A stretch of DNA of 64,000 bases from Lacrimispora indolis DSM 755. GTDB lineage: Bacteria > Bacillota > Clostridia > Lachnospirales > Lachnospiraceae. Each line of letters starts with the position of its first letter. Positions within the stretch are counted from its first letter, which is position 1. The DNA lies in the NCBI RefSeq assembly GCF_000526995.1, contig NZ_AZUI01000001.1, forward strand, positions 2,418,001 through 2,482,000. The letters run 5' to 3'. The notes beneath the pieces were generated by a model. That model ran no database searches. It saw nothing but the letters and a program-made list of their open reading frames with translations, and was not told the DNA's origin. Below are positions 1 through 64,000 of this stretch, piece after piece. Both the position numbers and the translations under genes were made by a program.

Positions 1-1359
1 AATGCTGCCCTTCCTAAAGGCGGTGCGGTTGGCCTTTACCTCGGCTGTCTGCGGAAAGGAACCGATTGTTGTGGTGGGGAAACATGGAAGTCCGAAGCTC
101 TTTTGCTGAAGCTCTTCACGAACCGCAAATTCCGGAAGCCGAGTCAAATCACTTTCCGAAATTTTCCGTACCCTTTGCTGTACTTTTTCATTGCTGCAAT
201 TTCTGTCTCCCTTCAACAAACCGGCGTTTTTTTTGTATTCCTCTGTTTCTAAAGGGCTTTGAGATAGGCAAATTTCTTTTAATTCCTTAAGCTCATTAAG
301 CTTTTCCATTGCAAATGAAAAATAGCATTTTTGTTTCTCAGGCAGCTTTGTTTCATTCAGTAAGGTATAGGGAACGTGTAACAGCGAGCAGGAGGTTCCA
401 AGAACAATATGGCTGCAATGCTTATGCAATTCAGAGATAAGCCTGAAAGATTTCCTGTAATTATTTTTCCAGATGTTTTTGCCGTTTACAATGCCTGCAA
501 ACAGTACCTTACCGGAGGGGAAGCCCTTTGTCTTTATAAGCTCCAGGGATTCCTTCCCTTCAACGAAATCCATTCCGATCCCGTCAAAAGCCAATCCCGT
601 TATTTCCTCATAACAATCCCGTATGTCGCCAAAATACGTCTGTAAAAGCACATTTACGGTGCCCTTTTCAGATAGGATGGCGCTGTATAGCTGCTTAAAT
701 AAGAGAATGTCTTCATGGGTGAGATCGTGTACAAGGCTTGGCTCATCAAACTGCAGCCATTTGGCCCCTTGTTCATGAAACCTTGTAAGTATTTCCTGAT
801 AAGCTCTTATGATGGCCTCAGTAAAATCATTCGTGTGCTTTTCACCGGTAAACCTTGCCAGCTTCAAAAAGGTAAATGCTCCAATTAAGACAGGCTTTGT
901 TTGAATTCCCAGCTGCAATGCCTCTTCAAACTCATCAAATGGCTTACTTCCTGCAAGACGTATTTCTGTATTATCATCAATTTCCGGAACCATATAATGG
1001 TAGTTTGTATTGAACCATTTTTTCATGGCCAGGGCTTTCACATCCCCGTTGGCACCTTGATAGCCTCTTGCCATGGCAAAATAAGTATCAAGAGGCGGCA
1101 GCGCCAGACTGCGGTATCGGGCCGGAATCACATTTAACAGAACTGCGGTGTCAAGAACTGTATCATAAAATGAAAAATCGTTACTTGGAATGAAATCAAT
1201 CCCATGATTCTGCTGCGTGTTCCAGTGTGTACTTCTTAAATTTCCTGCAATTGTCTGCAATTCATCAGAGGATATTTCTTCTTTAAAATATCTTTCAGAT
1301 GAAAATTTTAACTCTCTTAAAGCCCCCACTCTTGGGTAGCCGACAACAGATGTCCTCAT
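1..1359 (-). CDS. metE: Cobalamin-independent methionine synthase, 3'-truncated by window edge
   Basis: Transfers the methyl group of 5-methyltetrahydropteroyltri-L-glutamate to homocysteine in the last step of methionine synthesis (cytosolic, zinc-dependent). Translating the minus strand from ATG 1357-1359 gives 453 uninterrupted residues starting MRTSVVGYPRVGALRELKF, the hallmark MetE N-terminus, with the internal stretches NTNYHYMVPE and WLQFDEPSL of the N-terminal barrel. The C-terminal barrel with the zinc ligands has only begun (TTTIGSFPQT near the edge). MetE is usually about 750-790 residues, so roughly 300 residues lie beyond position 1. An AAAGGA Shine-Dalgarno precedes the ATG. I see no S-box in the short 5' region up to the araC gene. 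Confidence 0.95.
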   Translation of the reverse strand, partial: MRTSVVGYPRVGALRELKFSSERYFKEEISSDELQTIAGNLRSTHWNTQQNHGIDFIPSNDFSFYDTVLDTAVLLNVIPARYRSLALPPLDTYFAMARGYQGANGDVKALAMKKWFNTNYHYMVPEIDDNTEIRLAGSKPFDEFEEALQLGIQTKPVLIGAFTFLKLARFTGEKHTNDFTEAIIRAYQEILTRFHEQGAKWLQFDEPSLVHDLTHEDILLFKQLYSAILSEKGTVNVLLQTYFGDIRDCYEEITGLAFDGIGMDFVEGKESLELIKTKGFPSGKVLFAGIVNGKNIWKNNYRKSFRLISELHKHCSHIVLGTSCSLLHVPYTLLNETKLPEKQKCYFSFAMEKLNELKELKEICLSQSPLETEEYKKNAGLLKGDRNCSNEKVQQRVRKISESDLTRLPEFAVREELQQKSFGLPCFPTTTIGSFPQTAEVKANRTAFRKGSI

Positions 1360-1498
1360 ACAGCGAAAATCCTTTCAAGTTATTTTACTATAAATAATAA
1401 CATGAGGACCTGGTTATAACGTAATATCAAAAAAATATCAGTATCTATAGGAAAAAACTATGACCCTTTAATCAAATGAAGCGGTCACAGGCAAAGGC

Positions 1499-2407
1499 CT
1501 AAAGAGCTGTATCCCGCAGCATGTTTCTCTCCGATAGTTTTTTTATAGAAGTAGCATACTCAGAAGGGGTCATCCCGGTCAAATGCTTGAACTGCCTGGA
1601 AAAATAGTGGACCGAGGTATAACCCAGGTGATTGGCGATCTGGGTAAAATTAAGCTGTCTGTTTCTTATCAGCTGCTTGGCTGCATCAATTTTCATGCTG
1701 TTAAAATATTCAATGACCCCGGTGTTTCCCTTTTCATAAAAAAGCTTTTTCAGCTGTGAGGTGCTGATCAGATTATCCCGGCTGATCTGGTCAATGGTCA
1801 GCTGGGTGCAGATGTTCTTTTCAAAATAGTGAAGGATGGTTTCATAGATGTCCTCTGCGGAAGAGGTGTCCTTGTGAACGGCGGGAGCCCGCCGGACGGA
1901 CAGGGAGTGGCGGTACATTTGTATGAGGAACTGTTCCAGATAGGTTTTTATCATCTGCTCTGCTGCAAAAGGTCCGTGATCCTTTCGAACCAGAACCTCC
2001 TGATAGGGATTGTCAAGCCTTCCGTCAAAGCATAAGCGCGCTTCCGCAATGATCCTGGCCAGAAGCTCCTGCTCCTCCTGGTCTACGTTTAAGATCTGTT
2101 CTTTAAATGAAGCCATGTGGGGCGACTGGCAGTCAAATCCAATGACCACAAGGTTGGGAGCAATGACCCCATTGGCCAGGACCCGGTGAAATTCATTGGG
2201 CTGATGGAAAATGACCTCTCCCTTTTGAAGGGTAAGCCGTTCATGATCGGCTACCACGTCCACTTCTCCCTTATCCACACACAGCAATTCCCAAAAGTTA
2301 TGAGATTCCCCGGCAAAGGTGAAGTCGCTCATATATTCAAAATAGTGGATGCTGATAATCCGGTGTATGGTCAGCTCTTCTCTCAATTCTGTATACTTGT
2401 ATTTCAT
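1499..2407 (-). CDS. AraC-family transcriptional regulator with N-terminal cupin domain
   Basis: 302-residue regulator. The N-terminal half looks like a cupin sensor (HNFWELLCVDKGEVDVV, HQPNEFHRVLANG) and the last ~100 residues carry two helix-turn-helix motifs (IDQISRDNLISTSQLKKLF and FTQIANHLGYTSVHYFSRQF). I chose ATG 2405-2407 because GGGGGA lies five bases upstream; an upstream in-frame ATG at 2470 has no ribosome-binding site. It is divergent from the sugar ABC cassette starting at 2637 and is probably its local activator. The inducer is unknown. Family call is secure, target is inferred from position. Confidence 0.9.
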   Translation of the reverse strand: MKYKYTELREELTIHRIISIHYFEYMSDFTFAGESHNFWELLCVDKGEVDVVADHERLTLQKGEVIFHQPNEFHRVLANGVIAPNLVVIGFDCQSPHMASFKEQILNVDQEEQELLARIIAEARLCFDGRLDNPYQEVLVRKDHGPFAAEQMIKTYLEQFLIQMYRHSLSVRRAPAVHKDTSSAEDIYETILHYFEKNICTQLTIDQISRDNLISTSQLKKLFYEKGNTGVIEYFNSMKIDAAKQLIRNRQLNFTQIANHLGYTSVHYFSRQFKHLTGMTPSEYATSIKKLSERNMLRDTAL

Positions 2408-2547
2408 ACGTTCCCCCTGATTTTTAGGCAGAATAAAGCCTGTTATAAAATGATGTTGTGCAAATAGCATAGAAGTTACCTGTATTTTAACTTCTAATTA
2501 TGAAAAAAGCAAACAAAAAACCTAAAATGTAAAAAATGATAACCTTT

Positions 2548-2577
2548 TGTACAAAGCATTTTGCCCAAAAGTATAAT
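2548..2577 (+). promoter_or_regulatory. Sigma-A-type promoter of sugar ABC cassette
   Basis: TTGTAC (2548-2553), 18-bp spacer, TATAAT (2572-2577), about 60 bp upstream of the lipoprotein start. It lies in the divergent gap with the araC gene, where the regulator would be expected to bind. Confidence 0.7.
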
Positions 2578-2636
2578 AATATAGACTCACCAAGAACATC
2601 TGACAAAAAGGTTGGATAACAGAGGGAGGTAAAATT

Positions 2637-3932
2637 ATGAGAAGACGTTTTATGAGTATTATGCTGAGTGCTGTCATGGCTGCCGGTGTGCTGGCAGGAT
2701 GTGCAGGAGGGGCTTCCACAGCTGCCACAACGGCCGCCGGGGCTTCTACGGAAGGGGAAACAGCTGGCGGCGGTGACGGGCTTGTTTACTGGACCATGTG
2801 GGAGGCAACGGAGCCTCAGGGCCAGGCGATCCAGATGGCAATTGACAAATTTACAGCAGATACAGGAGTCAAGGTAGACGTTCAGTTTAAGGGGCGTACG
2901 GGAATCAGGGAAGGCTTGCAGCCTGCCTTGGATGCAGGAACCAACATCGATTTGTTTGACGAGGATATTGACCGTGTAAATACCACATGGGGACAGTATT
3001 TAATGGATCTGGAGGAACTGGTAAAGGCTTCCGGCTATGAAGACAATGCCAATGCAGGCTTAATGTCAGCCTGCAGGGAAGTAGGAAACGGTACATTAAA
3101 GTCCATTCCTTACCAGCCCAATGTATTCGCATTCTTCTATAACCAGTCCATTTTTGATGAGGCAGGAATTAAGGATGTGCCAAAGACCTGGGAAGAGCTT
3201 GACGGGGCATGCCAGAAGATCAAGGATGCAGGTTATACCCCAATTACCTGTGATGATGCTTACATTACAGCTATGTTTGGCTATCATATGTCCAGACTTT
3301 TAGGTGAACCGGGAACAGAAGCCATTGTGAAGGAAGGCAAATGGGATGACCCGGCGGTCCTTAAGACGGCTCAGGCCTATGAGGATTTCGCAAAGAAAGG
3401 GTATTTTTCAGAGACCATCGCTTCTAACGTATGGCCTGCAGGACAGAACCAGGAGCTTGCCCTGGGAACAGCCGCCATGTATTTAAACGGTTCCTGGCTT
3501 CCAAACGAAGTAAAGGATATGGCAGGAGAAGACTTTAAATGGGGCTGCTTCAGTTACCCTGCAGTAGAAGGCGGAAAGGATGGAACCAATGCCTCCAACT
3601 ACGGCGCTCAGGTTCTGGCCATCAATAAGAATTCCCAAAATGGAGAAAATGCGTTTAAGCTGATCCAGTACATTACCCAGGGTGAATTTGACAAGAAAAT
3701 GTCCGAAATGTCAATGGGAATTCCTGCAGATACCAGAAATGCAGAATGGCCGGCACAGCTTGCCAGCGTAAAGCCTGTAATGGAAAGCCTGACAGTGCGG
3801 TATCCATGGGCAGCGGGAGCAGAAGCCAATGCAGACTTAACACCTATTATCAAAGAGAACTTTATGAAGCTTTGCGGAGGCTCCGTTACGGCAGCAGAGT
3901 TCGTGGACGCTCTTATAGCAGCAGGCAAATAA
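2637..3932 (+). CDS. Sugar ABC transporter substrate-binding lipoprotein (family 1)
   Basis: 431 residues. A lipoprotein signal peptide ends in the lipobox LAGC (Cys ~22), followed by an Ala/Thr/Gly linker typical of clostridial lipoproteins and a solute-binding domain of the MalE/family 1 type (VYWTMWEATEP; TGVKVDVQFKGRTG; FAFFYNQSIFDEAGI). It would capture an unidentified sugar outside the membrane and deliver it to the two permeases that follow. GAGGGAGGT sits 6 bp before the ATG. It is the first gene of the cassette, and a strong hairpin behind it (3956-3981) probably raises its mRNA level over the permeases. No ATPase gene follows, so a shared MsmK-type ATPase elsewhere must energise transport. 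Confidence 0.93.
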   Translation: MRRRFMSIMLSAVMAAGVLAGCAGGASTAATTAAGASTEGETAGGGDGLVYWTMWEATEPQGQAIQMAIDKFTADTGVKVDVQFKGRTGIREGLQPALDAGTNIDLFDEDIDRVNTTWGQYLMDLEELVKASGYEDNANAGLMSACREVGNGTLKSIPYQPNVFAFFYNQSIFDEAGIKDVPKTWEELDGACQKIKDAGYTPITCDDAYITAMFGYHMSRLLGEPGTEAIVKEGKWDDPAVLKTAQAYEDFAKKGYFSETIASNVWPAGQNQELALGTAAMYLNGSWLPNEVKDMAGEDFKWGCFSYPAVEGGKDGTNASNYGAQVLAINKNSQNGENAFKLIQYITQGEFDKKMSEMSMGIPADTRNAEWPAQLASVKPVMESLTVRYPWAAGAEANADLTPIIKENFMKLCGGSVTAAEFVDALIAAGK

Positions 3933-3955
3933 TCCGGAATAATAAGATTCTATAG

Positions 3956-3981
3956 GGTGACACCGCCAAGGCGGTGTCACC
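3956..3981 (+). other. Intercistronic hairpin between binding protein and permeases
   Basis: A perfect 12-bp inverted repeat with arms 3956-3967 and 3970-3981 and a 2-nt AA loop. No T-run follows, so it is not a classical terminator. The position, between a binding-protein gene and its permeases, matches the 3'-end-stabilising hairpins that give excess binding protein in other ABC operons. Confidence 0.75.
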
Positions 3982-4014
3982 GTGTAATTAAGGAAAGCCG
4001 GGGAGGTATTTAAC

Positions 4015-4920
4015 GTGAAGAAGAATAAGACCATGATTGCCGTATTTCTGATACCGGCAGTCCTAATGTTTGTCCTTGTATTCCTTTATCCTATTCTCAG
4101 AACAGTTTTAATGAGCTTTTTTAAGATCGAAGGAATCACGGATTCTATGGCCAAGTGGCAGTTCACAGGACTTGCCAATTACAGCAAGCTTGCAGGGACC
4201 AGCTTGTTCCGCATATCCATGTGGAATCTGTTCCGCATCTGGCTGATCGGCGGATTGATCGTCATGTCCCTGGGTCTTTTATTTGCGGTCATCATAACCA
4301 GCGGGATACGTTTTAAAAGCTTTTTCAGGGCAATGATCTATCTTCCCAACGTAGTCAGCGCGGTTGCCCTTGCCACCATGTGGCTTCAGTATGTATACAG
4401 CCCTAAGTTCGGTCTCCTTAAAAATGTATTTTCAGCCATGGGACTTAAAGTTTTGTCCAAGGTCCAGTGGCTTGATAATGATCATAAATTCATGGCCTTG
4501 CTTGTTGCGTACTGTTTTGGCATGGTTGGATATCATATGCTGATATTTGCAAGCGGAATCGAACGGATCGGGGATGACTACTATGAGGCGGCTACCCTGG
4601 ATGGGGCAAATAAGGTAAACCAGTTCCGCTATATTACCCTTCCCCTGTTAAAAGGGGTGTTTAAAACCAACATTACCATGTGGAGCGTCACCTCAGTAGG
4701 TTTCTTCGTCTGGTCTCAGCTGTTCTCAACGGTTACGGCGGATACCCAGACCATCACCCCCATGGTTTACATGTACATGATGATCTTTGGAGCCGGCAAC
4801 AGTATGACGGAACGGAATGCTGGCTTGGGAGCGGCAATCGGTGTTCTGTTAAGTATTTGTGTGGTAGGGGTCTTCCTGATATGCAATAAACTGATAAAAG
4901 ATGATGATCTGGAATTCTAA
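4015..4920 (+). CDS. Sugar ABC transporter permease (MalF-type)
   Basis: 301-residue inner-membrane permease starting at GTG 4015, preceded by GGGGAGGT. About six hydrophobic segments are visible, the first at residues ~7-27. The cytoplasmic EAA loop reads YYEAATLDGANKVNQF, then ITLPLLKG, which is the ATPase contact of carbohydrate-uptake family 1 permeases. It pairs with the permease 12 bp downstream to form the channel for the sugar captured by the 2637 lipoprotein. The substrate cannot be told from sequence. Confidence 0.92.
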   Translation: MKKNKTMIAVFLIPAVLMFVLVFLYPILRTVLMSFFKIEGITDSMAKWQFTGLANYSKLAGTSLFRISMWNLFRIWLIGGLIVMSLGLLFAVIITSGIRFKSFFRAMIYLPNVVSAVALATMWLQYVYSPKFGLLKNVFSAMGLKVLSKVQWLDNDHKFMALLVAYCFGMVGYHMLIFASGIERIGDDYYEAATLDGANKVNQFRYITLPLLKGVFKTNITMWSVTSVGFFVWSQLFSTVTADTQTITPMVYMYMMIFGAGNSMTERNAGLGAAIGVLLSICVVGVFLICNKLIKDDDLEF

Positions 4921-4932
4921 GGAGGGGAATCT

Positions 4933-5808
4933 ATGGCTAGAAAAGGAAAGTTTATGGAGCCATTTAACTGGAAGAGAGAGCTTAGGCTTTTTCCGGGATA
5001 TCTGCTCCTGATTGTTTGGATTTTATTTACCGTTGTACTGCTGGGCTGGGTGGTGGCCGCCAGCTTTTCTACCACAAAGGCCATTTTTTCAGGCCATGTC
5101 CTGTCCCAGGGGATTCATTTTGAAAACTATGCAAAGGCATGGACCAATTCCAATGTGTCCGCTATTTTCTTTAATTCCCTGATGTATTCTGTTATTTCGT
5201 GTACGCTTCTGGTATTGATCTGTGCGCCTGCTGCGTACGTTCTGTCCCGTTTTAGATTTGCAGGGAATAAAATGATCCAGACCAGCCTGGTATCCGCCAT
5301 GGGCGTGCCTGTGGTCATGATCGTTCTTCCCCTGTTCAGCCTGATAGCCGGTATGAACGTATTGAACAACTACATTGCCAATAAGGCGGTTCTGATCTTC
5401 CTTTACGTGGGGATCAACGTTCCTTATACAACGATTTTTCTTCTCACATTTTTTGCCAATATTTCCAGGGCTTATGAGGAAGCGGCTGCCATTGACGGCT
5501 GTCCTCCCATGAGGGCATTCTGGCTGATCATGTTTCCCATGGCCCAGTCCGGGATCATAACGGTAACAATTTTCAATTTTATCAATATATGGAATGAGTA
5601 TTTTATTTCCCTGATTTTTGCAAACTCCGACAGAGTGCGGCCGGTTGCGGTGGGACTGTATTCCATGATCAATTCCATGAAATATACGGGAGACTGGTCA
5701 GGAATGTTTGCCTCGGTTATCATCGTATTTCTTCCGACCTTTATCCTTTATATCTTTTTGTCGGAGAAGATCATCGCCGGCATTACAGGAGGCGGGGTCA
5801 AGGGTTAA
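4933..5808 (+). CDS. Sugar ABC transporter permease (MalG-type)
   Basis: 291-residue membrane protein with about six transmembrane segments and an EAA loop (AYEEAAAIDGCPPMRAFW, then IMFPMAQSG) characteristic of MalG-like permeases. AAGGAGGGG precedes the ATG and only 12 bp separate it from the preceding permease, so they are co-transcribed. It is the last gene of a three-gene cassette (binding protein, two permeases) and a terminator-like inverted repeat follows. The missing ATPase implies use of a promiscuous carbohydrate ABC ATPase. Confidence 0.92.
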   Translation: MARKGKFMEPFNWKRELRLFPGYLLLIVWILFTVVLLGWVVAASFSTTKAIFSGHVLSQGIHFENYAKAWTNSNVSAIFFNSLMYSVISCTLLVLICAPAAYVLSRFRFAGNKMIQTSLVSAMGVPVVMIVLPLFSLIAGMNVLNNYIANKAVLIFLYVGINVPYTTIFLLTFFANISRAYEEAAAIDGCPPMRAFWLIMFPMAQSGIITVTIFNFINIWNEYFISLIFANSDRVRPVAVGLYSMINSMKYTGDWSGMFASVIIVFLPTFILYIFLSEKIIAGITGGGVKG

Positions 5809-5814
5809 AATTAA

Positions 5815-5901
5815 AAAAACTCCTGCCTTACGTGGGATTGCGGGATAAATAATTTATTGGCAGAATTATTTTCCCCAGTCCATGACAGGCAGGAGGTTTT
5901 C
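5815..5901. terminator. Bidirectional terminator-like inverted repeat
   Basis: Arms 5815-5828 (A-run then CTCCTGCC) and 5887-5901 (GGCAGGAG then TTTT) pair across a ~58-nt loop between the convergent ABC cassette and the AGCS symporter gene. The A/T flanks would give a T-run in both directions. Confidence 0.55.
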
Positions 5902-5906
5902 CATTT

Positions 5907-7292
5907 TTATTTGTCCACCACAGGAATCGGTGTTTCGTCCCTTTCGTCTAAGTGGTTTAAATAATATCTGGTATCTTTTGCCACGACACCTGACAGAAGG
6001 AGTACAGCTACCAGGTTGGGGATGGCCATCAAAGCGTTTAAGATGTCGGAGATAGTCCAAACCAGATCCAGAGACAGCACAGGGCCTACAACTACAATAG
6101 CCACAAAGATGACCTTATAAGGCAGCATGCCCCTGGCGCCGAATAAATACTCACAGCAGCGCTCCCCGTAATAAGACCAGCCGAGAATGGTGGAATAAGC
6201 AAAGGTGATGATGCCGATTACCAGGATCACCGGCCCCAGGACAGGAATCTGGCTGAAAGCGGCAGTGGTCATCTGTCCGCCGTTTTGGATCATATCCATG
6301 TTGATGTTGGGATTTTTCATTATGGTTGAAACCAGTACCAGACCGGTCATAAGGCAGACGACAACCGTATCCCAGAAGGTGCCGGTTGAGGAAACCAGTG
6401 CCTGACGCACCGGATTTCGAGTCTGTGCGGCCGAAGCCACCAGCGGTGCAGAACCCATACCGGATTCATTGGAAAACAGGCCGCGGGCAATACCATACTG
6501 CATGGCAAGCATAATGCCGCGTCCGACCAGACCGCCGGCAACCGCGCCGGGCTGGAAAGCCAGGGTGATGATCGCCTTCAGTGCAGGTATGATGAAGTCA
6601 GCGTTGATAAACAGAATGATCAGGCAGCCGGCCACATAGAAAATGGCCATAAACGGCACAAGCTTTTCGCACACAGTTGCAATGGACTTGATGCCGCCGA
6701 TAATGACTACAGCGGTAATCGCGCCGAAGACAAGGCCGATTACAATGCGCGGGATAGGCAGGGGCACGTTGTTTTCAATGATCTCGGCAATGGCGTTGAT
6801 CTGTGTGCCGCTTCCAATGCCAAAGGATGCAAACAGAGCAAACAGTGCAAAGAGTATGCCCAGCCATTTAAGACCCAATGCCCGTTCCAGCACATACATG
6901 GCTCCGCCCTGCATGCGGCCGTCCCTGGTCTGAACACGGTATTTGACCGCAATCAGGGATTCTGCATATTTGGTGGCAATGCCGAATACACCGGTCAGCC
7001 AGCACCAGAGAACAGCGCCCGGACCGCCTAAGAATACTGCCGTACCAACACCCACAATATTGCCCGTGCCTATGGTGGAAGCGAGGGCAGTGGTCAGCGC
7101 CTGAAACTGGCTGACCTCTCCAGGTGAATCAGGATCTTTTGTTACGGACAGCTTAATGGCTGTTAAGGTTTTGCGCTGGATAAAGCCCGTGCGCACGGTC
7201 ATAAACAAATGGGTGCCAAACAGCAGCACAATCATGGGTATCCCCCAGATTGCCGAGTCCAGCTTGTTAAAAAATTCAACAACTGCTTGCAT
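5907..7292 (-). CDS. AGCS-family sodium:alanine/glycine symporter
   Basis: 461-residue polytopic membrane protein of the alanine or glycine:cation symporter family (AGCS, AlsT/AgcS-like), which imports small neutral amino acids with Na+. Family signatures include ALASTIGTGNIVGVGTAV near residues 65-85, GIGSGTQINAIAEI, and the highly conserved NESGMGSAPLVASAAQT around residue 275. ATG 7290-7292 is preceded by a GGAAGGGAAG-like site. Its leader contains a glycine riboswitch and a terminator, which argues that glycine is the physiological substrate. Length is normal and nothing is missing. Confidence 0.93.
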   Translation of the reverse strand: MQAVVEFFNKLDSAIWGIPMIVLLFGTHLFMTVRTGFIQRKTLTAIKLSVTKDPDSPGEVSQFQALTTALASTIGTGNIVGVGTAVFLGGPGAVLWCWLTGVFGIATKYAESLIAVKYRVQTRDGRMQGGAMYVLERALGLKWLGILFALFALFASFGIGSGTQINAIAEIIENNVPLPIPRIVIGLVFGAITAVVIIGGIKSIATVCEKLVPFMAIFYVAGCLIILFINADFIIPALKAIITLAFQPGAVAGGLVGRGIMLAMQYGIARGLFSNESGMGSAPLVASAAQTRNPVRQALVSSTGTFWDTVVVCLMTGLVLVSTIMKNPNINMDMIQNGGQMTTAAFSQIPVLGPVILVIGIITFAYSTILGWSYYGERCCEYLFGARGMLPYKVIFVAIVVVGPVLSLDLVWTISDILNALMAIPNLVAVLLLSGVVAKDTRYYLNHLDERDETPIPVVDK

Positions 7293-7326
7293 TAATTTCT
7301 ACTTCCCTTCCTTAATGATTTTTGAA

Positions 7327-7353
7327 ATAAAAAAAGTGGGAGATACTCCCACT
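7327..7353 (-). terminator. Intrinsic terminator, expression platform of the glycine riboswitch
   Basis: On the minus strand an 8-bp stem (AGTGGGAG / CTCCCACT, 7335-7353) with a 3-nt loop is followed directly by a run of T. It lies between the glycine aptamer and the symporter start, so it is the likely switch element. Confidence 0.85.
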
Positions 7354-7403
7354 CACAAAAAAACAGAGATAATGCGATATTCCAAAAAGAAAGGGAAAAA
7401 ATC

Positions 7404-7530
7404 GCCTCTGTCCTTTTGCCTGAGAGTTTCGCGCCTAAGCGCTTGCCCCTTCGGCCCCTGCATGATTGCAGATGTCTCCAGAGTGCCATCCGTCCACGGT
7501 CTGCGCTGGGCGCACTCCACAGATTTCATA
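7404..7530 (-). promoter_or_regulatory. Glycine riboswitch (one clear aptamer)
   Basis: Read on the minus strand, the region contains the conserved glycine-aptamer elements in order: ACTCTGGAGA (from ~7483 downward), GGGGCCGAAGGGGCAAG, then GAAACTCTCAGGCAAAAGGA and CAGAG. Only one complete aptamer is evident. The 5' part (GTGGAGTGCGCCC...) may fold as the ghost-aptamer helix seen in single-aptamer glycine riboswitches. Downstream lie the 7327-7353 terminator and the AGCS symporter. Whether glycine turns the transporter on or off cannot be decided by eye. Confidence 0.88.
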
Positions 7531-7555
7531 TGGCGAACATTTAAAGAATGGTGTC

Positions 7556-7584
7556 ATTATACAATAGTGATTAAATTTTTGCAA
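7556..7584 (-). promoter_or_regulatory. Promoter of the glycine riboswitch-AGCS transcript
   Basis: Minus strand: TTGCAA (7579-7584), 17-bp spacer, perfect TATAAT (7556-7561). It is placed just upstream of the aptamer. Confidence 0.8.
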
Positions 7585-7619
7585 GAACTTTATCCATTTC
7601 GCCAAAGGATAGAATTCCC

Positions 7620-7648
7620 TTGACAGCAGTTTTTAAATACGTTAAAAT
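7620..7648 (+). promoter_or_regulatory. Promoter of metK leader
   Basis: Perfect TTGACA (7620-7625), 17-bp spacer, TAAAAT (7643-7648), about 55 bp upstream of the SAM riboswitch. Confidence 0.75.
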
Positions 7649-7704
7649 GTACTTGCAGTATATGCTGCTTACAATTGAATAACAAATGAAAAGTACGTAA
7701 TATC

Positions 7705-7831
7705 CCTTATTCAGAGTGATGGAGATACAAAGGATCTGTGAAGTCACGGCAACCCCGACCGGTAATGATGGCGTTTCGCCACAAAGCGCGATTGGAAGGT
7801 GCCAACCTGAGCGAGAAATCGAGCAATAAGA
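7705..7831 (+). promoter_or_regulatory. SAM-I (S-box) riboswitch
   Basis: Conserved S-box blocks are visible in order: CTTAT closing P1 (7706-7710), CAGAGTGATGGAG, CACGGCAACC, GAAGGTGCCAACCTG, then GAGCAATAAG closing P1 (ends 7830). A terminator at 7854-7883 follows. S-adenosylmethionine binding should favour the terminator and shut off SAM synthetase, giving end-product feedback on metK. Confidence 0.93.
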
Positions 7832-7853
7832 GGATTTGATACATTGTTGAATC

Positions 7854-7883
7854 AAGTCCGCGTTGCTGCGGACTTTTCTTTTT
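7854..7883 (+). terminator. Intrinsic terminator of the SAM riboswitch
   Basis: Stem AAGTCCGC / GCGGACTT (7854-7861 with 7868-7875), 6-nt loop, then TTTTCTTTTT. It is the expression platform in front of metK. Confidence 0.88.
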
Positions 7884-8020
7884 GTTATTCCCCCATATCA
7901 TATAAGGAGGGATGACGTAGGGGTATACCTGTAAGCCCTAAGAGTGAGGGCAGAAAGGAAAACACCCTGCGGCATGCCTGCATGCCCAAAGTACATGGGT
8001 AAGAAGGAGGAAATGACAAC

Positions 8021-9208
8021 ATGGAAAAATTATTATTCACTTCCGAGTCCGTTACAGAAGGACATCCGGACAAAATGTGCGACCAGATATCTGATGCGAT
8101 TCTGGATGAGATGTTAAAGCAGGATCCCATGAGCCGTGTGGCCTGTGAAACCTGCTGTACCACCGGGCTTGTCATGGTCATGGGAGAAATAACCACCCAT
8201 GCCTATGTGGACATTCAGAAGGTGGTGCGGGAGACTGTAAGGGAAATCGGCTATGACCGTGCAAAATACGGATTTGACTGCGATACCTGCGGCGTTATGG
8301 TAGCCTTAGATGAGCAGTCTGCAGACATTGCCTTAGGCGTTGACCGGGCTTTGGAAGCAAAGGAACACAAGATGTCTGACGAAGAGATCGATGCCATTGG
8401 AGCAGGAGACCAGGGAATGATGTTTGGCTTTGCCAGCAATGAAACGGAAGAATACATGCCTTATCCCATCGCTCTTGCCCATAAGCTGGCTCTTAAGCTC
8501 ACAAAGGTCCGCAAGGATGGAACTCTGACCTATCTCCGTCCTGACGGAAAGACTCAGGTAACGGTGGAATACGATGAGAACGGCAAGCCTCTCCGCTTAG
8601 ATGCGGTGGTTTTGTCCACTCAGCACGATGAGAACGTGAGTCAGGAACAGATCCATACTGACATTAAAAAATATGTATTTGATGAAGTTCTGCCGGCAGA
8701 GCTGGTAGATGAAAATACCAGTTTTTATATCAATCCCACAGGCCGCTTTGTTATCGGCGGACCTCACGGCGACAGCGGCTTAACAGGCCGCAAGATCATT
8801 GTAGACACCTACGGCGGTTATGCCCGTCACGGCGGCGGTGCATTTTCCGGCAAGGACTGCACTAAGGTGGACCGTTCCGCTGCTTATGCGGCCCGTTATG
8901 TTGCAAAGAATATAGTGGCAGCAGGCTTAGCCGGCAAGTGTGAGATCCAGCTTTCCTATGCCATCGGTGTGGCTCACCCCACTTCCATTATGGTGGATAC
9001 CTTTGGAACCGGAAAACTGAGCAATGAAAAGCTTGTGGATATCATCCGTCAGAATTTTGACTTACGTCCGGCGGGAATCATTAAGATGCTGGATTTACGC
9101 CGTCCGATCTACAGGCAGACGGCGGCTTACGGCCATTTTGGCAGAAACGACTTAGACTTACCCTGGGAAAAGCTTGATAAGGTTTCCCTTTTAAAAGAAT
9201 ATTTATAA
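8021..9208 (+). CDS. metK: S-adenosylmethionine synthetase
   Basis: 395 residues, full family length. It makes S-adenosylmethionine from methionine and ATP. Signatures: [19 protein letters not shown] at the N-terminus (active-site His, Mg2+ ligand), the ATP-binding hexapeptide region [12 protein letters not shown] near residue 128, and the glycine-rich [19 protein letters not shown] segment near residue 275. The Shine-Dalgarno GAAGGAGG lies ten bases before the ATG. It is controlled by the SAM-I riboswitch upstream and closed by its own terminator, so it is monocistronic. Confidence 0.98.
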
Positions 9209-9226
9209 TTTTTATTATATGAGAGG

Positions 9227-9273
9227 GATGCCCCAAACCAGCTGATCCATTGCTGGTGAGCGGCATCTTTTTC
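9227..9273 (+). terminator. metK terminator
   Basis: Two-part stem, GATGCC (9227-9232) with GGCATC (9262-9267) and an inner CCAGC/GCTGG, followed by TTTTT. The ~220 bp beyond it up to the operator at 9497 show no ORF or motif I recognise. Confidence 0.85.
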
Positions 9274-9496
9274 TATATGGATCAAAGCAGGAAAACTTTC
9301 TGTTCTTATACTCTGTTTCTGCCATAAAAGCTTTATTTCTCCCATTTTCCCCATGAGATCAAATCTTATAAAGCTGATTTCCATAAGACTGATTTAAGGC
9401 TGATTTTTTATGAGAAGTCCCTATGTACAAGGCCTTGAAGCCGGTTGTAAGAGAGGCTTAAGAGGGAATAGGACAAAGATTTTATATTTTTTTAAT

Positions 9497-9522
9497 ATTT
9501 GGCACTAAAACTAGCGCCAAAT
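9497..9522. promoter_or_regulatory. Inverted-repeat operator 1 of the PRD regulator
   Basis: Half-sites ATTTGGCAC (9497-9505) and GCGCCAAAT (9514-9522), 8 of 9 positions symmetric, with an 8-bp spacer. The same half-sites recur at 14806-14832. Both copies end 15 bp before a TTGAAA -35 box, which is the position expected of an activator such as MtlR. Confidence 0.75.
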
Positions 9523-9537
9523 CCCAGTTTCTTCGTG

Positions 9538-9567
9538 TTGAAATCTGAAGCTCATATTGATTATAAT
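9538..9567 (+). promoter_or_regulatory. Promoter P1 of mtlA-mtlA-mtlR operon
   Basis: TTGAAA (9538-9543), 18-bp spacer, TATAAT (9562-9567), 15 bp downstream of operator 1. The geometry is identical to promoter P2 at 14848-14877. Confidence 0.78.
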
Positions 9568-9654
9568 AAGGCTATGAAAAGGAATTGATTGGCCAATCAT
9601 ACCTTCCACGGATCACACAGTAAATACTATATAATGAAGTGAGGGTATGTAAAT

Positions 9655-11034
9655 ATGAAAGAGAAGGTACAAGTATTTGGCCGCTTTTTAAGCGGTATGG
9701 TAATGCCCAATATCGGTGCATTTATTGCATGGGGACTGATTACGGCATTGTTTATTCCCACCGGCTGGTATCCCAATGAGACGCTGGGGGCATTGGTTTC
9801 CCCTATGGCCAGCATGCTGCTGCCGCTTTTGATCGCATATACGGGCGGTACGGCAGTTTATGGACAGCGAGGCGGCGTGATCGGCGCAATCTCAGCCATG
9901 GGCGTAATTGTTGGTTCCAGTGTTCCTATGTTTATCGGTGCAATGATCGTAGGACCGGTCAGCGCATGGGTGATCAAGCAGTTTGACAAAAAGATAGAGA
10001 ACAAGATCCCTGCCGGATTTGAGATGCTGGTAAATAACTTTTCCATGGGTATCATCGGCGCCATCCTGACGCTTATCGCCCTGAAGGGAGTTGTACCTAT
10101 TGTTGAGGTGCTGAACCGGGTAATGGAGGCAGGAGTTGGATTCTTCGTGGACAATAGGCTGCTTCCTCTGGCAAGTATCTTCATTGAACCTGCCAAGGTT
10201 CTGTTCTTAAACAATGCTATCAACCATGGAATTCTTTCCCCTATGGGAATCCAGCAGGTAGAAGAAATGGGAAAATCCATTTTCTTTCTTCTGGAAGCAA
10301 ACCCGGGACCTGGACTGGGCGTTTTACTGGCTTACTGCCTTGCAGGTAAGGGATCTGCCAAGAGTTCTGCACCCGGCGCCATTATCATTCACTTTTTAGG
10401 CGGAATTCATGAGATTTACTTCCCATATATCCTGATGAATCCTCTTTTACTTCTGGCGGTTATGGCAGGCGGAGCCAGCGGGATCTTTGTATTCCAGCTC
10501 CTTGGTGTGGGATTGACCTCACCGGCATCTCCCGGAAGTATCCTGGCTGTTCTTGCAATGACACCAAGAGGCGGTTACTTTGGCGTGCTGGCAGGTGTTG
10601 CTGTAGCGGCTGCAGTTTCCTTTGTTGTTGCTCTTCCTCTGCTGCGGTTTACCGGAAAAGGCGGGGAACTGGAGGAATCTAAGGATAAAGTGAAACAAAT
10701 GAAGCAGGAGTCCAAGGGAAATCAGACTGCAGAAAAGAAAACAGTATCTGGGGGAAGTGTTAAAAAGATCGTGTTCGCCTGTGATGCAGGTATGGGTTCC
10801 AGCGCTATGGGCGCAACCGTATTGAAAAAGAAGCTGGCGTCAGCAGGGCTTGGAGATATTGAGGTGGTTCATTCACCGGTGTCCTCCATTCCCCAGGATG
10901 CCCAGATCGTGGTGACTCATAAGGAATTGAAGGAACGTGCGGCTCACAGCAATCCTGAAGCCCAGCTGGTTCTGATCACCAATTTCATGGCAGCTCCGGA
11001 ATACGATGAGTTAGTGGAATCCTTAAAAAAATAA
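9655..11034 (+). CDS. mtlA: Mannitol-type PTS EIICB component (copy 1)
   Basis: 459 residues. The N-terminal EIIC membrane domain (about residues 1-340; FGRFLSGMVMPNIGAFIAW, NNAINHGILSPMGIQQ, GGIHEIYFPYILMNP) transports the hexitol. A charged linker follows (~340-370), then the EIIB domain with the phospho-cysteine in VFACDAGMGSSAMGA (Cys376). No EIIA is fused; it is encoded separately at 14911. The start codon follows GTGAGGG. This copy is closest to true MtlA, but no mannitol-1-phosphate dehydrogenase (mtlD) is present in the window, so the substrate may be another hexitol. Confidence 0.92.
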   Translation: MKEKVQVFGRFLSGMVMPNIGAFIAWGLITALFIPTGWYPNETLGALVSPMASMLLPLLIAYTGGTAVYGQRGGVIGAISAMGVIVGSSVPMFIGAMIVGPVSAWVIKQFDKKIENKIPAGFEMLVNNFSMGIIGAILTLIALKGVVPIVEVLNRVMEAGVGFFVDNRLLPLASIFIEPAKVLFLNNAINHGILSPMGIQQVEEMGKSIFFLLEANPGPGLGVLLAYCLAGKGSAKSSAPGAIIIHFLGGIHEIYFPYILMNPLLLLAVMAGGASGIFVFQLLGVGLTSPASPGSILAVLAMTPRGGYFGVLAGVAVAAAVSFVVALPLLRFTGKGGELEESKDKVKQMKQESKGNQTAEKKTVSGGSVKKIVFACDAGMGSSAMGATVLKKKLASAGLGDIEVVHSPVSSIPQDAQIVVTHKELKERAAHSNPEAQLVLITNFMAAPEYDELVESLKK

Positions 11035-11122
11035 ACAGGCAAAAATATAGAATAAAAAGACAGCCTTTCTGGTATCCTATTGTAAACCATGGTATAATGT
11101 ACACGAAAGCGTTGAGCAGTGC

Positions 11123-11247
11123 GAAATAAGGCAGGAATAAAATTTCGTTGTGCTTGCACATAAGAAATTTTATTCCAGTCTTATTTCATAGGGCGAATGC
11201 CCGTGAGCTGGTAAAACCTGCGGTTTTACCAGCTCCGCTGCGGAGCT
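11123..11247. repeat. Cluster of palindromes between the two EIICB genes
   Basis: Three structured units lie back to back. First, an inverted repeat with 24-nt arms (11123-11146 and 11164-11187, 22 of 24 paired) and a 17-nt loop that is itself palindromic. Second, a perfect 14-bp hairpin (11205-11218 with 11222-11235). Third, a hairpin AGCTCCG/CGGAGCT (11231-11247) that shares bases with the second, so the two exclude each other. A TATAAT begins at 11247. Candidates are a MITE/REP-type element or an mRNA control element; I cannot assign it to a family. Confidence 0.6.
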
Positions 11248-11301
11248 ATAATACAATGCTTATAACTTATGTATATTGGGTTCAAAAGGGGAATTACATA
11301 G

Positions 11302-12651
11302 ATGAAATTAGCAGGGAGAGTACTGAAGTATTACAGCAGAGTGATCGCTGAGTGCATACCTTTGTTTGTGACAGCAGGGCTGCTGCCAGTCTTTTCAGCA
11401 GGCATATTCCAGAATGAGCACCTGTATGAAATGTCCAATATTTTGTCCTTTCTGGTGATTCCGGTGTTTATGGGATACAAAGCAGGCACAGTGTGCGGCG
11501 GGGATGTCGGCGGTTTGGCCGGCACCCTTGCCGCCTCTGCTGTTGTTATGACAGAGCCTGCTTCTGCCATGATCTTGTCTGCCCTGGCAGGCAGCATCGC
11601 AGGTTTTCTCTGCCGGAAGGGGCTGGACCGGATCAAGGACCGGATTCCCGCTGGGTTTGAGATGCTTTTTACTAACTTATACTTAGCGATGCTGGGGCTG
11701 CTGGCAGGGGCATTGGCCTATTTCATGCTGATACCGGTAGCGGAATGGCTGATCACTTTATTGGGAAATGGCTTATCATTTATGATAGAAAAGGGAATCA
11801 TCCCTTTTATCAGCTTTGTGGTAGAGCCTTTAAAAATTATCTTTTTTAATAACTGGATCAATCACGGCTTTTTCCTTCCGTTGGGGCTGGAACAGATGAA
11901 AACAAAAGGCAGTTCCATTTTGTTTCTCCTGGAGACCAATCCCGGGCCGGGATTTGGGATCCTTCTTGCCCATGCCCTGGTTTACCGGGACATGAGAAAG
12001 AAAATGGTTTCCAGCCTCATTATACAGTCTCTTGGCGGTATTCATGAGGTTTATTTTCCGTATGTGCTGTCAAATATCAGGCTTCTGCCTGCTGCCATAG
12101 CAGGCAGCATTGTGGGAAATTACTGTTTTATGATAACCGGCAGCGGACTGTTGGGTCCGGCTTCCCCAGGGAGTATTATCACCATTATGATCATGGCGGA
12201 TAAAAAGCATTGGCTGGGGATTCTTTTGGGAATTTTGGTTTCCGCCGCAGTGACCTGCCTGCTGGCCTGTCTGATCATGTCGGGAAAGAAGGGGAAAGCA
12301 GTCTCCCATGAGGAAACTATACAGAGGAACGAAGAGGTGCAGATGAAGACGAAGAGAATGGAACATGCCAGAATATATTTTGTCTGTGATGTGGGCATGG
12401 GCTCCAGTGCCATGGCCGGTGCTCTGTTTAAGAAAAGGCTTAAGCTGGAAGGCCTGACAGGTGTGGAGGTATTCCATGTGTCGGCTGACCGCATTCCGGC
12501 TGATGCAGATGTCATTGTCTGTCAGAAGGATTTTGCCCGTTTTTTATCAGGAATTGATAAACCGTGCTTTACTGTGGATAATTTAACGGATATGTCCGGT
12601 TATAAAGAGCTTCTGAACTGGTTAATGGGAGGTGGAGAAGATGGCAGGTAA
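11302..12651 (+). CDS. Mannitol-type PTS EIICB component (diverged copy 2)
   Basis: 449 residues with the same architecture as the preceding gene: EIIC domain (IPAGFEMLFTNLYLAML, NNWINHGFFLPLGLEQMK, SLGGIHEVYFPYVLSN), linker, and EIIB with the phospho-cysteine in FVCDVGMGSSAMAG (Cys362). The N-terminal membrane segments differ clearly from copy 1, so this is an old paralogue rather than a recent duplication. AGGGGA lies about ten bases before the ATG. It overlaps the regulator gene by 11 nt and is therefore translated with it. The pair may form one transporter or handle two related hexitols. Confidence 0.88.
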   Translation: MKLAGRVLKYYSRVIAECIPLFVTAGLLPVFSAGIFQNEHLYEMSNILSFLVIPVFMGYKAGTVCGGDVGGLAGTLAASAVVMTEPASAMILSALAGSIAGFLCRKGLDRIKDRIPAGFEMLFTNLYLAMLGLLAGALAYFMLIPVAEWLITLLGNGLSFMIEKGIIPFISFVVEPLKIIFFNNWINHGFFLPLGLEQMKTKGSSILFLLETNPGPGFGILLAHALVYRDMRKKMVSSLIIQSLGGIHEVYFPYVLSNIRLLPAAIAGSIVGNYCFMITGSGLLGPASPGSIITIMIMADKKHWLGILLGILVSAAVTCLLACLIMSGKKGKAVSHEETIQRNEEVQMKTKRMEHARIYFVCDVGMGSSAMAGALFKKRLKLEGLTGVEVFHVSADRIPADADVIVCQKDFARFLSGIDKPCFTVDNLTDMSGYKELLNWLMGGGEDGR

Positions 12652-14746
12652 TGATTTTACTCCCAGGATGCAGCAGATCGTCCTGGCTCTTTTGGATGAG
12701 AAGAGTCCTGTTCCAGTAAAGCAGCTTGCAGATCAGATCCATATCAGTAAAAGAACGGTACAAAGAGAGCTGGAATACATTCCAAGGGCATTAAAAAAGT
12801 ATGGGCTGACCTTTTGCTCCAAGACAGGGACCGGAATCTGGCTGGAAGGGGACCGGGATCAGATGGAAGCCTTAAAGGCTGAGCTTGAAGCAGATGATGC
12901 CCTTGATGTTTCCGACCGCATCGAACGCCAGAAGCGGCTGATCCTGGAAATCCTCAAGGACAAGACCTTAAAAAAGCTGTATTATTACAGTGACTTATTC
13001 GGGGTCAGCGAGGCCACTGTCAGCTCGGATTTAGAGGCGGTAAAGGAATGGTTTCACAAGTATCATCTGGAAATAAAGAGAAAGCCTGGGTACGGCGTGT
13101 TTATTGAGGGCAGCGAACGGGATTTCCGCCGGGCCCTGCGGGTGTTTATTGATGAAAACATCCATACGGAGATCATACAGGAAATGTATGAGGACAGGAA
13201 CCAGTCCGTGCTAAAGGTGATTCAGAATAAAAGTGAGAGGAATATTTACAGGATCCTTGATGACGATATTGTAAAACGGGTGACAGCCTGTATTTTAAGG
13301 ATACGGGATAAGCGCATACTCAATCTGACCCAGGATTCCTATCTTGGGCTGGTGATTCATGTGGCAATCGCGGTGAACCGGATCCGCAGGCAGGAGATCA
13401 TTGAGGAAAATCCTCTTATGGCGGACTTTCTGCAAAATGACCAGGACTATGATCTGGCGGAGACCATCACCAGATCCCTGGAAGAGGAATTTCAGATTCA
13501 GATTCCGGAAATTGAATGCGCTTATATCTGTCTGCATATCAAAGGCTCTAAGATCCAGCAGCTGAATATTGACGAGAAGTCAAGAAGTGAGATCGAGGAG
13601 TCCAGGGAACTGTGGGAAGTGGTCAATGAGATGATCGACCGCTATGACGACAACCTTGCCTACCTGTTAAAGCAGGATGAGGAATTTGTGATCCAGGGCC
13701 TGATCGCACATTTAAAACCCACCCTGGTCCGTCTTGCCAACGGAATGAAGATTCAGAACCCCCTGCTGGAACAGATTAAGCAGGACTATCCGGCGATTTT
13801 TGAGCGGTGCAGAATTGTCGCAAAGGTGATCGAAGACCGGTATGGGTATGAGGTGCCGGAACCGGAGATCGGATTTCTTGCCGTCCACTTCGGTGCGGCG
13901 GAGGTTCGGATGGAAAGCAGAAAGGAAAGCCGGAGAAAGGTGAATATCGGGATCGTCTGTGCCAGCGGGATCGGAATCTCCCGGCTCATGTCTTCCAAAA
14001 TTGCCAGGGATTTTTCAGACAGAGTGGACTTATCCGTTTATGGAATGACGGATCTGTCTCCCTATGTGCTGAGCAAGACGGATTTCTTTGTATCAACGGT
14101 GCCCCTTAAGGAAGAGGCTGATATCCTGTATGTAAGCCCTCTGCTTTCTGCTGATGAGATGGAGCGGATCGCGGGAAAGGTACGCCAGTGTGAATATATG
14201 CCGAAAAAACAGGACAACCAGGAGTTTACCATTCAGCTGGATCAGGTGAATTTTGTAGCCGTCCAGATTAAAAATATCATAAGGTTTATGGAATATCAGA
14301 GGGTGGACAATGGGATCACCTTTGAGGAACTGCTGATAGCAGCCAGCGAAAAACTGGCTTCCTATGCAGACCGGCAGATCATGATCCAGGAGGATATTAT
14401 GAAGAGGGAAGAGCTGTGCAGTCAGATGTTTCCCGATTTCAGCTTTGCCCTGCTTCATGCCAGGACAGAAGGCGTGGCAAAGCCGGTGTTTTCGGTCTGC
14501 CAGACAAAAGACGGAGAATCTTTCAGCGACCCTTATTTTAAGGGGGTAAGCGTTGTTTTGATCATGCTGGTGCCAAAGGATGACCATGCTGCTGAAAACA
14601 GCGAGATACTGGGTGTGCTAAGCGAACGGCTGGTCGAGGAAGAAGAATTCCTGGAAGCCGTAAGATATAGGGGAAAAGAGGAGATAAGAGCCCTTGTTTC
14701 CCAGTATTTGAATCAATATTTCAAGCATTATCTGGATAAGATGTAA
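12641..14746 (+). CDS. mtlR: PRD-containing transcriptional activator (MtlR/BglG type)
   Basis: 701 residues. N-terminal helix-turn-helix domains (PVKQLADQIHISKRTVQRELE and YSDLFGVSEATVSSDLEAVK), two PTS-regulation domains (~190-415; histidines in LVIHVAIA, CLHIKG, IAHLKP, VHFGAAEV), an EIIB-Gat-like domain (GIVCASGIGISRLMSSKIA) and a C-terminal EIIA-like domain (ALLHARTEGVAKPVF). This is the MtlR layout, where PTS phosphorylation of the PRDs and EIIB/EIIA-like parts sets activity. I start at ATG 12641 (GGAGGT six bases upstream) instead of GTG 12632. It is the last gene of operon 1 and probably acts at the two operators (9497, 14806), giving autoactivation. Confidence 0.92.
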   Translation: MAGNDFTPRMQQIVLALLDEKSPVPVKQLADQIHISKRTVQRELEYIPRALKKYGLTFCSKTGTGIWLEGDRDQMEALKAELEADDALDVSDRIERQKRLILEILKDKTLKKLYYYSDLFGVSEATVSSDLEAVKEWFHKYHLEIKRKPGYGVFIEGSERDFRRALRVFIDENIHTEIIQEMYEDRNQSVLKVIQNKSERNIYRILDDDIVKRVTACILRIRDKRILNLTQDSYLGLVIHVAIAVNRIRRQEIIEENPLMADFLQNDQDYDLAETITRSLEEEFQIQIPEIECAYICLHIKGSKIQQLNIDEKSRSEIEESRELWEVVNEMIDRYDDNLAYLLKQDEEFVIQGLIAHLKPTLVRLANGMKIQNPLLEQIKQDYPAIFERCRIVAKVIEDRYGYEVPEPEIGFLAVHFGAAEVRMESRKESRRKVNIGIVCASGIGISRLMSSKIARDFSDRVDLSVYGMTDLSPYVLSKTDFFVSTVPLKEEADILYVSPLLSADEMERIAGKVRQCEYMPKKQDNQEFTIQLDQVNFVAVQIKNIIRFMEYQRVDNGITFEELLIAASEKLASYADRQIMIQEDIMKREELCSQMFPDFSFALLHARTEGVAKPVFSVCQTKDGESFSDPYFKGVSVVLIMLVPKDDHAAENSEILGVLSERLVEEEEFLEAVRYRGKEEIRALVSQYLNQYFKHYLDKM

Positions 14747-14762
14747 TGAATAAAAGCGAGAG

Positions 14763-14793
14763 AAGCCGGGTCCCAAAAGGGTCCGGCTTTTTT
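14763..14793 (+). terminator. Terminator behind mtlR
   Basis: GC-rich stem AAGCCGGGTCCC / GGGTCCGGCTT with an AAAA loop, followed by TTTTT. It separates operon 1 (mtlA-mtlA-mtlR) from operon 2. Confidence 0.88.
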
Positions 14794-14805
14794 CCTGTAT
14801 TTCAG

Positions 14806-14832
14806 ATTTGGCACCATCTGATGGCGCCAAAT
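14806..14832. promoter_or_regulatory. Inverted-repeat operator 2 of the PRD regulator
   Basis: Half-sites ATTTGGCAC (14806-14814) and GCGCCAAAT (14824-14832), identical to those at 9497-9522. The spacer is 9 bp here against 8 bp at operator 1. The operator ends 15 bp before the TTGAAA of P2. Confidence 0.77.
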
Positions 14833-14847
14833 GCCATTTTGTTTTCA

Positions 14848-14877
14848 TTGAAAAAGAGGAGCTGACACCCCTATAAT
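14848..14877 (+). promoter_or_regulatory. Promoter P2 of EIIA-kinase-dehydrogenase operon
   Basis: TTGAAA (14848-14853), 18-bp spacer, TATAAT (14872-14877). Boxes, spacing and distance to the operator are the same as at P1. Confidence 0.8.
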
Positions 14878-14910
14878 TTACTTAGAAAGTTGACACAGGA
14901 GGGTAAGCGC

Positions 14911-15378
14911 GTGTTTGGATACGGAAAAAAGAATGAGGAGAAAAATACAGAACTTCTGGAACTTAAAAATATTCATTTGAATTGCAGACCTGGAGAAAAG
15001 GAGGCGGTCATCAGGCAGGTAGGGCAAATGCTTTGCCAAAGCGGCTGTGTGGAGGAATCCTATATAGAGGCAATGCTTAAGAGGGAGCTGACATTTCCCA
15101 CCAACATAGGCAATGGGATCGCACTTCCTCATGGCGTGGAGGAAGCTAAAAAGGCCATTAAGCGCTCCGGAATCGCTGTTATGGTATTTCCTGACGGAAC
15201 AGACTGGGGAGGAGAAATGGTGAAGCTGGTTATCGGGATTGCAGGGGCAGGGGAGGAACATTTAGAAATACTCGCCGTCATTGCAGAATGCCTTGCTGAT
15301 CCGGCTGATGTGGACCGGATTACTAAGTGCAGCGCGGAGGAGATCCATACCATGTTTACAGGAAAGAGGTGTTCCTAA
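14911..15378 (+). CDS. Mannitol/fructose-type PTS EIIA component
   Basis: 155-residue cytosolic phosphocarrier. It receives phosphate from HPr on the histidine in GNGIALPHGVEEAKKA (His74) and passes it to the EIIB domains of the two EIICB proteins. Further EIIA-Mtl features are MLKRELTFPTNIGNG and LVIGIAGAGEEHLEILA. I start at GTG 14911, seven bases after AGGAGGG; an upstream TTG at 14890 has no such site. Its stop overlaps the next start (TAATG), so it is translationally coupled to the kinase. Could also be called MtlF/CmtB. Confidence 0.9.
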   Translation: MFGYGKKNEEKNTELLELKNIHLNCRPGEKEAVIRQVGQMLCQSGCVEESYIEAMLKRELTFPTNIGNGIALPHGVEEAKKAIKRSGIAVMVFPDGTDWGGEMVKLVIGIAGAGEEHLEILAVIAECLADPADVDRITKCSAEEIHTMFTGKRCS

Positions 15379-16307
15379 TGATCGTTACAGTTACCATGAA
15401 TCCGGCCATTGATAAAACCGTGGATATTGAGCGGTTTGAACGGGGGGATTTAAACAGGATCAAACGGGTGGAACTGGATGCCGGAGGAAAGGGCATCAAC
15501 GTTTCCAAGACCATTAAGGAATTAGGCGGAGAAAGCATTGCCACTGGTTTTGTGGGAGGAACCAGCGGCACGATCATCAAACAGGTTTTGGCTGATTTAA
15601 GCATTCAGACAGATTTCGTGGAAGTAAAAGGGGAGACGAGAACGAATCTGAAAGTGGTGGAAGAAACGGGAGAGGTGACGGAGCTTAATGAGCCTGGACC
15701 TGAGGTATCAGAGGAGCAGCTAAACGACTTGCTTAAAAGGCTGGAGGGCTATGCAAAGCCTGATACCCTGTTTGTTCTGGCAGGAAGCATACCTGCAGGC
15801 ATACCGACGGATATATACCGCAGGATCACGGAACTGGCTCACAGGAAAGGTGCAAAGGTCTTGCTGGATGCAGACGGCCCGTTATTTTCCGAATCACTGA
15901 AAGCGGCGCCTGATATGTTAAAGCCCAACCGCTCAGAACTGGAGCGGCATTACCAAATGGATTACAGGGCTTCGGAACAGGAGCTGGTTTCCATGGGGGA
16001 GAAGCTTTTGGAACATGGAGCAGCCATGACCGTGATTTCCCTTGGCCAGATGGGTGCCATGTTTTTGACTAAGGAAAAACGGTACCGTTGTCCGGGGCTT
16101 CGGGTAAAGGCCCATTCCACCGTAGGAGCCGGAGATGCTCTGGTAGCTGCCATGGCTTACAGCTGGGATGAAAAGCTTCCTTTTGAAACCTGCATCCGTT
16201 TATGTATGGGAGCCTCGGCAGGCGCGGTCACAAGCATAGGGACCAAGCCGCCTCACCGCAGTCTGGTAGATGAACTGGTGAAGCAGGTGCAGCTGCTGGA
16301 AATTTAG
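15378..16307 (+). CDS. PfkB-family sugar-phosphate kinase (1-phosphofructokinase-like)
   Basis: 309 residues of the ribokinase/PfkB superfamily, hexose-phosphate kinase branch (FruK/LacC): TVTMNPAIDKTVDIERF at the N-terminus, DAGGKGINVSKTIKELGG near residue 35, and the catalytic signature HSTVGAGDALVAAMAY near residue 250. It would phosphorylate a ketohexose monophosphate to the bisphosphate for aldolase cleavage. ATG 15378 overlaps the EIIA stop. With the dehydrogenase after it, the expected order is hexitol-P to ketose-P to ketose bisphosphate. Fructose-1-phosphate and tagatose-6-phosphate are the known family substrates; which applies is not visible. Confidence 0.88.
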   Translation: MIVTVTMNPAIDKTVDIERFERGDLNRIKRVELDAGGKGINVSKTIKELGGESIATGFVGGTSGTIIKQVLADLSIQTDFVEVKGETRTNLKVVEETGEVTELNEPGPEVSEEQLNDLLKRLEGYAKPDTLFVLAGSIPAGIPTDIYRRITELAHRKGAKVLLDADGPLFSESLKAAPDMLKPNRSELERHYQMDYRASEQELVSMGEKLLEHGAAMTVISLGQMGAMFLTKEKRYRCPGLRVKAHSTVGAGDALVAAMAYSWDEKLPFETCIRLCMGASAGAVTSIGTKPPHRSLVDELVKQVQLLEI

Positions 16308-16344
16308 GAGTAAAATTTGATAAATAAGGTTGGAGGATGGAAAT

Positions 16345-17619
16345 ATGATAACAAAAGCGGTAAGAATGTATGGCACAGATGATTTAAGGCTGGAAGAGTT
16401 TGAGCTTCCTCAGATTCATGAAGATGAGATTCTTGTAAAGATCATGAGTGACAGTATCTGCATGTCCACCTACAAGCTGGTAAAACAGGGAAAAAAGCAT
16501 AAAAGAGCTCCTCAAAACATAGATACCAATCCGGTGATCATCGGTCATGAATGCTCGGGACTGATTGTGGAAGTGGGCAAAAAGTGGCAGGATCAATTCC
16601 AGCCTGGACAGAAGTTTTCTCTGCAGCCTGCTTTAAACTATAAGGGGAAACTGGATTCCCCGGGATATTCTTATGAATTCTGCGGAGGCGCATGTACGTA
16701 TTGCATTATGCCCAATGAGGTCATGGAGCTGGGCTGCCTGCTGGAATACACGGGAGAGAGCTTTTTTGAGGCTTCCTTAGGAGAACCTATGAGCTGCATC
16801 ATTGGCGGCTTCCATGCCAATTATCATACCAACAAAAGGAATTATGATCATGCCATGGGAACAAAAGTGGATGGAAACATCCTGATCATGGGCGGCTGCG
16901 GCCCCATGGGACTGGGAGCGGTAAGCTATGGCCTTCAGTTTGAAAATAAGCCAAAGCGGATCGTAGTTACGGATATCAGTGATGAGAGGATCGCCAGGGC
17001 AAAGGAAGTGATTTCAGAAGAATCTGCAAAAGAGAGAGGAATTGAACTTCTTTATGTAAATACAGCAAAAATGGCTGATCCTGTTTCTGAACTGACGGCG
17101 CTCACCCATGGCCATGGCTATGATGATGTGTTTGTATATGTTCCAGTAAAAGAAGTGGCGGAAATGGGAGATAAGCTTCTGGCCTTTGACGGCTGCATGA
17201 ACTTCTTTGCTGGCCCTTCAGACAGCCAGTTTAAGGCGGAAATCAACCTTTATAACTGCCACTATACAAGCACCCACATTATGGGGACCACCGGCGGCAA
17301 TACAGATGATCTGGTGGAGGCCAATCAGCTGTCTGCGGAAGGAGCCATTGAAGCAGCTGTTATGGTAACCCATGTGGGAGGGATCGACAGCATCGCGGAG
17401 GCGACCAAGAATCTGCCTTCCATACCCGGTGGAAAGAAGCTTACCTATACCCAGTTTGATATGCCTTTGACAGCCATTGACGATTTTGAAGAGCTGGGAA
17501 AGACTGATCCTCTGTTTAAGAAGCTCAGTGAATCCTGCAAGGCCCATAAGGGATTATGGAATGGGGAAGCAGAAAAGATCCTTTTTGACCATTTCGGAGT
17601 AGATCCAAAGGAATTATGA
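16345..17619 (+). CDS. Zinc-type dehydrogenase, YggP / L-sorbose-1-phosphate reductase-like
   Basis: 424-residue medium-chain dehydrogenase. It has a GroES-like N-terminal half (catalytic-zinc type Cys in SDSICMSTYKL, GHECSG motif) and a Rossmann half (ILIMGGCGPMGLGAVSYGL). The length and the CGGACTYCIMP segment resemble the YggP / sorbose-1-phosphate reductase group more than threonine or sorbitol dehydrogenases, and the usual four-Cys structural zinc lobe is not evident. ATG 16345 has GGAGG eight bases upstream. It sits last in operon 2, where a hexitol-phosphate oxidising step is needed. In E. coli yggP is next to the mannitol-type PTS genes cmtAB, the same association as here. Confidence 0.75.
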   Translation: MITKAVRMYGTDDLRLEEFELPQIHEDEILVKIMSDSICMSTYKLVKQGKKHKRAPQNIDTNPVIIGHECSGLIVEVGKKWQDQFQPGQKFSLQPALNYKGKLDSPGYSYEFCGGACTYCIMPNEVMELGCLLEYTGESFFEASLGEPMSCIIGGFHANYHTNKRNYDHAMGTKVDGNILIMGGCGPMGLGAVSYGLQFENKPKRIVVTDISDERIARAKEVISEESAKERGIELLYVNTAKMADPVSELTALTHGHGYDDVFVYVPVKEVAEMGDKLLAFDGCMNFFAGPSDSQFKAEINLYNCHYTSTHIMGTTGGNTDDLVEANQLSAEGAIEAAVMVTHVGGIDSIAEATKNLPSIPGGKKLTYTQFDMPLTAIDDFEELGKTDPLFKKLSESCKAHKGLWNGEAEKILFDHFGVDPKEL

Positions 17620-17647
17620 TTGAATACAAAATATTAAATGATCATGT

Positions 17648-17688
17648 ATGCTGTATCCTTTTATTGCGAAAAGGATACAGCATTTTTA
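17648..17688 (+). terminator. Terminator of PTS operon 2
   Basis: Perfect 15-bp stem (17648-17662 with 17669-17683), 6-nt loop, then TTTTT. Confidence 0.92.
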
Positions 17689-17870
17689 ATATTAATGAAA
17701 AGAGTAACAGAATTGGAAAATTCTATGATAAAACCCTGTTATTTAGCAGCAATGTCTTAAATTTTAGAATTGTTTTATAAATTCTCTTGTCCATGTGTGT
17801 TATAATACCCCTATGTAATATTAATTTTTCGTTATAAATGAAGTTTCAGAGCATGGGAGAGACGAGAATA

Positions 17871-19367
17871 GTGAAATTAAAATTGAGAACCCGTCTGGTT
17901 GTAGCATTTTTGATCATAACGGTAATCCCCCTGGTCCTGATCTTTGCAGTGGTTGCAGGGCTTGGCAATTACCAGATGAAGGCGTTCCGGAAGGCCTATA
18001 ATTTGACGGAGCAGATCGACCTTCTTTCAAGTAATTCCCTGCAGATATTTAACCGCCTGACCAGGTCGGAGCAAAAGGAAATCAGCCAGATCCTTCAAAG
18101 CGACCCGGGGCAGTTTCAGGATACGGATTATTTGGCAAAGATTAACGAGAATCTGGTATCTAAATATGCCTATATGATCGTCCGAAAGGGAGATTCTCTT
18201 ATTTTTGACGGAAACAGCCACATCACCCAGGGCCTTTACGGCCAGCTTCCCAAATACGAGGAAATGGATAGCAACATTGACGGCGCCATTTACTTAGATG
18301 GAGAGACCCAGCATCTGGTAAAGCAGATGGATTTTCTTTATCCTGACGGGAACAAGGGAAGCGTGTTCATTGTTTCCAATGTAAACGGCCTTCTTCCTGA
18401 GATCAAGGTCATGATGGCGGAAATGCTCATGGCAATCATTATGATCATCGTGTTTACCGATGCCATCTTAATGATGTGGGTGTACCGGTCCGTGGTAAGC
18501 CCCTTGGGGCGGCTCCAGGTTGCAACCAAGAAGATCCGGGATGGGAATCTGGATTTCTCTCTTGAAGTGGAAAATGACGATGAGATCGGACAGCTTTGCC
18601 AGGATTTTGAAGAGATGAGGATCCGCCTTAAGGAATCCGCAGAGGAAAAAGTGGAGTATGATAAGGAGAACAAGGAGCTGATCAGCAATATATCCCATGA
18701 TTTAAAAACCCCGATCACCGCTATTAAGGGGTATGTGGAGGGGATCATGGATGGAGTGGCTTCCTCTCCGGAAAAGCTGGACCGCTATATCCGCACCATT
18801 TACAACAAGGCCAATGACATGGACAAACTGATCGATGAATTGACCTTTTATTCAAAAATCGACACCAATAAGATTCCTTATACCTTTTCCAAGATCAATG
18901 TGGCAGGCTATTTCAGGGACTGCGTGGATGAAGTTGGACTTGAAATGGAAGACCGGAGCATTGAACTGGGATATTTTAATTATGTGGATGAAGATGTGGT
19001 GGTCATTGCAGACGCAGAGCAGCTGCGCCGTGTCATCAATAACATCGTCAGCAATTCTGTGAAATATATGGATAAAAGGAGCGGAATTATCAACATCCGG
19101 ATCAAGGATGTGGGAGACTTTATCCAGGTGGAGATCGAGGACAACGGAAGAGGGATCCCGGCAAAGGATCTGCCCAGCATTTTTGACCGGTTTTACCGGA
19201 CAGATTCCTCCAGAAATTCTTCTCAGGGCGGAAGCGGGATCGGCTTATCCATCGTTAAGAAGATTATTGAGGATCATGGAGGCCGGATCTGGGCCACCAG
19301 CAAGGAAGGCATTGGAACGGAGATACATTTTGTTTTGAGAAAATATCAGGAGGTCATACAGGAATGA
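17871..19367 (+). CDS. Membrane sensor histidine kinase (HAMP, HisKA, HATPase)
   Basis: 498 residues from GTG 17871 (GGAGAG nine bases upstream; an ATG at 17838 lacks a site). Transmembrane segments at ~8-30 and ~185-210 flank an extracytoplasmic sensor. A HAMP linker follows (SPLGRLQVATKKIRDGN). The phospho-acceptor is the His in NISHDLKTPITAIKGY. The ATPase domain shows the N, G1 and G2 boxes (NNIVSNSVKYM, DNGRGIP, GGSGIGLSIVKKIIEDHGG). It overlaps the response regulator by 4 nt. The signal is unknown and no obvious target gene is adjacent. Confidence 0.93.
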   Translation: MKLKLRTRLVVAFLIITVIPLVLIFAVVAGLGNYQMKAFRKAYNLTEQIDLLSSNSLQIFNRLTRSEQKEISQILQSDPGQFQDTDYLAKINENLVSKYAYMIVRKGDSLIFDGNSHITQGLYGQLPKYEEMDSNIDGAIYLDGETQHLVKQMDFLYPDGNKGSVFIVSNVNGLLPEIKVMMAEMLMAIIMIIVFTDAILMMWVYRSVVSPLGRLQVATKKIRDGNLDFSLEVENDDEIGQLCQDFEEMRIRLKESAEEKVEYDKENKELISNISHDLKTPITAIKGYVEGIMDGVASSPEKLDRYIRTIYNKANDMDKLIDELTFYSKIDTNKIPYTFSKINVAGYFRDCVDEVGLEMEDRSIELGYFNYVDEDVVVIADAEQLRRVINNIVSNSVKYMDKRSGIINIRIKDVGDFIQVEIEDNGRGIPAKDLPSIFDRFYRTDSSRNSSQGGSGIGLSIVKKIIEDHGGRIWATSKEGIGTEIHFVLRKYQEVIQE

Positions 19368-20053
19368 GCAGAATACTGATTGTAGAAGACGAAGAGAGCA
19401 TAGCAGAGCTGGAGAAAGACTATCTGGAGCTGAGCGGATTTGAGGTTGAGATCGAGAATGACGGTGGAGAAGGACTTCAAATGGCGCTCCATGAGGATTT
19501 TGATCTGTTGATTCTGGATCTGATGCTGCCTGGAGTGGATGGCTTTGAGATTTGCCGGAAGGTCAGGGAGGTAAAAAACACCCCCATTATTATGGTTTCT
19601 GCCAAGAAGGAAGATATCGATAAGATCCGGGGATTAGGCTTAGGTGCTGATGATTACATTACAAAGCCATTCAGCCCCAGTGAGATGGTGGCCCGGGTGA
19701 AGGCCCATCTGGCACGTTATGAAAGGCTGATCGGAAGCGGAGTTCCTGACAATGAAATCATTGAGATCCGGGGTCTTAAAATAGATAAAACAGCCAGGCG
19801 GGTATGGATCAACGGAGAGGAAAAGAACTTTACCACCAAGGAATTTGACCTTTTAACATTCCTTGCCCAGAATCCAAACCATGTATTTACCAAGGAAGAG
19901 CTGTTTAATAAAATATGGGATATGGAATCCATCGGGGATATTGCCACGGTTACCGTTCATATTAAGAAGATCAGGGAAAAAATTGAGTTTAATACGGCCA
20001 AGCCTCAGTATATTGAGACGATTTGGGGAGTTGGGTACCGGTTTAAGGTGTAA
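19364..20053 (+). CDS. OmpR-family response regulator
   Basis: 229 residues: receiver domain with the acidic pocket (VEDEES), phospho-Asp in LLILDLMLPGVDGFE, the Thr/Ser switch (IIMVSAKK) and Lys (YITKPFSP), followed by a winged-helix DNA-binding domain (FTTKEFDLLTFLAQNPNHVF; VTVHIKKIREKIE; TIWGVGYRF). Start ATG overlaps the kinase stop (ATGA), so the two are coupled and form one two-component system. Confidence 0.95.
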   Translation: MSRILIVEDEESIAELEKDYLELSGFEVEIENDGGEGLQMALHEDFDLLILDLMLPGVDGFEICRKVREVKNTPIIMVSAKKEDIDKIRGLGLGADDYITKPFSPSEMVARVKAHLARYERLIGSGVPDNEIIEIRGLKIDKTARRVWINGEEKNFTTKEFDLLTFLAQNPNHVFTKEELFNKIWDMESIGDIATVTVHIKKIREKIEFNTAKPQYIETIWGVGYRFKV

Positions 20054-20055
20054 AC

Positions 20056-20084
20056 TTGACAATACACCCAAAATGGTGTAATAT
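20056..20084 (+). promoter_or_regulatory. Promoter of a short transcript (candidate antitoxin RNA)
   Basis: TTGACA (20056-20061), 17-bp spacer, TAATAT (20079-20084); an alternative TATAAC lies 3 bp further on. No ORF follows before the terminator at 20129-20165, so a transcript of about 70-80 nt is expected. Confidence 0.6.
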
Positions 20085-20090
20085 AACAGT

Positions 20091-20165
20091 AGCTAAGAAA
20101 GTAGTTAAGACCATGTGGTCACAAAGAGAAATCCCGCGTATGCCAGTGCGCGGGATTTCATTTTA
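20091..20165 (+). ncRNA. Candidate antisense/antitoxin RNA ending in a terminator
   Basis: The expected RNA contains a 14-nt segment (20097-20110) identical to 20243-20256. It can therefore pair with the mRNA of the small hydrophobic protein at codons ~2-7. It also contains a small hairpin (GACC/GGTC) and ends in a 10-bp stem AAATCCCGCG / CGCGGGATTT (20129-20138 with 20149-20158) followed by a weak T-rich tail. The stem is symmetric, so it may also terminate the convergent toxin mRNA. Existence and boundaries are inferred. Confidence 0.5.
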
Positions 20166-20167
20166 GG

Positions 20168-20263
20168 TTAGCTGCCTTTATGTTTTCTGTCTAACCATTT
20201 GCATATGTAGTAGCCAGCTACACTTGCCGCGACAGAATGAATGAAAGTAGTTAAGAATTCCAT
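20168..20263 (-). CDS. Small hydrophobic protein, candidate type I toxin
   Basis: 31 residues beginning MEFLTTFIHSVAASVAG and ending KWLDRKHKGS: one membrane helix (about residues 4-21) with a positively charged C-terminus, the build of Firmicute type I (Fst/TxpA/holin-like) toxins. AAGGAGGTG lies immediately upstream of the ATG (20261-20263), among the strongest ribosome-binding sites in the window. A promoter with a perfect -10 (20306-20334) lies about 40 bp upstream. The convergent short transcript at 20091-20165 carries a segment complementary to its 5' coding region. It is too short for most gene callers. Function is inferred from architecture. Confidence 0.6.
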   Translation of the reverse strand: MEFLTTFIHSVAASVAGYYICKWLDRKHKGS

Positions 20264-20305
20264 GCAGACACCTCCTTCCTGCTGGAAAGAGTTGACAGCA
20301 TATCC

Positions 20306-20334
20306 ATTATATCGCAGTATAATAGGGGTGTCTA
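20306..20334 (-). promoter_or_regulatory. Promoter of the small hydrophobic protein
   Basis: Minus strand: TAGACA (complement of 20329-20334), 17-bp spacer, perfect TATAAT (complement of 20306-20311). The predicted 5' UTR is about 36 nt. Confidence 0.75.
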
Positions 20335-20492
20335 TGAAATTAACCAAGTGATTTTTTGACTTTTTCTCATGGTAGAATGGAACGTCCGTACTACCACAAA
20401 TGAAAGGGCAAGGTACGTAAACTCTCCGATAATGGCTATAAAAGTAGTTAAACAGGGAACAGCTTATGCAGTACCGATCTAAGGTATAAGAG

Positions 20493-21251
20493 ATGAAAGA
20501 AAAACTATACGAAATACCCTTAAACGACGCCATGGATGCAGATGACGAGTGCCTGTTCTGCTTTCTTGAGAGAAAAGCAGAACAGGAGCTTATGGATTTT
20601 GTGTTAGGTTCCTGTGCCTCTTATATGGAAAGTGATACAAGAGAGGCCACAGACCGGTCAGGCTTCTGCCGTATCCATCAGAAGAAGATGTTTGATTACG
20701 GCAATGCCCTGGGAAATGGCTGGATATTAAAAACCTATTATAAAAAGCTGATAAAAGAAATGAGTGAGGAATTTAAGGAGTTTGTTCCCGGAAAGACCTC
20801 CTTAAAGGACCGGCTTACAGGAAAAGGGGGAAACCGCAATTCCGTCAGTACCTGGATCCAGGAAAAGACAAAGACCTGCTATATATGCGACCGGTTTTCG
20901 GAAATCTATGAGCGGTATGTTGCGACCTTTTTCTATTTGTACAAAAAGGATCCTGCCTTCCGGGAAAAGCTTGAAACGAGTAAGGGATTCTGCCTCCACC
21001 ATTTTGCAGATTTGTGCAGCCGGGCTGATGAGCATTTAAATGACAGGGAACGGAAGGAGTTCTATCCCGTAATTTTCAAGCTCATGGAGGAAAATATGGA
21101 GCGGATATCCGGTGATATCGACTGGTTCATTGAGAAGTTTGATTACTTAAACAAGGATGCGGATTGGAAGCAGTCAAAGGACGCCCTGCAGCGCGGGATG
21201 CAAAAGATCCGGGGCGCATATCCGGCAGATCCTGCCTATAAGCAGCGGTAG
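20493..21251 (+). CDS. DUF6062-like protein with two Cys/His metal motifs
   Basis: 252 residues, soluble and charged. Two similar modules carry paired metal-type motifs: CLFC (residues 20-23) with CRIH, and CYIC with CLHH in the second half. This suggests two bound zinc ions in an internally duplicated protein. I recall such Lachnospiraceae proteins as DUF6062; no function is known to me. It follows the toxin-like locus and is convergent with the araC gene, with only 2 bp between the stop codons. The start codon has only a weak AAGGTAT upstream. Confidence 0.65.
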   Translation: MKEKLYEIPLNDAMDADDECLFCFLERKAEQELMDFVLGSCASYMESDTREATDRSGFCRIHQKKMFDYGNALGNGWILKTYYKKLIKEMSEEFKEFVPGKTSLKDRLTGKGGNRNSVSTWIQEKTKTCYICDRFSEIYERYVATFFYLYKKDPAFREKLETSKGFCLHHFADLCSRADEHLNDRERKEFYPVIFKLMEENMERISGDIDWFIEKFDYLNKDADWKQSKDALQRGMQKIRGAYPADPAYKQR

Positions 21252-21253
21252 GT

Positions 21254-22099
21254 TTACCGGCTCAACCGCTTAAACTGTCCCGGCGTATAGCCCGTAGTCT
21301 GGCGGAAGGTGCGGATGAAGTTGGAATAATCATGAAAGCCTGACAAATGGCAGGCCTCTGAAACTGTATATCCCTGAGACAGCAGATCTTTTGCCAGTGC
21401 CACCCGCTTTACCACAATGTACTGAAAGATACTGCTTTCGGTCTCTGACTTGAATAAGTGGCTGATATAATATTTATCAAGGGAAAGAGCCTGGGATATG
21501 GAATCCAGGGTCATGGGAGTTGTTAAATTCTTGTCAATATAACTCATAATCGCCTGTGCCCGGTGAGGCTTTGGAGCCGTCCTTGCTGAGCTTGTCTTTT
21601 GCCAGGCTTTATTAATGAGAATCAGGATCTGGAGCAATGTGGTCATTGCCGTTAAATCGCTGCCGTAAGTGCAGCGGTTTTTTATTGCCTCATGAAGGCC
21701 CTGGGCCATGGAAACCAGGTTGCCATATTCCTCCTTTGAAAGCAGGACCAGATTCCCTTTGGCAGGCTCACGGTGAAAGCAGTCCAAAAGATTGGTGTCA
21801 GGAGTGGAGTAGGGGCGGATAAAGGCGGGGTTCACGTGAATGACCAGGCGGGTAAAGGCTTGGTTTGTGGTATTGATGGCCTTGTGAATCTCCCGGTTGG
21901 AAAACAGGATCAAGCTTCCCGGGCTCATATCATAGCAGACGTTTTCTACAAAGTACTGGATATGGCCGTCTATGAGCAAGTAGATTTCATGGCTGTTATG
22001 CATGTGAAAATCCACGTTTCCGGCCATATGGCTGGTAGTAAAGTCACAGCTGAAGGGTTCGGAAAATTCACTGTAATGGTATGGCGTTTCCTTATTCAT
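21254..22099 (-). CDS. AraC-family regulator of the Gfo/Idh operon
   Basis: 281 residues: N-terminal cupin/AraC-binding domain (NVDFHMHNSHEIYLLIDGHI; histidines of the barrel) and a C-terminal double HTH (LDSISQALSLDKYYISHLF; SEACHLSGFHDYSNFIRTFR; YTPGQFKRL). AGGAGG precedes the ATG (22097-22099). It is divergent from the Gfo/Idh operon, and the gap between them contains two identical 11-bp direct repeats suited to AraC-type binding. The likely role is inducer-dependent activation of that operon. Confidence 0.92.
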   Translation of the reverse strand: MNKETPYHYSEFSEPFSCDFTTSHMAGNVDFHMHNSHEIYLLIDGHIQYFVENVCYDMSPGSLILFSNREIHKAINTTNQAFTRLVIHVNPAFIRPYSTPDTNLLDCFHREPAKGNLVLLSKEEYGNLVSMAQGLHEAIKNRCTYGSDLTAMTTLLQILILINKAWQKTSSARTAPKPHRAQAIMSYIDKNLTTPMTLDSISQALSLDKYYISHLFKSETESSIFQYIVVKRVALAKDLLSQGYTVSEACHLSGFHDYSNFIRTFRQTTGYTPGQFKRLSR

Positions 22100-22118
22100 G
22101 AGGTCCTCCTGAAGTAGA

Positions 22119-22150
22119 CAATCTGCGCATACTTCTTCTCAATCTGCGCA
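22119..22150 (+). promoter_or_regulatory. Direct-repeat operator for the AraC regulator
   Basis: CAATCTGCGCA occurs at 22119-22129 and 22140-22150, start to start 21 bp, i.e. two helical turns. The second copy ends where the -35 region would begin (22151-22156, AACAAA, no consensus), 17 bp before a perfect TATAAT at 22174-22179. This is the layout of an activator-dependent AraC promoter. Confidence 0.75.
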
Positions 22151-22221
22151 AACAAATTGCGTTAAAAACAGTATATAATTAATTTACCACAAAAAGAAGG
22201 AAAAGAAAAGAGGAGGTAATC

Positions 22222-23241
22222 ATGGTTCGGGTTGGGATAATCGGCTGCGGAAACATCGGGGGAGTTCATGCCATGGTACTGAATGAAATAGAAGAGGTCA
22301 GCCTCTGCGCTTTGGCAGATAACCGGCTGGAGCGGGCGGAGGAATATTCAGCCCGTTTTACAGGAAGAAAGGCAAAGGCCTATGGATCCATGGAAGAAAT
22401 GCTTGAAAAGGAAGAACTGGATGTGGTCCATATCTGCACTCCTCATCACTGCCATGTGCCCATGGCCTCAGATGCTTTAAAAAAGGGCCTTCACGTGTTC
22501 ATGGAAAAGCCGCCTGCAATAAGCAGGGAACAGTTTAATGAGCTTTTAAGGGTTTCAGACCAAAGCAGGGGCAGGTTGGGTATCTGCTTCCAGAACCGGT
22601 ATAATGAAACCACAAAAAAGGTAAATGAGCTTTTAGCCCAGGGAATGCTTGGCAGGATAAAAGGCGGAAGGGCCTTTGTGACCTGGCACAGGGATGCGCC
22701 CTATTACACAGAAAGCGGCTGGAGGGGAAAGCTTGAGACAGAAGGCGGAGGGGCATTGATCAACCAGTCTATCCACGCTCTGGACTTACTTTTATCCTGG
22801 CTTGGAAAGCCTGTGAAAACGGAAGCGGCCATGAATAACCACCACTTAAAGGGGATTGTTGAGGTGGAGGACACCCTGGAAGCGTATATGACCTTTACAG
22901 AGGCTGAAGAACCGGTAAGTGCCAGCTTTTATGCAACAACTGCTTACGCCGTGGATGCACCGGTTTTCTTAGAGCTTGCCTGTGAGAACGGGTTCGTCCG
23001 CCTGGAAGGAAATTCTGTCTGGTATCAGACAAAGGAGCAGGAGGAGCCTGTAGTCTGGCAGGCGAAAAAGAGCTCCCTTCTGGGAAAAACCTATTGGGGA
23101 AACGGCCATGAAGCCTGTATCAGGGACTTTTATGATTGTCTGGATACCGGGAGGGACTATTTCAATGACATAGCCTCGGTTCAGAATACATTTTACACCA
23201 TGATGGATATTTATGATTCTGCAAGAAATGAGGGGAGATAA
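22222..23241 (+). CDS. Gfo/Idh/MocA-family oxidoreductase
   Basis: 339 residues. N-terminal NAD(P)-binding Rossmann fold (VGIIGCGNIGGVHAM), the family motif EKPPAIS with the conserved Lys near residue 95, and the C-terminal substrate domain (GGGALINQSIHALDLLLSW) with the catalytic-type His. It would oxidise or reduce a sugar, inositol or sugar acid. First gene of an operon with a second Gfo/Idh enzyme (3-bp gap) and a TIM-barrel isomerase. Substrate unknown. Confidence 0.9.
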   Translation: MVRVGIIGCGNIGGVHAMVLNEIEEVSLCALADNRLERAEEYSARFTGRKAKAYGSMEEMLEKEELDVVHICTPHHCHVPMASDALKKGLHVFMEKPPAISREQFNELLRVSDQSRGRLGICFQNRYNETTKKVNELLAQGMLGRIKGGRAFVTWHRDAPYYTESGWRGKLETEGGGALINQSIHALDLLLSWLGKPVKTEAAMNNHHLKGIVEVEDTLEAYMTFTEAEEPVSASFYATTAYAVDAPVFLELACENGFVRLEGNSVWYQTKEQEEPVVWQAKKSSLLGKTYWGNGHEACIRDFYDCLDTGRDYFNDIASVQNTFYTMMDIYDSARNEGR

Positions 23242-23244
23242 GAC

Positions 23245-24399
23245 ATGGATAAGGTAAGACTTGGTATTATCGGAATTGGAAACATGGGAACCGGCCATTT
23301 AAAGAACATTCTGGAGGGTAAGGTTCCTGAGATGGAAGTGACTGCCGTGGCAGACCGCCAGGAAGTCAGGAGAGTATGGGCAAAGGAGAAGTTGCCGGAA
23401 TCGGTTGCTGTCTTTGAGGAAGGAAAGGATCTGATCGCAGCAGGTGTGTGTGACGCAGTCCTGATCGCAGTGCCTCATTACCAGCATCCGGAGCTGACCA
23501 TTGATGCCATGAACCACGGGCTTCATGTGATGTGTGAAAAGCCTGCGGGAGTTTATACAAAGCAGGTCCGGGAAATGAACGAAGCGGCCAAAAAGAGCGA
23601 CAGGATCTTTGCCATGATGTTCAATCAGAGGACCAACTGCATTTACCGGAAAATGCATGAGCTTGTAACAGGCGGAGAGCTGGGCGCCATCAAACGGGTG
23701 AACTGGATCGTGACAGACTGGTACCGCACCCAGTCCTATTATGACTCAGGAAGCTGGAGAGCCACCTGGGAGGGAGAAGGCGGCGGCGTTTTATTAAACC
23801 AGTGCCCTCACAACATGGATTTGCTCCAGTGGATCTGCGGAATGCCAAGCAAGGTACAGGCCTTCTGCCACAACGGGAAATGGCATGACATTGAAGTGGA
23901 AGATGATGTAACGGCTTATATGGAATATCCAAACGGCGCCACAGGAGTCTTTGTCACCACAACTGCAGATGCTCCGGGAACCAACCGGTTTGAGATCACT
24001 TTGGAAATGGGCAAGCTGGTCTGCGAAAATAACAAGCTTTTGCTTCATAAGCTGGCGGAAAACGAGCGTACCTTCTGCAAAACAGCAAAGGGCGGTTTTG
24101 ATACCCCGGAATGTACGGTGACAGAGGTTGATACAGACGGGGAAAATGAGCAGCATGTGGGCGTCTTAAAGGCATTTGCTGGTAAGATCCTTCATGGCAC
24201 ACCTCTGATCGCGGAAGGCATGGAAGGGATCAACGGTCTGACCTTATCAAACGCCATGCATTTATCCAGCTGGTTAAAAAGAGAGGTTGAGATCCCCTTT
24301 GATGAGGATTTATTCTTGGAGGAGCTTAATAAGCGCCGCAGGGAATCCAGGAAAAAAGAAGGAACAGGCGTGGTATTTGACACAGAAGGAAGCTATTAA
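23245..24399 (+). CDS. Gfo/Idh/MocA-family oxidoreductase
   Basis: 384 residues, longer than its neighbour. Rossmann motif GIIGIGNMGTGHLKN, the EKPAGVYTKQ motif, and GGGVLLNQCPHNMDLLQWI containing the catalytic-type His. The C-terminal ~25 residues are highly charged. It starts three bases after the preceding gene, so the two enzymes are made together and may catalyse opposite redox steps on the same substrate, as in oxidation-isomerisation-reduction pathways. Confidence 0.9.
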   Translation: MDKVRLGIIGIGNMGTGHLKNILEGKVPEMEVTAVADRQEVRRVWAKEKLPESVAVFEEGKDLIAAGVCDAVLIAVPHYQHPELTIDAMNHGLHVMCEKPAGVYTKQVREMNEAAKKSDRIFAMMFNQRTNCIYRKMHELVTGGELGAIKRVNWIVTDWYRTQSYYDSGSWRATWEGEGGGVLLNQCPHNMDLLQWICGMPSKVQAFCHNGKWHDIEVEDDVTAYMEYPNGATGVFVTTTADAPGTNRFEITLEMGKLVCENNKLLLHKLAENERTFCKTAKGGFDTPECTVTEVDTDGENEQHVGVLKAFAGKILHGTPLIAEGMEGINGLTLSNAMHLSSWLKREVEIPFDEDLFLEELNKRRRESRKKEGTGVVFDTEGSY

Positions 24400-24422
24400 G
24401 AGATAAAAAAGGAGAAATGATT

Positions 24423-25271
24423 ATGTGGGATGGAATTCAATTATCCGGTTTTGCAGATGAAATCGATATGGATTTGGGAAAGCAGATGGAAGTATTAAAG
24501 AAGCTGGAAATTCATCATGTGGAGATGCGGGGGGTCAACGGGAAAGGACTGGTAGAGCATTCCATGAGCGAGGTAAAGGAAATTAAAAAGCACCTTGAGG
24601 AAGGGGGAATCCGTTTGTCCTCTGTAGGCTCTCCCATTGGAAAGATCCAGATCACCGATGATTTTGCCCCTCATATGGAGCTTTACAAGCACACGGTGGA
24701 AATCGCCCATGAGATGGAGGTTCCATTCATCCGCATGTTCAGCTTTTTCATGCCTGAGAATGAAAGTTACTCCCCATACCGGGGAAAGGTCATGGATCAG
24801 TTGGGCCAGCTTGCAGATTACGCAAAGGCTAACCGTGTGGTGCTTCTCCATGAGAATGAAAAGGATATTTACGGAGACATGGCGGACCGATGCCTGGAAA
24901 TCATGAAAGAATTCTATGGGGAGCATTTTAAGGCAGTCTTTGACTTTGCCAACTTCGTTCAGTGCAAACAGGATACTCTGGAAGCTTATGAAATGTTAAA
25001 GCCCTACATCGCCTACATCCATATAAAGGATGCCCTGTGGTCCGATGCAAGCGTGGTTCCGGCAGGCATGGGAGACGGGCATGTGGAAGAGATATTAAAG
25101 ATGCTGAAAGCCGGCGGGTATGAGGGCTTCTTATCCCTGGAACCTCATTTAAGTGACTTTGCAGGCTTTAACGCTTTGGAGCAGAATTCCTCCCAGAAGA
25201 AAAAGATGAGCGGGGAAGAAGCGTTTACCATGGCATATGAATCTCTTAGAAACATTTTGGAGAAGATTTAA
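24423..25271 (+). CDS. TIM-barrel sugar isomerase/epimerase (AP-endonuclease-2 family)
   Basis: 282 residues of the xylose-isomerase-like TIM barrel family (IolE/IolI/UxaE superfamily). Metal-ligand type residues are seen in VVLLHENEKDIYGD (Glu), AVFDFANFVQ (Asp), IAYIHIKDALW (His/Asp) and FLSLEPHL (Glu). ATG 24423 is chosen because GGAG lies eight bases upstream; ATG 24417 would be only 2 bp from it. It would isomerise or epimerise the keto intermediate produced by the two dehydrogenases of the same operon. Confidence 0.87.
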   Translation: MWDGIQLSGFADEIDMDLGKQMEVLKKLEIHHVEMRGVNGKGLVEHSMSEVKEIKKHLEEGGIRLSSVGSPIGKIQITDDFAPHMELYKHTVEIAHEMEVPFIRMFSFFMPENESYSPYRGKVMDQLGQLADYAKANRVVLLHENEKDIYGDMADRCLEIMKEFYGEHFKAVFDFANFVQCKQDTLEAYEMLKPYIAYIHIKDALWSDASVVPAGMGDGHVEEILKMLKAGGYEGFLSLEPHLSDFAGFNALEQNSSQKKKMSGEEAFTMAYESLRNILEKI

Positions 25272-25296
25272 CTGCATAAGAGTAAGGCTAAAATAT

Positions 25297-25347
25297 AAAA
25301 GGCGTATCCAGGAGTCCGTTCAGGAAGAAACTCCGGGATACGCCTTT
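25297..25347. terminator. Bidirectional terminator
   Basis: Outer stem AAAGGCGTATCC / GGATACGCCTTT (25298-25309 with 25336-25347) plus an inner GGAGT/ACTCC stem, between the convergent epimerase and deoR genes. A/T-rich flanks are present on both sides. Confidence 0.8.
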
Positions 25348-25348
25348 C

Positions 25349-26125
25349 CTATTGCTCAGGTGCCGTCTCTATGGCGCAGCCCAACTCTCTGCAGTAGGAA
25401 CAGAAGGCATCATCAGGCAGCCGGTCTGTCAGGATATAATCAAACTGCCTGATCTCTCCAAAGGTCATGAGAGAGGTGCGCCCAAACTTCGAGGAATCTG
25501 CCAGAAGATAATGCTTCTGGCTCTTTTTTAATGCCGTTTTCTTAATGGTGTACTCCTCTGTGGAAGCGTTGCAGACTCCAGCCTGGGCGGAGAGCCCTGT
25601 ACAGGCCATAAATGCCCGGACAATGTTATAATCCTCCAAATATTCCACACAGGAACTGCCCACCAGTGAGGCGGTATCTCTTTTTAAAGATCCGGGAAGG
25701 GCGATCACATTGATGTTTGGGTAACTCATGGACTTGTTGATGACCTGGAGGCTGTTGGTAATGACCGTAACCGAGTTTAAATGGGCCAGGTGATCCACAA
25801 TATTCATGGTGGTGGTTCCGCTGTCAATGAATATGATATCCCGCTCCCGTACAAAGGAAGCGGCCAGTGCAGCGATCTTTTGCTTGCTTTGGGCATTTTT
25901 TCCGGCACGTTCATGGAAGTTGATCAGACTTGGGATGGCTGCCGTATTTTCACATGCGACCACACCTCCGTAAACCTTCTCCACGGTGCCCCTTGAGACT
26001 AGGATCTCCAAGTCCCGTCGCAGGGTGTTTTTTGAAATCTCAAATTCTTCACACAGGGCATCAATGGAGGCCGCCTTGTGCTCCAATATATATTGTTCCA
26101 GTTGATCGATTCGGGAAATTCTCAT
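25349..26125 (-). CDS. iolR: DeoR-family repressor, probable inositol regulator
   Basis: 258 residues. N-terminal DeoR helix-turn-helix (SRIDQLEQYILEHK, SIDALCEEFEISKNTLRRDLE) and a sugar-phosphate-binding C-terminal domain (IIFIDSGTTTMNIVDHLAH; KRDTASLVGSS). The ATG at 26123-26125 is preceded by AAGGAGT; a longer upstream start has no site. It is divergent from the iol operon and close in build to IolR, which in Bacillus responds to 2-deoxy-5-keto-gluconate 6-phosphate, made by IolC. Assignment as IolR rests on position and family. Confidence 0.8.
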   Translation of the reverse strand: MRISRIDQLEQYILEHKAASIDALCEEFEISKNTLRRDLEILVSRGTVEKVYGGVVACENTAAIPSLINFHERAGKNAQSKQKIAALAASFVRERDIIFIDSGTTTMNIVDHLAHLNSVTVITNSLQVINKSMSYPNINVIALPGSLKRDTASLVGSSCVEYLEDYNIVRAFMACTGLSAQAGVCNASTEEYTIKKTALKKSQKHYLLADSSKFGRTSLMTFGEIRQFDYILTDRLPDDAFCSYCRELGCAIETAPEQ

Positions 26126-26249
26126 AGGTGTACTCCTTACTTGGCAGCTTTTTGGCATGCTGTTCTGGTGAAATTATAACAGATACATTAGAAAATATCA
26201 AGAAGCAACCAAGATATGATCAAATTAAGTAAAAATACAAAAGATTTTC

Positions 26250-26290
26250 TTGACTAATTTTTAAATGAATGGTAGAATATGACCAAAAGA
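26250..26290 (+). promoter_or_regulatory. iol promoter with IolR-like site
   Basis: TTGACT (26250-26255), 17-bp spacer, TAGAAT (26273-26278). Directly behind it TGACCAAAAGA (26280-26290) fits the Bacillus IolR consensus WRAYCAADARD at all positions, as I remember that consensus. Looser CAA-rich copies lie upstream (around 26207 and 26236). Repressor binding here would cover the transcription start. Confidence 0.6.
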
Positions 26291-26568
26291 TAACACAAAT
26301 AGAATCAACATATCACCATAAAGTGAACAGAAGATAAATGCTCTTGCTGTCACTGATAAAATGGCGGTGGATTCAGGAACGAGCCTGAAGATACCATGAT
26401 CGCCGCCGGAGCGGATAGCTGCAAGAAGGAGAGATGTGATTTTCTTACGGCACTGAAAAGGGAAAAGTTTTTCATTGTCAGAAAAGAGTTGACGGGGGTG
26501 AGAAGGAATAATATGGCGGAGATTTTCCCAGCATGCGGGATTGAAAAGCCGGATAAAGGAGAAAAGGT
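26291..26568 (+). other. Long 5' leader of iolJ
   Basis: About 280 nt lie between the iol promoter and iolJ. The part at 26362-26408 can form nested stems (GGCGG with CCGCC around TTCAGG with CCTGAA). A 60-codon open frame (26396-26578) lacks a ribosome-binding site and overlaps the iolJ start, so I do not call it a gene. I recognise no riboswitch family. Confidence 0.4.
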
Positions 26569-27417
26569 ATGGGATTAGTAAAAATGAAGGAATTGCTGAA
26601 ACAGGCCTCAGAAGATAATCTGGCGGTTGGAGCTTTCAGTGTGGGAAACCTTGAGATGGTGAAGGGAGCTGTAAAAGCAGCTGAAGAAATGAAAGTACCC
26701 ATTATCTTACAGATCGCAGAAGTACGTCTGCACCATTCCCCGCTGACTCTGATGGGGCCTATGATGGTGGAAGCAGCAAAGATTGCAAAGGTGGATATTG
26801 CGGTTCATCTGGACCATGGCAAGTCCATTGAGGTGTTAAAACAGGCTCTGGATTATGGGTTCACTTCCGTAATGATGGATGGTTCCACCCTTCCCTTTGA
26901 AGAAAATATAACAAAGACCCTGGAAGCGGTCAATCTCGCCAGGGAATACGGAGCGACCGTAGAAGCAGAACTTGGCCTGGTGGGCGGCAGCGAGGATGGG
27001 AGCATTGATGAGGGAATCCGCTGTACAAATCCTGACGATGCCAGAACATTTTGCCAGAGAACCGGCGTGGATGCACTGGCAGTCGCCATCGGTAATGCCC
27101 ACGGCAATTATCCGGTGGCTCCCAGACTGGCTTTTGACGTTCTGGAAGCGATTGATCAGAAGATTGCTGTGCCTCTGGTCCTTCACGGCGGAACCGGAAT
27201 CACCCCGGAGGACTTCCGGAAAGCCATAGGCCTTGGAATCCGGAAGATTAACATTGCAACAGCCAGCTTTGACAGTCTTACAAAGGAAGCTGGAAAGTAT
27301 CTGGAATCAGAAGGAAAACATGATTATTTCGGGCTGAATGAAGCTATGGTCCGGGGAGTGTATGAGAATGTGAAGCAGCATATCCGGATCTTTCAATGTG
27401 TGGAGCCGCTTACATAA
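26569..27417 (+). CDS. iolJ: 6-phospho-5-dehydro-2-deoxy-D-gluconate aldolase (class II)
   Basis: 282-residue class II (zinc) aldolase. Zinc-ligand histidines are in VHLDHGKSIEV, AIGNAHGNYP and PLVLHGGTG, with TVEAELGLVGGSEDG in between; all are family hallmarks. In the inositol pathway it cleaves DKG-phosphate to dihydroxyacetone phosphate and malonate semialdehyde, the latter being the substrate of IolA encoded next. A fructose-bisphosphate or tagatose-bisphosphate role is possible by homology, but the operon favours IolJ. AAAGGAG precedes the ATG. Confidence 0.87.
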   Translation: MGLVKMKELLKQASEDNLAVGAFSVGNLEMVKGAVKAAEEMKVPIILQIAEVRLHHSPLTLMGPMMVEAAKIAKVDIAVHLDHGKSIEVLKQALDYGFTSVMMDGSTLPFEENITKTLEAVNLAREYGATVEAELGLVGGSEDGSIDEGIRCTNPDDARTFCQRTGVDALAVAIGNAHGNYPVAPRLAFDVLEAIDQKIAVPLVLHGGTGITPEDFRKAIGLGIRKINIATASFDSLTKEAGKYLESEGKHDYFGLNEAMVRGVYENVKQHIRIFQCVEPLT

Positions 27418-27727
27418 ATCAGTATGATGTAATGAAACGATTACATGACGGAATAAAGGAAAACTGCCGGCCACGATATATTTGCCGGAACCGGAACTTG
27501 CCGGATTGACAATAAGGTTACTTACCCGAAGCACTCGTATTTATGCTTAAAAAGGCGGACTGCATATAGAAAGATACGGTTGTCCGAGAGCCGGATAACC
27601 CGCCTGCTTTTCATGAAGTGGAGTGTACCGGGTTCCATGTATAAAATTAAAAAATAAAAACCGCTTAAAGCATCTGTTTTTCATAACGTATTATGTCTTA
27701 AGCGAAGAGAAAGGAATGGATATAAAA
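27418..27727 (+). other. iolJ-iolA intergenic region with palindrome
   Basis: About 310 bp. ATGTAAT (27427-27433) and ATTACAT (27440-27446) form a perfect inverted repeat with a 6-bp spacer just behind the iolJ stop. It partly resembles a cre site but is not a full match. TGCCGGA-type repeats (27482-27505) and a long stem GGCGG (27553...) with CCGCC (...27603) before CTTTT follow. Together they could form an operator plus a terminator or processing site. No gene seen. Confidence 0.4.
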
Positions 27728-29239
27728 ATGGGAGAAGTAAAAAAATTAAAGTATCTTGTAAATGGTCAGTGGAAGGAATCAATGACAGATAAGTATTCTG
27801 ATGCCTATGATCCCAGTACCGGTGAAGTAATTGCCCAGGTTCCATGCTGTACTCCGGCAGAAGTGGAGGAGGCTGTGGAGGCAGCGAAAGCGGCGTTTCC
27901 GTCCTGGTCATCTACCCCTGTGATTAAAAGAGTTCAGGTACTCTATAAGCTCAGAGATTTGCTCATCGAGCATATGGACGAACTGACCATGCTGGTGGCA
28001 AAGGAAAACGGTAAAAGCTGGGAAGAGGCTCAGGGCGATGTACTGAAAGCCAAAGAAGGAACCGAACAGGCTATCAGTGCCCCTTCACTGATGATGGGAG
28101 AAAGCCTGATGGACGCTTCTGCCGGATTTGATACGGTGCTGTACCGAATGCCTTTAGGAGTATTTGCCGGTATCGTGCCGTTTAATTTCCCTGCTATGAT
28201 CCCTATGGGTTGGATGGCTCCCATGTGTATTGCCTGCGGCAATACCATCGTGCTTAAAGCAGCATCCTTTACCCCTCAGTCCTGTATGCGTATAGCAGAA
28301 CTGTATAAAGAAGCAGGACTGCCGGACGGAGTTATTAATATTGTTACCTGCTCCAGAAAAGAAGCAGAGATTCTTCTCACTCATCCTGATATCAAAGGGA
28401 TCAGCTTCGTGGGCTCTACTTCTGTGGGTATGCATATCTATTCCACAGCTGCGGCAACGGGCAAGAGAGTTCAGGCTCTCTGCGAAGCCAAGAATCATGC
28501 CCTGGTTTTAAATGATGCTCCGGTCAAGCGTGTAGCGGCGGGTATCATCAATTCTTCTTTCGGATGCGCAGGAGAACGGTGCATGGCTCTGCCTGTTGTA
28601 GTGGTACAGGAGGGAATTGCCGATGCTCTTGTTGCGGAGATCATCGCTCAGGCCAAGACTCTTAAAGTGGGACCCGCTTATGATAAGAGTACAAAACTGG
28701 GCCCGGTGGTAAATAAGGCTCATAGGGAGTCCATCGTAAAGTGGATTGAGACAGGAATAGAAGAAGGCGCAGAGCTTGTACTGGATGGACGCGACATTGT
28801 AGTGGAAGGTTATGAAAACGGCTTTTATTTAGGACCGACGATCTTTGACCATGTAACTCCTGACATGAGCATAGGGGAAAAAGAAATCTTCGGACCGGTG
28901 CTGTGCATTAAGAGAGTAAAGACCTTTGAAGAGGGATTGGAGATCATGAATGCCAATCCATATGCAAACGGTTCTGTTATCTTTACTCAAAGCGGTCACT
29001 ATGCCAGAGAGTTTGCCAGACATACGGACGGCGGTATGATCGGTATCAATGTGGGGATTCCGGTTCCGGTGGGCATGTTTCCTTTTAACGGCAAGAAATT
29101 GTCATTCATTGGAGATCTGCACTGCTTAGGCAAGGATGGATACCGATTCTTCACAGAAAACAAAGTTGTCACCAGCAGGTGGTTCGACGAAGAAACCGGA
29201 GAATCCACAAACGTGAACACCTGGGATGGTACGATCTAA
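27728..29239 (+). CDS. iolA: (Methyl)malonate-semialdehyde dehydrogenase
   Basis: 503 residues, CoA-acylating aldehyde dehydrogenase of the MmsA/IolA branch. It has the N-terminal LKYLVNGQWKESMTDKYSD, the NAD-binding GISFVGSTSVGMHIY, and the catalytic cysteine in SFGCAGERCMALPVVV. It converts malonate semialdehyde to acetyl-CoA and CO2 as the last step of inositol degradation. The start is uncertain: ATG 27728 has AAGGA 12 bp upstream, while ATG 27716 abuts that site. A terminator follows, separating it from iolC. Confidence 0.93.
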   Translation: MGEVKKLKYLVNGQWKESMTDKYSDAYDPSTGEVIAQVPCCTPAEVEEAVEAAKAAFPSWSSTPVIKRVQVLYKLRDLLIEHMDELTMLVAKENGKSWEEAQGDVLKAKEGTEQAISAPSLMMGESLMDASAGFDTVLYRMPLGVFAGIVPFNFPAMIPMGWMAPMCIACGNTIVLKAASFTPQSCMRIAELYKEAGLPDGVINIVTCSRKEAEILLTHPDIKGISFVGSTSVGMHIYSTAAATGKRVQALCEAKNHALVLNDAPVKRVAAGIINSSFGCAGERCMALPVVVVQEGIADALVAEIIAQAKTLKVGPAYDKSTKLGPVVNKAHRESIVKWIETGIEEGAELVLDGRDIVVEGYENGFYLGPTIFDHVTPDMSIGEKEIFGPVLCIKRVKTFEEGLEIMNANPYANGSVIFTQSGHYAREFARHTDGGMIGINVGIPVPVGMFPFNGKKLSFIGDLHCLGKDGYRFFTENKVVTSRWFDEETGESTNVNTWDGTI

Positions 29240-29270
29240 AAGATACCGGCCAATGATGGATAAAAACGCC

Positions 29271-29305
29271 CTGCAAGGTGAAATAAACCTTGCAGTGTGT
29301 TTTTT
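29271..29305 (+). terminator. Terminator between iolA and iolC
   Basis: Stem CTGCAAGG / CCTTGCAG (29271-29278 with 29288-29295), then TGTGTTTTTT. It splits the iol genes into two transcripts. Confidence 0.82.
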
Positions 29306-29329
29306 CGCGCTATGAAATGGCTGTCAATC

Positions 29330-29338
29330 TGATATAAT
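29330..29338 (+). promoter_or_regulatory. Extended -10 promoter of iolCDEGB
   Basis: TGATATAAT at 29330-29338 (TG, one base, perfect TATAAT). There is no good -35, which is usual for extended -10 promoters. It lies 120 bp before iolC and just behind the iolA terminator. Confidence 0.55.
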
Positions 29339-29457
29339 ATAAGAGAAATGACGGGAGCGGGATTCAAAAACCAACCGGAAAAATTCAATGAGGAACAGGG
29401 CTCACCGGGAGAAAATTAAGAACAAAGACACGCAAAACCAATGGGAGGGATGCAGCG

Positions 29458-30492
29458 ATGGAATATGTAAAATTTGATGAAACCAGAGAAATGGACTTAA
29501 TTCTTCTTGGAAGGGTGGCAATTGATTTCAATCCGGCTTACAATGAGTATGTGAAAGAAGAATTCAAGCCCTTAAAGAAAGTGCACATGTTTGAAAAATT
29601 TGTGGGCGGCTCTCCGGCTAATATCGCCGTAGGCGTGACAAGACATGGCATGAAGGCAGGATTTATCGGGAAAGTATCCGATGACCAGTTCGGTGAATTT
29701 GTAGTGGATTATTTCAACGAACAGGGGATCGATACTTCTCATATTACAAAATGCAAAAATGGAGAAAAGCTGGGACTGACCTTTACAGAAATGCTTTCTT
29801 CCAGTGACAGCAATATCCTGATGTACCGGAACTGCATTGCTGACTTACAGCTGGACGTAGAAGACATAGACGAAGCGTATATTAAGAAGACAAAAGCAAT
29901 TTTGATATCAGGCACGGCGCTTGCACAAAGCCCGTCAAGAGAAGCAGCCCTTAAGGCGGTCATGCTGGCAAAGAGAAACGATGTCAGAATCATTTTTGAT
30001 ATTGATTACAGGGCATATAACTGGAAAAATGCAGATGAAATATCCATTTACTACTCTGCAGTAGCCAAAGAAGCTGATATCATTATGGGCTCAAGAGAAG
30101 AATTTAACTTAACAGAAAAACTGATCAGACAGGGAATGACGGACGAAGAAAGTGCGGCTCTGTGGCAGAGTTATCACGCCAGGATCGTGGTCATTAAGCA
30201 TGGAATGAAGGGGTCTACCGCATATACTTGTGACGGACAGTCATTTTCCATCAAACCGTTCCCTGTGGAGGCCAGAAAAGGATTCGGCGGCGGCGACGGA
30301 TATGGTTCAGGCTTCCTTTATGGACTGTATCAGGGCTGGGATATCATAGACTGCCTGGAGTTTGGTTCGGCAGAGGCCTCCATGATGGTAAAGAGCAACA
30401 ACTGTTCGGTTTCCCTGCCAACGCCTGAGGAAGTGCATGCATTTATAAAAGAAGAAAAGGAAAAGTTTGGTGAAATGATCGCCCGTGTATAA
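29458..30492 (+). CDS. iolC: 5-dehydro-2-deoxygluconokinase
   Basis: 344-residue PfkB-family kinase that phosphorylates 5-keto-2-deoxygluconate to the 6-phosphate, the pathway inducer. Signatures: MDLILLGRVAIDFNP at the N-terminus, FVGGSPANIAVGVTRHGM, and the active-site KGFGGGDGYGSGFLYGL, where the usual GAGD is GGGD as in other IolC proteins. GGGAGG precedes the ATG. First gene of the iolCDEGB transcript. Confidence 0.95.
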   Translation: MEYVKFDETREMDLILLGRVAIDFNPAYNEYVKEEFKPLKKVHMFEKFVGGSPANIAVGVTRHGMKAGFIGKVSDDQFGEFVVDYFNEQGIDTSHITKCKNGEKLGLTFTEMLSSSDSNILMYRNCIADLQLDVEDIDEAYIKKTKAILISGTALAQSPSREAALKAVMLAKRNDVRIIFDIDYRAYNWKNADEISIYYSAVAKEADIIMGSREEFNLTEKLIRQGMTDEESAALWQSYHARIVVIKHGMKGSTAYTCDGQSFSIKPFPVEARKGFGGGDGYGSGFLYGLYQGWDIIDCLEFGSAEASMMVKSNNCSVSLPTPEEVHAFIKEEKEKFGEMIARV

Positions 30493-30513
30493 AAATATAA
30501 AGGAGAGCGGAAC

Positions 30514-32445
30514 ATGTCAAAAACAATAAGGATGACAACAGCACAGGCACTTGTGAAGTTCCTGGATAACCAGTATGTTTCTGCAGATGGAGTGGAAACA
30601 AAGTTTGTTGAAGGTGTTTTTACTATTTTCGGTCATGGAATTGCGGTTGGCTTAGGTGAGGCTCTGGATTCGGACCCCGGACAGCTTAAGGTGCTTCAGG
30701 GAAGAAATGAGCAGGGGATGTGCCATGCTGCCATCGCATTTTCAAAGCAGAACATCCGGAAGAAAATCATTCCATGCGCCTCATCCGTGGGACCGGGTGC
30801 GGCCAATATGGTAACAGCCTGTGCTACCGCAACGGTAAATAACATTCCGCTGCTGGTATTTCCGGCGGATACCTTTGCCTCCAGACAGCCTGACCCGGTA
30901 TTGCAGCAGCTTGAGCAAAGCAGCAGTCTTGCAACCACTACCAATGATGCGTTCAAACCGGTGTGCAAATACTGGGACAGGATCACCAGACCGGAAATGA
31001 TCATGAGCGCTCTGATCAATGCCATGCGTGTGCTTACGGACCCGGCGGAAACCGGAGCGTGCTGCATTTCCCTCTGTCAGGATGTGGAAGGTGAATCCTA
31101 TGATTTTCCGGATTACTTCTTTAAGAAGCGGGTACACCGGATCACCAGGCCTCTTGCAGTAGAAGAAGAACTGGATGAGATCGCGGACATCCTTGCAGAA
31201 GCTAAGAAGCCTCTTGTAATTGTAGGCGGAGGAGTCCGTTACTCTGATGCAGGGGAAACCGTGGAAAAATTCTGCGAGGAATTTAAAATACCCTTTGGAG
31301 AGACTCAGGGAGGGAAGAGCGCCTGTAGATCGAGCCATCCCTATTGCCTTGGCGGAATCGGAGTTACCGGAACCTATGCCTCCAATGTGATTGCAAAGGA
31401 TGCAGATGTGGTAATTGCCATCGGGACCAGGCTCAGTGATTTTACCACAAGCTCAAAGTGGCTGTATCAAAAGGAAGATGTCCGATTTGTCACCATCAAT
31501 AACAGCAGATTCCATGCATACAAAATGGATGCAGTCAAGGCTGTAGGGGATGCGAAGGTGACCGTTCAGGCCCTGGCGGAGAAGCTTAAGGAAAGACAAT
31601 ATGTGTCTCAGTACAAAAACGAGATCATTGATGCAAAAAGAAAATGGGATGAAGAGATGGTGCGTTTAGGCAGCATTGAATACACTGGAGATGATTTTGA
31701 GCCCAATATAAAAGCGCGGGATCCCAGAACTATTCCGGAGTTTGTCCGCTTAACCAATGGAAAGATCACCCAGACCGCCGCTCTTGCAGCAATCAGAAGA
31801 GTCATTGATGAAGATGCTACCATCATTACGGCCGGAGGTTCCCTTCCAAGCTGTATGCAGCGCATGTGGACAACTGACAAGCGGGGCGGATACCATGCAG
31901 AGTACGGGTACTCCTGTATGGGGTATGAAGTAGCGGCCACGCTGGGCGTTAAATTTGCAGAGCCGGAAACGGAAGTTTACTGTGTTGTAGGTGACTCCAG
32001 CTTCCAGATGCTCCACAGTGAGATCATGACCATTATGCAGGAAAGGCAGAAGGTCAATATTCTGATCTTTGATAACTGCGGCTTTGGCTGCATCAATAAT
32101 CTGGAAATGAACCACGGAATCGGAAGCCTTGCCACGGAATTCCGCTATACGGACGGGAAAAAGCCCACCGGAGATTTAATTCCCGTTGATTATGCCAAGA
32201 TCGGGGAGGGCTACGGACTGAAGTCTTATACCTGCAGAACCATCAAAGAACTGGAAGAGGCTCTGGAAGATGCCAAAACACAGGAAAGGGCCTGCCTGTT
32301 TGATTTAAAGGTGATCCCCAAGACCATGTCGGATGGGTATGAATCCTGGTGGAACGTAGGACTTGCCGCGACCTCAGAAAAGAGCAGCGTGAGAGAAGCG
32401 TGGGAAAAGGTCATGGAAGGAAGAAATGAAGCCAGAAAGTATTAA
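30514..32445 (+). CDS. iolD: 3D-(3,5/4)-trihydroxycyclohexane-1,2-dione hydrolase
   Basis: 643-residue thiamine-diphosphate enzyme of the acetolactate-synthase superfamily. It opens the ring of trihydroxycyclohexanedione to 5-deoxy-glucuronate. The ThDP-activating glutamate lies in LQGRNEQGMCHAAIAFSK, and the ThDP/Mg2+ motif is VVGDSSFQMLHSEI...NCGFGCINNL. GGAGAG precedes the ATG; the gene follows iolC by 21 bp. Confidence 0.96.
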   Translation: MSKTIRMTTAQALVKFLDNQYVSADGVETKFVEGVFTIFGHGIAVGLGEALDSDPGQLKVLQGRNEQGMCHAAIAFSKQNIRKKIIPCASSVGPGAANMVTACATATVNNIPLLVFPADTFASRQPDPVLQQLEQSSSLATTTNDAFKPVCKYWDRITRPEMIMSALINAMRVLTDPAETGACCISLCQDVEGESYDFPDYFFKKRVHRITRPLAVEEELDEIADILAEAKKPLVIVGGGVRYSDAGETVEKFCEEFKIPFGETQGGKSACRSSHPYCLGGIGVTGTYASNVIAKDADVVIAIGTRLSDFTTSSKWLYQKEDVRFVTINNSRFHAYKMDAVKAVGDAKVTVQALAEKLKERQYVSQYKNEIIDAKRKWDEEMVRLGSIEYTGDDFEPNIKARDPRTIPEFVRLTNGKITQTAALAAIRRVIDEDATIITAGGSLPSCMQRMWTTDKRGGYHAEYGYSCMGYEVAATLGVKFAEPETEVYCVVGDSSFQMLHSEIMTIMQERQKVNILIFDNCGFGCINNLEMNHGIGSLATEFRYTDGKKPTGDLIPVDYAKIGEGYGLKSYTCRTIKELEEALEDAKTQERACLFDLKVIPKTMSDGYESWWNVGLAATSEKSSVREAWEKVMEGRNEARKY

Positions 32446-32508
32446 TATGGCGACCCGCAGGAAAAACGGCGGTATAAAAAATATTTTATTTGACAGGGGG
32501 ATTCAAAC

Positions 32509-33408
32509 ATGTTAAACAAGGAGAAAGTGAAATTAGGAATCGCACCGATCGCATGGACCAACGATGATTTGCCGGATCTGGGGAAGGAAAACACCTTTGA
32601 ACAGTGTGTCAGCGAAATGGCTCTGGCAGGATTTACCGGTTCCGAGGTGGGCAACAAATATCCAAGAGATGTGGAAACATTAAAAAAGGCATTGGAGTTT
32701 CGGGGCGTAGAGATCTGCAACGCCTGGTTTTCCACCTTTTTGATCAGCAAACCTTATGAGGAGACGGAAGAAGAATTTGAAAAGCATGTGGTGTTCCTGG
32801 CAGCCATGGGAGCCAGGGTGGTAGGTGTTTCCGAGCAGAGCTACAGCACCCAGGGAATCCAGGATCAGCCGGTGTTTGAAGGAAAACATGAAATGGATGA
32901 CAGGGAATGGAATCTGTTGTGTGAGGGCTTAAACCGCCTTGGAAAGCTTTCCAAGGAAAAATACGGAGTGGCTTTAACCTTCCATCACCATATGGGAACC
33001 GTTGTCCAGAGTGCAGCGGAAGTGGAACGCATGATGGCCGGAACTGATCCGGAATATGTGAGCCTCCTCTTTGACAGCGGCCATTTTGCATACTGCGGCG
33101 AGGATCCGGTGGCAATGGTGGAAAAATATGTGGGACGTATCAAGCATGTACATTTAAAAGACATCCGCCCTGAAATCGTAAAAAGGGTAAGAGAAGAAAA
33201 GATGAGCTTCCTGGCAGGGGTCCGGGCGGGGGCTTTCACCATTCCGGGAGACGGCTGCATTGACTTTGATCCGATTTTTAAGGTGCTTGAGGAAGCTTCT
33301 TATGAGGGATACATGGTAGTGGAAGCAGAGCAGGATCCTGCAAAGGCGAATCCACTGGAATATGCCATCTGCGCAAGGAAATTCATTGCCGAAAAGACCG
33401 GCCTTTAA
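32509..33408 (+). CDS. iolE: Inosose dehydratase (myo-inosose-2 dehydratase)
   Basis: 299-residue TIM-barrel enzyme that dehydrates 2-keto-myo-inositol to the trihydroxycyclohexanedione used by IolD. Characteristic segments are KLGIAPIAWTNDDLPDLG, LTFHHHMGTVVQ with metal-type histidines, LLFDSGHFAYCGEDP, HVHLKDIRPE and VVEAEQDP. Full family length. Start follows AGGGGG. Confidence 0.95.
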   Translation: MLNKEKVKLGIAPIAWTNDDLPDLGKENTFEQCVSEMALAGFTGSEVGNKYPRDVETLKKALEFRGVEICNAWFSTFLISKPYEETEEEFEKHVVFLAAMGARVVGVSEQSYSTQGIQDQPVFEGKHEMDDREWNLLCEGLNRLGKLSKEKYGVALTFHHHMGTVVQSAAEVERMMAGTDPEYVSLLFDSGHFAYCGEDPVAMVEKYVGRIKHVHLKDIRPEIVKRVREEKMSFLAGVRAGAFTIPGDGCIDFDPIFKVLEEASYEGYMVVEAEQDPAKANPLEYAICARKFIAEKTGL

Positions 33409-33436
33409 GAGGAAGAAAGAGAGAGGAGAAGATATT

Positions 33437-34450
33437 ATGGTAACAGTAGGAATTATTGGAGCAGGAAGAATCGGAAAAGTACATACCACCAGCATCTGTA
33501 ACCTGGTAAAGAACGGAAAGATCAAAACCATTGCCGATCCGTTTATGAATGAGGAAACAGAAAAATGGGCAAAAGGCATGGGAGTTCCCAATACCACAAA
33601 GGATTACAAGGAAATTTTAGCAGACCCGGAGATCGACGCCGTGTTGATCTGCTCATCCACCAACACCCATTCCCCCATTTCCGTTGAGGCCATTCAGGCG
33701 GGAAAGCATGTATTTTGTGAAAAACCCATTGATCACGACATTGAGAAGATCAAAGAGGTTATGGAAGCATTAAAGAGCAGTAAGGTGAAATATCAGGTAG
33801 GCTTTAACCGCCGTTTTGACCATAATTTTGAGGCGGTGAGAAATGCAGTTGCAGCCGGAAAAATCGGCGAGCCTCACATCATTAAAGTAACTTCCAGAGA
33901 TCCGGAGCCGCCCAGCGCAGAATATGCGGCAGTATCCGGCGGCATGTTCTTAGACATGACCATCCATGATTTTGATATGGTCCGCTACTTAGCAGGCTGC
34001 GATGCAGAGGAAATTTACGTTCAGTCCGCTGTTTTAGTGGATCCTGCCATTGGAGAAGCCGGAGATGTGGATACGGCTGTCATCACCTTAAAGATGGAGA
34101 ACGGAAGCCTGGCAGTCATTGATAATTCCAGAAAAGCCGCTTACGGCTATGACCAGAGGGCAGAGGTATTTGGGTCCAAGGGCATGGTAGCAACCGCCAA
34201 TGATACCGAGTCCAGCGCAGTGGTGAGCACCGCCGATGGAGTTAGAAGTGAAAAGCCCCTTTATTTCTTCTTAGAGCGCTATATGCAGTCCTTTGCAAAG
34301 GAAGTGAACTGCTTCATTGAGGCCATTGAGAATGATACTCCTACCCCTCTTGGTGTGGAAGACGGATTAAAGCCTGTATTAATGGGGATCGCAGCCAAAA
34401 AGTCCGTGCAGGAGCACAGGCCTGTGAAGATTTCTGAGATCATGATGTAA
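33437..34450 (+). CDS. iolG: Inositol 2-dehydrogenase
   Basis: 337-residue Gfo/Idh-family NAD enzyme oxidising myo-inositol (and often D-chiro-inositol) to the 2-keto compound, the first pathway step. VGIIGAGRIGKVHTTSI is the Rossmann loop, FCEKPIDHD carries the conserved Lys, and GGMFLDMTIHDFDMVRYLAG holds the active-site Asp/His. ATG 33437 follows GAGGAG at the right distance; a longer frame upstream overlaps iolE and is rejected. Confidence 0.94.
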   Translation: MVTVGIIGAGRIGKVHTTSICNLVKNGKIKTIADPFMNEETEKWAKGMGVPNTTKDYKEILADPEIDAVLICSSTNTHSPISVEAIQAGKHVFCEKPIDHDIEKIKEVMEALKSSKVKYQVGFNRRFDHNFEAVRNAVAAGKIGEPHIIKVTSRDPEPPSAEYAAVSGGMFLDMTIHDFDMVRYLAGCDAEEIYVQSAVLVDPAIGEAGDVDTAVITLKMENGSLAVIDNSRKAAYGYDQRAEVFGSKGMVATANDTESSAVVSTADGVRSEKPLYFFLERYMQSFAKEVNCFIEAIENDTPTPLGVEDGLKPVLMGIAAKKSVQEHRPVKISEIMM

Positions 34451-34478
34451 GAAATAAAAGGAGGAGAAAGGAGCTGCC

Positions 34479-35255
34479 ATGAGCGAAATATTCAGTTATC
34501 CGGAGTTTGATCCCAAAGGAGTAAAGACCCTGACAAAAGCGGGGGATGGGGAAAATGATATGTTGATGGACATTGCCGTTTACCAGATGAAGGCAGGGGA
34601 GGAACTTTCCTTCTCCAGCCGGTCGGATGAGATGGCAGTCCTTCTCCTCACCGGAGAGATCCGGTTTTCCTGGGAAGAAAGGGAGGAATGGGGAAAACGA
34701 AGCAGCCTGATGGAGGAAGGGCCGTACTGCCTTCACGTTTCAAAGGGAGTTTCGGTGAACGTGAAGGCAAAGGAAGACAGTCAGGTGCTGGTTCAGTCCA
34801 CGAAAAATGACAGGACGTTTGACAGCGTTTTCTACAGGCCGGAGGACTGCACCAATGATATTTTTGGGGAAGGGCTTTGGGAAAACAAGATGAAGCGGAC
34901 CGTCCGCACCATCTTTGACTATGGAAACGCTCCTTATTCCAATATGGTAAACGGAGAAGTCATCAATCACCAGGGCGGCTGGTCCAGCTACACCCCTCAT
35001 GATCATCCTCAGCCTGAGGTCTATTATTACCGCTTTGAGCGGCCTGAGGGCTTTGGGGCCTGCTTTATTGGGGAAGAGGCCTTTAAAATCAAGGATGGAA
35101 GCTGTGCTGCCATTCCCGGCGGCAGGACCCACCCCCAGGTGACAGCACCTGGATTTCCCATGTACTACTGCTGGATGATCCGCCACCTTCCGGGCAATCC
35201 CTGGACCACACGGACGGATGATCCCAGATATAACTGGATCAAGGAAGTAAAATAA
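34479..35255 (+). CDS. iolB: 5-deoxy-glucuronate isomerase
   Basis: 258-residue double-cupin metalloenzyme that isomerises 5-deoxy-glucuronate to 5-keto-2-deoxygluconate for IolC. The metal-binding cupin motif is seen in YTPHDHPQPEVYYYRF with further ligands in PGGRTHPQV. AAGGAG is upstream. It ends the operon; an inverted repeat follows. With it the pathway from inositol to acetyl-CoA is complete in the window except for an inositol transporter. Confidence 0.95.
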   Translation: MSEIFSYPEFDPKGVKTLTKAGDGENDMLMDIAVYQMKAGEELSFSSRSDEMAVLLLTGEIRFSWEEREEWGKRSSLMEEGPYCLHVSKGVSVNVKAKEDSQVLVQSTKNDRTFDSVFYRPEDCTNDIFGEGLWENKMKRTVRTIFDYGNAPYSNMVNGEVINHQGGWSSYTPHDHPQPEVYYYRFERPEGFGACFIGEEAFKIKDGSCAAIPGGRTHPQVTAPGFPMYYCWMIRHLPGNPWTTRTDDPRYNWIKEVK

Positions 35256-35272
35256 TCACATACCCTTTCGCT

Positions 35273-35348
35273 AAAGGCCGGAAAGAGATGGAACGCGTGC
35301 AGTTTTATTTAGGATAAAACAGGCCGCTTCTGTCTTTTTCCGGTCTTT
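35273..35348 (+). terminator. Probable terminator of the iol operon
   Basis: AAAGGCCGGAAA (35273-) pairs with TTTCCGGTCTTT (to ~35348) around an inner GTTTTAT/ATAAAAC hairpin, then ATT. A second stem GCAGGGAA/TTCCCTGC (about 35374-35419) before CCCTTTT lies in the same 236-bp gap. No Mg2+ sensor motif was recognised before the mgtC-like gene. Confidence 0.55.
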
Positions 35349-35491
35349 ATTGTAATGCAGCTTTTTTTAAACAGGCAGGGAAGTTGAACCGGCCCGGACA
35401 GGCAGTTCCCTGCAGGCCCTTTTACGCAACATGATGAATCCCAAGCATATTTTATAAGACATGAATTAATATTTAGAAAAGAGGAATCATC

Positions 35492-36184
35492 ATGGGCCAG
35501 ACTTGGGAAATGCTGGTCAGCCTTGTGGAACGGTATGACCTTATTTACCAGACGGGTTTGTTTTTCAGAATTGTTGTGGCGGGATTTTTAGGGTGTCTGA
35601 TCGGATATGAGAGGAAGAATCATTATAAATCAGCCGGAATGAGAACCCATGCCATTGTGGCCATGGGGGCGGCTCTTATGATGGTGGTTTCCAAATATGG
35701 ATTTCGCGATGTACCGAATTTTGATGCATCCAGGATCGCTTCCCAGATCGTATCAGGAATCGGATTTCTGGGAGCAGGTGTGATTTTTGTTAAGAATCAT
35801 TCGGTCAGCGGTCTGACCACTGCGGCAGGCATCTGGGCGACTGCGGGAGTGGGTATGGCCATCGGTGCAGGCGCCTATTATATGGGGTGCGGTGCAGGGT
35901 TTTTTCTTATTTTTACCCAGATCATCCTTCATGACGTCCCCTTTCTTTCCAGGGAGCCGTACCGAAGCGTTTTAAAGATCACAACCAGCCAGTATGACAG
36001 CCTTATAGAGGAGCTGATTTCTGATTTAAACGAGGAAAAGATCAAGGTTTTAAACATGAAAGTGGGGAAAGCGAAGGATTGCGCCAAGGTGGAGCTGGAC
36101 CTTCTTTATCCGGCGGGATATGGGAAAAATGACTTAATCATCAAGTGGTCAAATGACAAGAGGATCGAATCCATCAGCGGTTAA
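35492..36184 (+). CDS. MgtC/SapB-family membrane protein
   Basis: 230 residues. The N-terminal ~150 residues form the MgtC/SapB membrane domain (FLGCLIGYERKNHYKSAGMR, THAIVAMGAALMMVVSKYG, IGFLGAGVIFV, GLTTAAGIWATAGVGMAIG), and the C-terminal ~70 form a soluble ACT-like domain. The family is linked to Mg2+ limitation and membrane-potential control; the exact role here is unknown. GAGGAAT precedes the ATG. It stands alone between the iol and oligopeptide operons. Confidence 0.9.
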   Translation: MGQTWEMLVSLVERYDLIYQTGLFFRIVVAGFLGCLIGYERKNHYKSAGMRTHAIVAMGAALMMVVSKYGFRDVPNFDASRIASQIVSGIGFLGAGVIFVKNHSVSGLTTAAGIWATAGVGMAIGAGAYYMGCGAGFFLIFTQIILHDVPFLSREPYRSVLKITTSQYDSLIEELISDLNEEKIKVLNMKVGKAKDCAKVELDLLYPAGYGKNDLIIKWSNDKRIESISG

Positions 36185-36262
36185 GATTGTGAGGCTCATT
36201 TTCCGCAAAAGAGGCCATCACCTAAAAACATATAGAAAAACTAGGAAATGATCCGAAAACAG

Positions 36263-36292
36263 TTGCAAAAAGATCAGAAATGTGTTTATAAT
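36263..36292 (+). promoter_or_regulatory. Promoter of oligopeptide ABC operon
   Basis: TTGCAA (36263-36268), 18-bp spacer, TATAAT (36287-36292), 74 bp before the binding-protein start. Confidence 0.72.
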
Positions 36293-36365
36293 AAATCTGA
36301 CTTTTCTGAAAGATAACCACATGTGATGTGGGTTATTATTAATGGAGAACTGAAAGGAGATATTT

Positions 36366-37994
36366 ATGAAAAAGGTTTTTATGAAAAGTGCGGCTTTCCT
36401 GCTTGCATCTGTCATGGTGCTTGGAGGGCTGACTGCCTGCGGAGGAAAGGATCCGGTTGCAGAGGGTACTACGGCTGCCAACTCCAGTTCAGCAGGCGAA
36501 TCAAGTGATGGGGCCGGTAATACGGCAGAAGGGGGTGAGAGTACATTTACCTATGCCATTGCAGGTGATCCGGGAGCCAATGTGAATGTGATCACCACAA
36601 GCGACCGTTTTGGCCTTATGACCATTAAAATGATCTATTCTCCTCTGTATATGTATAATGCCGATGGAATCAATTATTTCCTTGCAAAGAGCATAGATAC
36701 TTCTGATGACAAGCTGACCTATACCATGCACTTAAGGGATGATGTAAAATGGTCGGATGGAGAGAAATTCACAGCCGATGACGTTGTCTTTACCTTTGAG
36801 GCAATGGAAGATGAGAAAAACGCAGGCTGGGCATATTCTCAGCTGGTTTTCCCTGAAGGAGCGGTAAAAATCGAAAAGATCGACGACTATACGGTAGCCC
36901 TTACCATGCCTTTTGTCAATTCCGCAGCGGTAGAGATGTTTTCCCAGATATTCATCATGCCAAAGCATGTCTATGAAAATGTGGAGAACTTTGAAAACAA
37001 TGATGTGAACACCAAGCCCGTGGGAACAGGGCCTTATGTAATGGCAGAGTACTCCCCAGGCTCCTATGTGAAGTTTACTAAGAATGAAAGTTACTTCCTG
37101 GGCGCTCCGTCCATTGACAATTTCGTATACAGGATCATTGAAAATGAAAATACTGCCATGACAGCCATTCAGAGCGGGGAAGTAAATGCCTGGATCGGAA
37201 CTCCGGCCCAGGTTGCGCAGATGAATCTGGAAGCAGCTAATTTAACGGTTTATCCATACCAGGAAGGCCGTGTGGGATATATGATGATCAATGCAGCCCG
37301 TGTAAAGGATGAGAACCTCAGAAAAGCGATTCTCTTTGCCCTGGATAAAAGTGCCATTGCAGATGCAGCTCTTCTGGATCCCCAGTATTATGATTTGCCA
37401 TGGAGCTTCATGCCTCCCAACAGCCAGTTTTTCACCGAGGATGTGGAGAAATATGAACAGAATCTGGATAAATCCAAGGAGTTTCTTGCAGCTTCCGGCG
37501 TAACAAATCCAGAATTGACACTTGCTTATAACGCTTCTGACAGCCTTCAGTCCACTTCTGCCATCATGATACAGGAGCAGCTTCAGAAGGCAGGCATTAA
37601 GGTGAACTTAACCGGCGTGGATTCCACCGCCTTAAGCCAGCAGATGAAGCAGGCTGACAATTCTTATGATATGTACTTTGGCGGCTATATTATGGGCATT
37701 GATCCGGATACGTTTTCAAGCTTATTTGAAACAGGCGCCTCATACAATTACATGCATTATGACTATCCTGAGATCAATGAGCTTTTTGCTCAGGGCCGGA
37801 AGGAAACGGATGAGGCAAAGCGTAAAGAAATCTATACAACCATCCAGCAGAAGCTGCAGGATACCGCTTGCTTCTATCCGCTGTATTCCAATAAGCGCCT
37901 TCTTGTAGTATCCAAAGACGTATCAGGAATTGAGGATGCAAAGCTGGTTCCTGTTTATACCTTTGAAGATACTTCCAAACTGCAGATGAAATAA
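36366..37994 (+). CDS. Oligopeptide/dipeptide ABC transporter binding lipoprotein
   Basis: 542 residues, SBP family 5 (OppA/DppA). Lipobox LTAC near residue 21, then an Ala/Ser/Gly linker, then family segments YTMHLRDDVKWSDGEKFTAD, GTGPYVMAEYSPGSYVKF, FALDKSAIADAAL and YDMYFGGYIMGIDPDTF. It delivers a peptide, or possibly nickel or a sugar (some family members differ), to the DppBC channel. First gene of a five-gene operon; a hairpin follows at 38054-38103. Confidence 0.93.
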   Translation: MKKVFMKSAAFLLASVMVLGGLTACGGKDPVAEGTTAANSSSAGESSDGAGNTAEGGESTFTYAIAGDPGANVNVITTSDRFGLMTIKMIYSPLYMYNADGINYFLAKSIDTSDDKLTYTMHLRDDVKWSDGEKFTADDVVFTFEAMEDEKNAGWAYSQLVFPEGAVKIEKIDDYTVALTMPFVNSAAVEMFSQIFIMPKHVYENVENFENNDVNTKPVGTGPYVMAEYSPGSYVKFTKNESYFLGAPSIDNFVYRIIENENTAMTAIQSGEVNAWIGTPAQVAQMNLEAANLTVYPYQEGRVGYMMINAARVKDENLRKAILFALDKSAIADAALLDPQYYDLPWSFMPPNSQFFTEDVEKYEQNLDKSKEFLAASGVTNPELTLAYNASDSLQSTSAIMIQEQLQKAGIKVNLTGVDSTALSQQMKQADNSYDMYFGGYIMGIDPDTFSSLFETGASYNYMHYDYPEINELFAQGRKETDEAKRKEIYTTIQQKLQDTACFYPLYSNKRLLVVSKDVSGIEDAKLVPVYTFEDTSKLQMK

Positions 37995-38053
37995 TGCAGA
38001 CAGCAGGTGTGTAAGCTGCAGAAATGGTGCGGCAAGGAGCAGCTGTGAAAAGT

Positions 38054-38103
38054 AGAGGGTGTTCTGCTGCAGGATTCCGGCAGCAGGCACCTCTTTCTTA
38101 TTA
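38054..38103 (+). other. Intercistronic hairpin behind binding-protein gene
   Basis: Outer AGAGGGTG / CACCTCT and inner CTGCTGC / GCAGCAG stems, followed by a T-rich TTCTTATTATT. It is a partial terminator or mRNA-stabilising structure that should lower permease expression relative to the binding protein. Confidence 0.65.
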
Positions 38104-38118
38104 TTAAGGAGAAACCAT

Positions 38119-39072
38119 ATGGCGAAATATATAGTAAGACGAATATTGACAGCCGTACCCATGATCCTTCTGATCACAATTCTATGTTTTGCTTTGATGC
38201 ATTTTGCACCCTATGATGCCATTGACGCAATGACAACACCAAGGATGTCACAGGAAACAATTGAATTGATTAAGGCAAAATATGGGTATGACAAGCCTCT
38301 GTTTATCCAGTATTTCAGCTGGCTGAACGGAATATTAAACGGCAATTTCGGATATTCCATCGTGACCAAGCAAAGCATTGCAGGAGACCTTGCGGTGAGA
38401 ATCCCCAACACCATAAAGCTGGTGCTTCCGGCTTATGCTGTCGCTTATATCCTGGCAATCATCCTTGGACTTTTGGCAGGCTCCCACAAGAACAAGGCAG
38501 CAGACAAGGTGATTGACGGGATCTCTTCCATTGCGATCGCCGTTCCTTCCTTCTGGTTTTCCATGCTTTTGATTTTTATCCTTGGGTATAAGCTGAAGCT
38601 TCTTCCTATTGTGGGCATGCACTCCGTAGGAAAGGAAGCTTCCGTGGTTGACTTTTTAAGGCATTATATCATGCCTTTTACCACCCTTGTCTTTTCTTTT
38701 TTGCCGGCTAATTTAAAATTTGTCCGTTCCTCCACTGTCACTCAGTTTTCTGAAGACTATGTGCTGGTTCAGCGGGCCTTTGGAGCTTCTAAAGGGGAAA
38801 TCATGTTCAAGCATGTCTGTAAGAATGTTCTGCTTCCCATTATTACAAGGCTTGGGCTGGCACTTCAGCTGCTGGTGACTGGGGCTATCATAACTGAGAC
38901 CGTATTTGGCTGGCCTGGGATAGGACCTTATTTTATCAAGGCGATTCAGGGCATGGATTACCCCATTGTCATGATCATTCTGGTACTGTCCTCAACCCTT
39001 GTAATTCTTGGAAACCTGCTGTCGGATATCCTTTATTGCATTACGGATCCACGCATCAGGGAAATGGGGTGA
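38119..39072 (+). CDS. Oligopeptide/dipeptide ABC permease (DppB-type)
   Basis: 317-residue inner-membrane permease, about six transmembrane helices. The N-terminus MAKYIVRRILTAVPMILLI is the classical DppB/OppB start. The EAA loop region is YVLVQRAFGASKGEIMFKHV, and the C-terminus has ETVFGWPGIGPYFIKAI. ATG 38119 follows AAGGAG by eight bases. Confidence 0.93.
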   Translation: MAKYIVRRILTAVPMILLITILCFALMHFAPYDAIDAMTTPRMSQETIELIKAKYGYDKPLFIQYFSWLNGILNGNFGYSIVTKQSIAGDLAVRIPNTIKLVLPAYAVAYILAIILGLLAGSHKNKAADKVIDGISSIAIAVPSFWFSMLLIFILGYKLKLLPIVGMHSVGKEASVVDFLRHYIMPFTTLVFSFLPANLKFVRSSTVTQFSEDYVLVQRAFGASKGEIMFKHVCKNVLLPIITRLGLALQLLVTGAIITETVFGWPGIGPYFIKAIQGMDYPIVMIILVLSSTLVILGNLLSDILYCITDPRIREMG

Positions 39073-39078
39073 CAGAAG

Positions 39079-39963
39079 ATGAAAAGAAACGAAAAGAACA
39101 CAAAGAAAAGCAGATCCGTCAGAGTGGACAGTGTATTGCTTTCATTAAAACATGATAAGGCGGCGGTCATTTCCCTGATTCTTCTGGGACTGATTATTTT
39201 ATTTGCATTGATTGCACCTTTTCTTCCTGTGGAACCAAATGCAACCAATATTGCAAGCCGCCTTCAGCCGCCGTCTGCCGGGCACTGGTTCGGGACCGAT
39301 GAAGTCGGAAGGGATTATTTTGCCCGGGTCATCTACGGAGGCCGGGTTTCCCTGCTGGTCGGATTCCTGGCAATGCTCACAAGCCTTACCATTGGGGTGG
39401 CAGTGGGCACTGTTTCCGGTTTCTGCGGCGGAATGGTGGACATGATACTCATGCGAATCGTGGATGTCTTGTATTCAATCCCATGGATGATCCTGGTCAC
39501 TGTTGTCAGCATCTTTTTAAAGCCGGGATTAAAATCCATCATTCTGGTCATCGGCTTTTTTACCTGGATGGAGATTGCCAGGCTGGTGAGGGCTGAGACC
39601 CTTTCTCTCAAGGAAAGGGAATTTATCCTGTATGCCGGATTTTCAGGGGTGGGCATCTGGAAGATCATTACCAGCCATATCATACCTTCCGTATTTCCCA
39701 CAATTATTGTGTCAGCAACCACCAGCATGGCAAATGCAATTATGACGGAGTCTTCCTTAAGCTTTCTGGGAGTGGGAATCCAGCAGCCAATGTCTTCCTG
39801 GGGAAGCCTTTTGCAAAACGCCCAGGGAACCATGCAGAACACCTTTTACATGGCACTGATCCCGGGCCTTCTGATCATAATAACGATTTTTGCTTTTAAT
39901 AAACTGGGAAATCTGCTCCGGGTTTTCGTGGAACCTAAAATTATGAATGACGAGAAAGAGTAA
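39079..39963 (+). CDS. Oligopeptide/dipeptide ABC permease (DppC-type)
   Basis: 294 residues. A charged N-terminus is followed by the OppC N-terminal transmembrane segment, then HWFGTDEVGRDYFARVIYGG, a DppC/OppC signature, and an EAA loop (REFILYAGFSGVGIWKIITSHI). It pairs with DppB. Its 3' end overlaps the ATPase frame by up to 17 nt. Confidence 0.93.
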   Translation: MKRNEKNTKKSRSVRVDSVLLSLKHDKAAVISLILLGLIILFALIAPFLPVEPNATNIASRLQPPSAGHWFGTDEVGRDYFARVIYGGRVSLLVGFLAMLTSLTIGVAVGTVSGFCGGMVDMILMRIVDVLYSIPWMILVTVVSIFLKPGLKSIILVIGFFTWMEIARLVRAETLSLKEREFILYAGFSGVGIWKIITSHIIPSVFPTIIVSATTSMANAIMTESSLSFLGVGIQQPMSSWGSLLQNAQGTMQNTFYMALIPGLLIIITIFAFNKLGNLLRVFVEPKIMNDEKE

Positions 39964-40999
39964 AGCGAGGAAACAGGAATTGGAAGAGACTAAGAAAAAT
40001 GATGATAAGATCCTGTCCGCCCAAAATGTCCATACCACCTTTCATACCCACGGAAAATCAGTTAAGGCTGTGAGAGGAGTGAGCTTTCACGCAGGCCATC
40101 AGGAGATCCTGGCTGTTGTGGGAGAATCAGGCAGCGGAAAAAGTGTTCTGATGAAATCCATCCTGGGCCTGATGCCGGAGAATGCAGAGGTCAATGCGGA
40201 CCAAATCATGTTTATGGATAAGGATATACTTAAATTGACGCCGGAACAGCTGCGAAAGATGAGGGGAAAAGAGATCGCCATGATCTTCCAGGATCCTATG
40301 ACAGCACTGAATCCTGTCAGGACCATAGGCTTTCATCTGACAGAAGTACTGAAACGCCACAGGGGAATGGATAAACGGGCGGCTGAAAAAGAGGCGATCG
40401 CTGTTTTAGAACAGGTGGGCATCCCGTCCCCTGAAAAGAGGCTGAACCAGTATCCTCACGAATTTTCCGGAGGAATGAGGCAAAGGGTACTGATTGCCAT
40501 GGCCCTTTGCTGCCGGCCCAGGCTTCTGATCGCAGATGAGCCGACTACGGCACTTGATGTGACCATTCAGGCCCAGATCCTGGAGCTTTTGAAAAAGCTG
40601 CAGGATGAGACGGGAATGAGTATCATACTCATCACTCATGATCTGGGAGTCGTGGCTAGTTTAAGCCACCGGATCCTGGTTATGTACGGCGGGCTTCTGA
40701 TGGAAGAGGGGCTGACCGGAGAAATCTTTTACGCACCAAAGCATCCCTATACCAGGGCGCTTCTCCAGGCGATCCCCAAACCCCAGGCAGGTGACAGGAA
40801 ACGGCTGGAGCCCATTCCGGGAATGGCCCCGTCCCTGGTAGATCCGCCGGATGGATGTCCTTTTGCAGAACGGTGTAAATTTGCCTGTGAACAATGTGAG
40901 AAGGGGATTCCAAAGTACCGGGTATACTCGGACACCCAGAGGGCCATGTGCATCTTTTCGGCAGAAGAGCTTGATGCCAGGGAAAGGAAGGTGGAGTGA
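39947..40999 (+). CDS. Oligopeptide/dipeptide ABC ATPase (DppD-type)
   Basis: 350 residues from ATG 39947. Walker A GESGSGKS, signature EFSGGMRQRVLIA, Walker B LLIADEPTTALD, H-loop ITHDLG, and the C-terminal oligopeptide-transporter extension with GCPFAERCKFACEQC, whose cysteines are typical of a DppD Fe-S or metal site. The start is uncertain: ATG 39947 overlaps dppC by 17 nt without a site, while TTG 39980 has GCGAGG nine bases upstream and would give 339 residues. Confidence 0.92.
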   Translation: MTRKSKARKQELEETKKNDDKILSAQNVHTTFHTHGKSVKAVRGVSFHAGHQEILAVVGESGSGKSVLMKSILGLMPENAEVNADQIMFMDKDILKLTPEQLRKMRGKEIAMIFQDPMTALNPVRTIGFHLTEVLKRHRGMDKRAAEKEAIAVLEQVGIPSPEKRLNQYPHEFSGGMRQRVLIAMALCCRPRLLIADEPTTALDVTIQAQILELLKKLQDETGMSIILITHDLGVVASLSHRILVMYGGLLMEEGLTGEIFYAPKHPYTRALLQAIPKPQAGDRKRLEPIPGMAPSLVDPPDGCPFAERCKFACEQCEKGIPKYRVYSDTQRAMCIFSAEELDARERKVE

Positions 41000-41000
41000 T

Positions 41001-41993
41001 ATGGAGAACAGGAACCAGGAAATCCTGCTGGAAGCCAGGGAGGTCTGTAAATATTTTCCTGCCAAGGACTTTTTCGGCCGGAAAAAGGCAGAAGTAAAGG
41101 CAGTGGACGGGGTGAACCTTACCATCCGGAAGGGAGAGACTTTTGGGCTGGTAGGGGAATCCGGCTGCGGAAAATCCACTTTAGGGCGGACCTTAATCCG
41201 CATGTACGATCCCACCAGCGGGACCATTCTGTTTAAGGGTCAGGACATCACCGGAGTAAAGGGGAAAAAATTGCTCCCCATCCACCGTCAGATGCAGATC
41301 ATTTTCCAGGATCCCTATTCTGCTCTGGATCCCCACCACAATGTGCGGGAAATCATTGGGGAGTCCATGACGGCAGTGTCCGGCATGGCGGCCAGTGAAA
41401 TGGACGGCAGGATCGAAGAGATGCTTAAAAAGGTGGGAATGAAGTCAGATGATATGTACAAGTACGCCTATGAGTTTTCCGGAGGACAGCGCCAGAGGAT
41501 CGGAATTGCCAGGGCATTGGCAGTGGAACCGGAATTTTTGCTCTGTGACGAGCCTATTTCAGCCCTGGATGTTTCCATTCAGGCCCAGGTAGTAAACATG
41601 CTGGAGGACTTGCAGGAGGAAATGGGACTTACCTACTTGTTTGTGGCTCATGATTTATCCATGGTGCGGCATATTTCCACCAGGATCGGCGTTATGTATC
41701 TTGGCAGGCTGGTGGAGATCGCAGACAGCGATGAACTGTATGAAAATCCCCTTCATCCTTATACAAAAGCGCTGCTTTCCGCCATCCCTGTGGCTGATCC
41801 GGAGCTTTCCGCAAAGTCAAAGCGGCAGATGCTTCATGGAGAGCTTCCAAGCCCCATGCATGTGCCCTCAGGCTGTCATTTTCACACCAGATGCATGTAT
41901 GCCCAGGAAGAGTGCAGCAGCAAGGTTCCGGAGATGGAAGAGGTCTCTCCCGGACATTTTGTAGCCTGCTCCTGCCTGCCTCTCATAGGGTAA
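41001..41993 (+). CDS. Oligopeptide/dipeptide ABC ATPase (DppF-type)
   Basis: 330 residues. Walker A GESGCGKSTLGRTL, signature EFSGGQRQRIGIARAL, Walker B LLCDEPISALD, H-loop VAHDLSM, and C-terminal GCHFHTRCMYA. ATG 41001 follows GGTGGAG; one base separates it from the dppD stop. It forms the ATPase heterodimer with DppD and completes the A-B-C-D-F operon. Confidence 0.94.
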   Translation: MENRNQEILLEAREVCKYFPAKDFFGRKKAEVKAVDGVNLTIRKGETFGLVGESGCGKSTLGRTLIRMYDPTSGTILFKGQDITGVKGKKLLPIHRQMQIIFQDPYSALDPHHNVREIIGESMTAVSGMAASEMDGRIEEMLKKVGMKSDDMYKYAYEFSGGQRQRIGIARALAVEPEFLLCDEPISALDVSIQAQVVNMLEDLQEEMGLTYLFVAHDLSMVRHISTRIGVMYLGRLVEIADSDELYENPLHPYTKALLSAIPVADPELSAKSKRQMLHGELPSPMHVPSGCHFHTRCMYAQEECSSKVPEMEEVSPGHFVACSCLPLIG

Positions 41994-42007
41994 AAAGAAA
42001 ATAATCC

Positions 42008-42036
42008 TTGACTTTTCAAATAAAACTTTTTATAAT
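42008..42036 (+). promoter_or_regulatory. Promoter of amino-acid ABC operon
   Basis: TTGACT (42008-42013), 17-bp spacer, perfect TATAAT (42031-42036). The predicted start is near 42044, only about 16 nt before the hairpin at 42060. Confidence 0.8.
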
Positions 42037-42059
42037 AACAACAATTAAAAAGACTAAGC

Positions 42060-42098
42060 AAAGACGCTTAAGAAATTCAGAATCTAAGGCGTCTTTTT
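42060..42098 (+). terminator. Leader terminator (attenuator candidate) of amino-acid ABC operon
   Basis: Stem AAAGACGCTTA / TAAGGCGTCTTT (42060-42070 with 42085-42096), 14-nt loop, T-run. It lies between the promoter and the ATPase gene, so it must be read through or antagonised for expression. It may instead end the upstream dpp transcript; it is placed to do both. No known aptamer fits in the ~16 nt in front of it. Confidence 0.7.
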
Positions 42099-42138
42099 GC
42101 ATATTTACGGAAAAAATTTACAGAGAGGGGATGGAATT

Positions 42139-42870
42139 ATGCCAGATATGGTGAAAGTTGAGAACTTAAAAAAGAACTTCGGAGATTTAGAGGTTTTAAA
42201 GGATATAAGCCTGACGGTAAAGGAGGGCGAGAAACTGGTAATCATCGGACCCTCCGGCTCAGGAAAGTCCACTTTTATCCGCTGCATCAACTACCTTGAG
42301 GAACCCACCAGCGGAAAAATAATCGTGGCAGGAACGGAAGTGACCAAAAAGAACCATTTGGAAATGGCTAAAAAATATTCTTCCATGGTTTTTCAGCAGT
42401 TTAATTTGTATCCCCATCTCACTGTCTTAGAAAATCTCACTCTTGCACCAATCAAGCTGCAGCATGTTCCCAAGGAAGAGGCAAAGAAAAACGCCATTAA
42501 ATGTCTGGAACGGGTAGGCTTAAAGGAAAAAGCGGGGAATTATCCGATCCAGCTTTCCGGCGGGCAGCAGCAGAGGGTGGCCATAGCCAGGGCTTTATGC
42601 ACCAAACAGCCCCTGATACTCTTTGACGAACCGACCTCAGCACTGGATCCTGAAATGGTTCAGGAGGTTTTAAATGTTATGGTGGAGCTGGCTCATGAAA
42701 ATATCACCATGATCTGTGTGACTCATGAAATGGGTTTTGCCCGCCAGGTGGCAGACCGGGTGATCTTCATGGATGGAGGGTACATTCTGGAAGAAGGAAC
42801 ACCGGAACACTTTTTCGAATGTCCGGAGCATGAGCGGACCAAAGCGTTTCTAAGCAAAATCCTTCATTAG
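42139..42870 (+). CDS. Polar amino-acid ABC ATPase (GlnQ/HisP-type)
   Basis: 243 residues. Walker [21 protein letters not shown] with the family-typical RCIN, signature [16 protein letters not shown], Walker [15 protein letters not shown]-loop [12 protein letters not shown] 42139 follows GAGGGGATGGA. First gene of a four-gene uptake operon (ATPase, binding protein, two permeases); the two permeases suggest a heterodimeric channel. Confidence 0.95.
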
Positions 42871-42911
42871 GATGATGTTTAAGATAATTATAAGATGAGG
42901 AGGAACCAATT

Positions 42912-43808
42912 ATGATGAAGAAAATGTTATCACTGGCACTGGCTTTTGCAACTGTGGCATCCTTAACCGCATGCGGCGGAGGGACCACGGAAACCACGAC
43001 GGCGGCCCCGGCAGAGACAACGGCTGAAGGAACTACGGCAGCTGGTTCTACAGAGGCAGCAGGCGGAAACGTAACCGCAGACGTACAGAAAATTATTGAC
43101 CGCGGAGTTTTAAAGGTTGGCTGTAAGGCTGATATTCCAAAGTTCAGCTTACAGAATACGGCAACCGGAGAATACGAAGGCTTTGAGGATGACCTGGCTT
43201 ATGAGATCGCCGGCTCCATTTTCGGCTGTACCGCAGATGAGGCAAAGGAAAAGAAGCTGGTGGAATTCCAGGGTGTAACCGCTAAGACAAGAGGACCTCT
43301 CTTAGAGAACGGAGAGATCGATCTGGTTATTGCTACCTTTACCATTACACCGGAAAGAAAAGAGACTTATAACTTCTCTACTCCATATTATACCGATGCA
43401 GTAGGACTTCTGGTTAATAAAGATTCCGGAATCAGCTCCATCGAAGATCTGGATGGAAAGATTATCGGCGTAGCCCAGTCTTCTACAACAAAGGACGGCT
43501 TTAAGAAATATGTTGATGAAAAAGGATTGAAAGTAAACCCACAGTTCCAGGAGTTTGACGGTTATCCCGCACTGGCTCAGGCGCTGGCAACCAAGCAGAT
43601 CGACTGCTTCTCCGTAGACCGTGCTATTTTAGCAGGTTATGTAAATGACGGAAATCAGATCTTACAGGACCGTTTTGCAGAGCAGGATTACGGCGTAGCG
43701 GCTGCAAAGGAGAACGAAGGCCTTGCTGCCCTTGTTGATGAAAAGATTACTACCATGCTTTCCGACGGTTCCCTTATGGCTCTTCAGGACCAGTGGGGAT
43801 TGCAGTAA
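42912..43808 (+). CDS. Polar amino-acid ABC substrate-binding lipoprotein
   Basis: 298 residues, SBP family 3. Lipobox LTAC (Cys ~20), Thr/Ala/Gly linker, then VLKVGCKADIPKFSLQN, GFEDDLAYEIA, the DLVIATFTITPERKETYNFS motif and IIGVAQSSTTKDGF. GAGGAGGAACC precedes the ATG. The ligand class is polar or acidic amino acids; the exact one is not visible. Confidence 0.93.
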   Translation: MMKKMLSLALAFATVASLTACGGGTTETTTAAPAETTAEGTTAAGSTEAAGGNVTADVQKIIDRGVLKVGCKADIPKFSLQNTATGEYEGFEDDLAYEIAGSIFGCTADEAKEKKLVEFQGVTAKTRGPLLENGEIDLVIATFTITPERKETYNFSTPYYTDAVGLLVNKDSGISSIEDLDGKIIGVAQSSTTKDGFKKYVDEKGLKVNPQFQEFDGYPALAQALATKQIDCFSVDRAILAGYVNDGNQILQDRFAEQDYGVAAAKENEGLAALVDEKITTMLSDGSLMALQDQWGLQ

Positions 43809-43831
43809 ACCTTATGTAAAGGATAGATGAT

Positions 43832-44566
43832 ATGATAAAAGGTCTTTTTGATGCAAAACGATGGAATGCCCTGTTTCAGGCATTTCCTGAATATTATATA
43901 CCTGGCTTTCTTATGACGCTTAAAATATCACTGGTGGGGCTGGCCGTTGCGCTGGCCCTTGGAGTGATATTTGGTATGTTTTCTTCGGCTAAATTTAAGC
44001 TGCTTAAGATAATTTCACGAATATATGTGGAATTCATACAGAATACGCCTCTGGCTTTGCAGGTGATGTGCTATTATTCCGTACTGCCCATGTTATTTTC
44101 CAGTTCAGGCTTCCGGATCCCCAAGTTCGTTCTGGGAGTGATCGGAGTGGGTGTTTATCACGGCGCCTATATATCGGAGGTCATAAGGACCGGAATCGAA
44201 GCCATACCAAAGGGCCAGTCCGAGGCAGCTTCATCTCAGGGCTTTTCCTATCTGGAAACCATGTATCATATCATCCTGCCGCAGACCATAAAGATCATCA
44301 TGCCTCCCCTTGCAAATCAGGCGCTGAATCTGGTGAAGAACACCTCCATCCTGGCTATGGTGGCCGGTATGGATTTAATGTACTTTACGGATTCCTGGGG
44401 CGCTGACAGGGGATATTTTGCCCAGGCGTATTTTACCAGTGCTCTTATGTATTTTATCATCTGTTTCCCTCTGGCAAGGCTGGCCCGCTATTTAGAGATC
44501 AGATCCATGCGGCTGCCCATAGCAAAAACGCTTGATCTTCAGGCAGATGAGGAGGCAGCATGTTAG
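43832..44566 (+). CDS. Amino-acid ABC permease (HisM/GlnP family)
   Basis: 244-residue membrane protein with about five helices. It has the His/Glu/Gln permease signature YVEFIQNTPLALQVMCYYSV and the EAA loop EAIPKGQSEAASSQGFSYLE followed by ILPQTIKIIMPPLANQ. It overlaps the next permease by 7 nt. Confidence 0.93.
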   Translation: MIKGLFDAKRWNALFQAFPEYYIPGFLMTLKISLVGLAVALALGVIFGMFSSAKFKLLKIISRIYVEFIQNTPLALQVMCYYSVLPMLFSSSGFRIPKFVLGVIGVGVYHGAYISEVIRTGIEAIPKGQSEAASSQGFSYLETMYHIILPQTIKIIMPPLANQALNLVKNTSILAMVAGMDLMYFTDSWGADRGYFAQAYFTSALMYFIICFPLARLARYLEIRSMRLPIAKTLDLQADEEAAC

Positions 44567-45222
44567 AATTATTTCACCAGATATTTACACAGGCTAATGT
44601 ATTATTCATGCTGAAAGGGTTGAGGATGACGGTGATGATCGCCGTTTTTGCCACAGTCATCAGTATGTTTTTCGGAACCATCCTGGCGCTCATCAGGACC
44701 TATTCCACCGGAAAGTGGAAATGGGCGGGAGGGATCGTGGCCGCTTATACGGAATTTTTCCGCTGTACCCCCAATCTTTTGTGGATACTTTGGATCTATT
44801 TTACTGTGAAGGGGAATAAGGTTGGAGTATCGGTATTTGCGATTTCCCTTTTTACCTCAGCAGTTATGGCTGAAATATTCCGCGGGGGCTTAAACTCCAT
44901 TCCAAAGGGACAGTTTGAAGGCGCCCAGTCCCAGGGATTCAGCTTTGCACAGACTCTTATTTATATCGTGCTTCCACAGACGTATAAAAAGGTCATTCCT
45001 GCCCTGCTCAGTCAGGTAATCACCATTATTAAGGACACTTCCTTCTTAAAAATGGTGGATGTGGCGGAGTTTATGAGAAACTGCTCCGTTGTCCTTGGAA
45101 GCATTTATGATGCAAGAGGCATGCTGATGCTGTTTGCTTTCGAAGCGCTCTGCTATTTTACTATCTGCTTTGCCCTCAGCTGTGCGGTGAGGGGATATCA
45201 AAAAACAATTGTAACCAGTTAG
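44560..45222 (+). CDS. Amino-acid ABC permease (HisM/GlnP family)
   Basis: 220 residues. Signature TEFFRCTPNLLWILWIYF, EAA loop SIPKGQFEGAQSQGFSFAQT, then VLPQTYKKVIPALLSQ. It partners the preceding permease. The gene overlaps upstream by 7 nt and is followed 16 bp later by a cytidylate-kinase-like gene that may be co-transcribed. Confidence 0.93.
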   Translation: MLELFHQIFTQANVLFMLKGLRMTVMIAVFATVISMFFGTILALIRTYSTGKWKWAGGIVAAYTEFFRCTPNLLWILWIYFTVKGNKVGVSVFAISLFTSAVMAEIFRGGLNSIPKGQFEGAQSQGFSFAQTLIYIVLPQTYKKVIPALLSQVITIIKDTSFLKMVDVAEFMRNCSVVLGSIYDARGMLMLFAFEALCYFTICFALSCAVRGYQKTIVTS

Positions 45223-45238
45223 GGAGGAACATCTTGCT

Positions 45239-45835
45239 ATGAAAAAGTTTACAATTACCATTACCCGGGAATTCGGAAGCCTGGGGCGTTCCATCGCCAA
45301 AGAGCTGTCCAGAGAGCTGGGGGTGGAATTCTATGATCGTGATATTGTGGAGGAGGTTGCAAAGCAGCTGAACCTGCCGGTTTCCACGGTCAGCGATGAA
45401 GAAGAAAAATCAAAGCAGAGCTTTTTGCCCCGGATGTTTCCGTTGGGAACGGACGAGGCATATATACAGGATATTATCTTTGATGTGCAAAAGGGCATTA
45501 TTCTGGATCTGGCAAGAAGGACCAGCTGCATCCTGGTAGGAAGGTGCTCCGATTACTTACTGGAAAAAGAAAAGAACAACATCAACATTTTCATCTATGC
45601 ACCTTATGAAAAAAGGCTGGAAAACTGTGTGAACGCTCTTGGCATGACTGAGGGTGAGGCAAAGCGGATGATCGCGTCTGTTGACAGGGCCAGAAATGCC
45701 TATCATAAGAAATACGCCGGTTACCTTCCAGGTGATCCGGAGCATAAGAATCTGATGATCGACTCTTCCCTTCTTGGAGTCACGGGAACCGCAAAGCTGA
45801 TTGCACAGATCGTGCACCAGCTGTATGGTGAATAA
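45239..45835 (+). CDS. Cytidylate kinase-like family protein
   Basis: 198 residues of the cytidylate-kinase-like family, separate from true Cmk. ITITREFGSLGRSIAKELSR replaces the canonical P-loop, followed by VEFYDRDIVEEVAKQLNLP, SCILVGRCSDYLLE and a lid region with RMIASVDRARNAYHKKY. The natural substrate is not established. AGGGAGGAAC precedes the ATG. It follows the amino-acid transporter closely; a terminator ends the unit. Confidence 0.85.
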   Translation: MKKFTITITREFGSLGRSIAKELSRELGVEFYDRDIVEEVAKQLNLPVSTVSDEEEKSKQSFLPRMFPLGTDEAYIQDIIFDVQKGIILDLARRTSCILVGRCSDYLLEKEKNNINIFIYAPYEKRLENCVNALGMTEGEAKRMIASVDRARNAYHKKYAGYLPGDPEHKNLMIDSSLLGVTGTAKLIAQIVHQLYGE

Positions 45836-45859
45836 TCAGAATGGGAAGCTTTTTATAAG

Positions 45860-45924
45860 AACAGGCCTTTTTGGTGAAGCATGGGTGAAAGCCCCGGTTT
45901 TTCGCCGGAGAGGCCTGTTTTATT
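45860..45924 (+). terminator. Terminator behind cytidylate kinase-like gene
   Basis: AACAGGCCT (45860-) pairs with AGGCCTGTT (45911-), with an inner CCGG/CCGG stem around TTTTTCG, then TTTATT. Confidence 0.7.
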
Positions 45925-46110
45925 GTGTAGAGGAAGCTTACGGGTGTTGGACAGGTGATTGCTCCTGTTAGGTAAGTCATATCAGTACTGTAAAAAATTA
46001 TTGATATTTGGAAAGACTGGAATGAAACAGGAGAAAAGGGTCGGCTGGCAGGGCTGGAGTTAAGACGGCATATCAGTTTCACAAATATGTGGAGGCAGGA
46101 GGAAAGGAAC

Positions 46111-47040
46111 GTGCGTTACAGATTAAAGAAAAGGCTGGTTCCTGTGGGAGCGGATGAGATGATTCCCGAAGGAGAAGCTCTTGTGGAGATCATGACTAAG
46201 GAAGAATACTGGAAAACCTATCATACCAGGTATGAGGATCATCTGCTGATGAGAAACTTAGAAAAGGCCCAGTACTGCAGAGCAGACTTATTAAAGGACT
46301 GTGCCATAGGAACCCTTGTTATTCCTATTAAAAAGGAGCTTTTAGGCAGGCCTGCTGTATTTGGCTATTACATGGACCGGAACCGGCTCATATTCATTGA
46401 TAACAGCGGAGAAGCGGAAAGAATGCTTCATGAGATGGAACGGATCCAGATCTTTGATAAAACCTGTGTCTCCCATATACTTTTTGAATTCCTGGAGTAT
46501 CAGGTAAGAGATGAGATTGAATTTTTGCAGAAGTATGAGGAGCGGCTGGGAGAAATGGAAGACCGGATCATGAGCGGCAGAAGAGACCGGAGCGATGTTC
46601 CAGGAGCTATACTAAAGGCGAGAAAGGAGCTGGCAAGGATATCCTCCTATTATGGCCAGCTTTTGAATATCAGCCAGACCCTGACAGAAAATTACAATGG
46701 CCTGTTAAAGGATGAGGAATGTGCCTTGTTCCACCTGTTTTCCGGCCGTATGTCAAGACTCTCGGAGTACGGGAAGGAGCTGAGAGAATATGCGCTGCAG
46801 ATACGGGAAATGTACCAGGTACACATGGATATGAAGCAGAACCATGCGCTGTCCTTTCTCACCATGGTGACCGCCATTTTCATGCCCCTTACGCTGATTG
46901 CCGGCTGGTATGGCATGAATTTTAAAAACATGCCGGAGCTTAACTGGGATTATGGCTATCTGGTCTGTGTGGGAGCCAGCATTTTGATCCTCCTGGGAGA
47001 GATATGGTATTTTAATAAGAACGGGTGGCTAAAGAAATAG
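46111..47040 (+). CDS. corA: CorA-family magnesium transporter
   Basis: 309 residues. A long soluble N-terminal domain with coiled-coil helices (DEIEFLQKYEERLGEMEDRI) is followed by two C-terminal transmembrane helices with the diagnostic YGMNF motif and NMPELNW loop. GTG 46111 is chosen because AGGAGG lies eight bases upstream; the in-frame ATG 46087 has no site. Imports Mg2+ (or Co2+/Ni2+) down its gradient. Confidence 0.92.
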   Translation: MRYRLKKRLVPVGADEMIPEGEALVEIMTKEEYWKTYHTRYEDHLLMRNLEKAQYCRADLLKDCAIGTLVIPIKKELLGRPAVFGYYMDRNRLIFIDNSGEAERMLHEMERIQIFDKTCVSHILFEFLEYQVRDEIEFLQKYEERLGEMEDRIMSGRRDRSDVPGAILKARKELARISSYYGQLLNISQTLTENYNGLLKDEECALFHLFSGRMSRLSEYGKELREYALQIREMYQVHMDMKQNHALSFLTMVTAIFMPLTLIAGWYGMNFKNMPELNWDYGYLVCVGASILILLGEIWYFNKNGWLKK

Positions 47041-47101
47041 AAAGCAAAGATTATAAATTTTACTGAATGTAAAAAAACATAAAAAATTAAAACCATGTCC
47101 C

Positions 47102-47130
47102 TTGACACTCAAAAAGAACTCTGCTATAAT
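47102..47130 (+). promoter_or_regulatory. Promoter of DEAD-box helicase
   Basis: Perfect TTGACA (47102-47107), 17-bp spacer, perfect TATAAT (47125-47130). This is the only consensus-perfect sigma-A promoter found in the window. Confidence 0.9.
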
Positions 47131-47145
47131 ATACATTTGTGTGAA

Positions 47146-47193
47146 GCGAGAGGATGAAGGTCTGAAACGTGCCTGCTACCTCTCGTTTTGTTT
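47146..47193 (+). terminator. Leader terminator (attenuator candidate) before DEAD-box helicase
   Basis: Stem GCGAGAGG (47146-47153) with CCTCTCG (47179-47185), 25-nt loop, then TTTTGTTT. It starts about ten nucleotides after the predicted transcription start and lies 70 bp before the helicase ATG, so it should reduce read-through unless antagonised. Confidence 0.72.
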
Positions 47194-47262
47194 GCGAAAA
47201 GTGTGTGCGAGGCCGACGGCAACATGGGAACCCGGTTGGCCGTAAGAAAGGATCAAGCATTT

Positions 47263-48942
47263 ATGGAAACAGTTAGATTTGATGAATTACAGTTAGATGA
47301 AAGAATTCTGCGGGCAGTAGCGGATATGGGATTTGAAGAGGCATCCCCCATTCAGGCCCAGGCCATTCCGGTCCAGGCAGAGGGCAGGGATATTATTGGC
47401 CAGGCTCAGACAGGAACCGGAAAAACGGCAGCCTTTGGTATCCCTCTGTTACAGAAAGTTGACCCTAAGGTGAAAAAGCTTCAGGCGGTTGCCCTCTGTC
47501 CTACCAGAGAGCTTGCCATTCAGGTGGCAGATGAAATCCGCAGGCTTGCAAAATATATGCATGGTGTTAAGGTTGTTCCCATTTACGGGGGACAGGATAT
47601 TGTAAAACAGATTCGTTCTTTGAAAGACGGCACCCAGATTATCATTGGAACTCCGGGACGCGTGATGGACCATATGCGCAGAAAGACCGTGAAATTCGAT
47701 CATGTTCATACGGTGGTCATGGATGAAGCTGATGAAATGCTGAATATGGGCTTTCTGGAGGATATGGAAACTATTTTAAGCCAGCTTCCAGAGGAGAGGC
47801 AGACAGTTATGTTCTCCGCTACCATGCCTTCAGCCATCATGGAAATCGCCAGAAAGTTCCAGAAGGATCCGGTGACTGTTAAGGTGGTGAAGAAGGAGCT
47901 GACTGTTCCAAAGGTGACCCAGTATTATTATGAGGTAAAGCCAAAGAGCAAGGTAGAGGTTATGTGCCGTCTCCTTGACATGTATGCTCCAAAGCTGTCT
48001 GTTGCCTTCTGCAACACCAAGAAGCAGGTAGACGAGCTTGTACAGGCTCTTCAGGGACGGGGATACTTTGCGGAAGGACTTCATGGAGATTTAAAGCAGA
48101 TCCAGCGTGACCGGGTCATGGGCAGCTTCCGTAACGGTAAGACGGAGATCCTTGTGGCAACCGACGTGGCAGCCCGTGGAATCGACGTAGACGACGTAGA
48201 AGCCGTATTCAATTACGACCTTCCCCAGGATGATGAATATTATGTTCACAGAATCGGCCGTACCGGCCGTGCTGGCCGTGAAGGCATTGCGTTCAGCTTT
48301 GTAGTTGGTAAAGAGGTTTATAAGCTTCGTGACATTCAGCGTTACTGCAAGACCAAGATCGTTCCTCAGGCTATCCCATCTTTAAATGACGTAACAGCCA
48401 TAAAGGTGGATAAGATTTTAGAGTCCGTGGCGGACACCATCGGAGATACAGATTTAAGCAAGACAGTGAACATCATTGAAAAGAAGCTTTTGGAAGAAGA
48501 TTACACTTCTCTTGACCTGGCAGCTGCATTGCTTAAAATGATGATGGGTGAGGAAAATGAGGATATCATCGATACAAGAGAGCCTCGTTCCCTTGATACC
48601 CTGGATAATCTCTACGGCGGCGGAAGCCGGGGACGCAGCAGTAGCAGCAGAAACGGAAACGGCCGGGGAGGAAGATACGATTCTTCTCCCAGAGAAGATA
48701 TGGCCCGTCTGTTCATTAATATCGGAAAGAATCAGAATGTGAAGCCGGGAGATATCCTTGGAGCCATTGCCGGAGAATCCGGTATGCCTGGAAAGATGGT
48801 TGGAAGCATTGACATGTATGACAAGTATACCTTTGTAGAGGTGCCGAGAGAAAACGCTGACGCCATATTACAGGCCATGAAGGATGTAAAGATCAAAGGA
48901 AAAAATATCCATATGGAAAAAGCCAACGGAAAAGGCAGATAA
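47263..48942 (+). CDS. DEAD-box ATP-dependent RNA helicase (DeaD/CshA/DbpA type)
   Basis: 559 residues. Motifs in order: Q-motif (GFEEASPIQAQAIP), I AQTGTGKTA, Ia PTRELAIQ, II DEADEML, III SAT, and VI HRIGRTGRAGR. A Gly/Ser/Arg-rich linker (~465-490) precedes a C-terminal DbpA-type RNA-binding domain (MARLFINIGKNQNVKPGDIL...VGSIDMYDKYTFVEVP). It unwinds structured RNA, probably in ribosome assembly or cold adaptation. ATG 47263 follows AAAGGA. The strong promoter plus leader terminator suggests controlled high expression. Confidence 0.95.
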   Translation: METVRFDELQLDERILRAVADMGFEEASPIQAQAIPVQAEGRDIIGQAQTGTGKTAAFGIPLLQKVDPKVKKLQAVALCPTRELAIQVADEIRRLAKYMHGVKVVPIYGGQDIVKQIRSLKDGTQIIIGTPGRVMDHMRRKTVKFDHVHTVVMDEADEMLNMGFLEDMETILSQLPEERQTVMFSATMPSAIMEIARKFQKDPVTVKVVKKELTVPKVTQYYYEVKPKSKVEVMCRLLDMYAPKLSVAFCNTKKQVDELVQALQGRGYFAEGLHGDLKQIQRDRVMGSFRNGKTEILVATDVAARGIDVDDVEAVFNYDLPQDDEYYVHRIGRTGRAGREGIAFSFVVGKEVYKLRDIQRYCKTKIVPQAIPSLNDVTAIKVDKILESVADTIGDTDLSKTVNIIEKKLLEEDYTSLDLAAALLKMMMGEENEDIIDTREPRSLDTLDNLYGGGSRGRSSSSRNGNGRGGRYDSSPREDMARLFINIGKNQNVKPGDILGAIAGESGMPGKMVGSIDMYDKYTFVEVPRENADAILQAMKDVKIKGKNIHMEKANGKGR

Positions 48943-48949
48943 ATTTCCG

Positions 48950-49010
48950 GGAGCTGGACGAGGAAGGAAGACAACATGTCTTACCGGAGCCGTCTTGCTC
49001 CTGTTTTTTT
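48950..49010 (+). terminator. Terminator of DEAD-box helicase
   Basis: GGAGC..GACG (48950-48960) pairs with CGTC..GCTCC (48991-49001) with an inner AAGAC/GTCTT hairpin, followed by TGTTTTTTT. Confidence 0.7.
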
Positions 49011-49141
49011 GTCTTGGGGGAGGGCCATAGGTTTCTTGCAAGGTTTTCTTGTTTTTTGTGGAAAAAGAAGTTAGAATAAGGTCAGGATGTGGATATGGTG
49101 TGTGGGTGATGTAGGATTGAGGTGGGGGCTGGGGGGAGTTT

Positions 49142-49491
49142 GAGAAGGTATTGGTTTGAGGTGGAGTTGGTTTGGGGAAGGATTTGGTTGAGGAAGGATT
49201 GGGTTGAGGAAGGATTGGGTTGAGGAAGGTTTGGGTTGAGGAAGGATTGGGTTGAGGAAAGTTTGGGTTGAGGAAGAATTGGCTTGAGGAAGAATTGGCT
49301 AGAGGAAGGTTTGTTTTAGGAAGAATTGGCTTGAGGAAGATTTGACTTGAGGAAGATTTGACTTGAGGAAGATTTGTTTTGAGGTGGATTTGGTTTGAAA
49401 AGTATTGGTTTGAAAATGCTTTGTTTTGAGGAGATTTTGGTTTGGGAATGCTTGGGTCTGAGGAAGTTTTGCTTGAAAATGTTTTTGGCTT
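49142..49491. repeat. Degenerate 16-bp minisatellite, about 22 units
   Basis: Tandem units close to GAGGAAGRTTTGGGTT follow each other with a 16-bp period (for example at 49190, 49206, 49222, 49238, 49254, 49270, 49286, 49302). A few 15- or 17-bp units occur from 49318 on. The + strand has almost no C. Because 16 is not a multiple of three, no frame repeats every unit; the 285-codon minus-strand frame across it is a by-product. It fills the gap between the helicase terminator and rlmD. Confidence 0.9.
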
Positions 49492-49537
49492 GGCAGGGCA
49501 GCCAAACCTGAAGTGTATATATAAACTGGAGGTTATG

Positions 49538-50905
49538 ATGGCAGAGTGGAAGAAGAATGATAGAATAGAGGTAATAATTGAAGATATGAGCGAAACTGGG
49601 GAGGGAATCGGAAAGACTGATGGATTTACCTGGTTTATTAAAGATACGGTTATTGGAGACAGGGTTGAGGCCAAGGTGATGAAAACTAAAAAATCATATG
49701 GTTTCGCAAAGCTGGAACGGATCACGGAGCCGTCTTTAAACCGTGTAATACCTAAGTGTCCGGTTGCCGGCCCATGTGGTGGCTGTCAGCTTCAGGCAAT
49801 GGATTATGAGGAACAGCTCCGGTATAAGGAACGGAAGATTTATAATAATATCACCAGGATCGGCGGTTTTTCTGAAGTTCCTATGCTGCCTATTATGGGA
49901 ATGGACGAGCCTTGGAGATACAGGAATAAGGCACAGTTTCCATGGGGATTGGATAAGGACGGTAATATTATTACGGGGTTTTATGCGGGGCGTACCCATT
50001 CCATCATAGGGTGTGAGGACTGTCTCCTGGGGATAGAGGAGAACCAGGAGGTTTTAAGGCGGATTAAGGCACATATGGAGAGGTATCATTTGCTGCCTTA
50101 TGATGAGGCTACTCATAAGGGACTGGTCAGGCATACTTTGATCCGTAAAGGGTTCCGGACAGGGGAAATTATGGTCTGTCAGGTTATTAATGGCAGCAGT
50201 TTGCCACATAGCGGGGAATTGGTGGAGAGCCTTCTGGAAATCAAGGGTATGGCCAGCATTTCCTTTAATATTAATAAGGAGAGAACCAATGTGATCCTTG
50301 GAGATCGGGTGGAAAACCTTTACGGGCCGGGGTATATTACAGATTATATTGGAGAGGTGAAATACCGCATTTCTCCTCTGTCCTTTTATCAGGTTAATCC
50401 GGTGCAGACGGAAAAGCTTTATGGCACTGCCCTTGAATATGCAGGACTGACAGGCGGGGAAACGGTTTGGGATCTTTACTGCGGCATTGGGACGATCTCT
50501 CTTTTCCTGGCGCAAAAGGCAAAGAAGGTGTATGGAGTGGAGATTGTGCCCCAGGCCATCGAGGATGCCAGGGAAAATGCCAGGTTGAATGGGATTGATA
50601 ATGTGGAGTTTTTTGTGGGGAAGGCGGAAGAAGTATTGCCGGAGCAGCATGAAAAGAATCATGTGTATGCGGATGTGATCGTGGTTGATCCTCCCAGAAA
50701 GGGCTGTGATGCGGCGTGTTTGGATATCATTGTAAAGATGGGACCGAAAAGAGTGGTTTATGTGAGCTGTGATTCGGCTACTTTGGCGAGGGATATGAAG
50801 TATTTGGCGGAGAGAGGGTATGAGGTGAAGAAGGTTAGAGGGTGTGATATGTTTCCGCAGGCTCTGCATGTGGAAACGGTTGCATTGCTCGTGCGGAAAC
50901 CTTGA
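49538..50905 (+). CDS. rlmD: 23S rRNA (uracil-C5)-methyltransferase, RlmD/RumA family
   Basis: 455 residues. N-terminal TRAM domain (IEVIIEDMSETGEGIGKTDG), an Fe-S cluster cysteine motif (KCPVAGPCGGCQLQ), SAM-binding motif I (VWDLYCGIGTISLFLA), the DPPRKGCD loop, and the catalytic YVSCDSATLARD. It methylates a uridine of 23S rRNA. ATG 49538 is preferred over ATG 49535 (GGAGG five versus two bases upstream). The 3' end encoding HVETVALLVRK is the known insertion target class for integrative elements in Firmicutes, and the accessory region starts directly behind it. Confidence 0.92.
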   Translation: MAEWKKNDRIEVIIEDMSETGEGIGKTDGFTWFIKDTVIGDRVEAKVMKTKKSYGFAKLERITEPSLNRVIPKCPVAGPCGGCQLQAMDYEEQLRYKERKIYNNITRIGGFSEVPMLPIMGMDEPWRYRNKAQFPWGLDKDGNIITGFYAGRTHSIIGCEDCLLGIEENQEVLRRIKAHMERYHLLPYDEATHKGLVRHTLIRKGFRTGEIMVCQVINGSSLPHSGELVESLLEIKGMASISFNINKERTNVILGDRVENLYGPGYITDYIGEVKYRISPLSFYQVNPVQTEKLYGTALEYAGLTGGETVWDLYCGIGTISLFLAQKAKKVYGVEIVPQAIEDARENARLNGIDNVEFFVGKAEEVLPEQHEKNHVYADVIVVDPPRKGCDAACLDIIVKMGPKRVVYVSCDSATLARDMKYLAERGYEVKKVRGCDMFPQALHVETVALLVRKP

Positions 50906-51194
50906 TTCTAGGCGGGGTTGCGGGTTTTTCAGTGTAAAATGAAGTTGTGTTTTTGCGGAAGGTGAGATGGATAAGTTTTCGCAGATAAGGGGACGGGGAT
51001 AACGCCGGATAGTTTAAAAATGAGGGTTTTGTTGGATAAAAGATACAATCTTGCAAAATGTATATTCGGCGGCAAAACTATTAGTTGGTATCGACTTTAG
51101 TATTAGGATTGTTTTAGTCAACTCTTTTTCTGTGTAAAAACTCGTAGTGTATGATGTAATTTGAACTGATAATAGATAAGAGGGGGATATTCTA

Positions 51195-52667
51195 ATGATT
51201 GATGTTGAAACAATCAGAATAAATTCAGTAGAAGAATATTATCAAATAGTTGAGAAGTACAAAGGCAATAATTTATTCAGAGGTCAAGCTGTTTCTGAGT
51301 GGGATATAGTTCCAGGGGCATTTCGAGGGAATTGTGTGAAGGATAAGGTGGCAGAAGAATGTCGAAAATTTAGTCTAGTTCAGACGGAAGAGGTTTTAAA
51401 GAAAATACTAGAATTACAGCATTGGGGTGAGAAGACACGTTTATGTGATTTGTCTATAAATCCGTCTGTGTCACTTTATTTTGTAATAGAAGACGATACA
51501 CAACATGATAAAGATGGGGCTGTTTTTATAATCGATAGAGATAAAGCATGCAATTTTAACAGTGTACAAATAAAAATTTTGATGCGAATAGCACAAGGGG
51601 ATTTATATAACTTTCGAGTAATAAAGGATGCAGTGAAAAATGAATTACACCTAGATCTATCTGATGAAGAAATTAAAGAAGCTATTACAAAAAATGCTGT
51701 TATTGATTATGACATGGGTATAGCGTATTCAAACCCTAGAGCAATAATACAAGGAGGAACAGGTATATATTTTGGTTATGCTTTTGACCGTAAAGACAAT
51801 TTAGTGGAAAAAGGGAGCTTGGATATTGAAGGAATTATCAAAAAGATAATTATTCCACATGATATAAAACCCCAAATTATTGAATATCTAAATACGATTG
51901 GAATTTATGGTGATTTGCTTTATGATAAGGCAAAAGCTGTGTCAAACAGTAGACTGTCATTTGATATCCAAGAATTTGAAAATAGAGAAAAATCTTTTGG
52001 TCAAAAAGTAACATTGGGTGTATATGTGTCCGAGTTGTCATTTACCGATGATGATATTCAAAGGATTGTAGATGAAGTATACATAAAATACAAGACCCAA
52101 TATGGCAAATCGGCAAGAATATGGATTAATGTGTATCATGATTTAGAAGATAGGAGACTTACCAGTTCTAATTGGATTGCGAGAACGATTCCTGATAGTA
52201 ATTTCACTAATTATAATTTAATATTTAATGAAAATTATCGAACTTCAAGAATGATTAATTTAAATAAGGAAATTTCTATATTTGAAATTATGGGTTTAAC
52301 AGAACCAATTGTTAAAGAATGTAAACAATTTTTGTTAGAAGTAGAACGTGCATATGATTTATTCCAAAATAGATATATTATGAGAGATAAATATGGCGAA
52401 GTTTTAAATATGGCTTATATTAAACGACATAAAATAATTTTCGGTGATTTAAATGATATAGAGCATGGCGGGGAGCGATATGATACGTACTATGAAAGTG
52501 CTTATAATTTTTGCCAAAGTGTTTACGATTTAGCTTGGGAACTTTGTAATGACATAGGAAAAGGGGAGCGAGATAGCTTTTTAGAGTGGCGTTATGACAA
52601 ATGGCATGAAAAGTGTTTGAGAAATTATGAATTATACTATTTAGCTGTAAGAAATCTATCAATTTAG
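51195..52667 (+). CDS. FRG-domain protein
   Basis: 490 residues. The N-terminal ~200 residues contain an FRG domain (NLFRGQAVSEWDIVPGAFRG; LQHWGEKTRLCDLSINPSVS), named for its Phe-Arg-Gly motif; its function is unknown and it recurs in phage-defence neighbourhoods. The remaining ~290 residues have no family I recognise. The gene is markedly more AT-rich than rlmD and its codon use differs from the iol or PTS genes, which indicates horizontal transfer. GAGGGGGAT precedes the ATG. It stands alone, with no partner in the same transcript. Confidence 0.8.
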   Translation: MIDVETIRINSVEEYYQIVEKYKGNNLFRGQAVSEWDIVPGAFRGNCVKDKVAEECRKFSLVQTEEVLKKILELQHWGEKTRLCDLSINPSVSLYFVIEDDTQHDKDGAVFIIDRDKACNFNSVQIKILMRIAQGDLYNFRVIKDAVKNELHLDLSDEEIKEAITKNAVIDYDMGIAYSNPRAIIQGGTGIYFGYAFDRKDNLVEKGSLDIEGIIKKIIIPHDIKPQIIEYLNTIGIYGDLLYDKAKAVSNSRLSFDIQEFENREKSFGQKVTLGVYVSELSFTDDDIQRIVDEVYIKYKTQYGKSARIWINVYHDLEDRRLTSSNWIARTIPDSNFTNYNLIFNENYRTSRMINLNKEISIFEIMGLTEPIVKECKQFLLEVERAYDLFQNRYIMRDKYGEVLNMAYIKRHKIIFGDLNDIEHGGERYDTYYESAYNFCQSVYDLAWELCNDIGKGERDSFLEWRYDKWHEKCLRNYELYYLAVRNLSI

Positions 52668-53153
52668 AACACAATAGAAGGAACTTGTCAAAAAGGAAAT
52701 TTAGATAATTAATATATTATTAAGAGGTGGGATATAGAAAAGTTGTTGCTGTTTCGAACTTGATATAGTAAAAAATATTATTATGCGAAAACAATGCATA
52801 CATTTCAGCAATGCATTTACTATTTAATGTGGGGTAAAGGGGGGTAAATTTTTACTAAGAGGGGTGAAAAATCATCAAAAGGGGTAATTCCCAAAGTTAG
52901 GTACTCTATAATAAAAAAGATAGGAAAATCTTTTGCCATGTAGTATAAAAGACAACTTTCACCGCAAGTGAAGACGGTGGTTCTGCTGGAAAAGAAAGCC
53001 CAGTAAGTCAAAGTATTTCAGGGAGTAAGGAAAAAGGACGTTTTGACCAAAGGCACGATATTTATTAACCTCAAAATGTAAGACTATACAGCTATTTAAC
53101 AGGCTATCAAAGCATTATGTGCCGATAAAGATTAAATTGGGGAGTGACGAGAA
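52668..53153 (+). other. Noncoding gap with remnant resembling an rlmD 3' end
   Basis: 486 bp without an intact gene. Positions 52965-53006 read CAAGTGAAGACGGTGGTTCT and onward to a TAA, encoding QVKTVVLLEKKAQ. This resembles the conserved C-terminus of RlmD-type enzymes (HVETVALLVRKP in the intact gene). Repeated AGGGGTAA-like stretches occur at 52835-52890. Otherwise I see nothing. Confidence 0.4.
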
Positions 53154-54118
53154 ATGAAAATGTGGATTGAGATGAGCCGTGACGAAAAACATGGGGGTGA
53201 TGAATGGGGATTTACAAAGTGTATCTGGGCTCCGACATATAAGAAAAGTGAAGGAGAAAAAAAGTCATGGCCATTTTGGTTAATGTGAATAAAGTGAAGA
53301 CTGGAGATATTGTCTTTCATCTTAGAGGAAAAGGGAAAAAGGCAGAATTTGTTGGATATTCAATTGCTAAGGCTGATGGTCATGAAACCTTGGAACGTCC
53401 TCCGAGCCCCGGAAGTTGGGCTTATTGTAGCAGTTTTTATAGAGCTTTTTTAAGCGACTTTATAAGATTTAATAAACCCATCAGTCTTTATCAATTATTC
53501 AAGGAACATAGTCTGGATTTTAAGAAGTATTATGAGCAAAAAGCCAAACCAAGGAATATATTTTATACAATACAATCGAATAGATTACAATGCTTAAACG
53601 GAGGATATCTGTCTGAAGTTGATGAAATGCTATTGGATATAATATTAGAGAATAACGAAGCGTCTGGTGAGGAAGGCTTTTCTGTTGGCTTATCCGTACC
53701 GACATCTGTGGCTATAAAACAAATAAAGGTTCGGGTAGGACATGCGCATTTTTCGGCTAATGTAAAAAATAATTATAATAATCGATGTTGCTTTCCGGAA
53801 TGTACGATTTCAGATAGGGAATTTTTAATTGCCTCTCATATTGCTAGGTGGGCCGATAATAGTGAAAAGCGTGGAGATACATCTAATGGTTTGTGTTTAT
53901 GTCCTATTCATGACAAAGCATTTGAATTGGGCTATTTCTCATTAGATAGTAACTTCAGAATATGCGTAAAAAAAAGGAGTGATCATAGTCAAATATTTAA
54001 AGCGTATATTTTGCGATATATAGGCATGACTATATCAAAAGGTCAAATAGAACCAGATCGTGTAGCTCTTGCGGAGCATAGAAGAAGGAGCAATATTTCA
54101 GATGAGAGTGGTAAATAA
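53154..54118 (+). pseudogene. HNH endonuclease interrupted by a frameshift
   Basis: A 44-codon frame from ATG 53154 (GGGGAG upstream) encodes MKMWIEMSRDEKHGGDEWGF and ends ...KSWPFWLM at TGA 53286. The continuation VNKVKTGDIVFHLRGKGKKA lies in the -1 frame, open from 53267 to 54118. Together they match one HNH-nuclease family whose N-terminal domain normally runs through WPFW into VKxGD. One base appears lost near 53280. The C-terminal HNH_2 domain is intact (RCCFPECTISDREFLIASHI, LCLCPIHDKAFELGYF). A slippery A AAA AAG at 53258-53264 means programmed -1 shifting cannot be excluded. It was probably a restriction-type nuclease. Confidence 0.72.
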
Positions 54119-54302
54119 CATACATTTAATTTGAAGTGTAGAGAAACTTTTGCTCTCTATATAAAAATGAAAGGTGGTTTTGCTACTCAATATAAAACTT
54201 CCAATCAAAGGAATGTGAGAAACTATTTTTTAACCTTTAAGGAAACTTTGTTTTGCACAGAGTGTGAGGCATTCCATTAAAGATACAGAAGAGGTTTGAT
54301 GT

Positions 54303-55262
54303 ATGAAAGATATTTTATATCATTATTGCAGTTTGGAGACTTTTAACAGTATAATCAGCAATCAGACTATAAGATTATCGGATTGTACAAAAACAAATGA
54401 TAACCAAGAAACTAAATGGATTGCAAATTTGGTAAAGGATATATTTTTAAGTAAAATAAAAGATAGTGAACTATTTTGTACTAAATATTGTATTACAGAT
54501 AGTTTGATTGAAAAAATAGGTCTGCAGATAGACGCTACAATTAATAAAGTATTTCATGAGAACACAAGGAAAATGGTTACATATATAGCGTGTTTTTCTG
54601 AACAAGGAGATTTATTAAGTCAATGGAGAGGGTATGCAAACGATGCCAGGGGTATTTCTTTGGGGTTTAATAAAAAGGTTTTAAAGACTTTTGATACTGG
54701 GGGGTATAATTTTCATTTTAAGAAGGTGATGTACAGTATTAAGGAGCAAAGAAAATATATTGAAAATTATTTGGGCGAATTAGTAACTGCTTATGAGTTG
54801 GCAGAGGCAAATGAAATTAACAATGAAACATTAAATGAGTTTATATGGGATATGTGTTTGCATATAGGAGCAATACGCAATGATAGTCCACAATTTAAAA
54901 ATAATGCCTTTAAAGAAGAAAAGGAGTGGAGATTATATGTAAATATTCATTTATCTAATGTATATAGCTATGAGCATGATAATAACGATGAAGTGGCTGG
55001 ACAAATAGATGAAAATTATAATAAGAAATGTCAATATAATAATGGATTTGTTCGGGAAAAAATATCATTTAGAACAACACAAACAAAATTGATTCCTTAT
55101 TTTGACTTGAACTTTACCAAAATAAAGGATAACTTTTTAAAAGAAGTTATTATTGGATCTAAATGTGAAGTGACAATTTTTGATATTCAGTTTTTTTTAG
55201 CTTCACAAGGTTTTGATTTTGATAAGATTAAAATATACAAGTCAAATGCAACTTATCAATAA
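54303..55262 (+). CDS. DUF2971-domain protein
   Basis: 319 residues. It begins MKDILYHYCSLETFNSIISN, followed by LSDCTKTNDNQETKWI, the pattern of DUF2971. Further on are CFSEQGDLLSQWRGYANDAR and FKEEKEWRLYVNIH. The function of the family is not known; members often sit in mobile or defence islands. AT-rich like its neighbours. GAAGAGG upstream of the ATG. It has its own upstream gap (184 bp), so it is probably not in an operon with the HNH gene. Confidence 0.8.
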   Translation: MKDILYHYCSLETFNSIISNQTIRLSDCTKTNDNQETKWIANLVKDIFLSKIKDSELFCTKYCITDSLIEKIGLQIDATINKVFHENTRKMVTYIACFSEQGDLLSQWRGYANDARGISLGFNKKVLKTFDTGGYNFHFKKVMYSIKEQRKYIENYLGELVTAYELAEANEINNETLNEFIWDMCLHIGAIRNDSPQFKNNAFKEEKEWRLYVNIHLSNVYSYEHDNNDEVAGQIDENYNKKCQYNNGFVREKISFRTTQTKLIPYFDLNFTKIKDNFLKEVIIGSKCEVTIFDIQFFLASQGFDFDKIKIYKSNATYQ

Positions 55263-55508
55263 TTATAATACGTGAAATTGAGTAATGAGGGTAATAGAAA
55301 TCTACTTGTTTCTTATGCTATGGAATATAAAAAAATTATTTCACTGCATACAGAAACCAGTGTAGAATAATATTGAAGATAAAGAACTTGTCAATTATAT
55401 TGAGGTACTGTAAAAAAAGTAAATTTGTTTTAGAAATATTTCCACTTGAATTTTTGATTAGTAAATTCAAATACTTTATCATAATAATGGAACTTGGAGG
55501 TGAAAATA

Positions 55509-56585
55509 TTGAATAGCAGAAAACATATGGGAAACAATAAAGAGGGAGTTATTTTTCCGGTTGCTCCAAATCTTTCCGAAATGAGTGATAGCTATTTGCA
55601 GTTTATAGAAGAAATCAAAAATGAAGTTCAAAAACAGAGAATTACTGTTGTAATGAATGCAAATTCCAATATGATCCGCCTCTACTGGAATATTGGAAGA
55701 GCAATTTTGAAGAAGCAAGAGGAAGAAGGCTGGGGAGCCAAGGTTATAGACCGAATGGCAAAAGATTTGAAGGAAGCATTTCCGGAAATGTCCGGTTTCT
55801 CTCCAAGAAACATAAAGTACATGCGTAAGTTTGCTCAGTGTTGGCCAGATTATGAAATTGTGCAACAGGTTGCTGCACAAATTCCATGGAGAACTAATCT
55901 CAAACTGATAGATAAATTGGAAGATGAAGAAAGCCGCATCTGGTATGCACAAAAAGCAATGGAAAATGGGTGGAGCAGCACTATTTTGGACTTGCAGATA
56001 CAAAGCAAATTGATGGAGCGTACCGGTAGAACCGTTAATAATTTTCCGTCAGCGCTTCCGCCGGTAGATTCTGATATGGCAAATCAAATATTTAAAGATC
56101 CATATTTATTTGACTTTTTAGGAACAGATATGCCGCGACGTGAGGTTGAAATCGAGCGTCAATTGACTACACATATCCAGAAGTTTTTATTAGAATTAGG
56201 GCAGGGATTTGCATTTGTGGGCAGACAAGTACATCTGGAGGTAGGTGGGCAGGACTTCTATATTGATTTGCTGTTCTATCATCTTAAATTACGTTGCTAT
56301 GTAGTCATTGAATTGAAAGCCTGTGATTTTGAGCCTGGTTTTATAAGTCAACTTAATATGTATCAAAATGTGGTAAATGATATTCTATGCCATCCAGACG
56401 ATAAACCAACTATTGGTTTACTTTTGGTTAAGGGCAAAAATCAGACAGTTGTGGAGTATTCTTTATCTGGATATCAGAATCCAATTGGTGTAGCAGAATG
56501 GAAAAATCAAATGGAGAAATCCTTACCAGAAGAATTACGGAGTAGCCTCCCTTCCATCGAAGAAATTGAGAGAGAGTTGGAATGA
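55509..56585 (+). CDS. DUF1016 / YhcG-family PD-(D/E)XK nuclease
   Basis: 358 residues starting at TTG 55509, eight bases after GGAGG. The N-terminal DUF1016 helical domain (MIRLYWNIGRAILKKQEEEG, GFSPRNIKYMRKFAQCWPD) leads into a C-terminal PD-(D/E)XK nuclease fold with the catalytic residues visible in GGQDFYIDLLFYHLKLRCYV (Asp) and VIELKA (Glu-x-Lys). YhcG-type nucleases are common near restriction systems and other defence genes. It is intact, with its own terminator at 56821-56862. Confidence 0.88.
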   Translation: MNSRKHMGNNKEGVIFPVAPNLSEMSDSYLQFIEEIKNEVQKQRITVVMNANSNMIRLYWNIGRAILKKQEEEGWGAKVIDRMAKDLKEAFPEMSGFSPRNIKYMRKFAQCWPDYEIVQQVAAQIPWRTNLKLIDKLEDEESRIWYAQKAMENGWSSTILDLQIQSKLMERTGRTVNNFPSALPPVDSDMANQIFKDPYLFDFLGTDMPRREVEIERQLTTHIQKFLLELGQGFAFVGRQVHLEVGGQDFYIDLLFYHLKLRCYVVIELKACDFEPGFISQLNMYQNVVNDILCHPDDKPTIGLLLVKGKNQTVVEYSLSGYQNPIGVAEWKNQMEKSLPEELRSSLPSIEEIERELE

Positions 56586-56675
56586 AAGTGTACATCTTGT
56601 AGCATGATTTTCGAATTTGTGCTTTAAGTTGAATGAAAAGTAAGTAATTATATTTTGGCTCTTTGAAAATATACA

Positions 56676-56736
56676 CTGACGCCAAGGGATAAGTGGCTTC
56701 GATGGTCATTTGAATTACAGCAACAAGGTATGTGGA
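56676..56736 (+). repeat. Remnant copy A of a 61-bp homologous segment
   Basis: Aligns without gaps to 58894-58954 at 38 of 61 positions. Both read LTPR(D/E), then S-x-E-L, then MW in one frame, with synonymous third-base changes, so they look like diverged N-terminal fragments of one gene family. Copy A has lost its ATG and ends at a TAA soon after. Confidence 0.5.
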
Positions 56737-56820
56737 TACTATAATAATGATGACGTTTTGCGATTTTATGAACAAAAGCAAACTTTGACCACAAGATGTC
56801 GACACATGAAGGAAGAAAAG

Positions 56821-56862
56821 GGCTAAAATTGGAGTTGAAATACTCGATTTTAGCCTCTTTTA
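56821..56862 (+). terminator. Terminator behind the DUF1016 nuclease
   Basis: Perfect 9-bp stem GGCTAAAAT / ATTTTAGCC (56821-56829 with 56847-56855) followed by TCTTTT. Confidence 0.75.
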
Positions 56863-57008
56863 GTTAAAAAAGAACAAGAGGACACTTCAGCTGTAAACCA
56901 GTTATAATTTTATTGTGTATTCATAGTTAGCAAAACAGGAACAGCTCCTTTTATAAGTTGTTGTTATAATAAAGCTATCCTATGGAAGAAAGGCAGGGGT
57001 GGTAAGCA

Positions 57009-57896
57009 TTGAATTATAGGAAAGAAATTGAAAAATGTATTGAATTCATTGAAGACCATATAAAAGAAGATATTACTATTGAAGAAATTGCTAATCAATC
57101 AGGGTATTCGCTTTACCATTTTTGCAGAGTTTTTAGTTTATGTAAGGGTATATCTGTTATGGAATACATGCGAGGACGCAGGTTAGCTTTAGCAACAACA
57201 GAATTATTCAATAAAAGAAAAATTATTGATATTGCTTTTGATTATGGATTTGAAACCCCCAGCGGATTTGCTAAAGCTTTTCGTAAAGCTTATGGTTATA
57301 GTCCTACACAGTACATGATGCGACTGGCTCAATATGCTGATACAAAAACAACATTTGAAATGGGAGGTTATATTATGGAGCCTGTTATTGTTAAAAGACC
57401 TGCATTTAAAGTTGCTGGTTATGGAATCAAAACCAATATTACCGGGATTACATATACAAAAGATATTGCATCTTATTGGAATAATTATGAAGGTGAAAAT
57501 TTAGAAAGCAAAATGTACAGAATTTTAAATCCCGCTAAACACGGTGAAGTTGGATTGTGTGTTCCGTTATCTGAAGATGGAAATGTAATATATCTTTTAG
57601 GGGTAATTGTTGATGATTTTTCAAGGGCAGAGAAAGATATGCTGACAGTAGAGGTTCCGGAGGCTGAGTATGCAGTTTTTACAACGGCTCCTGTGGATAC
57701 TTCAAATGATGAAGAACAAATAGAGTTTGCAGAGATTATTGCAAGTACGTGGAAATATATTTTTGAAGATTGGTTTAAAGATAGTGAGTATATTTACGAT
57801 GAAAGTAAAATTGATTTTGAATTCTATGATGAACGCTGTCATCACAGAAAAGATACCGTTATGGATATTTATATTCCTATTAAAAAAGTAAAATAA
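57009..57896 (+). CDS. AraC-type regulator with GyrI-like effector-binding domain
   Basis: 295 residues from TTG 57009 (AGGGGTGG upstream). The N-terminal AraC HTH pair (ITIEEIANQSGYSLYHFCRV; IIDIAFDYGFETPSGFAKAF; YSPTQYM) is followed by a GyrI-like/effector-binding domain (YIMEPVIVKRPAFKVAGYGI; FEDWFKDSEYIYDESKIDFE). This Rob/SoxS-like layout senses small lipophilic compounds in other bacteria. The methyltransferase gene follows 100 bp later. AT-rich accessory gene. Confidence 0.9.
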   Translation: MNYRKEIEKCIEFIEDHIKEDITIEEIANQSGYSLYHFCRVFSLCKGISVMEYMRGRRLALATTELFNKRKIIDIAFDYGFETPSGFAKAFRKAYGYSPTQYMMRLAQYADTKTTFEMGGYIMEPVIVKRPAFKVAGYGIKTNITGITYTKDIASYWNNYEGENLESKMYRILNPAKHGEVGLCVPLSEDGNVIYLLGVIVDDFSRAEKDMLTVEVPEAEYAVFTTAPVDTSNDEEQIEFAEIIASTWKYIFEDWFKDSEYIYDESKIDFEFYDERCHHRKDTVMDIYIPIKKVK

Positions 57897-57997
57897 TATT
57901 CTTGTGCGATACGATTTGATGATATGCTACTTATAAAGAGTCAACTCAATTAAGCTGGTTTTAATAGGTTTAGAATTAATAAAAGAGGAACTAAAAT

Positions 57998-58756
57998 ATG
58001 TTAAGTTATTATGGCAGCCTGTCTTCAGAGGTATATGATATAGATAAGCCTATAGGTCATTCTTTTGGAGATGTAGAATTTTACATTGATAGATTAAGCT
58101 TGTGCAGGGGGCATATTCTTGAGCCTGCAACTGGAACCGGTCGTATGCTGATTCCGCTTTTAGAAAAAGGGTTTACAGTAGATGGCTTTGACAGTTCAAA
58201 AGACATGCTGAATATATGCCGTGACAATTGCATAAAAAAAGGTCTTAATCCTAAGCTTTTTGAAGCGAATATGGAATCTTTTATACAGGATACGAGATAT
58301 GATGCGATTATAGTTCCAACGGGAACGTTCCTTCTGATGCACCAAAGAGCAGACTCAATAAGAGCACTGCAAAATTTTCATAAGCATTTATGCACTGGAG
58401 GACGATTAATGATTGATATATTCATGCAGACAGATTTTTCTGTAGGTACGGCTTCCACAAGGGCATGGGTCTGTTTGAATGGCGATATCATTACTTTAGA
58501 AAGTAAAATCGTGGAAGTTGACTATATAAATCAATATACTGTTTCACATAACAGGTATGAAAAATGGCGTGAGGGAGTGCTTATTCAAACCGAATTAGAA
58601 CGCTTTCCGCTACAATGGTATGGACTGGAAGAGTTTAAATTGATACTTGAAAGCACGGGGTTTAAAGATATCGTGATTTCTTCAGATTATAAATTTGGGC
58701 AGTATCCATCAAATGTTAAAGATGTCATTACTTTTGAGGCTGTGCCTATTAAATAA
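57998..58756 (+). CDS. Class I SAM-dependent methyltransferase
   Basis: 252 residues. SAM-binding motif I is ILEPATGTGRMLIPLLEKG, the acidic loop after it is VDGFDSSKDMLNICRDN, and motif post-II is YDAIIVPTGTFLLM. The C-terminal half resembles small-molecule methyltransferases. Substrate unknown; the adjacent AraC/GyrI regulator suggests a detoxification or signalling pair. AAGAGGAAC precedes the ATG and a terminator follows. Confidence 0.85.
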   Translation: MLSYYGSLSSEVYDIDKPIGHSFGDVEFYIDRLSLCRGHILEPATGTGRMLIPLLEKGFTVDGFDSSKDMLNICRDNCIKKGLNPKLFEANMESFIQDTRYDAIIVPTGTFLLMHQRADSIRALQNFHKHLCTGGRLMIDIFMQTDFSVGTASTRAWVCLNGDIITLESKIVEVDYINQYTVSHNRYEKWREGVLIQTELERFPLQWYGLEEFKLILESTGFKDIVISSDYKFGQYPSNVKDVITFEAVPIK

Positions 58757-58796
58757 AAATAAGATTCTCAGAATACTGAAAAAAGCTCTGAACAAA

Positions 58797-58842
58797 AATA
58801 GCTTTCTATGGTAAAATAAAGAACATAGAAAGTTATTTTTTT
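58797..58842 (+). terminator. Terminator behind methyltransferase gene
   Basis: Stem AATAGCTTTCTATG with CATAGAAAGTTATT (58797-58810 with 58824-58837, one G-T pair), then TTTTT. Confidence 0.85.
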
Positions 58843-58893
58843 AGTATAGATAAAAACAATAACGGCTGAATGGAACAGTTTATGAAATATGTT

Positions 58894-58954
58894 CTGACAC
58901 CAAGGGAGTACCATGCCCAGCGGTCATCAGAATTGCACACTCAACACATGTGGA
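58894..58954 (+). repeat. Remnant copy B of the 61-bp homologous segment
   Basis: This copy keeps an ATG at 58882 and reads MKYVLTPREYHAQRSSELHT, then QHMWR and a stop. Its last eight bases CATGTGGA (58947-58954) equal the rlmD bases at 50867-50874. In another frame the sequence continues HVEVITLLQKT to a TGA at 58982, again resembling an RlmD C-terminus. Gene remnant or integration scar. Confidence 0.45.
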
Positions 58955-59007
58955 GGTAATAACTCTGTTGCAGAAAACCTGAGGCAGAAGTGCAGAAAAG
59001 TTATGCT

Positions 59008-59175
59008 AATTTGACATGTTAAAACGGATAAGTAAATAATATAAAAATTAAGATAGGCATTGGTGTGATTGTACTGTAGGGTAAATATACCAATTTGACA
59101 TATCTAAACGGATAAGTAAATAATACAGTAAATAAAGATAGGCATTAGCGTAATTGTACCGTAGGGTAAATATAC
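59008..59175 (+). repeat. 84-bp direct tandem repeat
   Basis: Copies at 59008-59090 and 59092-59175 share long identical blocks (AATTTGACAT, AAACGGATAAGTAAATAAT, AAGATAGGCATT, GTAGGGTAAATATAC) and differ at scattered sites. Each contains TTGACA about 20 bp before an A/T-rich stretch, so both could carry a promoter. It lies directly upstream of the deformylase gene. Confidence 0.85.
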
Positions 59176-59241
59176 ATTAATGTCTTAGGGGTAGAATGCT
59201 CTGAAATACAACTATCCTGAGCAAATGAAAGAAGGTTTGTA

Positions 59242-59652
59242 ATGATTAGATCAGTAATGAAGGATGTCTTTTTTCTGAATCAGAAGTCAGAACCGGCAAC
59301 GGAAGCGGATAAGCAGGTGGTTCAGGATTTGCTTGATACGTTAAAGGCGAATGAAGTAGGTTGTGTAGGACTGGCGGCTAACATGATAGGTGTCAAGAAG
59401 AGAATAATAGCAGTGAGTATGGGTTTTGCTAATATTGCTATGATTAATCCGGTGATTGTGAAGAAGTCTGGTGCGTACGAGACGGAAGAAGGCTGTCTTT
59501 CTTTGATTGGAGTTCGCAAGACCATCAGATATAAGGATATCGTGGTAGAGTTTCAGGATATGAATTTCAATAAACACTGCCAGAAGTATTCCGGATGGAT
59601 TGCACAAATTATACAACATGAAATCGACCACTGCGATGGCATAGTGATATAG
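59242..59652 (+). CDS. def: Peptide deformylase, small variant
   Basis: 136 residues, shorter than housekeeping deformylases (~150-190). The metal motifs EEGCLS (Cys) and QHEIDH (two His) are present, with the catalytic Glu. Motif 1, normally GxGxAAxQ, reads VGLAANMIG, so the oxyanion-hole Gln is Met. It may be an accessory enzyme or have an altered role, though this may be a trait of a clostridial subfamily. AAGGTTTG precedes the ATG. The window does not show another def gene. Confidence 0.85.
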   Translation: MIRSVMKDVFFLNQKSEPATEADKQVVQDLLDTLKANEVGCVGLAANMIGVKKRIIAVSMGFANIAMINPVIVKKSGAYETEEGCLSLIGVRKTIRYKDIVVEFQDMNFNKHCQKYSGWIAQIIQHEIDHCDGIVI

Positions 59653-59750
59653 AAGTATAGGCATTGAAGGAAGTTGTAATAGTGAAATGAATACTAAAAA
59701 GGCGGAATAGAAGGATTTTATGCTTAACATAAGAACCAGGAGGTAAGATC

Positions 59751-59981
59751 ATGGTACAGGCAGGAACAAAAACACCAGCATTTACATTGCTTTCTGATAC
59801 GGAACTTACCTGTATTCAGGCATATGATGTCTGGCAGGAAAAAATAAATTATGGTAAGGTTAGCATGGGAGTGGTTCGAACCACATATCACATCGATGAA
59901 GATGGAATAATTGTAAAAGCCTTTGGCAAAGTGAAGGCAGAGGAGAATCCGGCACAAATGCTGGCGCAGTTTAGGATATGA
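59751..59981 (+). pseudogene. Bcp-type peroxiredoxin with internal in-frame deletion
   Basis: 76 residues where the family has ~150. The first 18 (MVQAGTKTPAFTLLSDTE) match the peroxiredoxin N-terminus. The rest (IQAYDVWQEKINYGKVSMG, VVRTTYHIDEDGIIVKAFGK) matches the Bcp C-terminus. The middle, including the peroxidatic Cys, is missing at a junction near 59805. The frame, the strong AGGAGGT site and the coupling to yaaA are kept, so it may survive as a translational leader for yaaA. It cannot be an active peroxidase. Confidence 0.82.
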
Positions 59982-60718
59982 AGATAATAATTTCTCCGGC
60001 AAAGAAGATGATTGAGGATACGGATTCTATTGAGGTTACCGGAGTGCCCGGATTTATTAATGATGCTATAATATTGATGCATGAAATGAAGTCCTTGTCC
60101 TTATCAGAGGGAAAAGCATTGTGGAAATGCAATGATAAATTGGCAGAATTAAACTATAAGCGCTACAAAGATATGGCTTTGATGCATAGACTGACACCGG
60201 CAGTAATAGCATATGAGGGCTTGCAGTATCAGCATATGGCTCCGAAAGTGCTTACAACTAAGGCACTTTCGTACCTATCAGATCATTTGCGGATTTTGTC
60301 AGGCTTCTATGGAGTACTTAAGCCCTTTGATGGGGTAACGCCATATCGACTAGAAATGCAGGCAAAGCTATCCGTGAATGATTGTAAAGATTTATATGAT
60401 TTCTGGGGAGACCGGTTGTATCATAGTCTAGTGGACGATGACAGAATTATCCTTAACTTGGCTTCGAAAGAATACTCACAATGCATCGAGAAATATATCA
60501 CACCAAAGGATCGATTTATTACGATTGAGTTTGGTGAGCTAGTGGAAGGGAAAGTGAAACAAAAGGGAACAATATCTAAGATGGCTCGCGGTGATATGGT
60601 GCGGTTCATGGCAGAGAATAATATTTCAGATCTGAATGGTCTCAAGGATTTTCAGGAGCTAGGATTTGCTTATTGCAAGGAGCTTTCCAGCAACTCAAAA
60701 TACGTATTCATAATGTGA
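59978..60718 (+). CDS. yaaA: Peroxide stress protein YaaA
   Basis: 246 residues, full family length (DUF328/UPF0246). It starts MKIIISPAKKM and contains YKRYKDMALMHRLTPAVIAY, LSGFYGVLKPFDGVTPYRLE and the family C-terminus. YaaA lowers free intracellular iron and limits Fenton damage under peroxide. The ATG overlaps the stop of the truncated bcp frame by 4 nt (ATGA), so both derive from one oxidative-stress operon. Confidence 0.93.
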   Translation: MKIIISPAKKMIEDTDSIEVTGVPGFINDAIILMHEMKSLSLSEGKALWKCNDKLAELNYKRYKDMALMHRLTPAVIAYEGLQYQHMAPKVLTTKALSYLSDHLRILSGFYGVLKPFDGVTPYRLEMQAKLSVNDCKDLYDFWGDRLYHSLVDDDRIILNLASKEYSQCIEKYITPKDRFITIEFGELVEGKVKQKGTISKMARGDMVRFMAENNISDLNGLKDFQELGFAYCKELSSNSKYVFIM

Positions 60719-61079
60719 GGCGAGAGGTTGTCATGAGAACATACCTGTTTGAGCTTCATTGGCACCAAATTGGATGATGCAAGCAAGTATTATGAAAGAG
60801 AATGGCGGCACAAGTTTCCAGATGCAGAGTAATATAAAATGAGATCGTTTATTCATACAATCAGGCAGAAAAGAAGCTAATTCTATTTTTTTGCTGATCG
60901 ATCAGTGAAGACTTTTGGAGGTGATATCCTGCCGCCAAGTGGTTAACAGATACATATGGCATCATTATTGCACATTAAGGCATACTGAAGTAATTGTCGA
61001 ATTATAACATAGCATGACATAATTCAATTGTTTTTATAGTAAGTTAATTCTTAAGTGAAATATAGGAGTTTGGGAATAT
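60719..61079 (+). other. Intergenic region with a small gene remnant
   Basis: 361 bp. Positions ~60761-60832 encode GTKLDDASKYYEREWRHKFP and DAE before a TAA, without an upstream start, and look like the tail of a lost gene. The rest has no ORF, hairpin-plus-T-run or promoter I would defend. Confidence 0.35.
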
Positions 61080-61949
61080 ATGAAAATAAACGTATACACA
61101 TTAAATTCTTTTGCTAAAACGAAAGAAGGCGGAAACCCAGCAGGTGTTGTTATGAATGCAGATTCATTATCTGAGGAAGAAATGAGAAAAACTGCTGCTG
61201 TTCTTGGATTCAGTGAAACTGCTTTTGTTTTCAAATCAAACGTGGCAGATTTTAAAGTGAGATTCTTCACACCGAATGAAGAGGTGGACTTATGTGGTCA
61301 TGCCACGATTGCCACCTTCAATGCAATGTCAAGTCTAAATTTGTTAAAGCAAGGTAAGTATGAGCAGGAAACCAGAGCAGGAATACTTGGCATTGAAATT
61401 CACAACGATAATTTTGTTATGATGGATCAATCCATTCCTGTATTTTCGGAAGTTATAGACAAAGATGAAGTAGCAGATTCCTTGAATATCAGTACTTCCC
61501 AAATTACAGCAGACTTGTTGGTTCAAGTTGTATCAACAGTGCTTCGGGATATTATGGTTCCTGTAAGAAGCATTGAGATTTTAGATGCGATCAGACCGGA
61601 TATGAAAAAAGTAAAAGAAATCAGCCAGAAGTACAATACGGTTGGATACCATGTTTTTTCTTTGAAATCCTTACATGGTGCTAACGCTTATTGTAGAAAC
61701 TTTGCTCCCTTATATGGTATCCCGGAGGAATCTGCCACAGGAACATCAAGCGGTGCACTTGGTTGTTATTTGTACCACTATGGAAAAATCGACGAGGAGC
61801 AAGCTTCACATATTATTTTTGAACAAGGTTATTCTATGAATAGGCCATCTGAAATCAGAGTGTCTTTAGCTATAAAGGAAAATAAAATTTTTGAAGTCAA
61901 GGTCGGAGGGAGAGCGATGAATTTAACCTTAACGGAAGTCGAAATATAG
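61080..61949 (+). CDS. PhzF-family isomerase/epimerase-like protein
   Basis: 289 residues with the duplicated diaminopimelate-epimerase-like PhzF fold. It has the GGNPAGVVMNADSLS N-terminus, SETAFVF with the conserved Glu, FFTPNEEVDLCGHATIATF, and ATGTSSGALGCYLYHYG in the second half. Apart from phenazine PhzF itself, family reactions are mostly unknown. TAGGAG lies twelve bases before the ATG. It stands alone. Confidence 0.9.
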   Translation: MKINVYTLNSFAKTKEGGNPAGVVMNADSLSEEEMRKTAAVLGFSETAFVFKSNVADFKVRFFTPNEEVDLCGHATIATFNAMSSLNLLKQGKYEQETRAGILGIEIHNDNFVMMDQSIPVFSEVIDKDEVADSLNISTSQITADLLVQVVSTVLRDIMVPVRSIEILDAIRPDMKKVKEISQKYNTVGYHVFSLKSLHGANAYCRNFAPLYGIPEESATGTSSGALGCYLYHYGKIDEEQASHIIFEQGYSMNRPSEIRVSLAIKENKIFEVKVGGRAMNLTLTEVEI

Positions 61950-62393
61950 AATAAGAGCTAAGCGACCTTCCTTCAAGGTATTCCCAGGCTCAAGCAGCAT
62001 CTTTTTTGACCTCTCAAGACACACAGTATGCATTGACGAACTGTGTCGGAAGAGAGGATAACATGACCGGCTATGAGGAGGAAAGAAAAGTAACATTCGA
62101 TGCTGTGATATATAAATATGTTTTAGGAGGGCAATAAATGGTATTAGAGCATAATATAACAGATTCAATTGGCAAAAGAATCAAAAAGGATTTTTAAAGC
62201 AAATGTAAGAAAGACAAACATGGCAATCCGATTGTCGGATCAAAAAAGAGGGAAACTAACGGAAGGTGCCGTACTGTAAGGAATGGATTATAAATAAAGC
62301 AGAAAGCCAAATGCTCTTTTACAATGTTTTTACAAGACAATGCTTAACCTTATGATATAATTGGATCATAAAGGCTGGAAGGAGTATTCAATA
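61950..62393 (+). other. Intergenic region with two short ORFs and an extended -10
   Basis: 444 bp. A 24-codon frame with a GAGAGG site runs 62063-62137 (MTGYEEERKVTFDAVIYKYV...). Directly joined to it (TAAATG), a 19-codon frame after TTAGGAGGG runs 62138-62197 and could continue past its TAA in frame to 62293. They may be remnants of one gene. TGATATAAT at 62353-62361 is an extended -10 promoter for the MFS gene. Confidence 0.4.
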
Positions 62394-63623
62394 ATGAAGT
62401 TAAGCAGAGAAGAGAAATCATGGATATTGGTTGATTGCGGAAATTCGGCTTACTCAATGGCTGTCACCACTGCATTACTGCCGATTATGTTCGGAATGTT
62501 TGACAATGTGAGATACAGCATGGATCTGGGGTATTTTAACTCCATTGCCAGTATTCTAGTGGCGGTTTTAAGTCCGGTTTTAGGTGCCGCCGCCGATTAT
62601 AAAGATAAAAAGAAACGGTTTTTTGTATTCTTTACCTGTCTGGGTGTCCTTGCAACCGCTTCGCTGGCGTTTATTCCTCCCTCCAGCGGACAATGGCAGC
62701 TTTTAATTCTTTTTTTTATTTTATCGGCAATTGGATTTGCAGGATCCAATATTTTCTACGATGCATTTATCGTTGATGTTACCAGTGATGAGAGAATGGA
62801 TAAGATATCTTCCCTTGGTTTTGCGTTCGGCTATATATCCAGTGTCATACCTTTTGGCATCAGTCTGGCGCTCATATTTCTTTTGGGGATGGACAAGTCA
62901 ATCGGATATCAGATCGGATTTATCATTACTGCTTTATGGTGGGGACTCTTAACTTTTCCTATGATAAAAGATGTAAAACAGATTCATTATGTGGAACCCG
63001 AACAACATCCAATAAGAAACAGTTTTAAAAGACTGGCGGAAACATTTAAACAGATCAGGCAGTATAAAACCGTATTCTACTTTCTTGGTGCATATTTTTT
63101 CTATATTGATGGTGTGGATACCATAATTAAAATGGTAGTTCCTTATGCCACCGCTGTCCTTGGGAACCATACACTGGATACATTTTCATTGCTGGGAATT
63201 TTACTGATAATACAGCTGATCGCCTTTCCCTGTGCCATCTTTTATGGAAACCTGGCGAAACGGCTTTCTGCCAGAACCATGATTATCATCGGAATATTTA
63301 CTTATATCATTACCTGTATTGCTGCATTTTTTTTAGCTTCCCTATGGCATATTTTCATTCTTGGAGCCATGATTGGTTCTGCACAGGGAGGGATTCAGGC
63401 GCTAAGCCGGTCCTATTATGCAAAGATTATTCCAAAGGAAAAATCCAATGAATTTTTTGGATTTTATAATATATTCGGTAAATTCTCGGCCATTTTGGGT
63501 CCAACGCTGATGTCCCTTATAACAGCAATTACCGGTAATGCCAGATGGAGTATTTTGGGAATTATTCCTCTTTTTTTAATTGGATTAGTGATTTTTATGA
63601 TACTTCCTAAAGAACAAAAATAA
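62394..63623 (+). CDS. MFS transporter, UMF1/Atg22-like
   Basis: 409 residues, about twelve hydrophobic segments. WILVDCGNSAYSMAVTTALL at the N-terminus, DYKDKKKRFFVFFTCLGVLA, and the second-half GAMIGSAQGGIQALSRSYYA are typical of the UMF1 group related to the yeast vacuolar effluxer Atg22. The substrate is unknown. ATG 62394 follows AAGGAG. The phosphodiesterase gene starts 25 bp behind it, so the pair probably forms an operon. Confidence 0.88.
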   Translation: MKLSREEKSWILVDCGNSAYSMAVTTALLPIMFGMFDNVRYSMDLGYFNSIASILVAVLSPVLGAAADYKDKKKRFFVFFTCLGVLATASLAFIPPSSGQWQLLILFFILSAIGFAGSNIFYDAFIVDVTSDERMDKISSLGFAFGYISSVIPFGISLALIFLLGMDKSIGYQIGFIITALWWGLLTFPMIKDVKQIHYVEPEQHPIRNSFKRLAETFKQIRQYKTVFYFLGAYFFYIDGVDTIIKMVVPYATAVLGNHTLDTFSLLGILLIIQLIAFPCAIFYGNLAKRLSARTMIIIGIFTYIITCIAAFFLASLWHIFILGAMIGSAQGGIQALSRSYYAKIIPKEKSNEFFGFYNIFGKFSAILGPTLMSLITAITGNARWSILGIIPLFLIGLVIFMILPKEQK

Positions 63624-63648
63624 GATGAAAGATGATGGAGCTGGAAAA

Positions 63649-64000
63649 ATGAGCAAAGGAAAAGCAAAGCATTTGGTAGTGATCTCCTATGATGCATTTT
63701 CTGAAGATAACTGGGAAAAGGCAAGTCGGCTTCCCAACCTTTCCCGATTAATAAAAAGCGGAGCATTCAGTACAAAATTAAAAAGCGTCTATCCGACTCT
63801 TACCTATGTAGTGCATACCACTATGGTGACCGGCGTTTATCCGGATAAGCATGGAATCTATCATAATACCCCTCTCCAGCCTTTTATTGATGAAGAAGAA
63901 CAGGCGTGGTTCTGGTTTAAAAAGGATATCAAGGCACCTGCTGTGTATGATGCTTTAAGAAATAGTGAAATGAAATCAGCAGGAATCCTGTGGCCTGTTA
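63649..64000 (+). CDS. Alkaline phosphatase / nucleotide pyrophosphatase-family enzyme, cut by window edge
   Basis: 117 residues are visible, still open at 64000. LVVISYDAFSEDNW carries the first metal-binding Asp, and SVYPTLTYVVHTTMVTGVYP the nucleophile-type Thr of the type I phosphodiesterase/NPP fold, followed by DKHGIYHN. I start at ATG 63649 (GGAG nine bases upstream); ATG 63625 is in frame without a site. Probably hydrolyses phosphodiesters or releases phosphate from an organic ester; substrate unknown. Confidence 0.85.
   Translation, partial: MSKGKAKHLVVISYDAFSEDNWEKASRLPNLSRLIKSGAFSTKLKSVYPTLTYVVHTTMVTGVYPDKHGIYHNTPLQPFIDEEEQAWFWFKKDIKAPAVYDALRNSEMKSAGILWPV

Follow-up and report, generated by a model that had tools for sequence, protein, structure and literature searches.

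In the DNA of Lacrimispora indolis DSM 755 analyzed here (64,000 nucleotides, referred to as the window), an interval of 439 nt (20054-20492) separates a response-regulator gene from a DUF6062 gene. An earlier note proposed that a type I toxin-antitoxin system lies in this interval, and its main elements were recovered (Table 1). The 31-codon ORF on the minus strand is present and its ATG is preceded by GGAAGGAGGTG. Both promoters described for the locus, one for the ORF and one facing it, were detected by consensus scan. The hairpin said to be common to the two transcripts is there as well, and the terminator-like signal attributed to it was listed on the plus strand only. The statement that no ORF follows the facing promoter needs a correction: a 36-codon ORF with a TTG start is listed at 20056-20166. 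We take it to be fortuitous, since it begins at the promoter itself.

Table 1. Features of the candidate toxin-antitoxin locus, with positions in the window
Feature	Position	Strand	Basis
Antitoxin RNA promoter, TTGACA-17-TAATAT	20056-20084	+	consensus scan, 10/12; response-regulator stop codon ends at 20053
Predicted antitoxin RNA, ~76 nt	20091-20166	+	both ends inferred; fold and duplex computed
Copy of second pairing block within antitoxin RNA	20097-20110	+	exact repeat
Copy of start-codon block (CCATG on +) within antitoxin RNA	20111-20115	+	gapped alignment
Hairpin common to both transcripts, 14 pairs	20128-20159	.	T-run passes terminator scan on + only
Toxin ORF, 31 aa, MEFLTTFIHSVAASVAGYYICKWLDRKHKGS and stop	20168-20263	-	ORF list; 156 distinct homologous ORFs
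Second pairing block in toxin mRNA, codons 3-7	20243-20256	-	exact repeat, alignment, genome-wide word search
First pairing block in toxin mRNA, CATGG across start codon	20260-20264	-	gapped alignment
mRNA leader stem CTCTTTCC-AGCA-GGAAGGAG over ribosome site, 5'-SL-like	20272-20291	-	minimum-energy fold
Alternative leader stem TGCTG / CAGCA	20300-20296 / 20284-20280	-	leader pairing
Toxin promoter, TAGACA-17-TATAAT	20306-20334	-	consensus scan, 11/12 matches
Third, 11-nt pairing-block copy, upstream of DUF6062 gene	20441-20451	+	sequence search of window
Imperfect copy (16/21) of response-regulator 3' end, right border of insert	20469-20489	+	sequence comparison

The 14-nt identity reported between the putative antitoxin RNA and the toxin gene is exact, with GAAAGTAGTTAAGA at both places, and this word was found without mismatch nowhere else in the 6.38-Mb genome. 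It covers codons 3-7 of the toxin, not codons ~2-7 as first described. The copied region also extends further than had been noticed: after a skip of 3 toxin bases, CATGG at the start codon is repeated as well (20111-20115 = 20260-20264). Aligned with gaps against the complement of the RNA, the toxin start reads CATGG, then three bases without a counterpart in the RNA, then TCTTAACTACTTTC. As judged from this alignment, the antitoxin RNA carries in its 5' part a diverged copy of the toxin start region, start codon included, so that it would be able to pair with the toxin mRNA. The duplex predicted for the antitoxin 5' part and the toxin start of the window has an energy of -35.1 kcal/mol, compared with a mean of -16.3 (sd 3.0, best -28.3) for 500 shuffles, and the length of the window repeat is above chance, as 750 shuffles of downstream regions reached at most 11 nt. 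An 11-mer of the block is found at three positions in the window, where 0.04 would be expected by chance. The third copy, also mentioned in the earlier note, is present in the sequence; the locus of the closest relative, in Diplocloster, lacks it, and this copy was therefore not counted as part of the system.

In the leader of the toxin mRNA, an 8-pair stem can form between CTCTTTCC and GGAAGGAG, the latter belonging to the ribosome site; this stem is also part of the predicted fold. Across the family described below, a masking helix with a score of at least 10 was found in 60% of the loci with their own leaders, in 41% with swapped leaders and in 23% with shuffled ones. The family-wide signal for a stem that masks the ribosome site is thus modestly above control. 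The signal for a leader hairpin as such (score of at least 9) was clearer, with 85% of family loci against 31% of shuffled sequences.

Homologs of the peptide and recurring start-region repeats were both found in other Lachnospiraceae, where the earlier note had suggested looking for them. A search with the peptide had matches in 17 of 61 genomes, at 26 places when its own is counted; in its own genome no second member was better than E 0.12. A profile of 18 members had matches in at least 123 of 397 Lachnospiraceae genomes (a lower bound, with at most 20 candidates scored per genome) and gave at least 488 confirmed stretches in a genome collection, 80 of which were kept. It also matched 45 viral contigs, 8 phage records and, at E<=1, 224 plasmid records. 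Most of the plasmids (196) were from Enterococcus, and Mediterraneibacter, Mogibacterium, Butyricicoccus and Waltera contributed one each. For the 30 plasmid rows among the matches listed, the gene table, which is incomplete, gave no annotated feature under the match. The lysine and tryptophan at positions 22 and 23 are invariant in all 65 aligned members, the window's own included, and in the window peptide this tryptophan stands between the hydrophobic helix and the charged C-terminus. An invariant leucine of the toxin is encoded by all six of its codons (149 of 150 rows); therefore, selection acts on the peptide.

Of 198 profile hits, 178 had a start codon that could be used; removal of exact duplicates left 156, of which 150 had full flanks and served for the analysis of the repeats. 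These 150 rows probably include decayed loci or mis-set starts, and none was taken out. Among the 179 homologous loci in total, 125 were found via the single pattern [YH][YF][IV][CR]KWLD, which leaves divergent members under-represented. In 112 of the 150 cognate loci, the toxin start and the region downstream of the same toxin have an exact word of 10 nt or more in common, whereas mismatched pairs and shuffles reached this length in 55/1800 and 15/750 cases, respectively. Control stretches from the middle of the toxin (+43 to +95) and from upstream of it (-80 to -28) did so in 2/150 each. The 33-nt match of L056, counted among the 112, is an artefact, since it is made with the leader of a second locus at a distance of 283 nt. 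The earlier note had named absence of the block from homologous loci as the result to set against its claim. Its presence in 112/150 speaks in favor of the claim, with 38/150 loci lacking an exact 10-nt repeat. When gaps were allowed, 130/150 loci scored above the 99th percentile of mismatched pairs, and in 98/150 both the start codon and the codon 3-8 block were matched; the window's own gapped score was equalled by 2 of 750 mismatched pairs. Predicted duplexes had a median of -47.5 kcal/mol for cognate loci, against a mean of -31.9 for mismatched ones.

The spacing of the repeats was mostly 142-161 or 167-185 nt. Clustering by a shared 9-mer divided the 112 repeats into 85 clusters. In 11 genomes or records that have more than one locus, a match of at least 10 nt was seen in 15/23 cognate and 1/26 non-cognate combinations, the latter being L056. 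The repeat therefore changes in sequence between loci yet stays matched within each, which supports base pairing. The other elements recur too: on the antisense strand, the best promoter score was at least 9 of 12 in 140/150 loci (15/150 when shuffled), and a terminator-like hairpin with a score of at least 14 was present in 132/150 loci (5/450 shuffles). Each of six loci (L034, L056, L060, L083, L127 and L158) contains two different members of the family as neighbors, separated by 0.3-1 kb, and their pairing blocks have little in common.

Seven annotated Fst loci served as controls. The pAD1-type one (L196) shares the layout of the window locus, with 14 nt repeated at +6, a block at the start codon and a skip of 2 nt. 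The other six have repeats of 17, 14, 28, 9, 16 and 6 nt, so that five of the seven are clearly positive (14-28 nt, near the start) and the remaining two have only 9 and 6 nt. The 28-nt repeat sits upstream of the annotated start, which was thus probably set too late. Repeats of 14, 14 and 13 nt were found in three unannotated plasmid members of the clostridial branch (L202-L204).

These observations can be compared with par loci, for which the features given are convergent promoters, a bidirectional terminator, a tryptophan signature, a 5' end and ribosome site that are masked, and direct repeats, which pair over the toxin translation start (PMC7472228). According to the same source, the repeats of Fst/Ldr loci show little conservation from one system to another and presumably determine specificity, and a U-turn loop motif does not occur in all par homologs. 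The par locus of pAD1 (Fst, RNA I / RNA II) resembles the window locus in its convergent promoters, common hairpin, repeats at the toxin start that are interrupted by a short skip, stem that masks the ribosome site, and short single-helix peptide (PMC7472228). A tryptophan before the charged tail is shared by the window peptide and Fst/Ldr toxins, whereas pAD1 Fst has a valine there (PMC7472228). The comparison of loci thus supports the view of the earlier note that this is a type I system whose RNA pairs with the 5' coding region of the toxin. Because of the convergent promoters, the common hairpin, the masking stem, the tryptophan between helix and tail and the start-region repeats, the locus is very probably a chromosomal par/Fst-like toxin-antitoxin system rather than one of the txpA/ratA type. 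Its architecture, pairing blocks and their covariation can be read directly from the sequences compared.

By curated cut-offs, the peptide itself is not an Fst/Ldr member. It matched no NCBIfam model at E<=1 and, in Pfam, no toxin model and no Fst/Ldr model, with only ATPase_gene1 and DUF2158 below threshold; a PDB profile search with the peptide found nothing. PF13955 gave no match at the window locus and one 11.6-bit match elsewhere in the genome. There was a weak match to PHROG 738 (E 9e-4), whose function is unknown. Among the members, 6/65 matched the Fst model NF033608 at E<=0.1, the best at 6.6e-6 with 25.8 bits (cut-off 26), and none of 12 genomes or records exceeded its cut-off; Pfam Ldr_toxin was touched by 3/18 members (best E 0.17). 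Alignment of the family profile with six Fst peptides by hhalign gave a probability of 94.9 and an E of 4.5e-8 in this single comparison, and in profile alignment the window peptide is 12% identical to FstpAD1. A P/D/S/T-xxx-G motif is described for the majority of Fst/Ldr toxins (PMC7472228). The window peptide has serine 13 residues before the tryptophan (W-13) and serine, not glycine, at W-9, that is, S-xxx-S in place of this motif. The pair at W-13/W-9 is S/S in 81 and S/G in 39 of 150 rows, and this is the spacing of the P-xxx-G motif in pAD1 Fst. The window peptide also differs from Fst/Ldr in its ICKWLDR signature and in scoring under the model cut-offs. The annotated Fst toxin WP_208854436.1 from a Megamonas funiformis plasmid carries FCKWLDS ahead of its tail, and a repeat of 17 nt spans the start codon; it is longer than the window peptide (35 aa), and its repeat spacing is 190 nt compared with 146 in the window. 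As judged by these sequence features, it bridges annotated Fst and the clostridial branch. Thus, the window peptide is probably a divergent relative inside the Fst/Ldr superfamily.

For a par/Fst-like system we infer transcription, a block of translation and toxicity as follows. A toxin mRNA of about 175 nt would start at approximately 20300, run leftwards and encode a 31-aa single-helix membrane peptide, with a leader capable of masking the ribosome site by folding. An RNA of ~76 nt would start behind the response-regulator gene, run in the opposite direction and end in the same hairpin. If pAD1 is a guide, first contact would take place between the complementary hairpins, and the RNA would pair with the toxin mRNA at CATGG and over the 14 nt of codons 3-7, with 3 toxin nucleotides bulging out. 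Pairing over the start region would block ribosome entry. Upon depletion of the RNA, the peptide would be made, insert into the membrane and stop growth. It is possible that the locus serves only its own persistence.

Comparison with 24 congeners indicates that the locus is a gained module, which splits the response-regulator/DUF6062 gene pair: none of the 24 has an intact copy at the site, 21 have no copy, one has a decayed copy and two (G001 and G011) have other inserts between the two genes. The gap between regulator and DUF6062 genes is 9-19 nt in 15/24 congeners and 70-120 nt in 6/24. In the decayed par module of the sister species (G002; 76% over 127 nt), the hairpin and part of the RNA region are kept, and the 5' half of the toxin has no match. 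In Diplocloster modestus, the module lies behind the same regulator and is 92-93% identical over 248-251 nt, whereas the regulator gene is 79% identical over 690 nt and the kinase gene 73% over the aligned 759 nt. The decayed copy, and a module identity between two genera that exceeds that of its neighbors, show gain and loss at one chromosomal site. Strong constraint could contribute to this identity. However, 7 of the 8 base differences between the two toxins fall on the first or second codon position, so that this pair shows no sign of purifying selection, and separate horizontal arrival at the same site in the window and Diplocloster seems more likely. The other insert, in G011, has immediately ahead of the DUF6062 start a copy of the 3' end of the response-regulator gene that matches at 17/21 positions; such border copies, in two different inserts at the same site, resemble a duplicated target or attachment site.

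The position directly behind a sensor-kinase/response-regulator pair, in both the window and Diplocloster, might also suggest that the peptide is a non-toxic, regulated small membrane protein, for example a modulator of the sensor kinase, and that the RNA is an ordinary antisense regulator. We consider this unlikely, given that none of the 24 congeners has an intact copy at the site and that homologs reside on small plasmids and in phage and viral collections. A par/Fst-like module could be wired into the host operon. The kinase and regulator genes run in the direction of the antitoxin RNA, so read-through would yield extra antitoxin, and the third block copy in the DUF6062 leader would act as a further antitoxin or sponge. 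If so, two-component signaling would set the toxin threshold; this extension appears quite unlikely.

In txpA/RatA of Bacillus subtilis, the toxin mRNA and the antitoxin RNA are convergent, as in the window, and pair via their overlapping 3' ends. Type I systems of this kind or of the kind known from Clostridium difficile would confine pairing to the overlapping 3' ends and make the 14-mer incidental, and the convergent genes with a common hairpin agree with them. The C. difficile toxins (CD2517.1, CD0956.2 and others; model NF047374) have, like the window peptide, a hydrophobic N-terminus, a charged tail and a convergent antisense RNA; they are 34-59 aa long with lysine-rich tails, compared with 31 aa in the window (PMC6563280, PMC7699646). 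They are described there as often prophage-borne and without homology to known type I toxins. At E<=0.1, 23/65 members touched NF047374 (best 2.4e-5), in a scan in which an unrelated transporter model reached 0.013. However, the bit scores shown for members were 12-18 against a cut-off of 60, and the window peptide had no match. The window locus differs from txpA/RatA in that start-region repeats are added and the predicted pairing is not confined to the 3' ends. These repeats recur with changing sequence in the 112 loci, and pairing by 3' ends alone was discarded in view of this covariation. A txpA/ratA- or C. difficile-like reading is thus very unlikely. Of the two organizations named in the earlier note, Fst/par agrees with the start-region repeats and txpA/ratA conflicts with the covariation. 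Both the Fst and the C. difficile models pick up members of the protein alignment, and these two families may be related.

Rfam families gave sub-threshold matches only and were dismissed. Leu_leader matched weakly over the hairpin (22.2 bits; E 0.03 and 0.18), as a leader-peptide attenuator might; but the gathering score is 50, the matches take in the terminator hairpin, and the covarying repeats would be left unexplained, which makes an attenuator extremely improbable. That a short ORF, accidental promoters and a repeated AT-rich word came together by chance has a negligible probability. Promoter-like sites are indeed common (7 found versus 4.4 expected in 3 kb), but this reading is already refuted by the comparative data, namely the 26 places in 17/61 genomes, the covariation of the repeats and the six-codon use at the invariant leucine.

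Fst-like sequences were predicted earlier in C. bolteae and C. asparagiforme (Fozo 2010, cited in PMC6563280), and par-like loci are described as ubiquitous in Firmicutes, with experimental members from enterococci, streptococci, staphylococci, lactobacilli and E. coli (PMC7472228). The string KWLDR was not found in the literature searched, nor was a description of a clostridial Fst-like branch found in titles and abstracts among the matches listed. On the basis of sequence comparison, we file the par/Fst-like locus as a member of a new, mostly unannotated, divergent branch, present in many gut Clostridia, of a kind of addiction system that is known from enterococci. This large Lachnospiraceae/Clostridia branch falls just under the curated models and is thus easily missed. 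As the pairing blocks differ between loci and stay matched within them, it may represent a natural set of insulated antisense switches.

Four further unannotated members (L184, L185, L186 and L188) are located on plasmids of 4.5-23 kb from gut and oral Clostridia, and the first two have replication or mobilization genes close by. In congener G001, contig 9 contains three tandem toxin-bearing units (L007, L019 and L024), 1087 bp apart, with tandem repeats showing no mismatch over 808-1895 bases of these loci.
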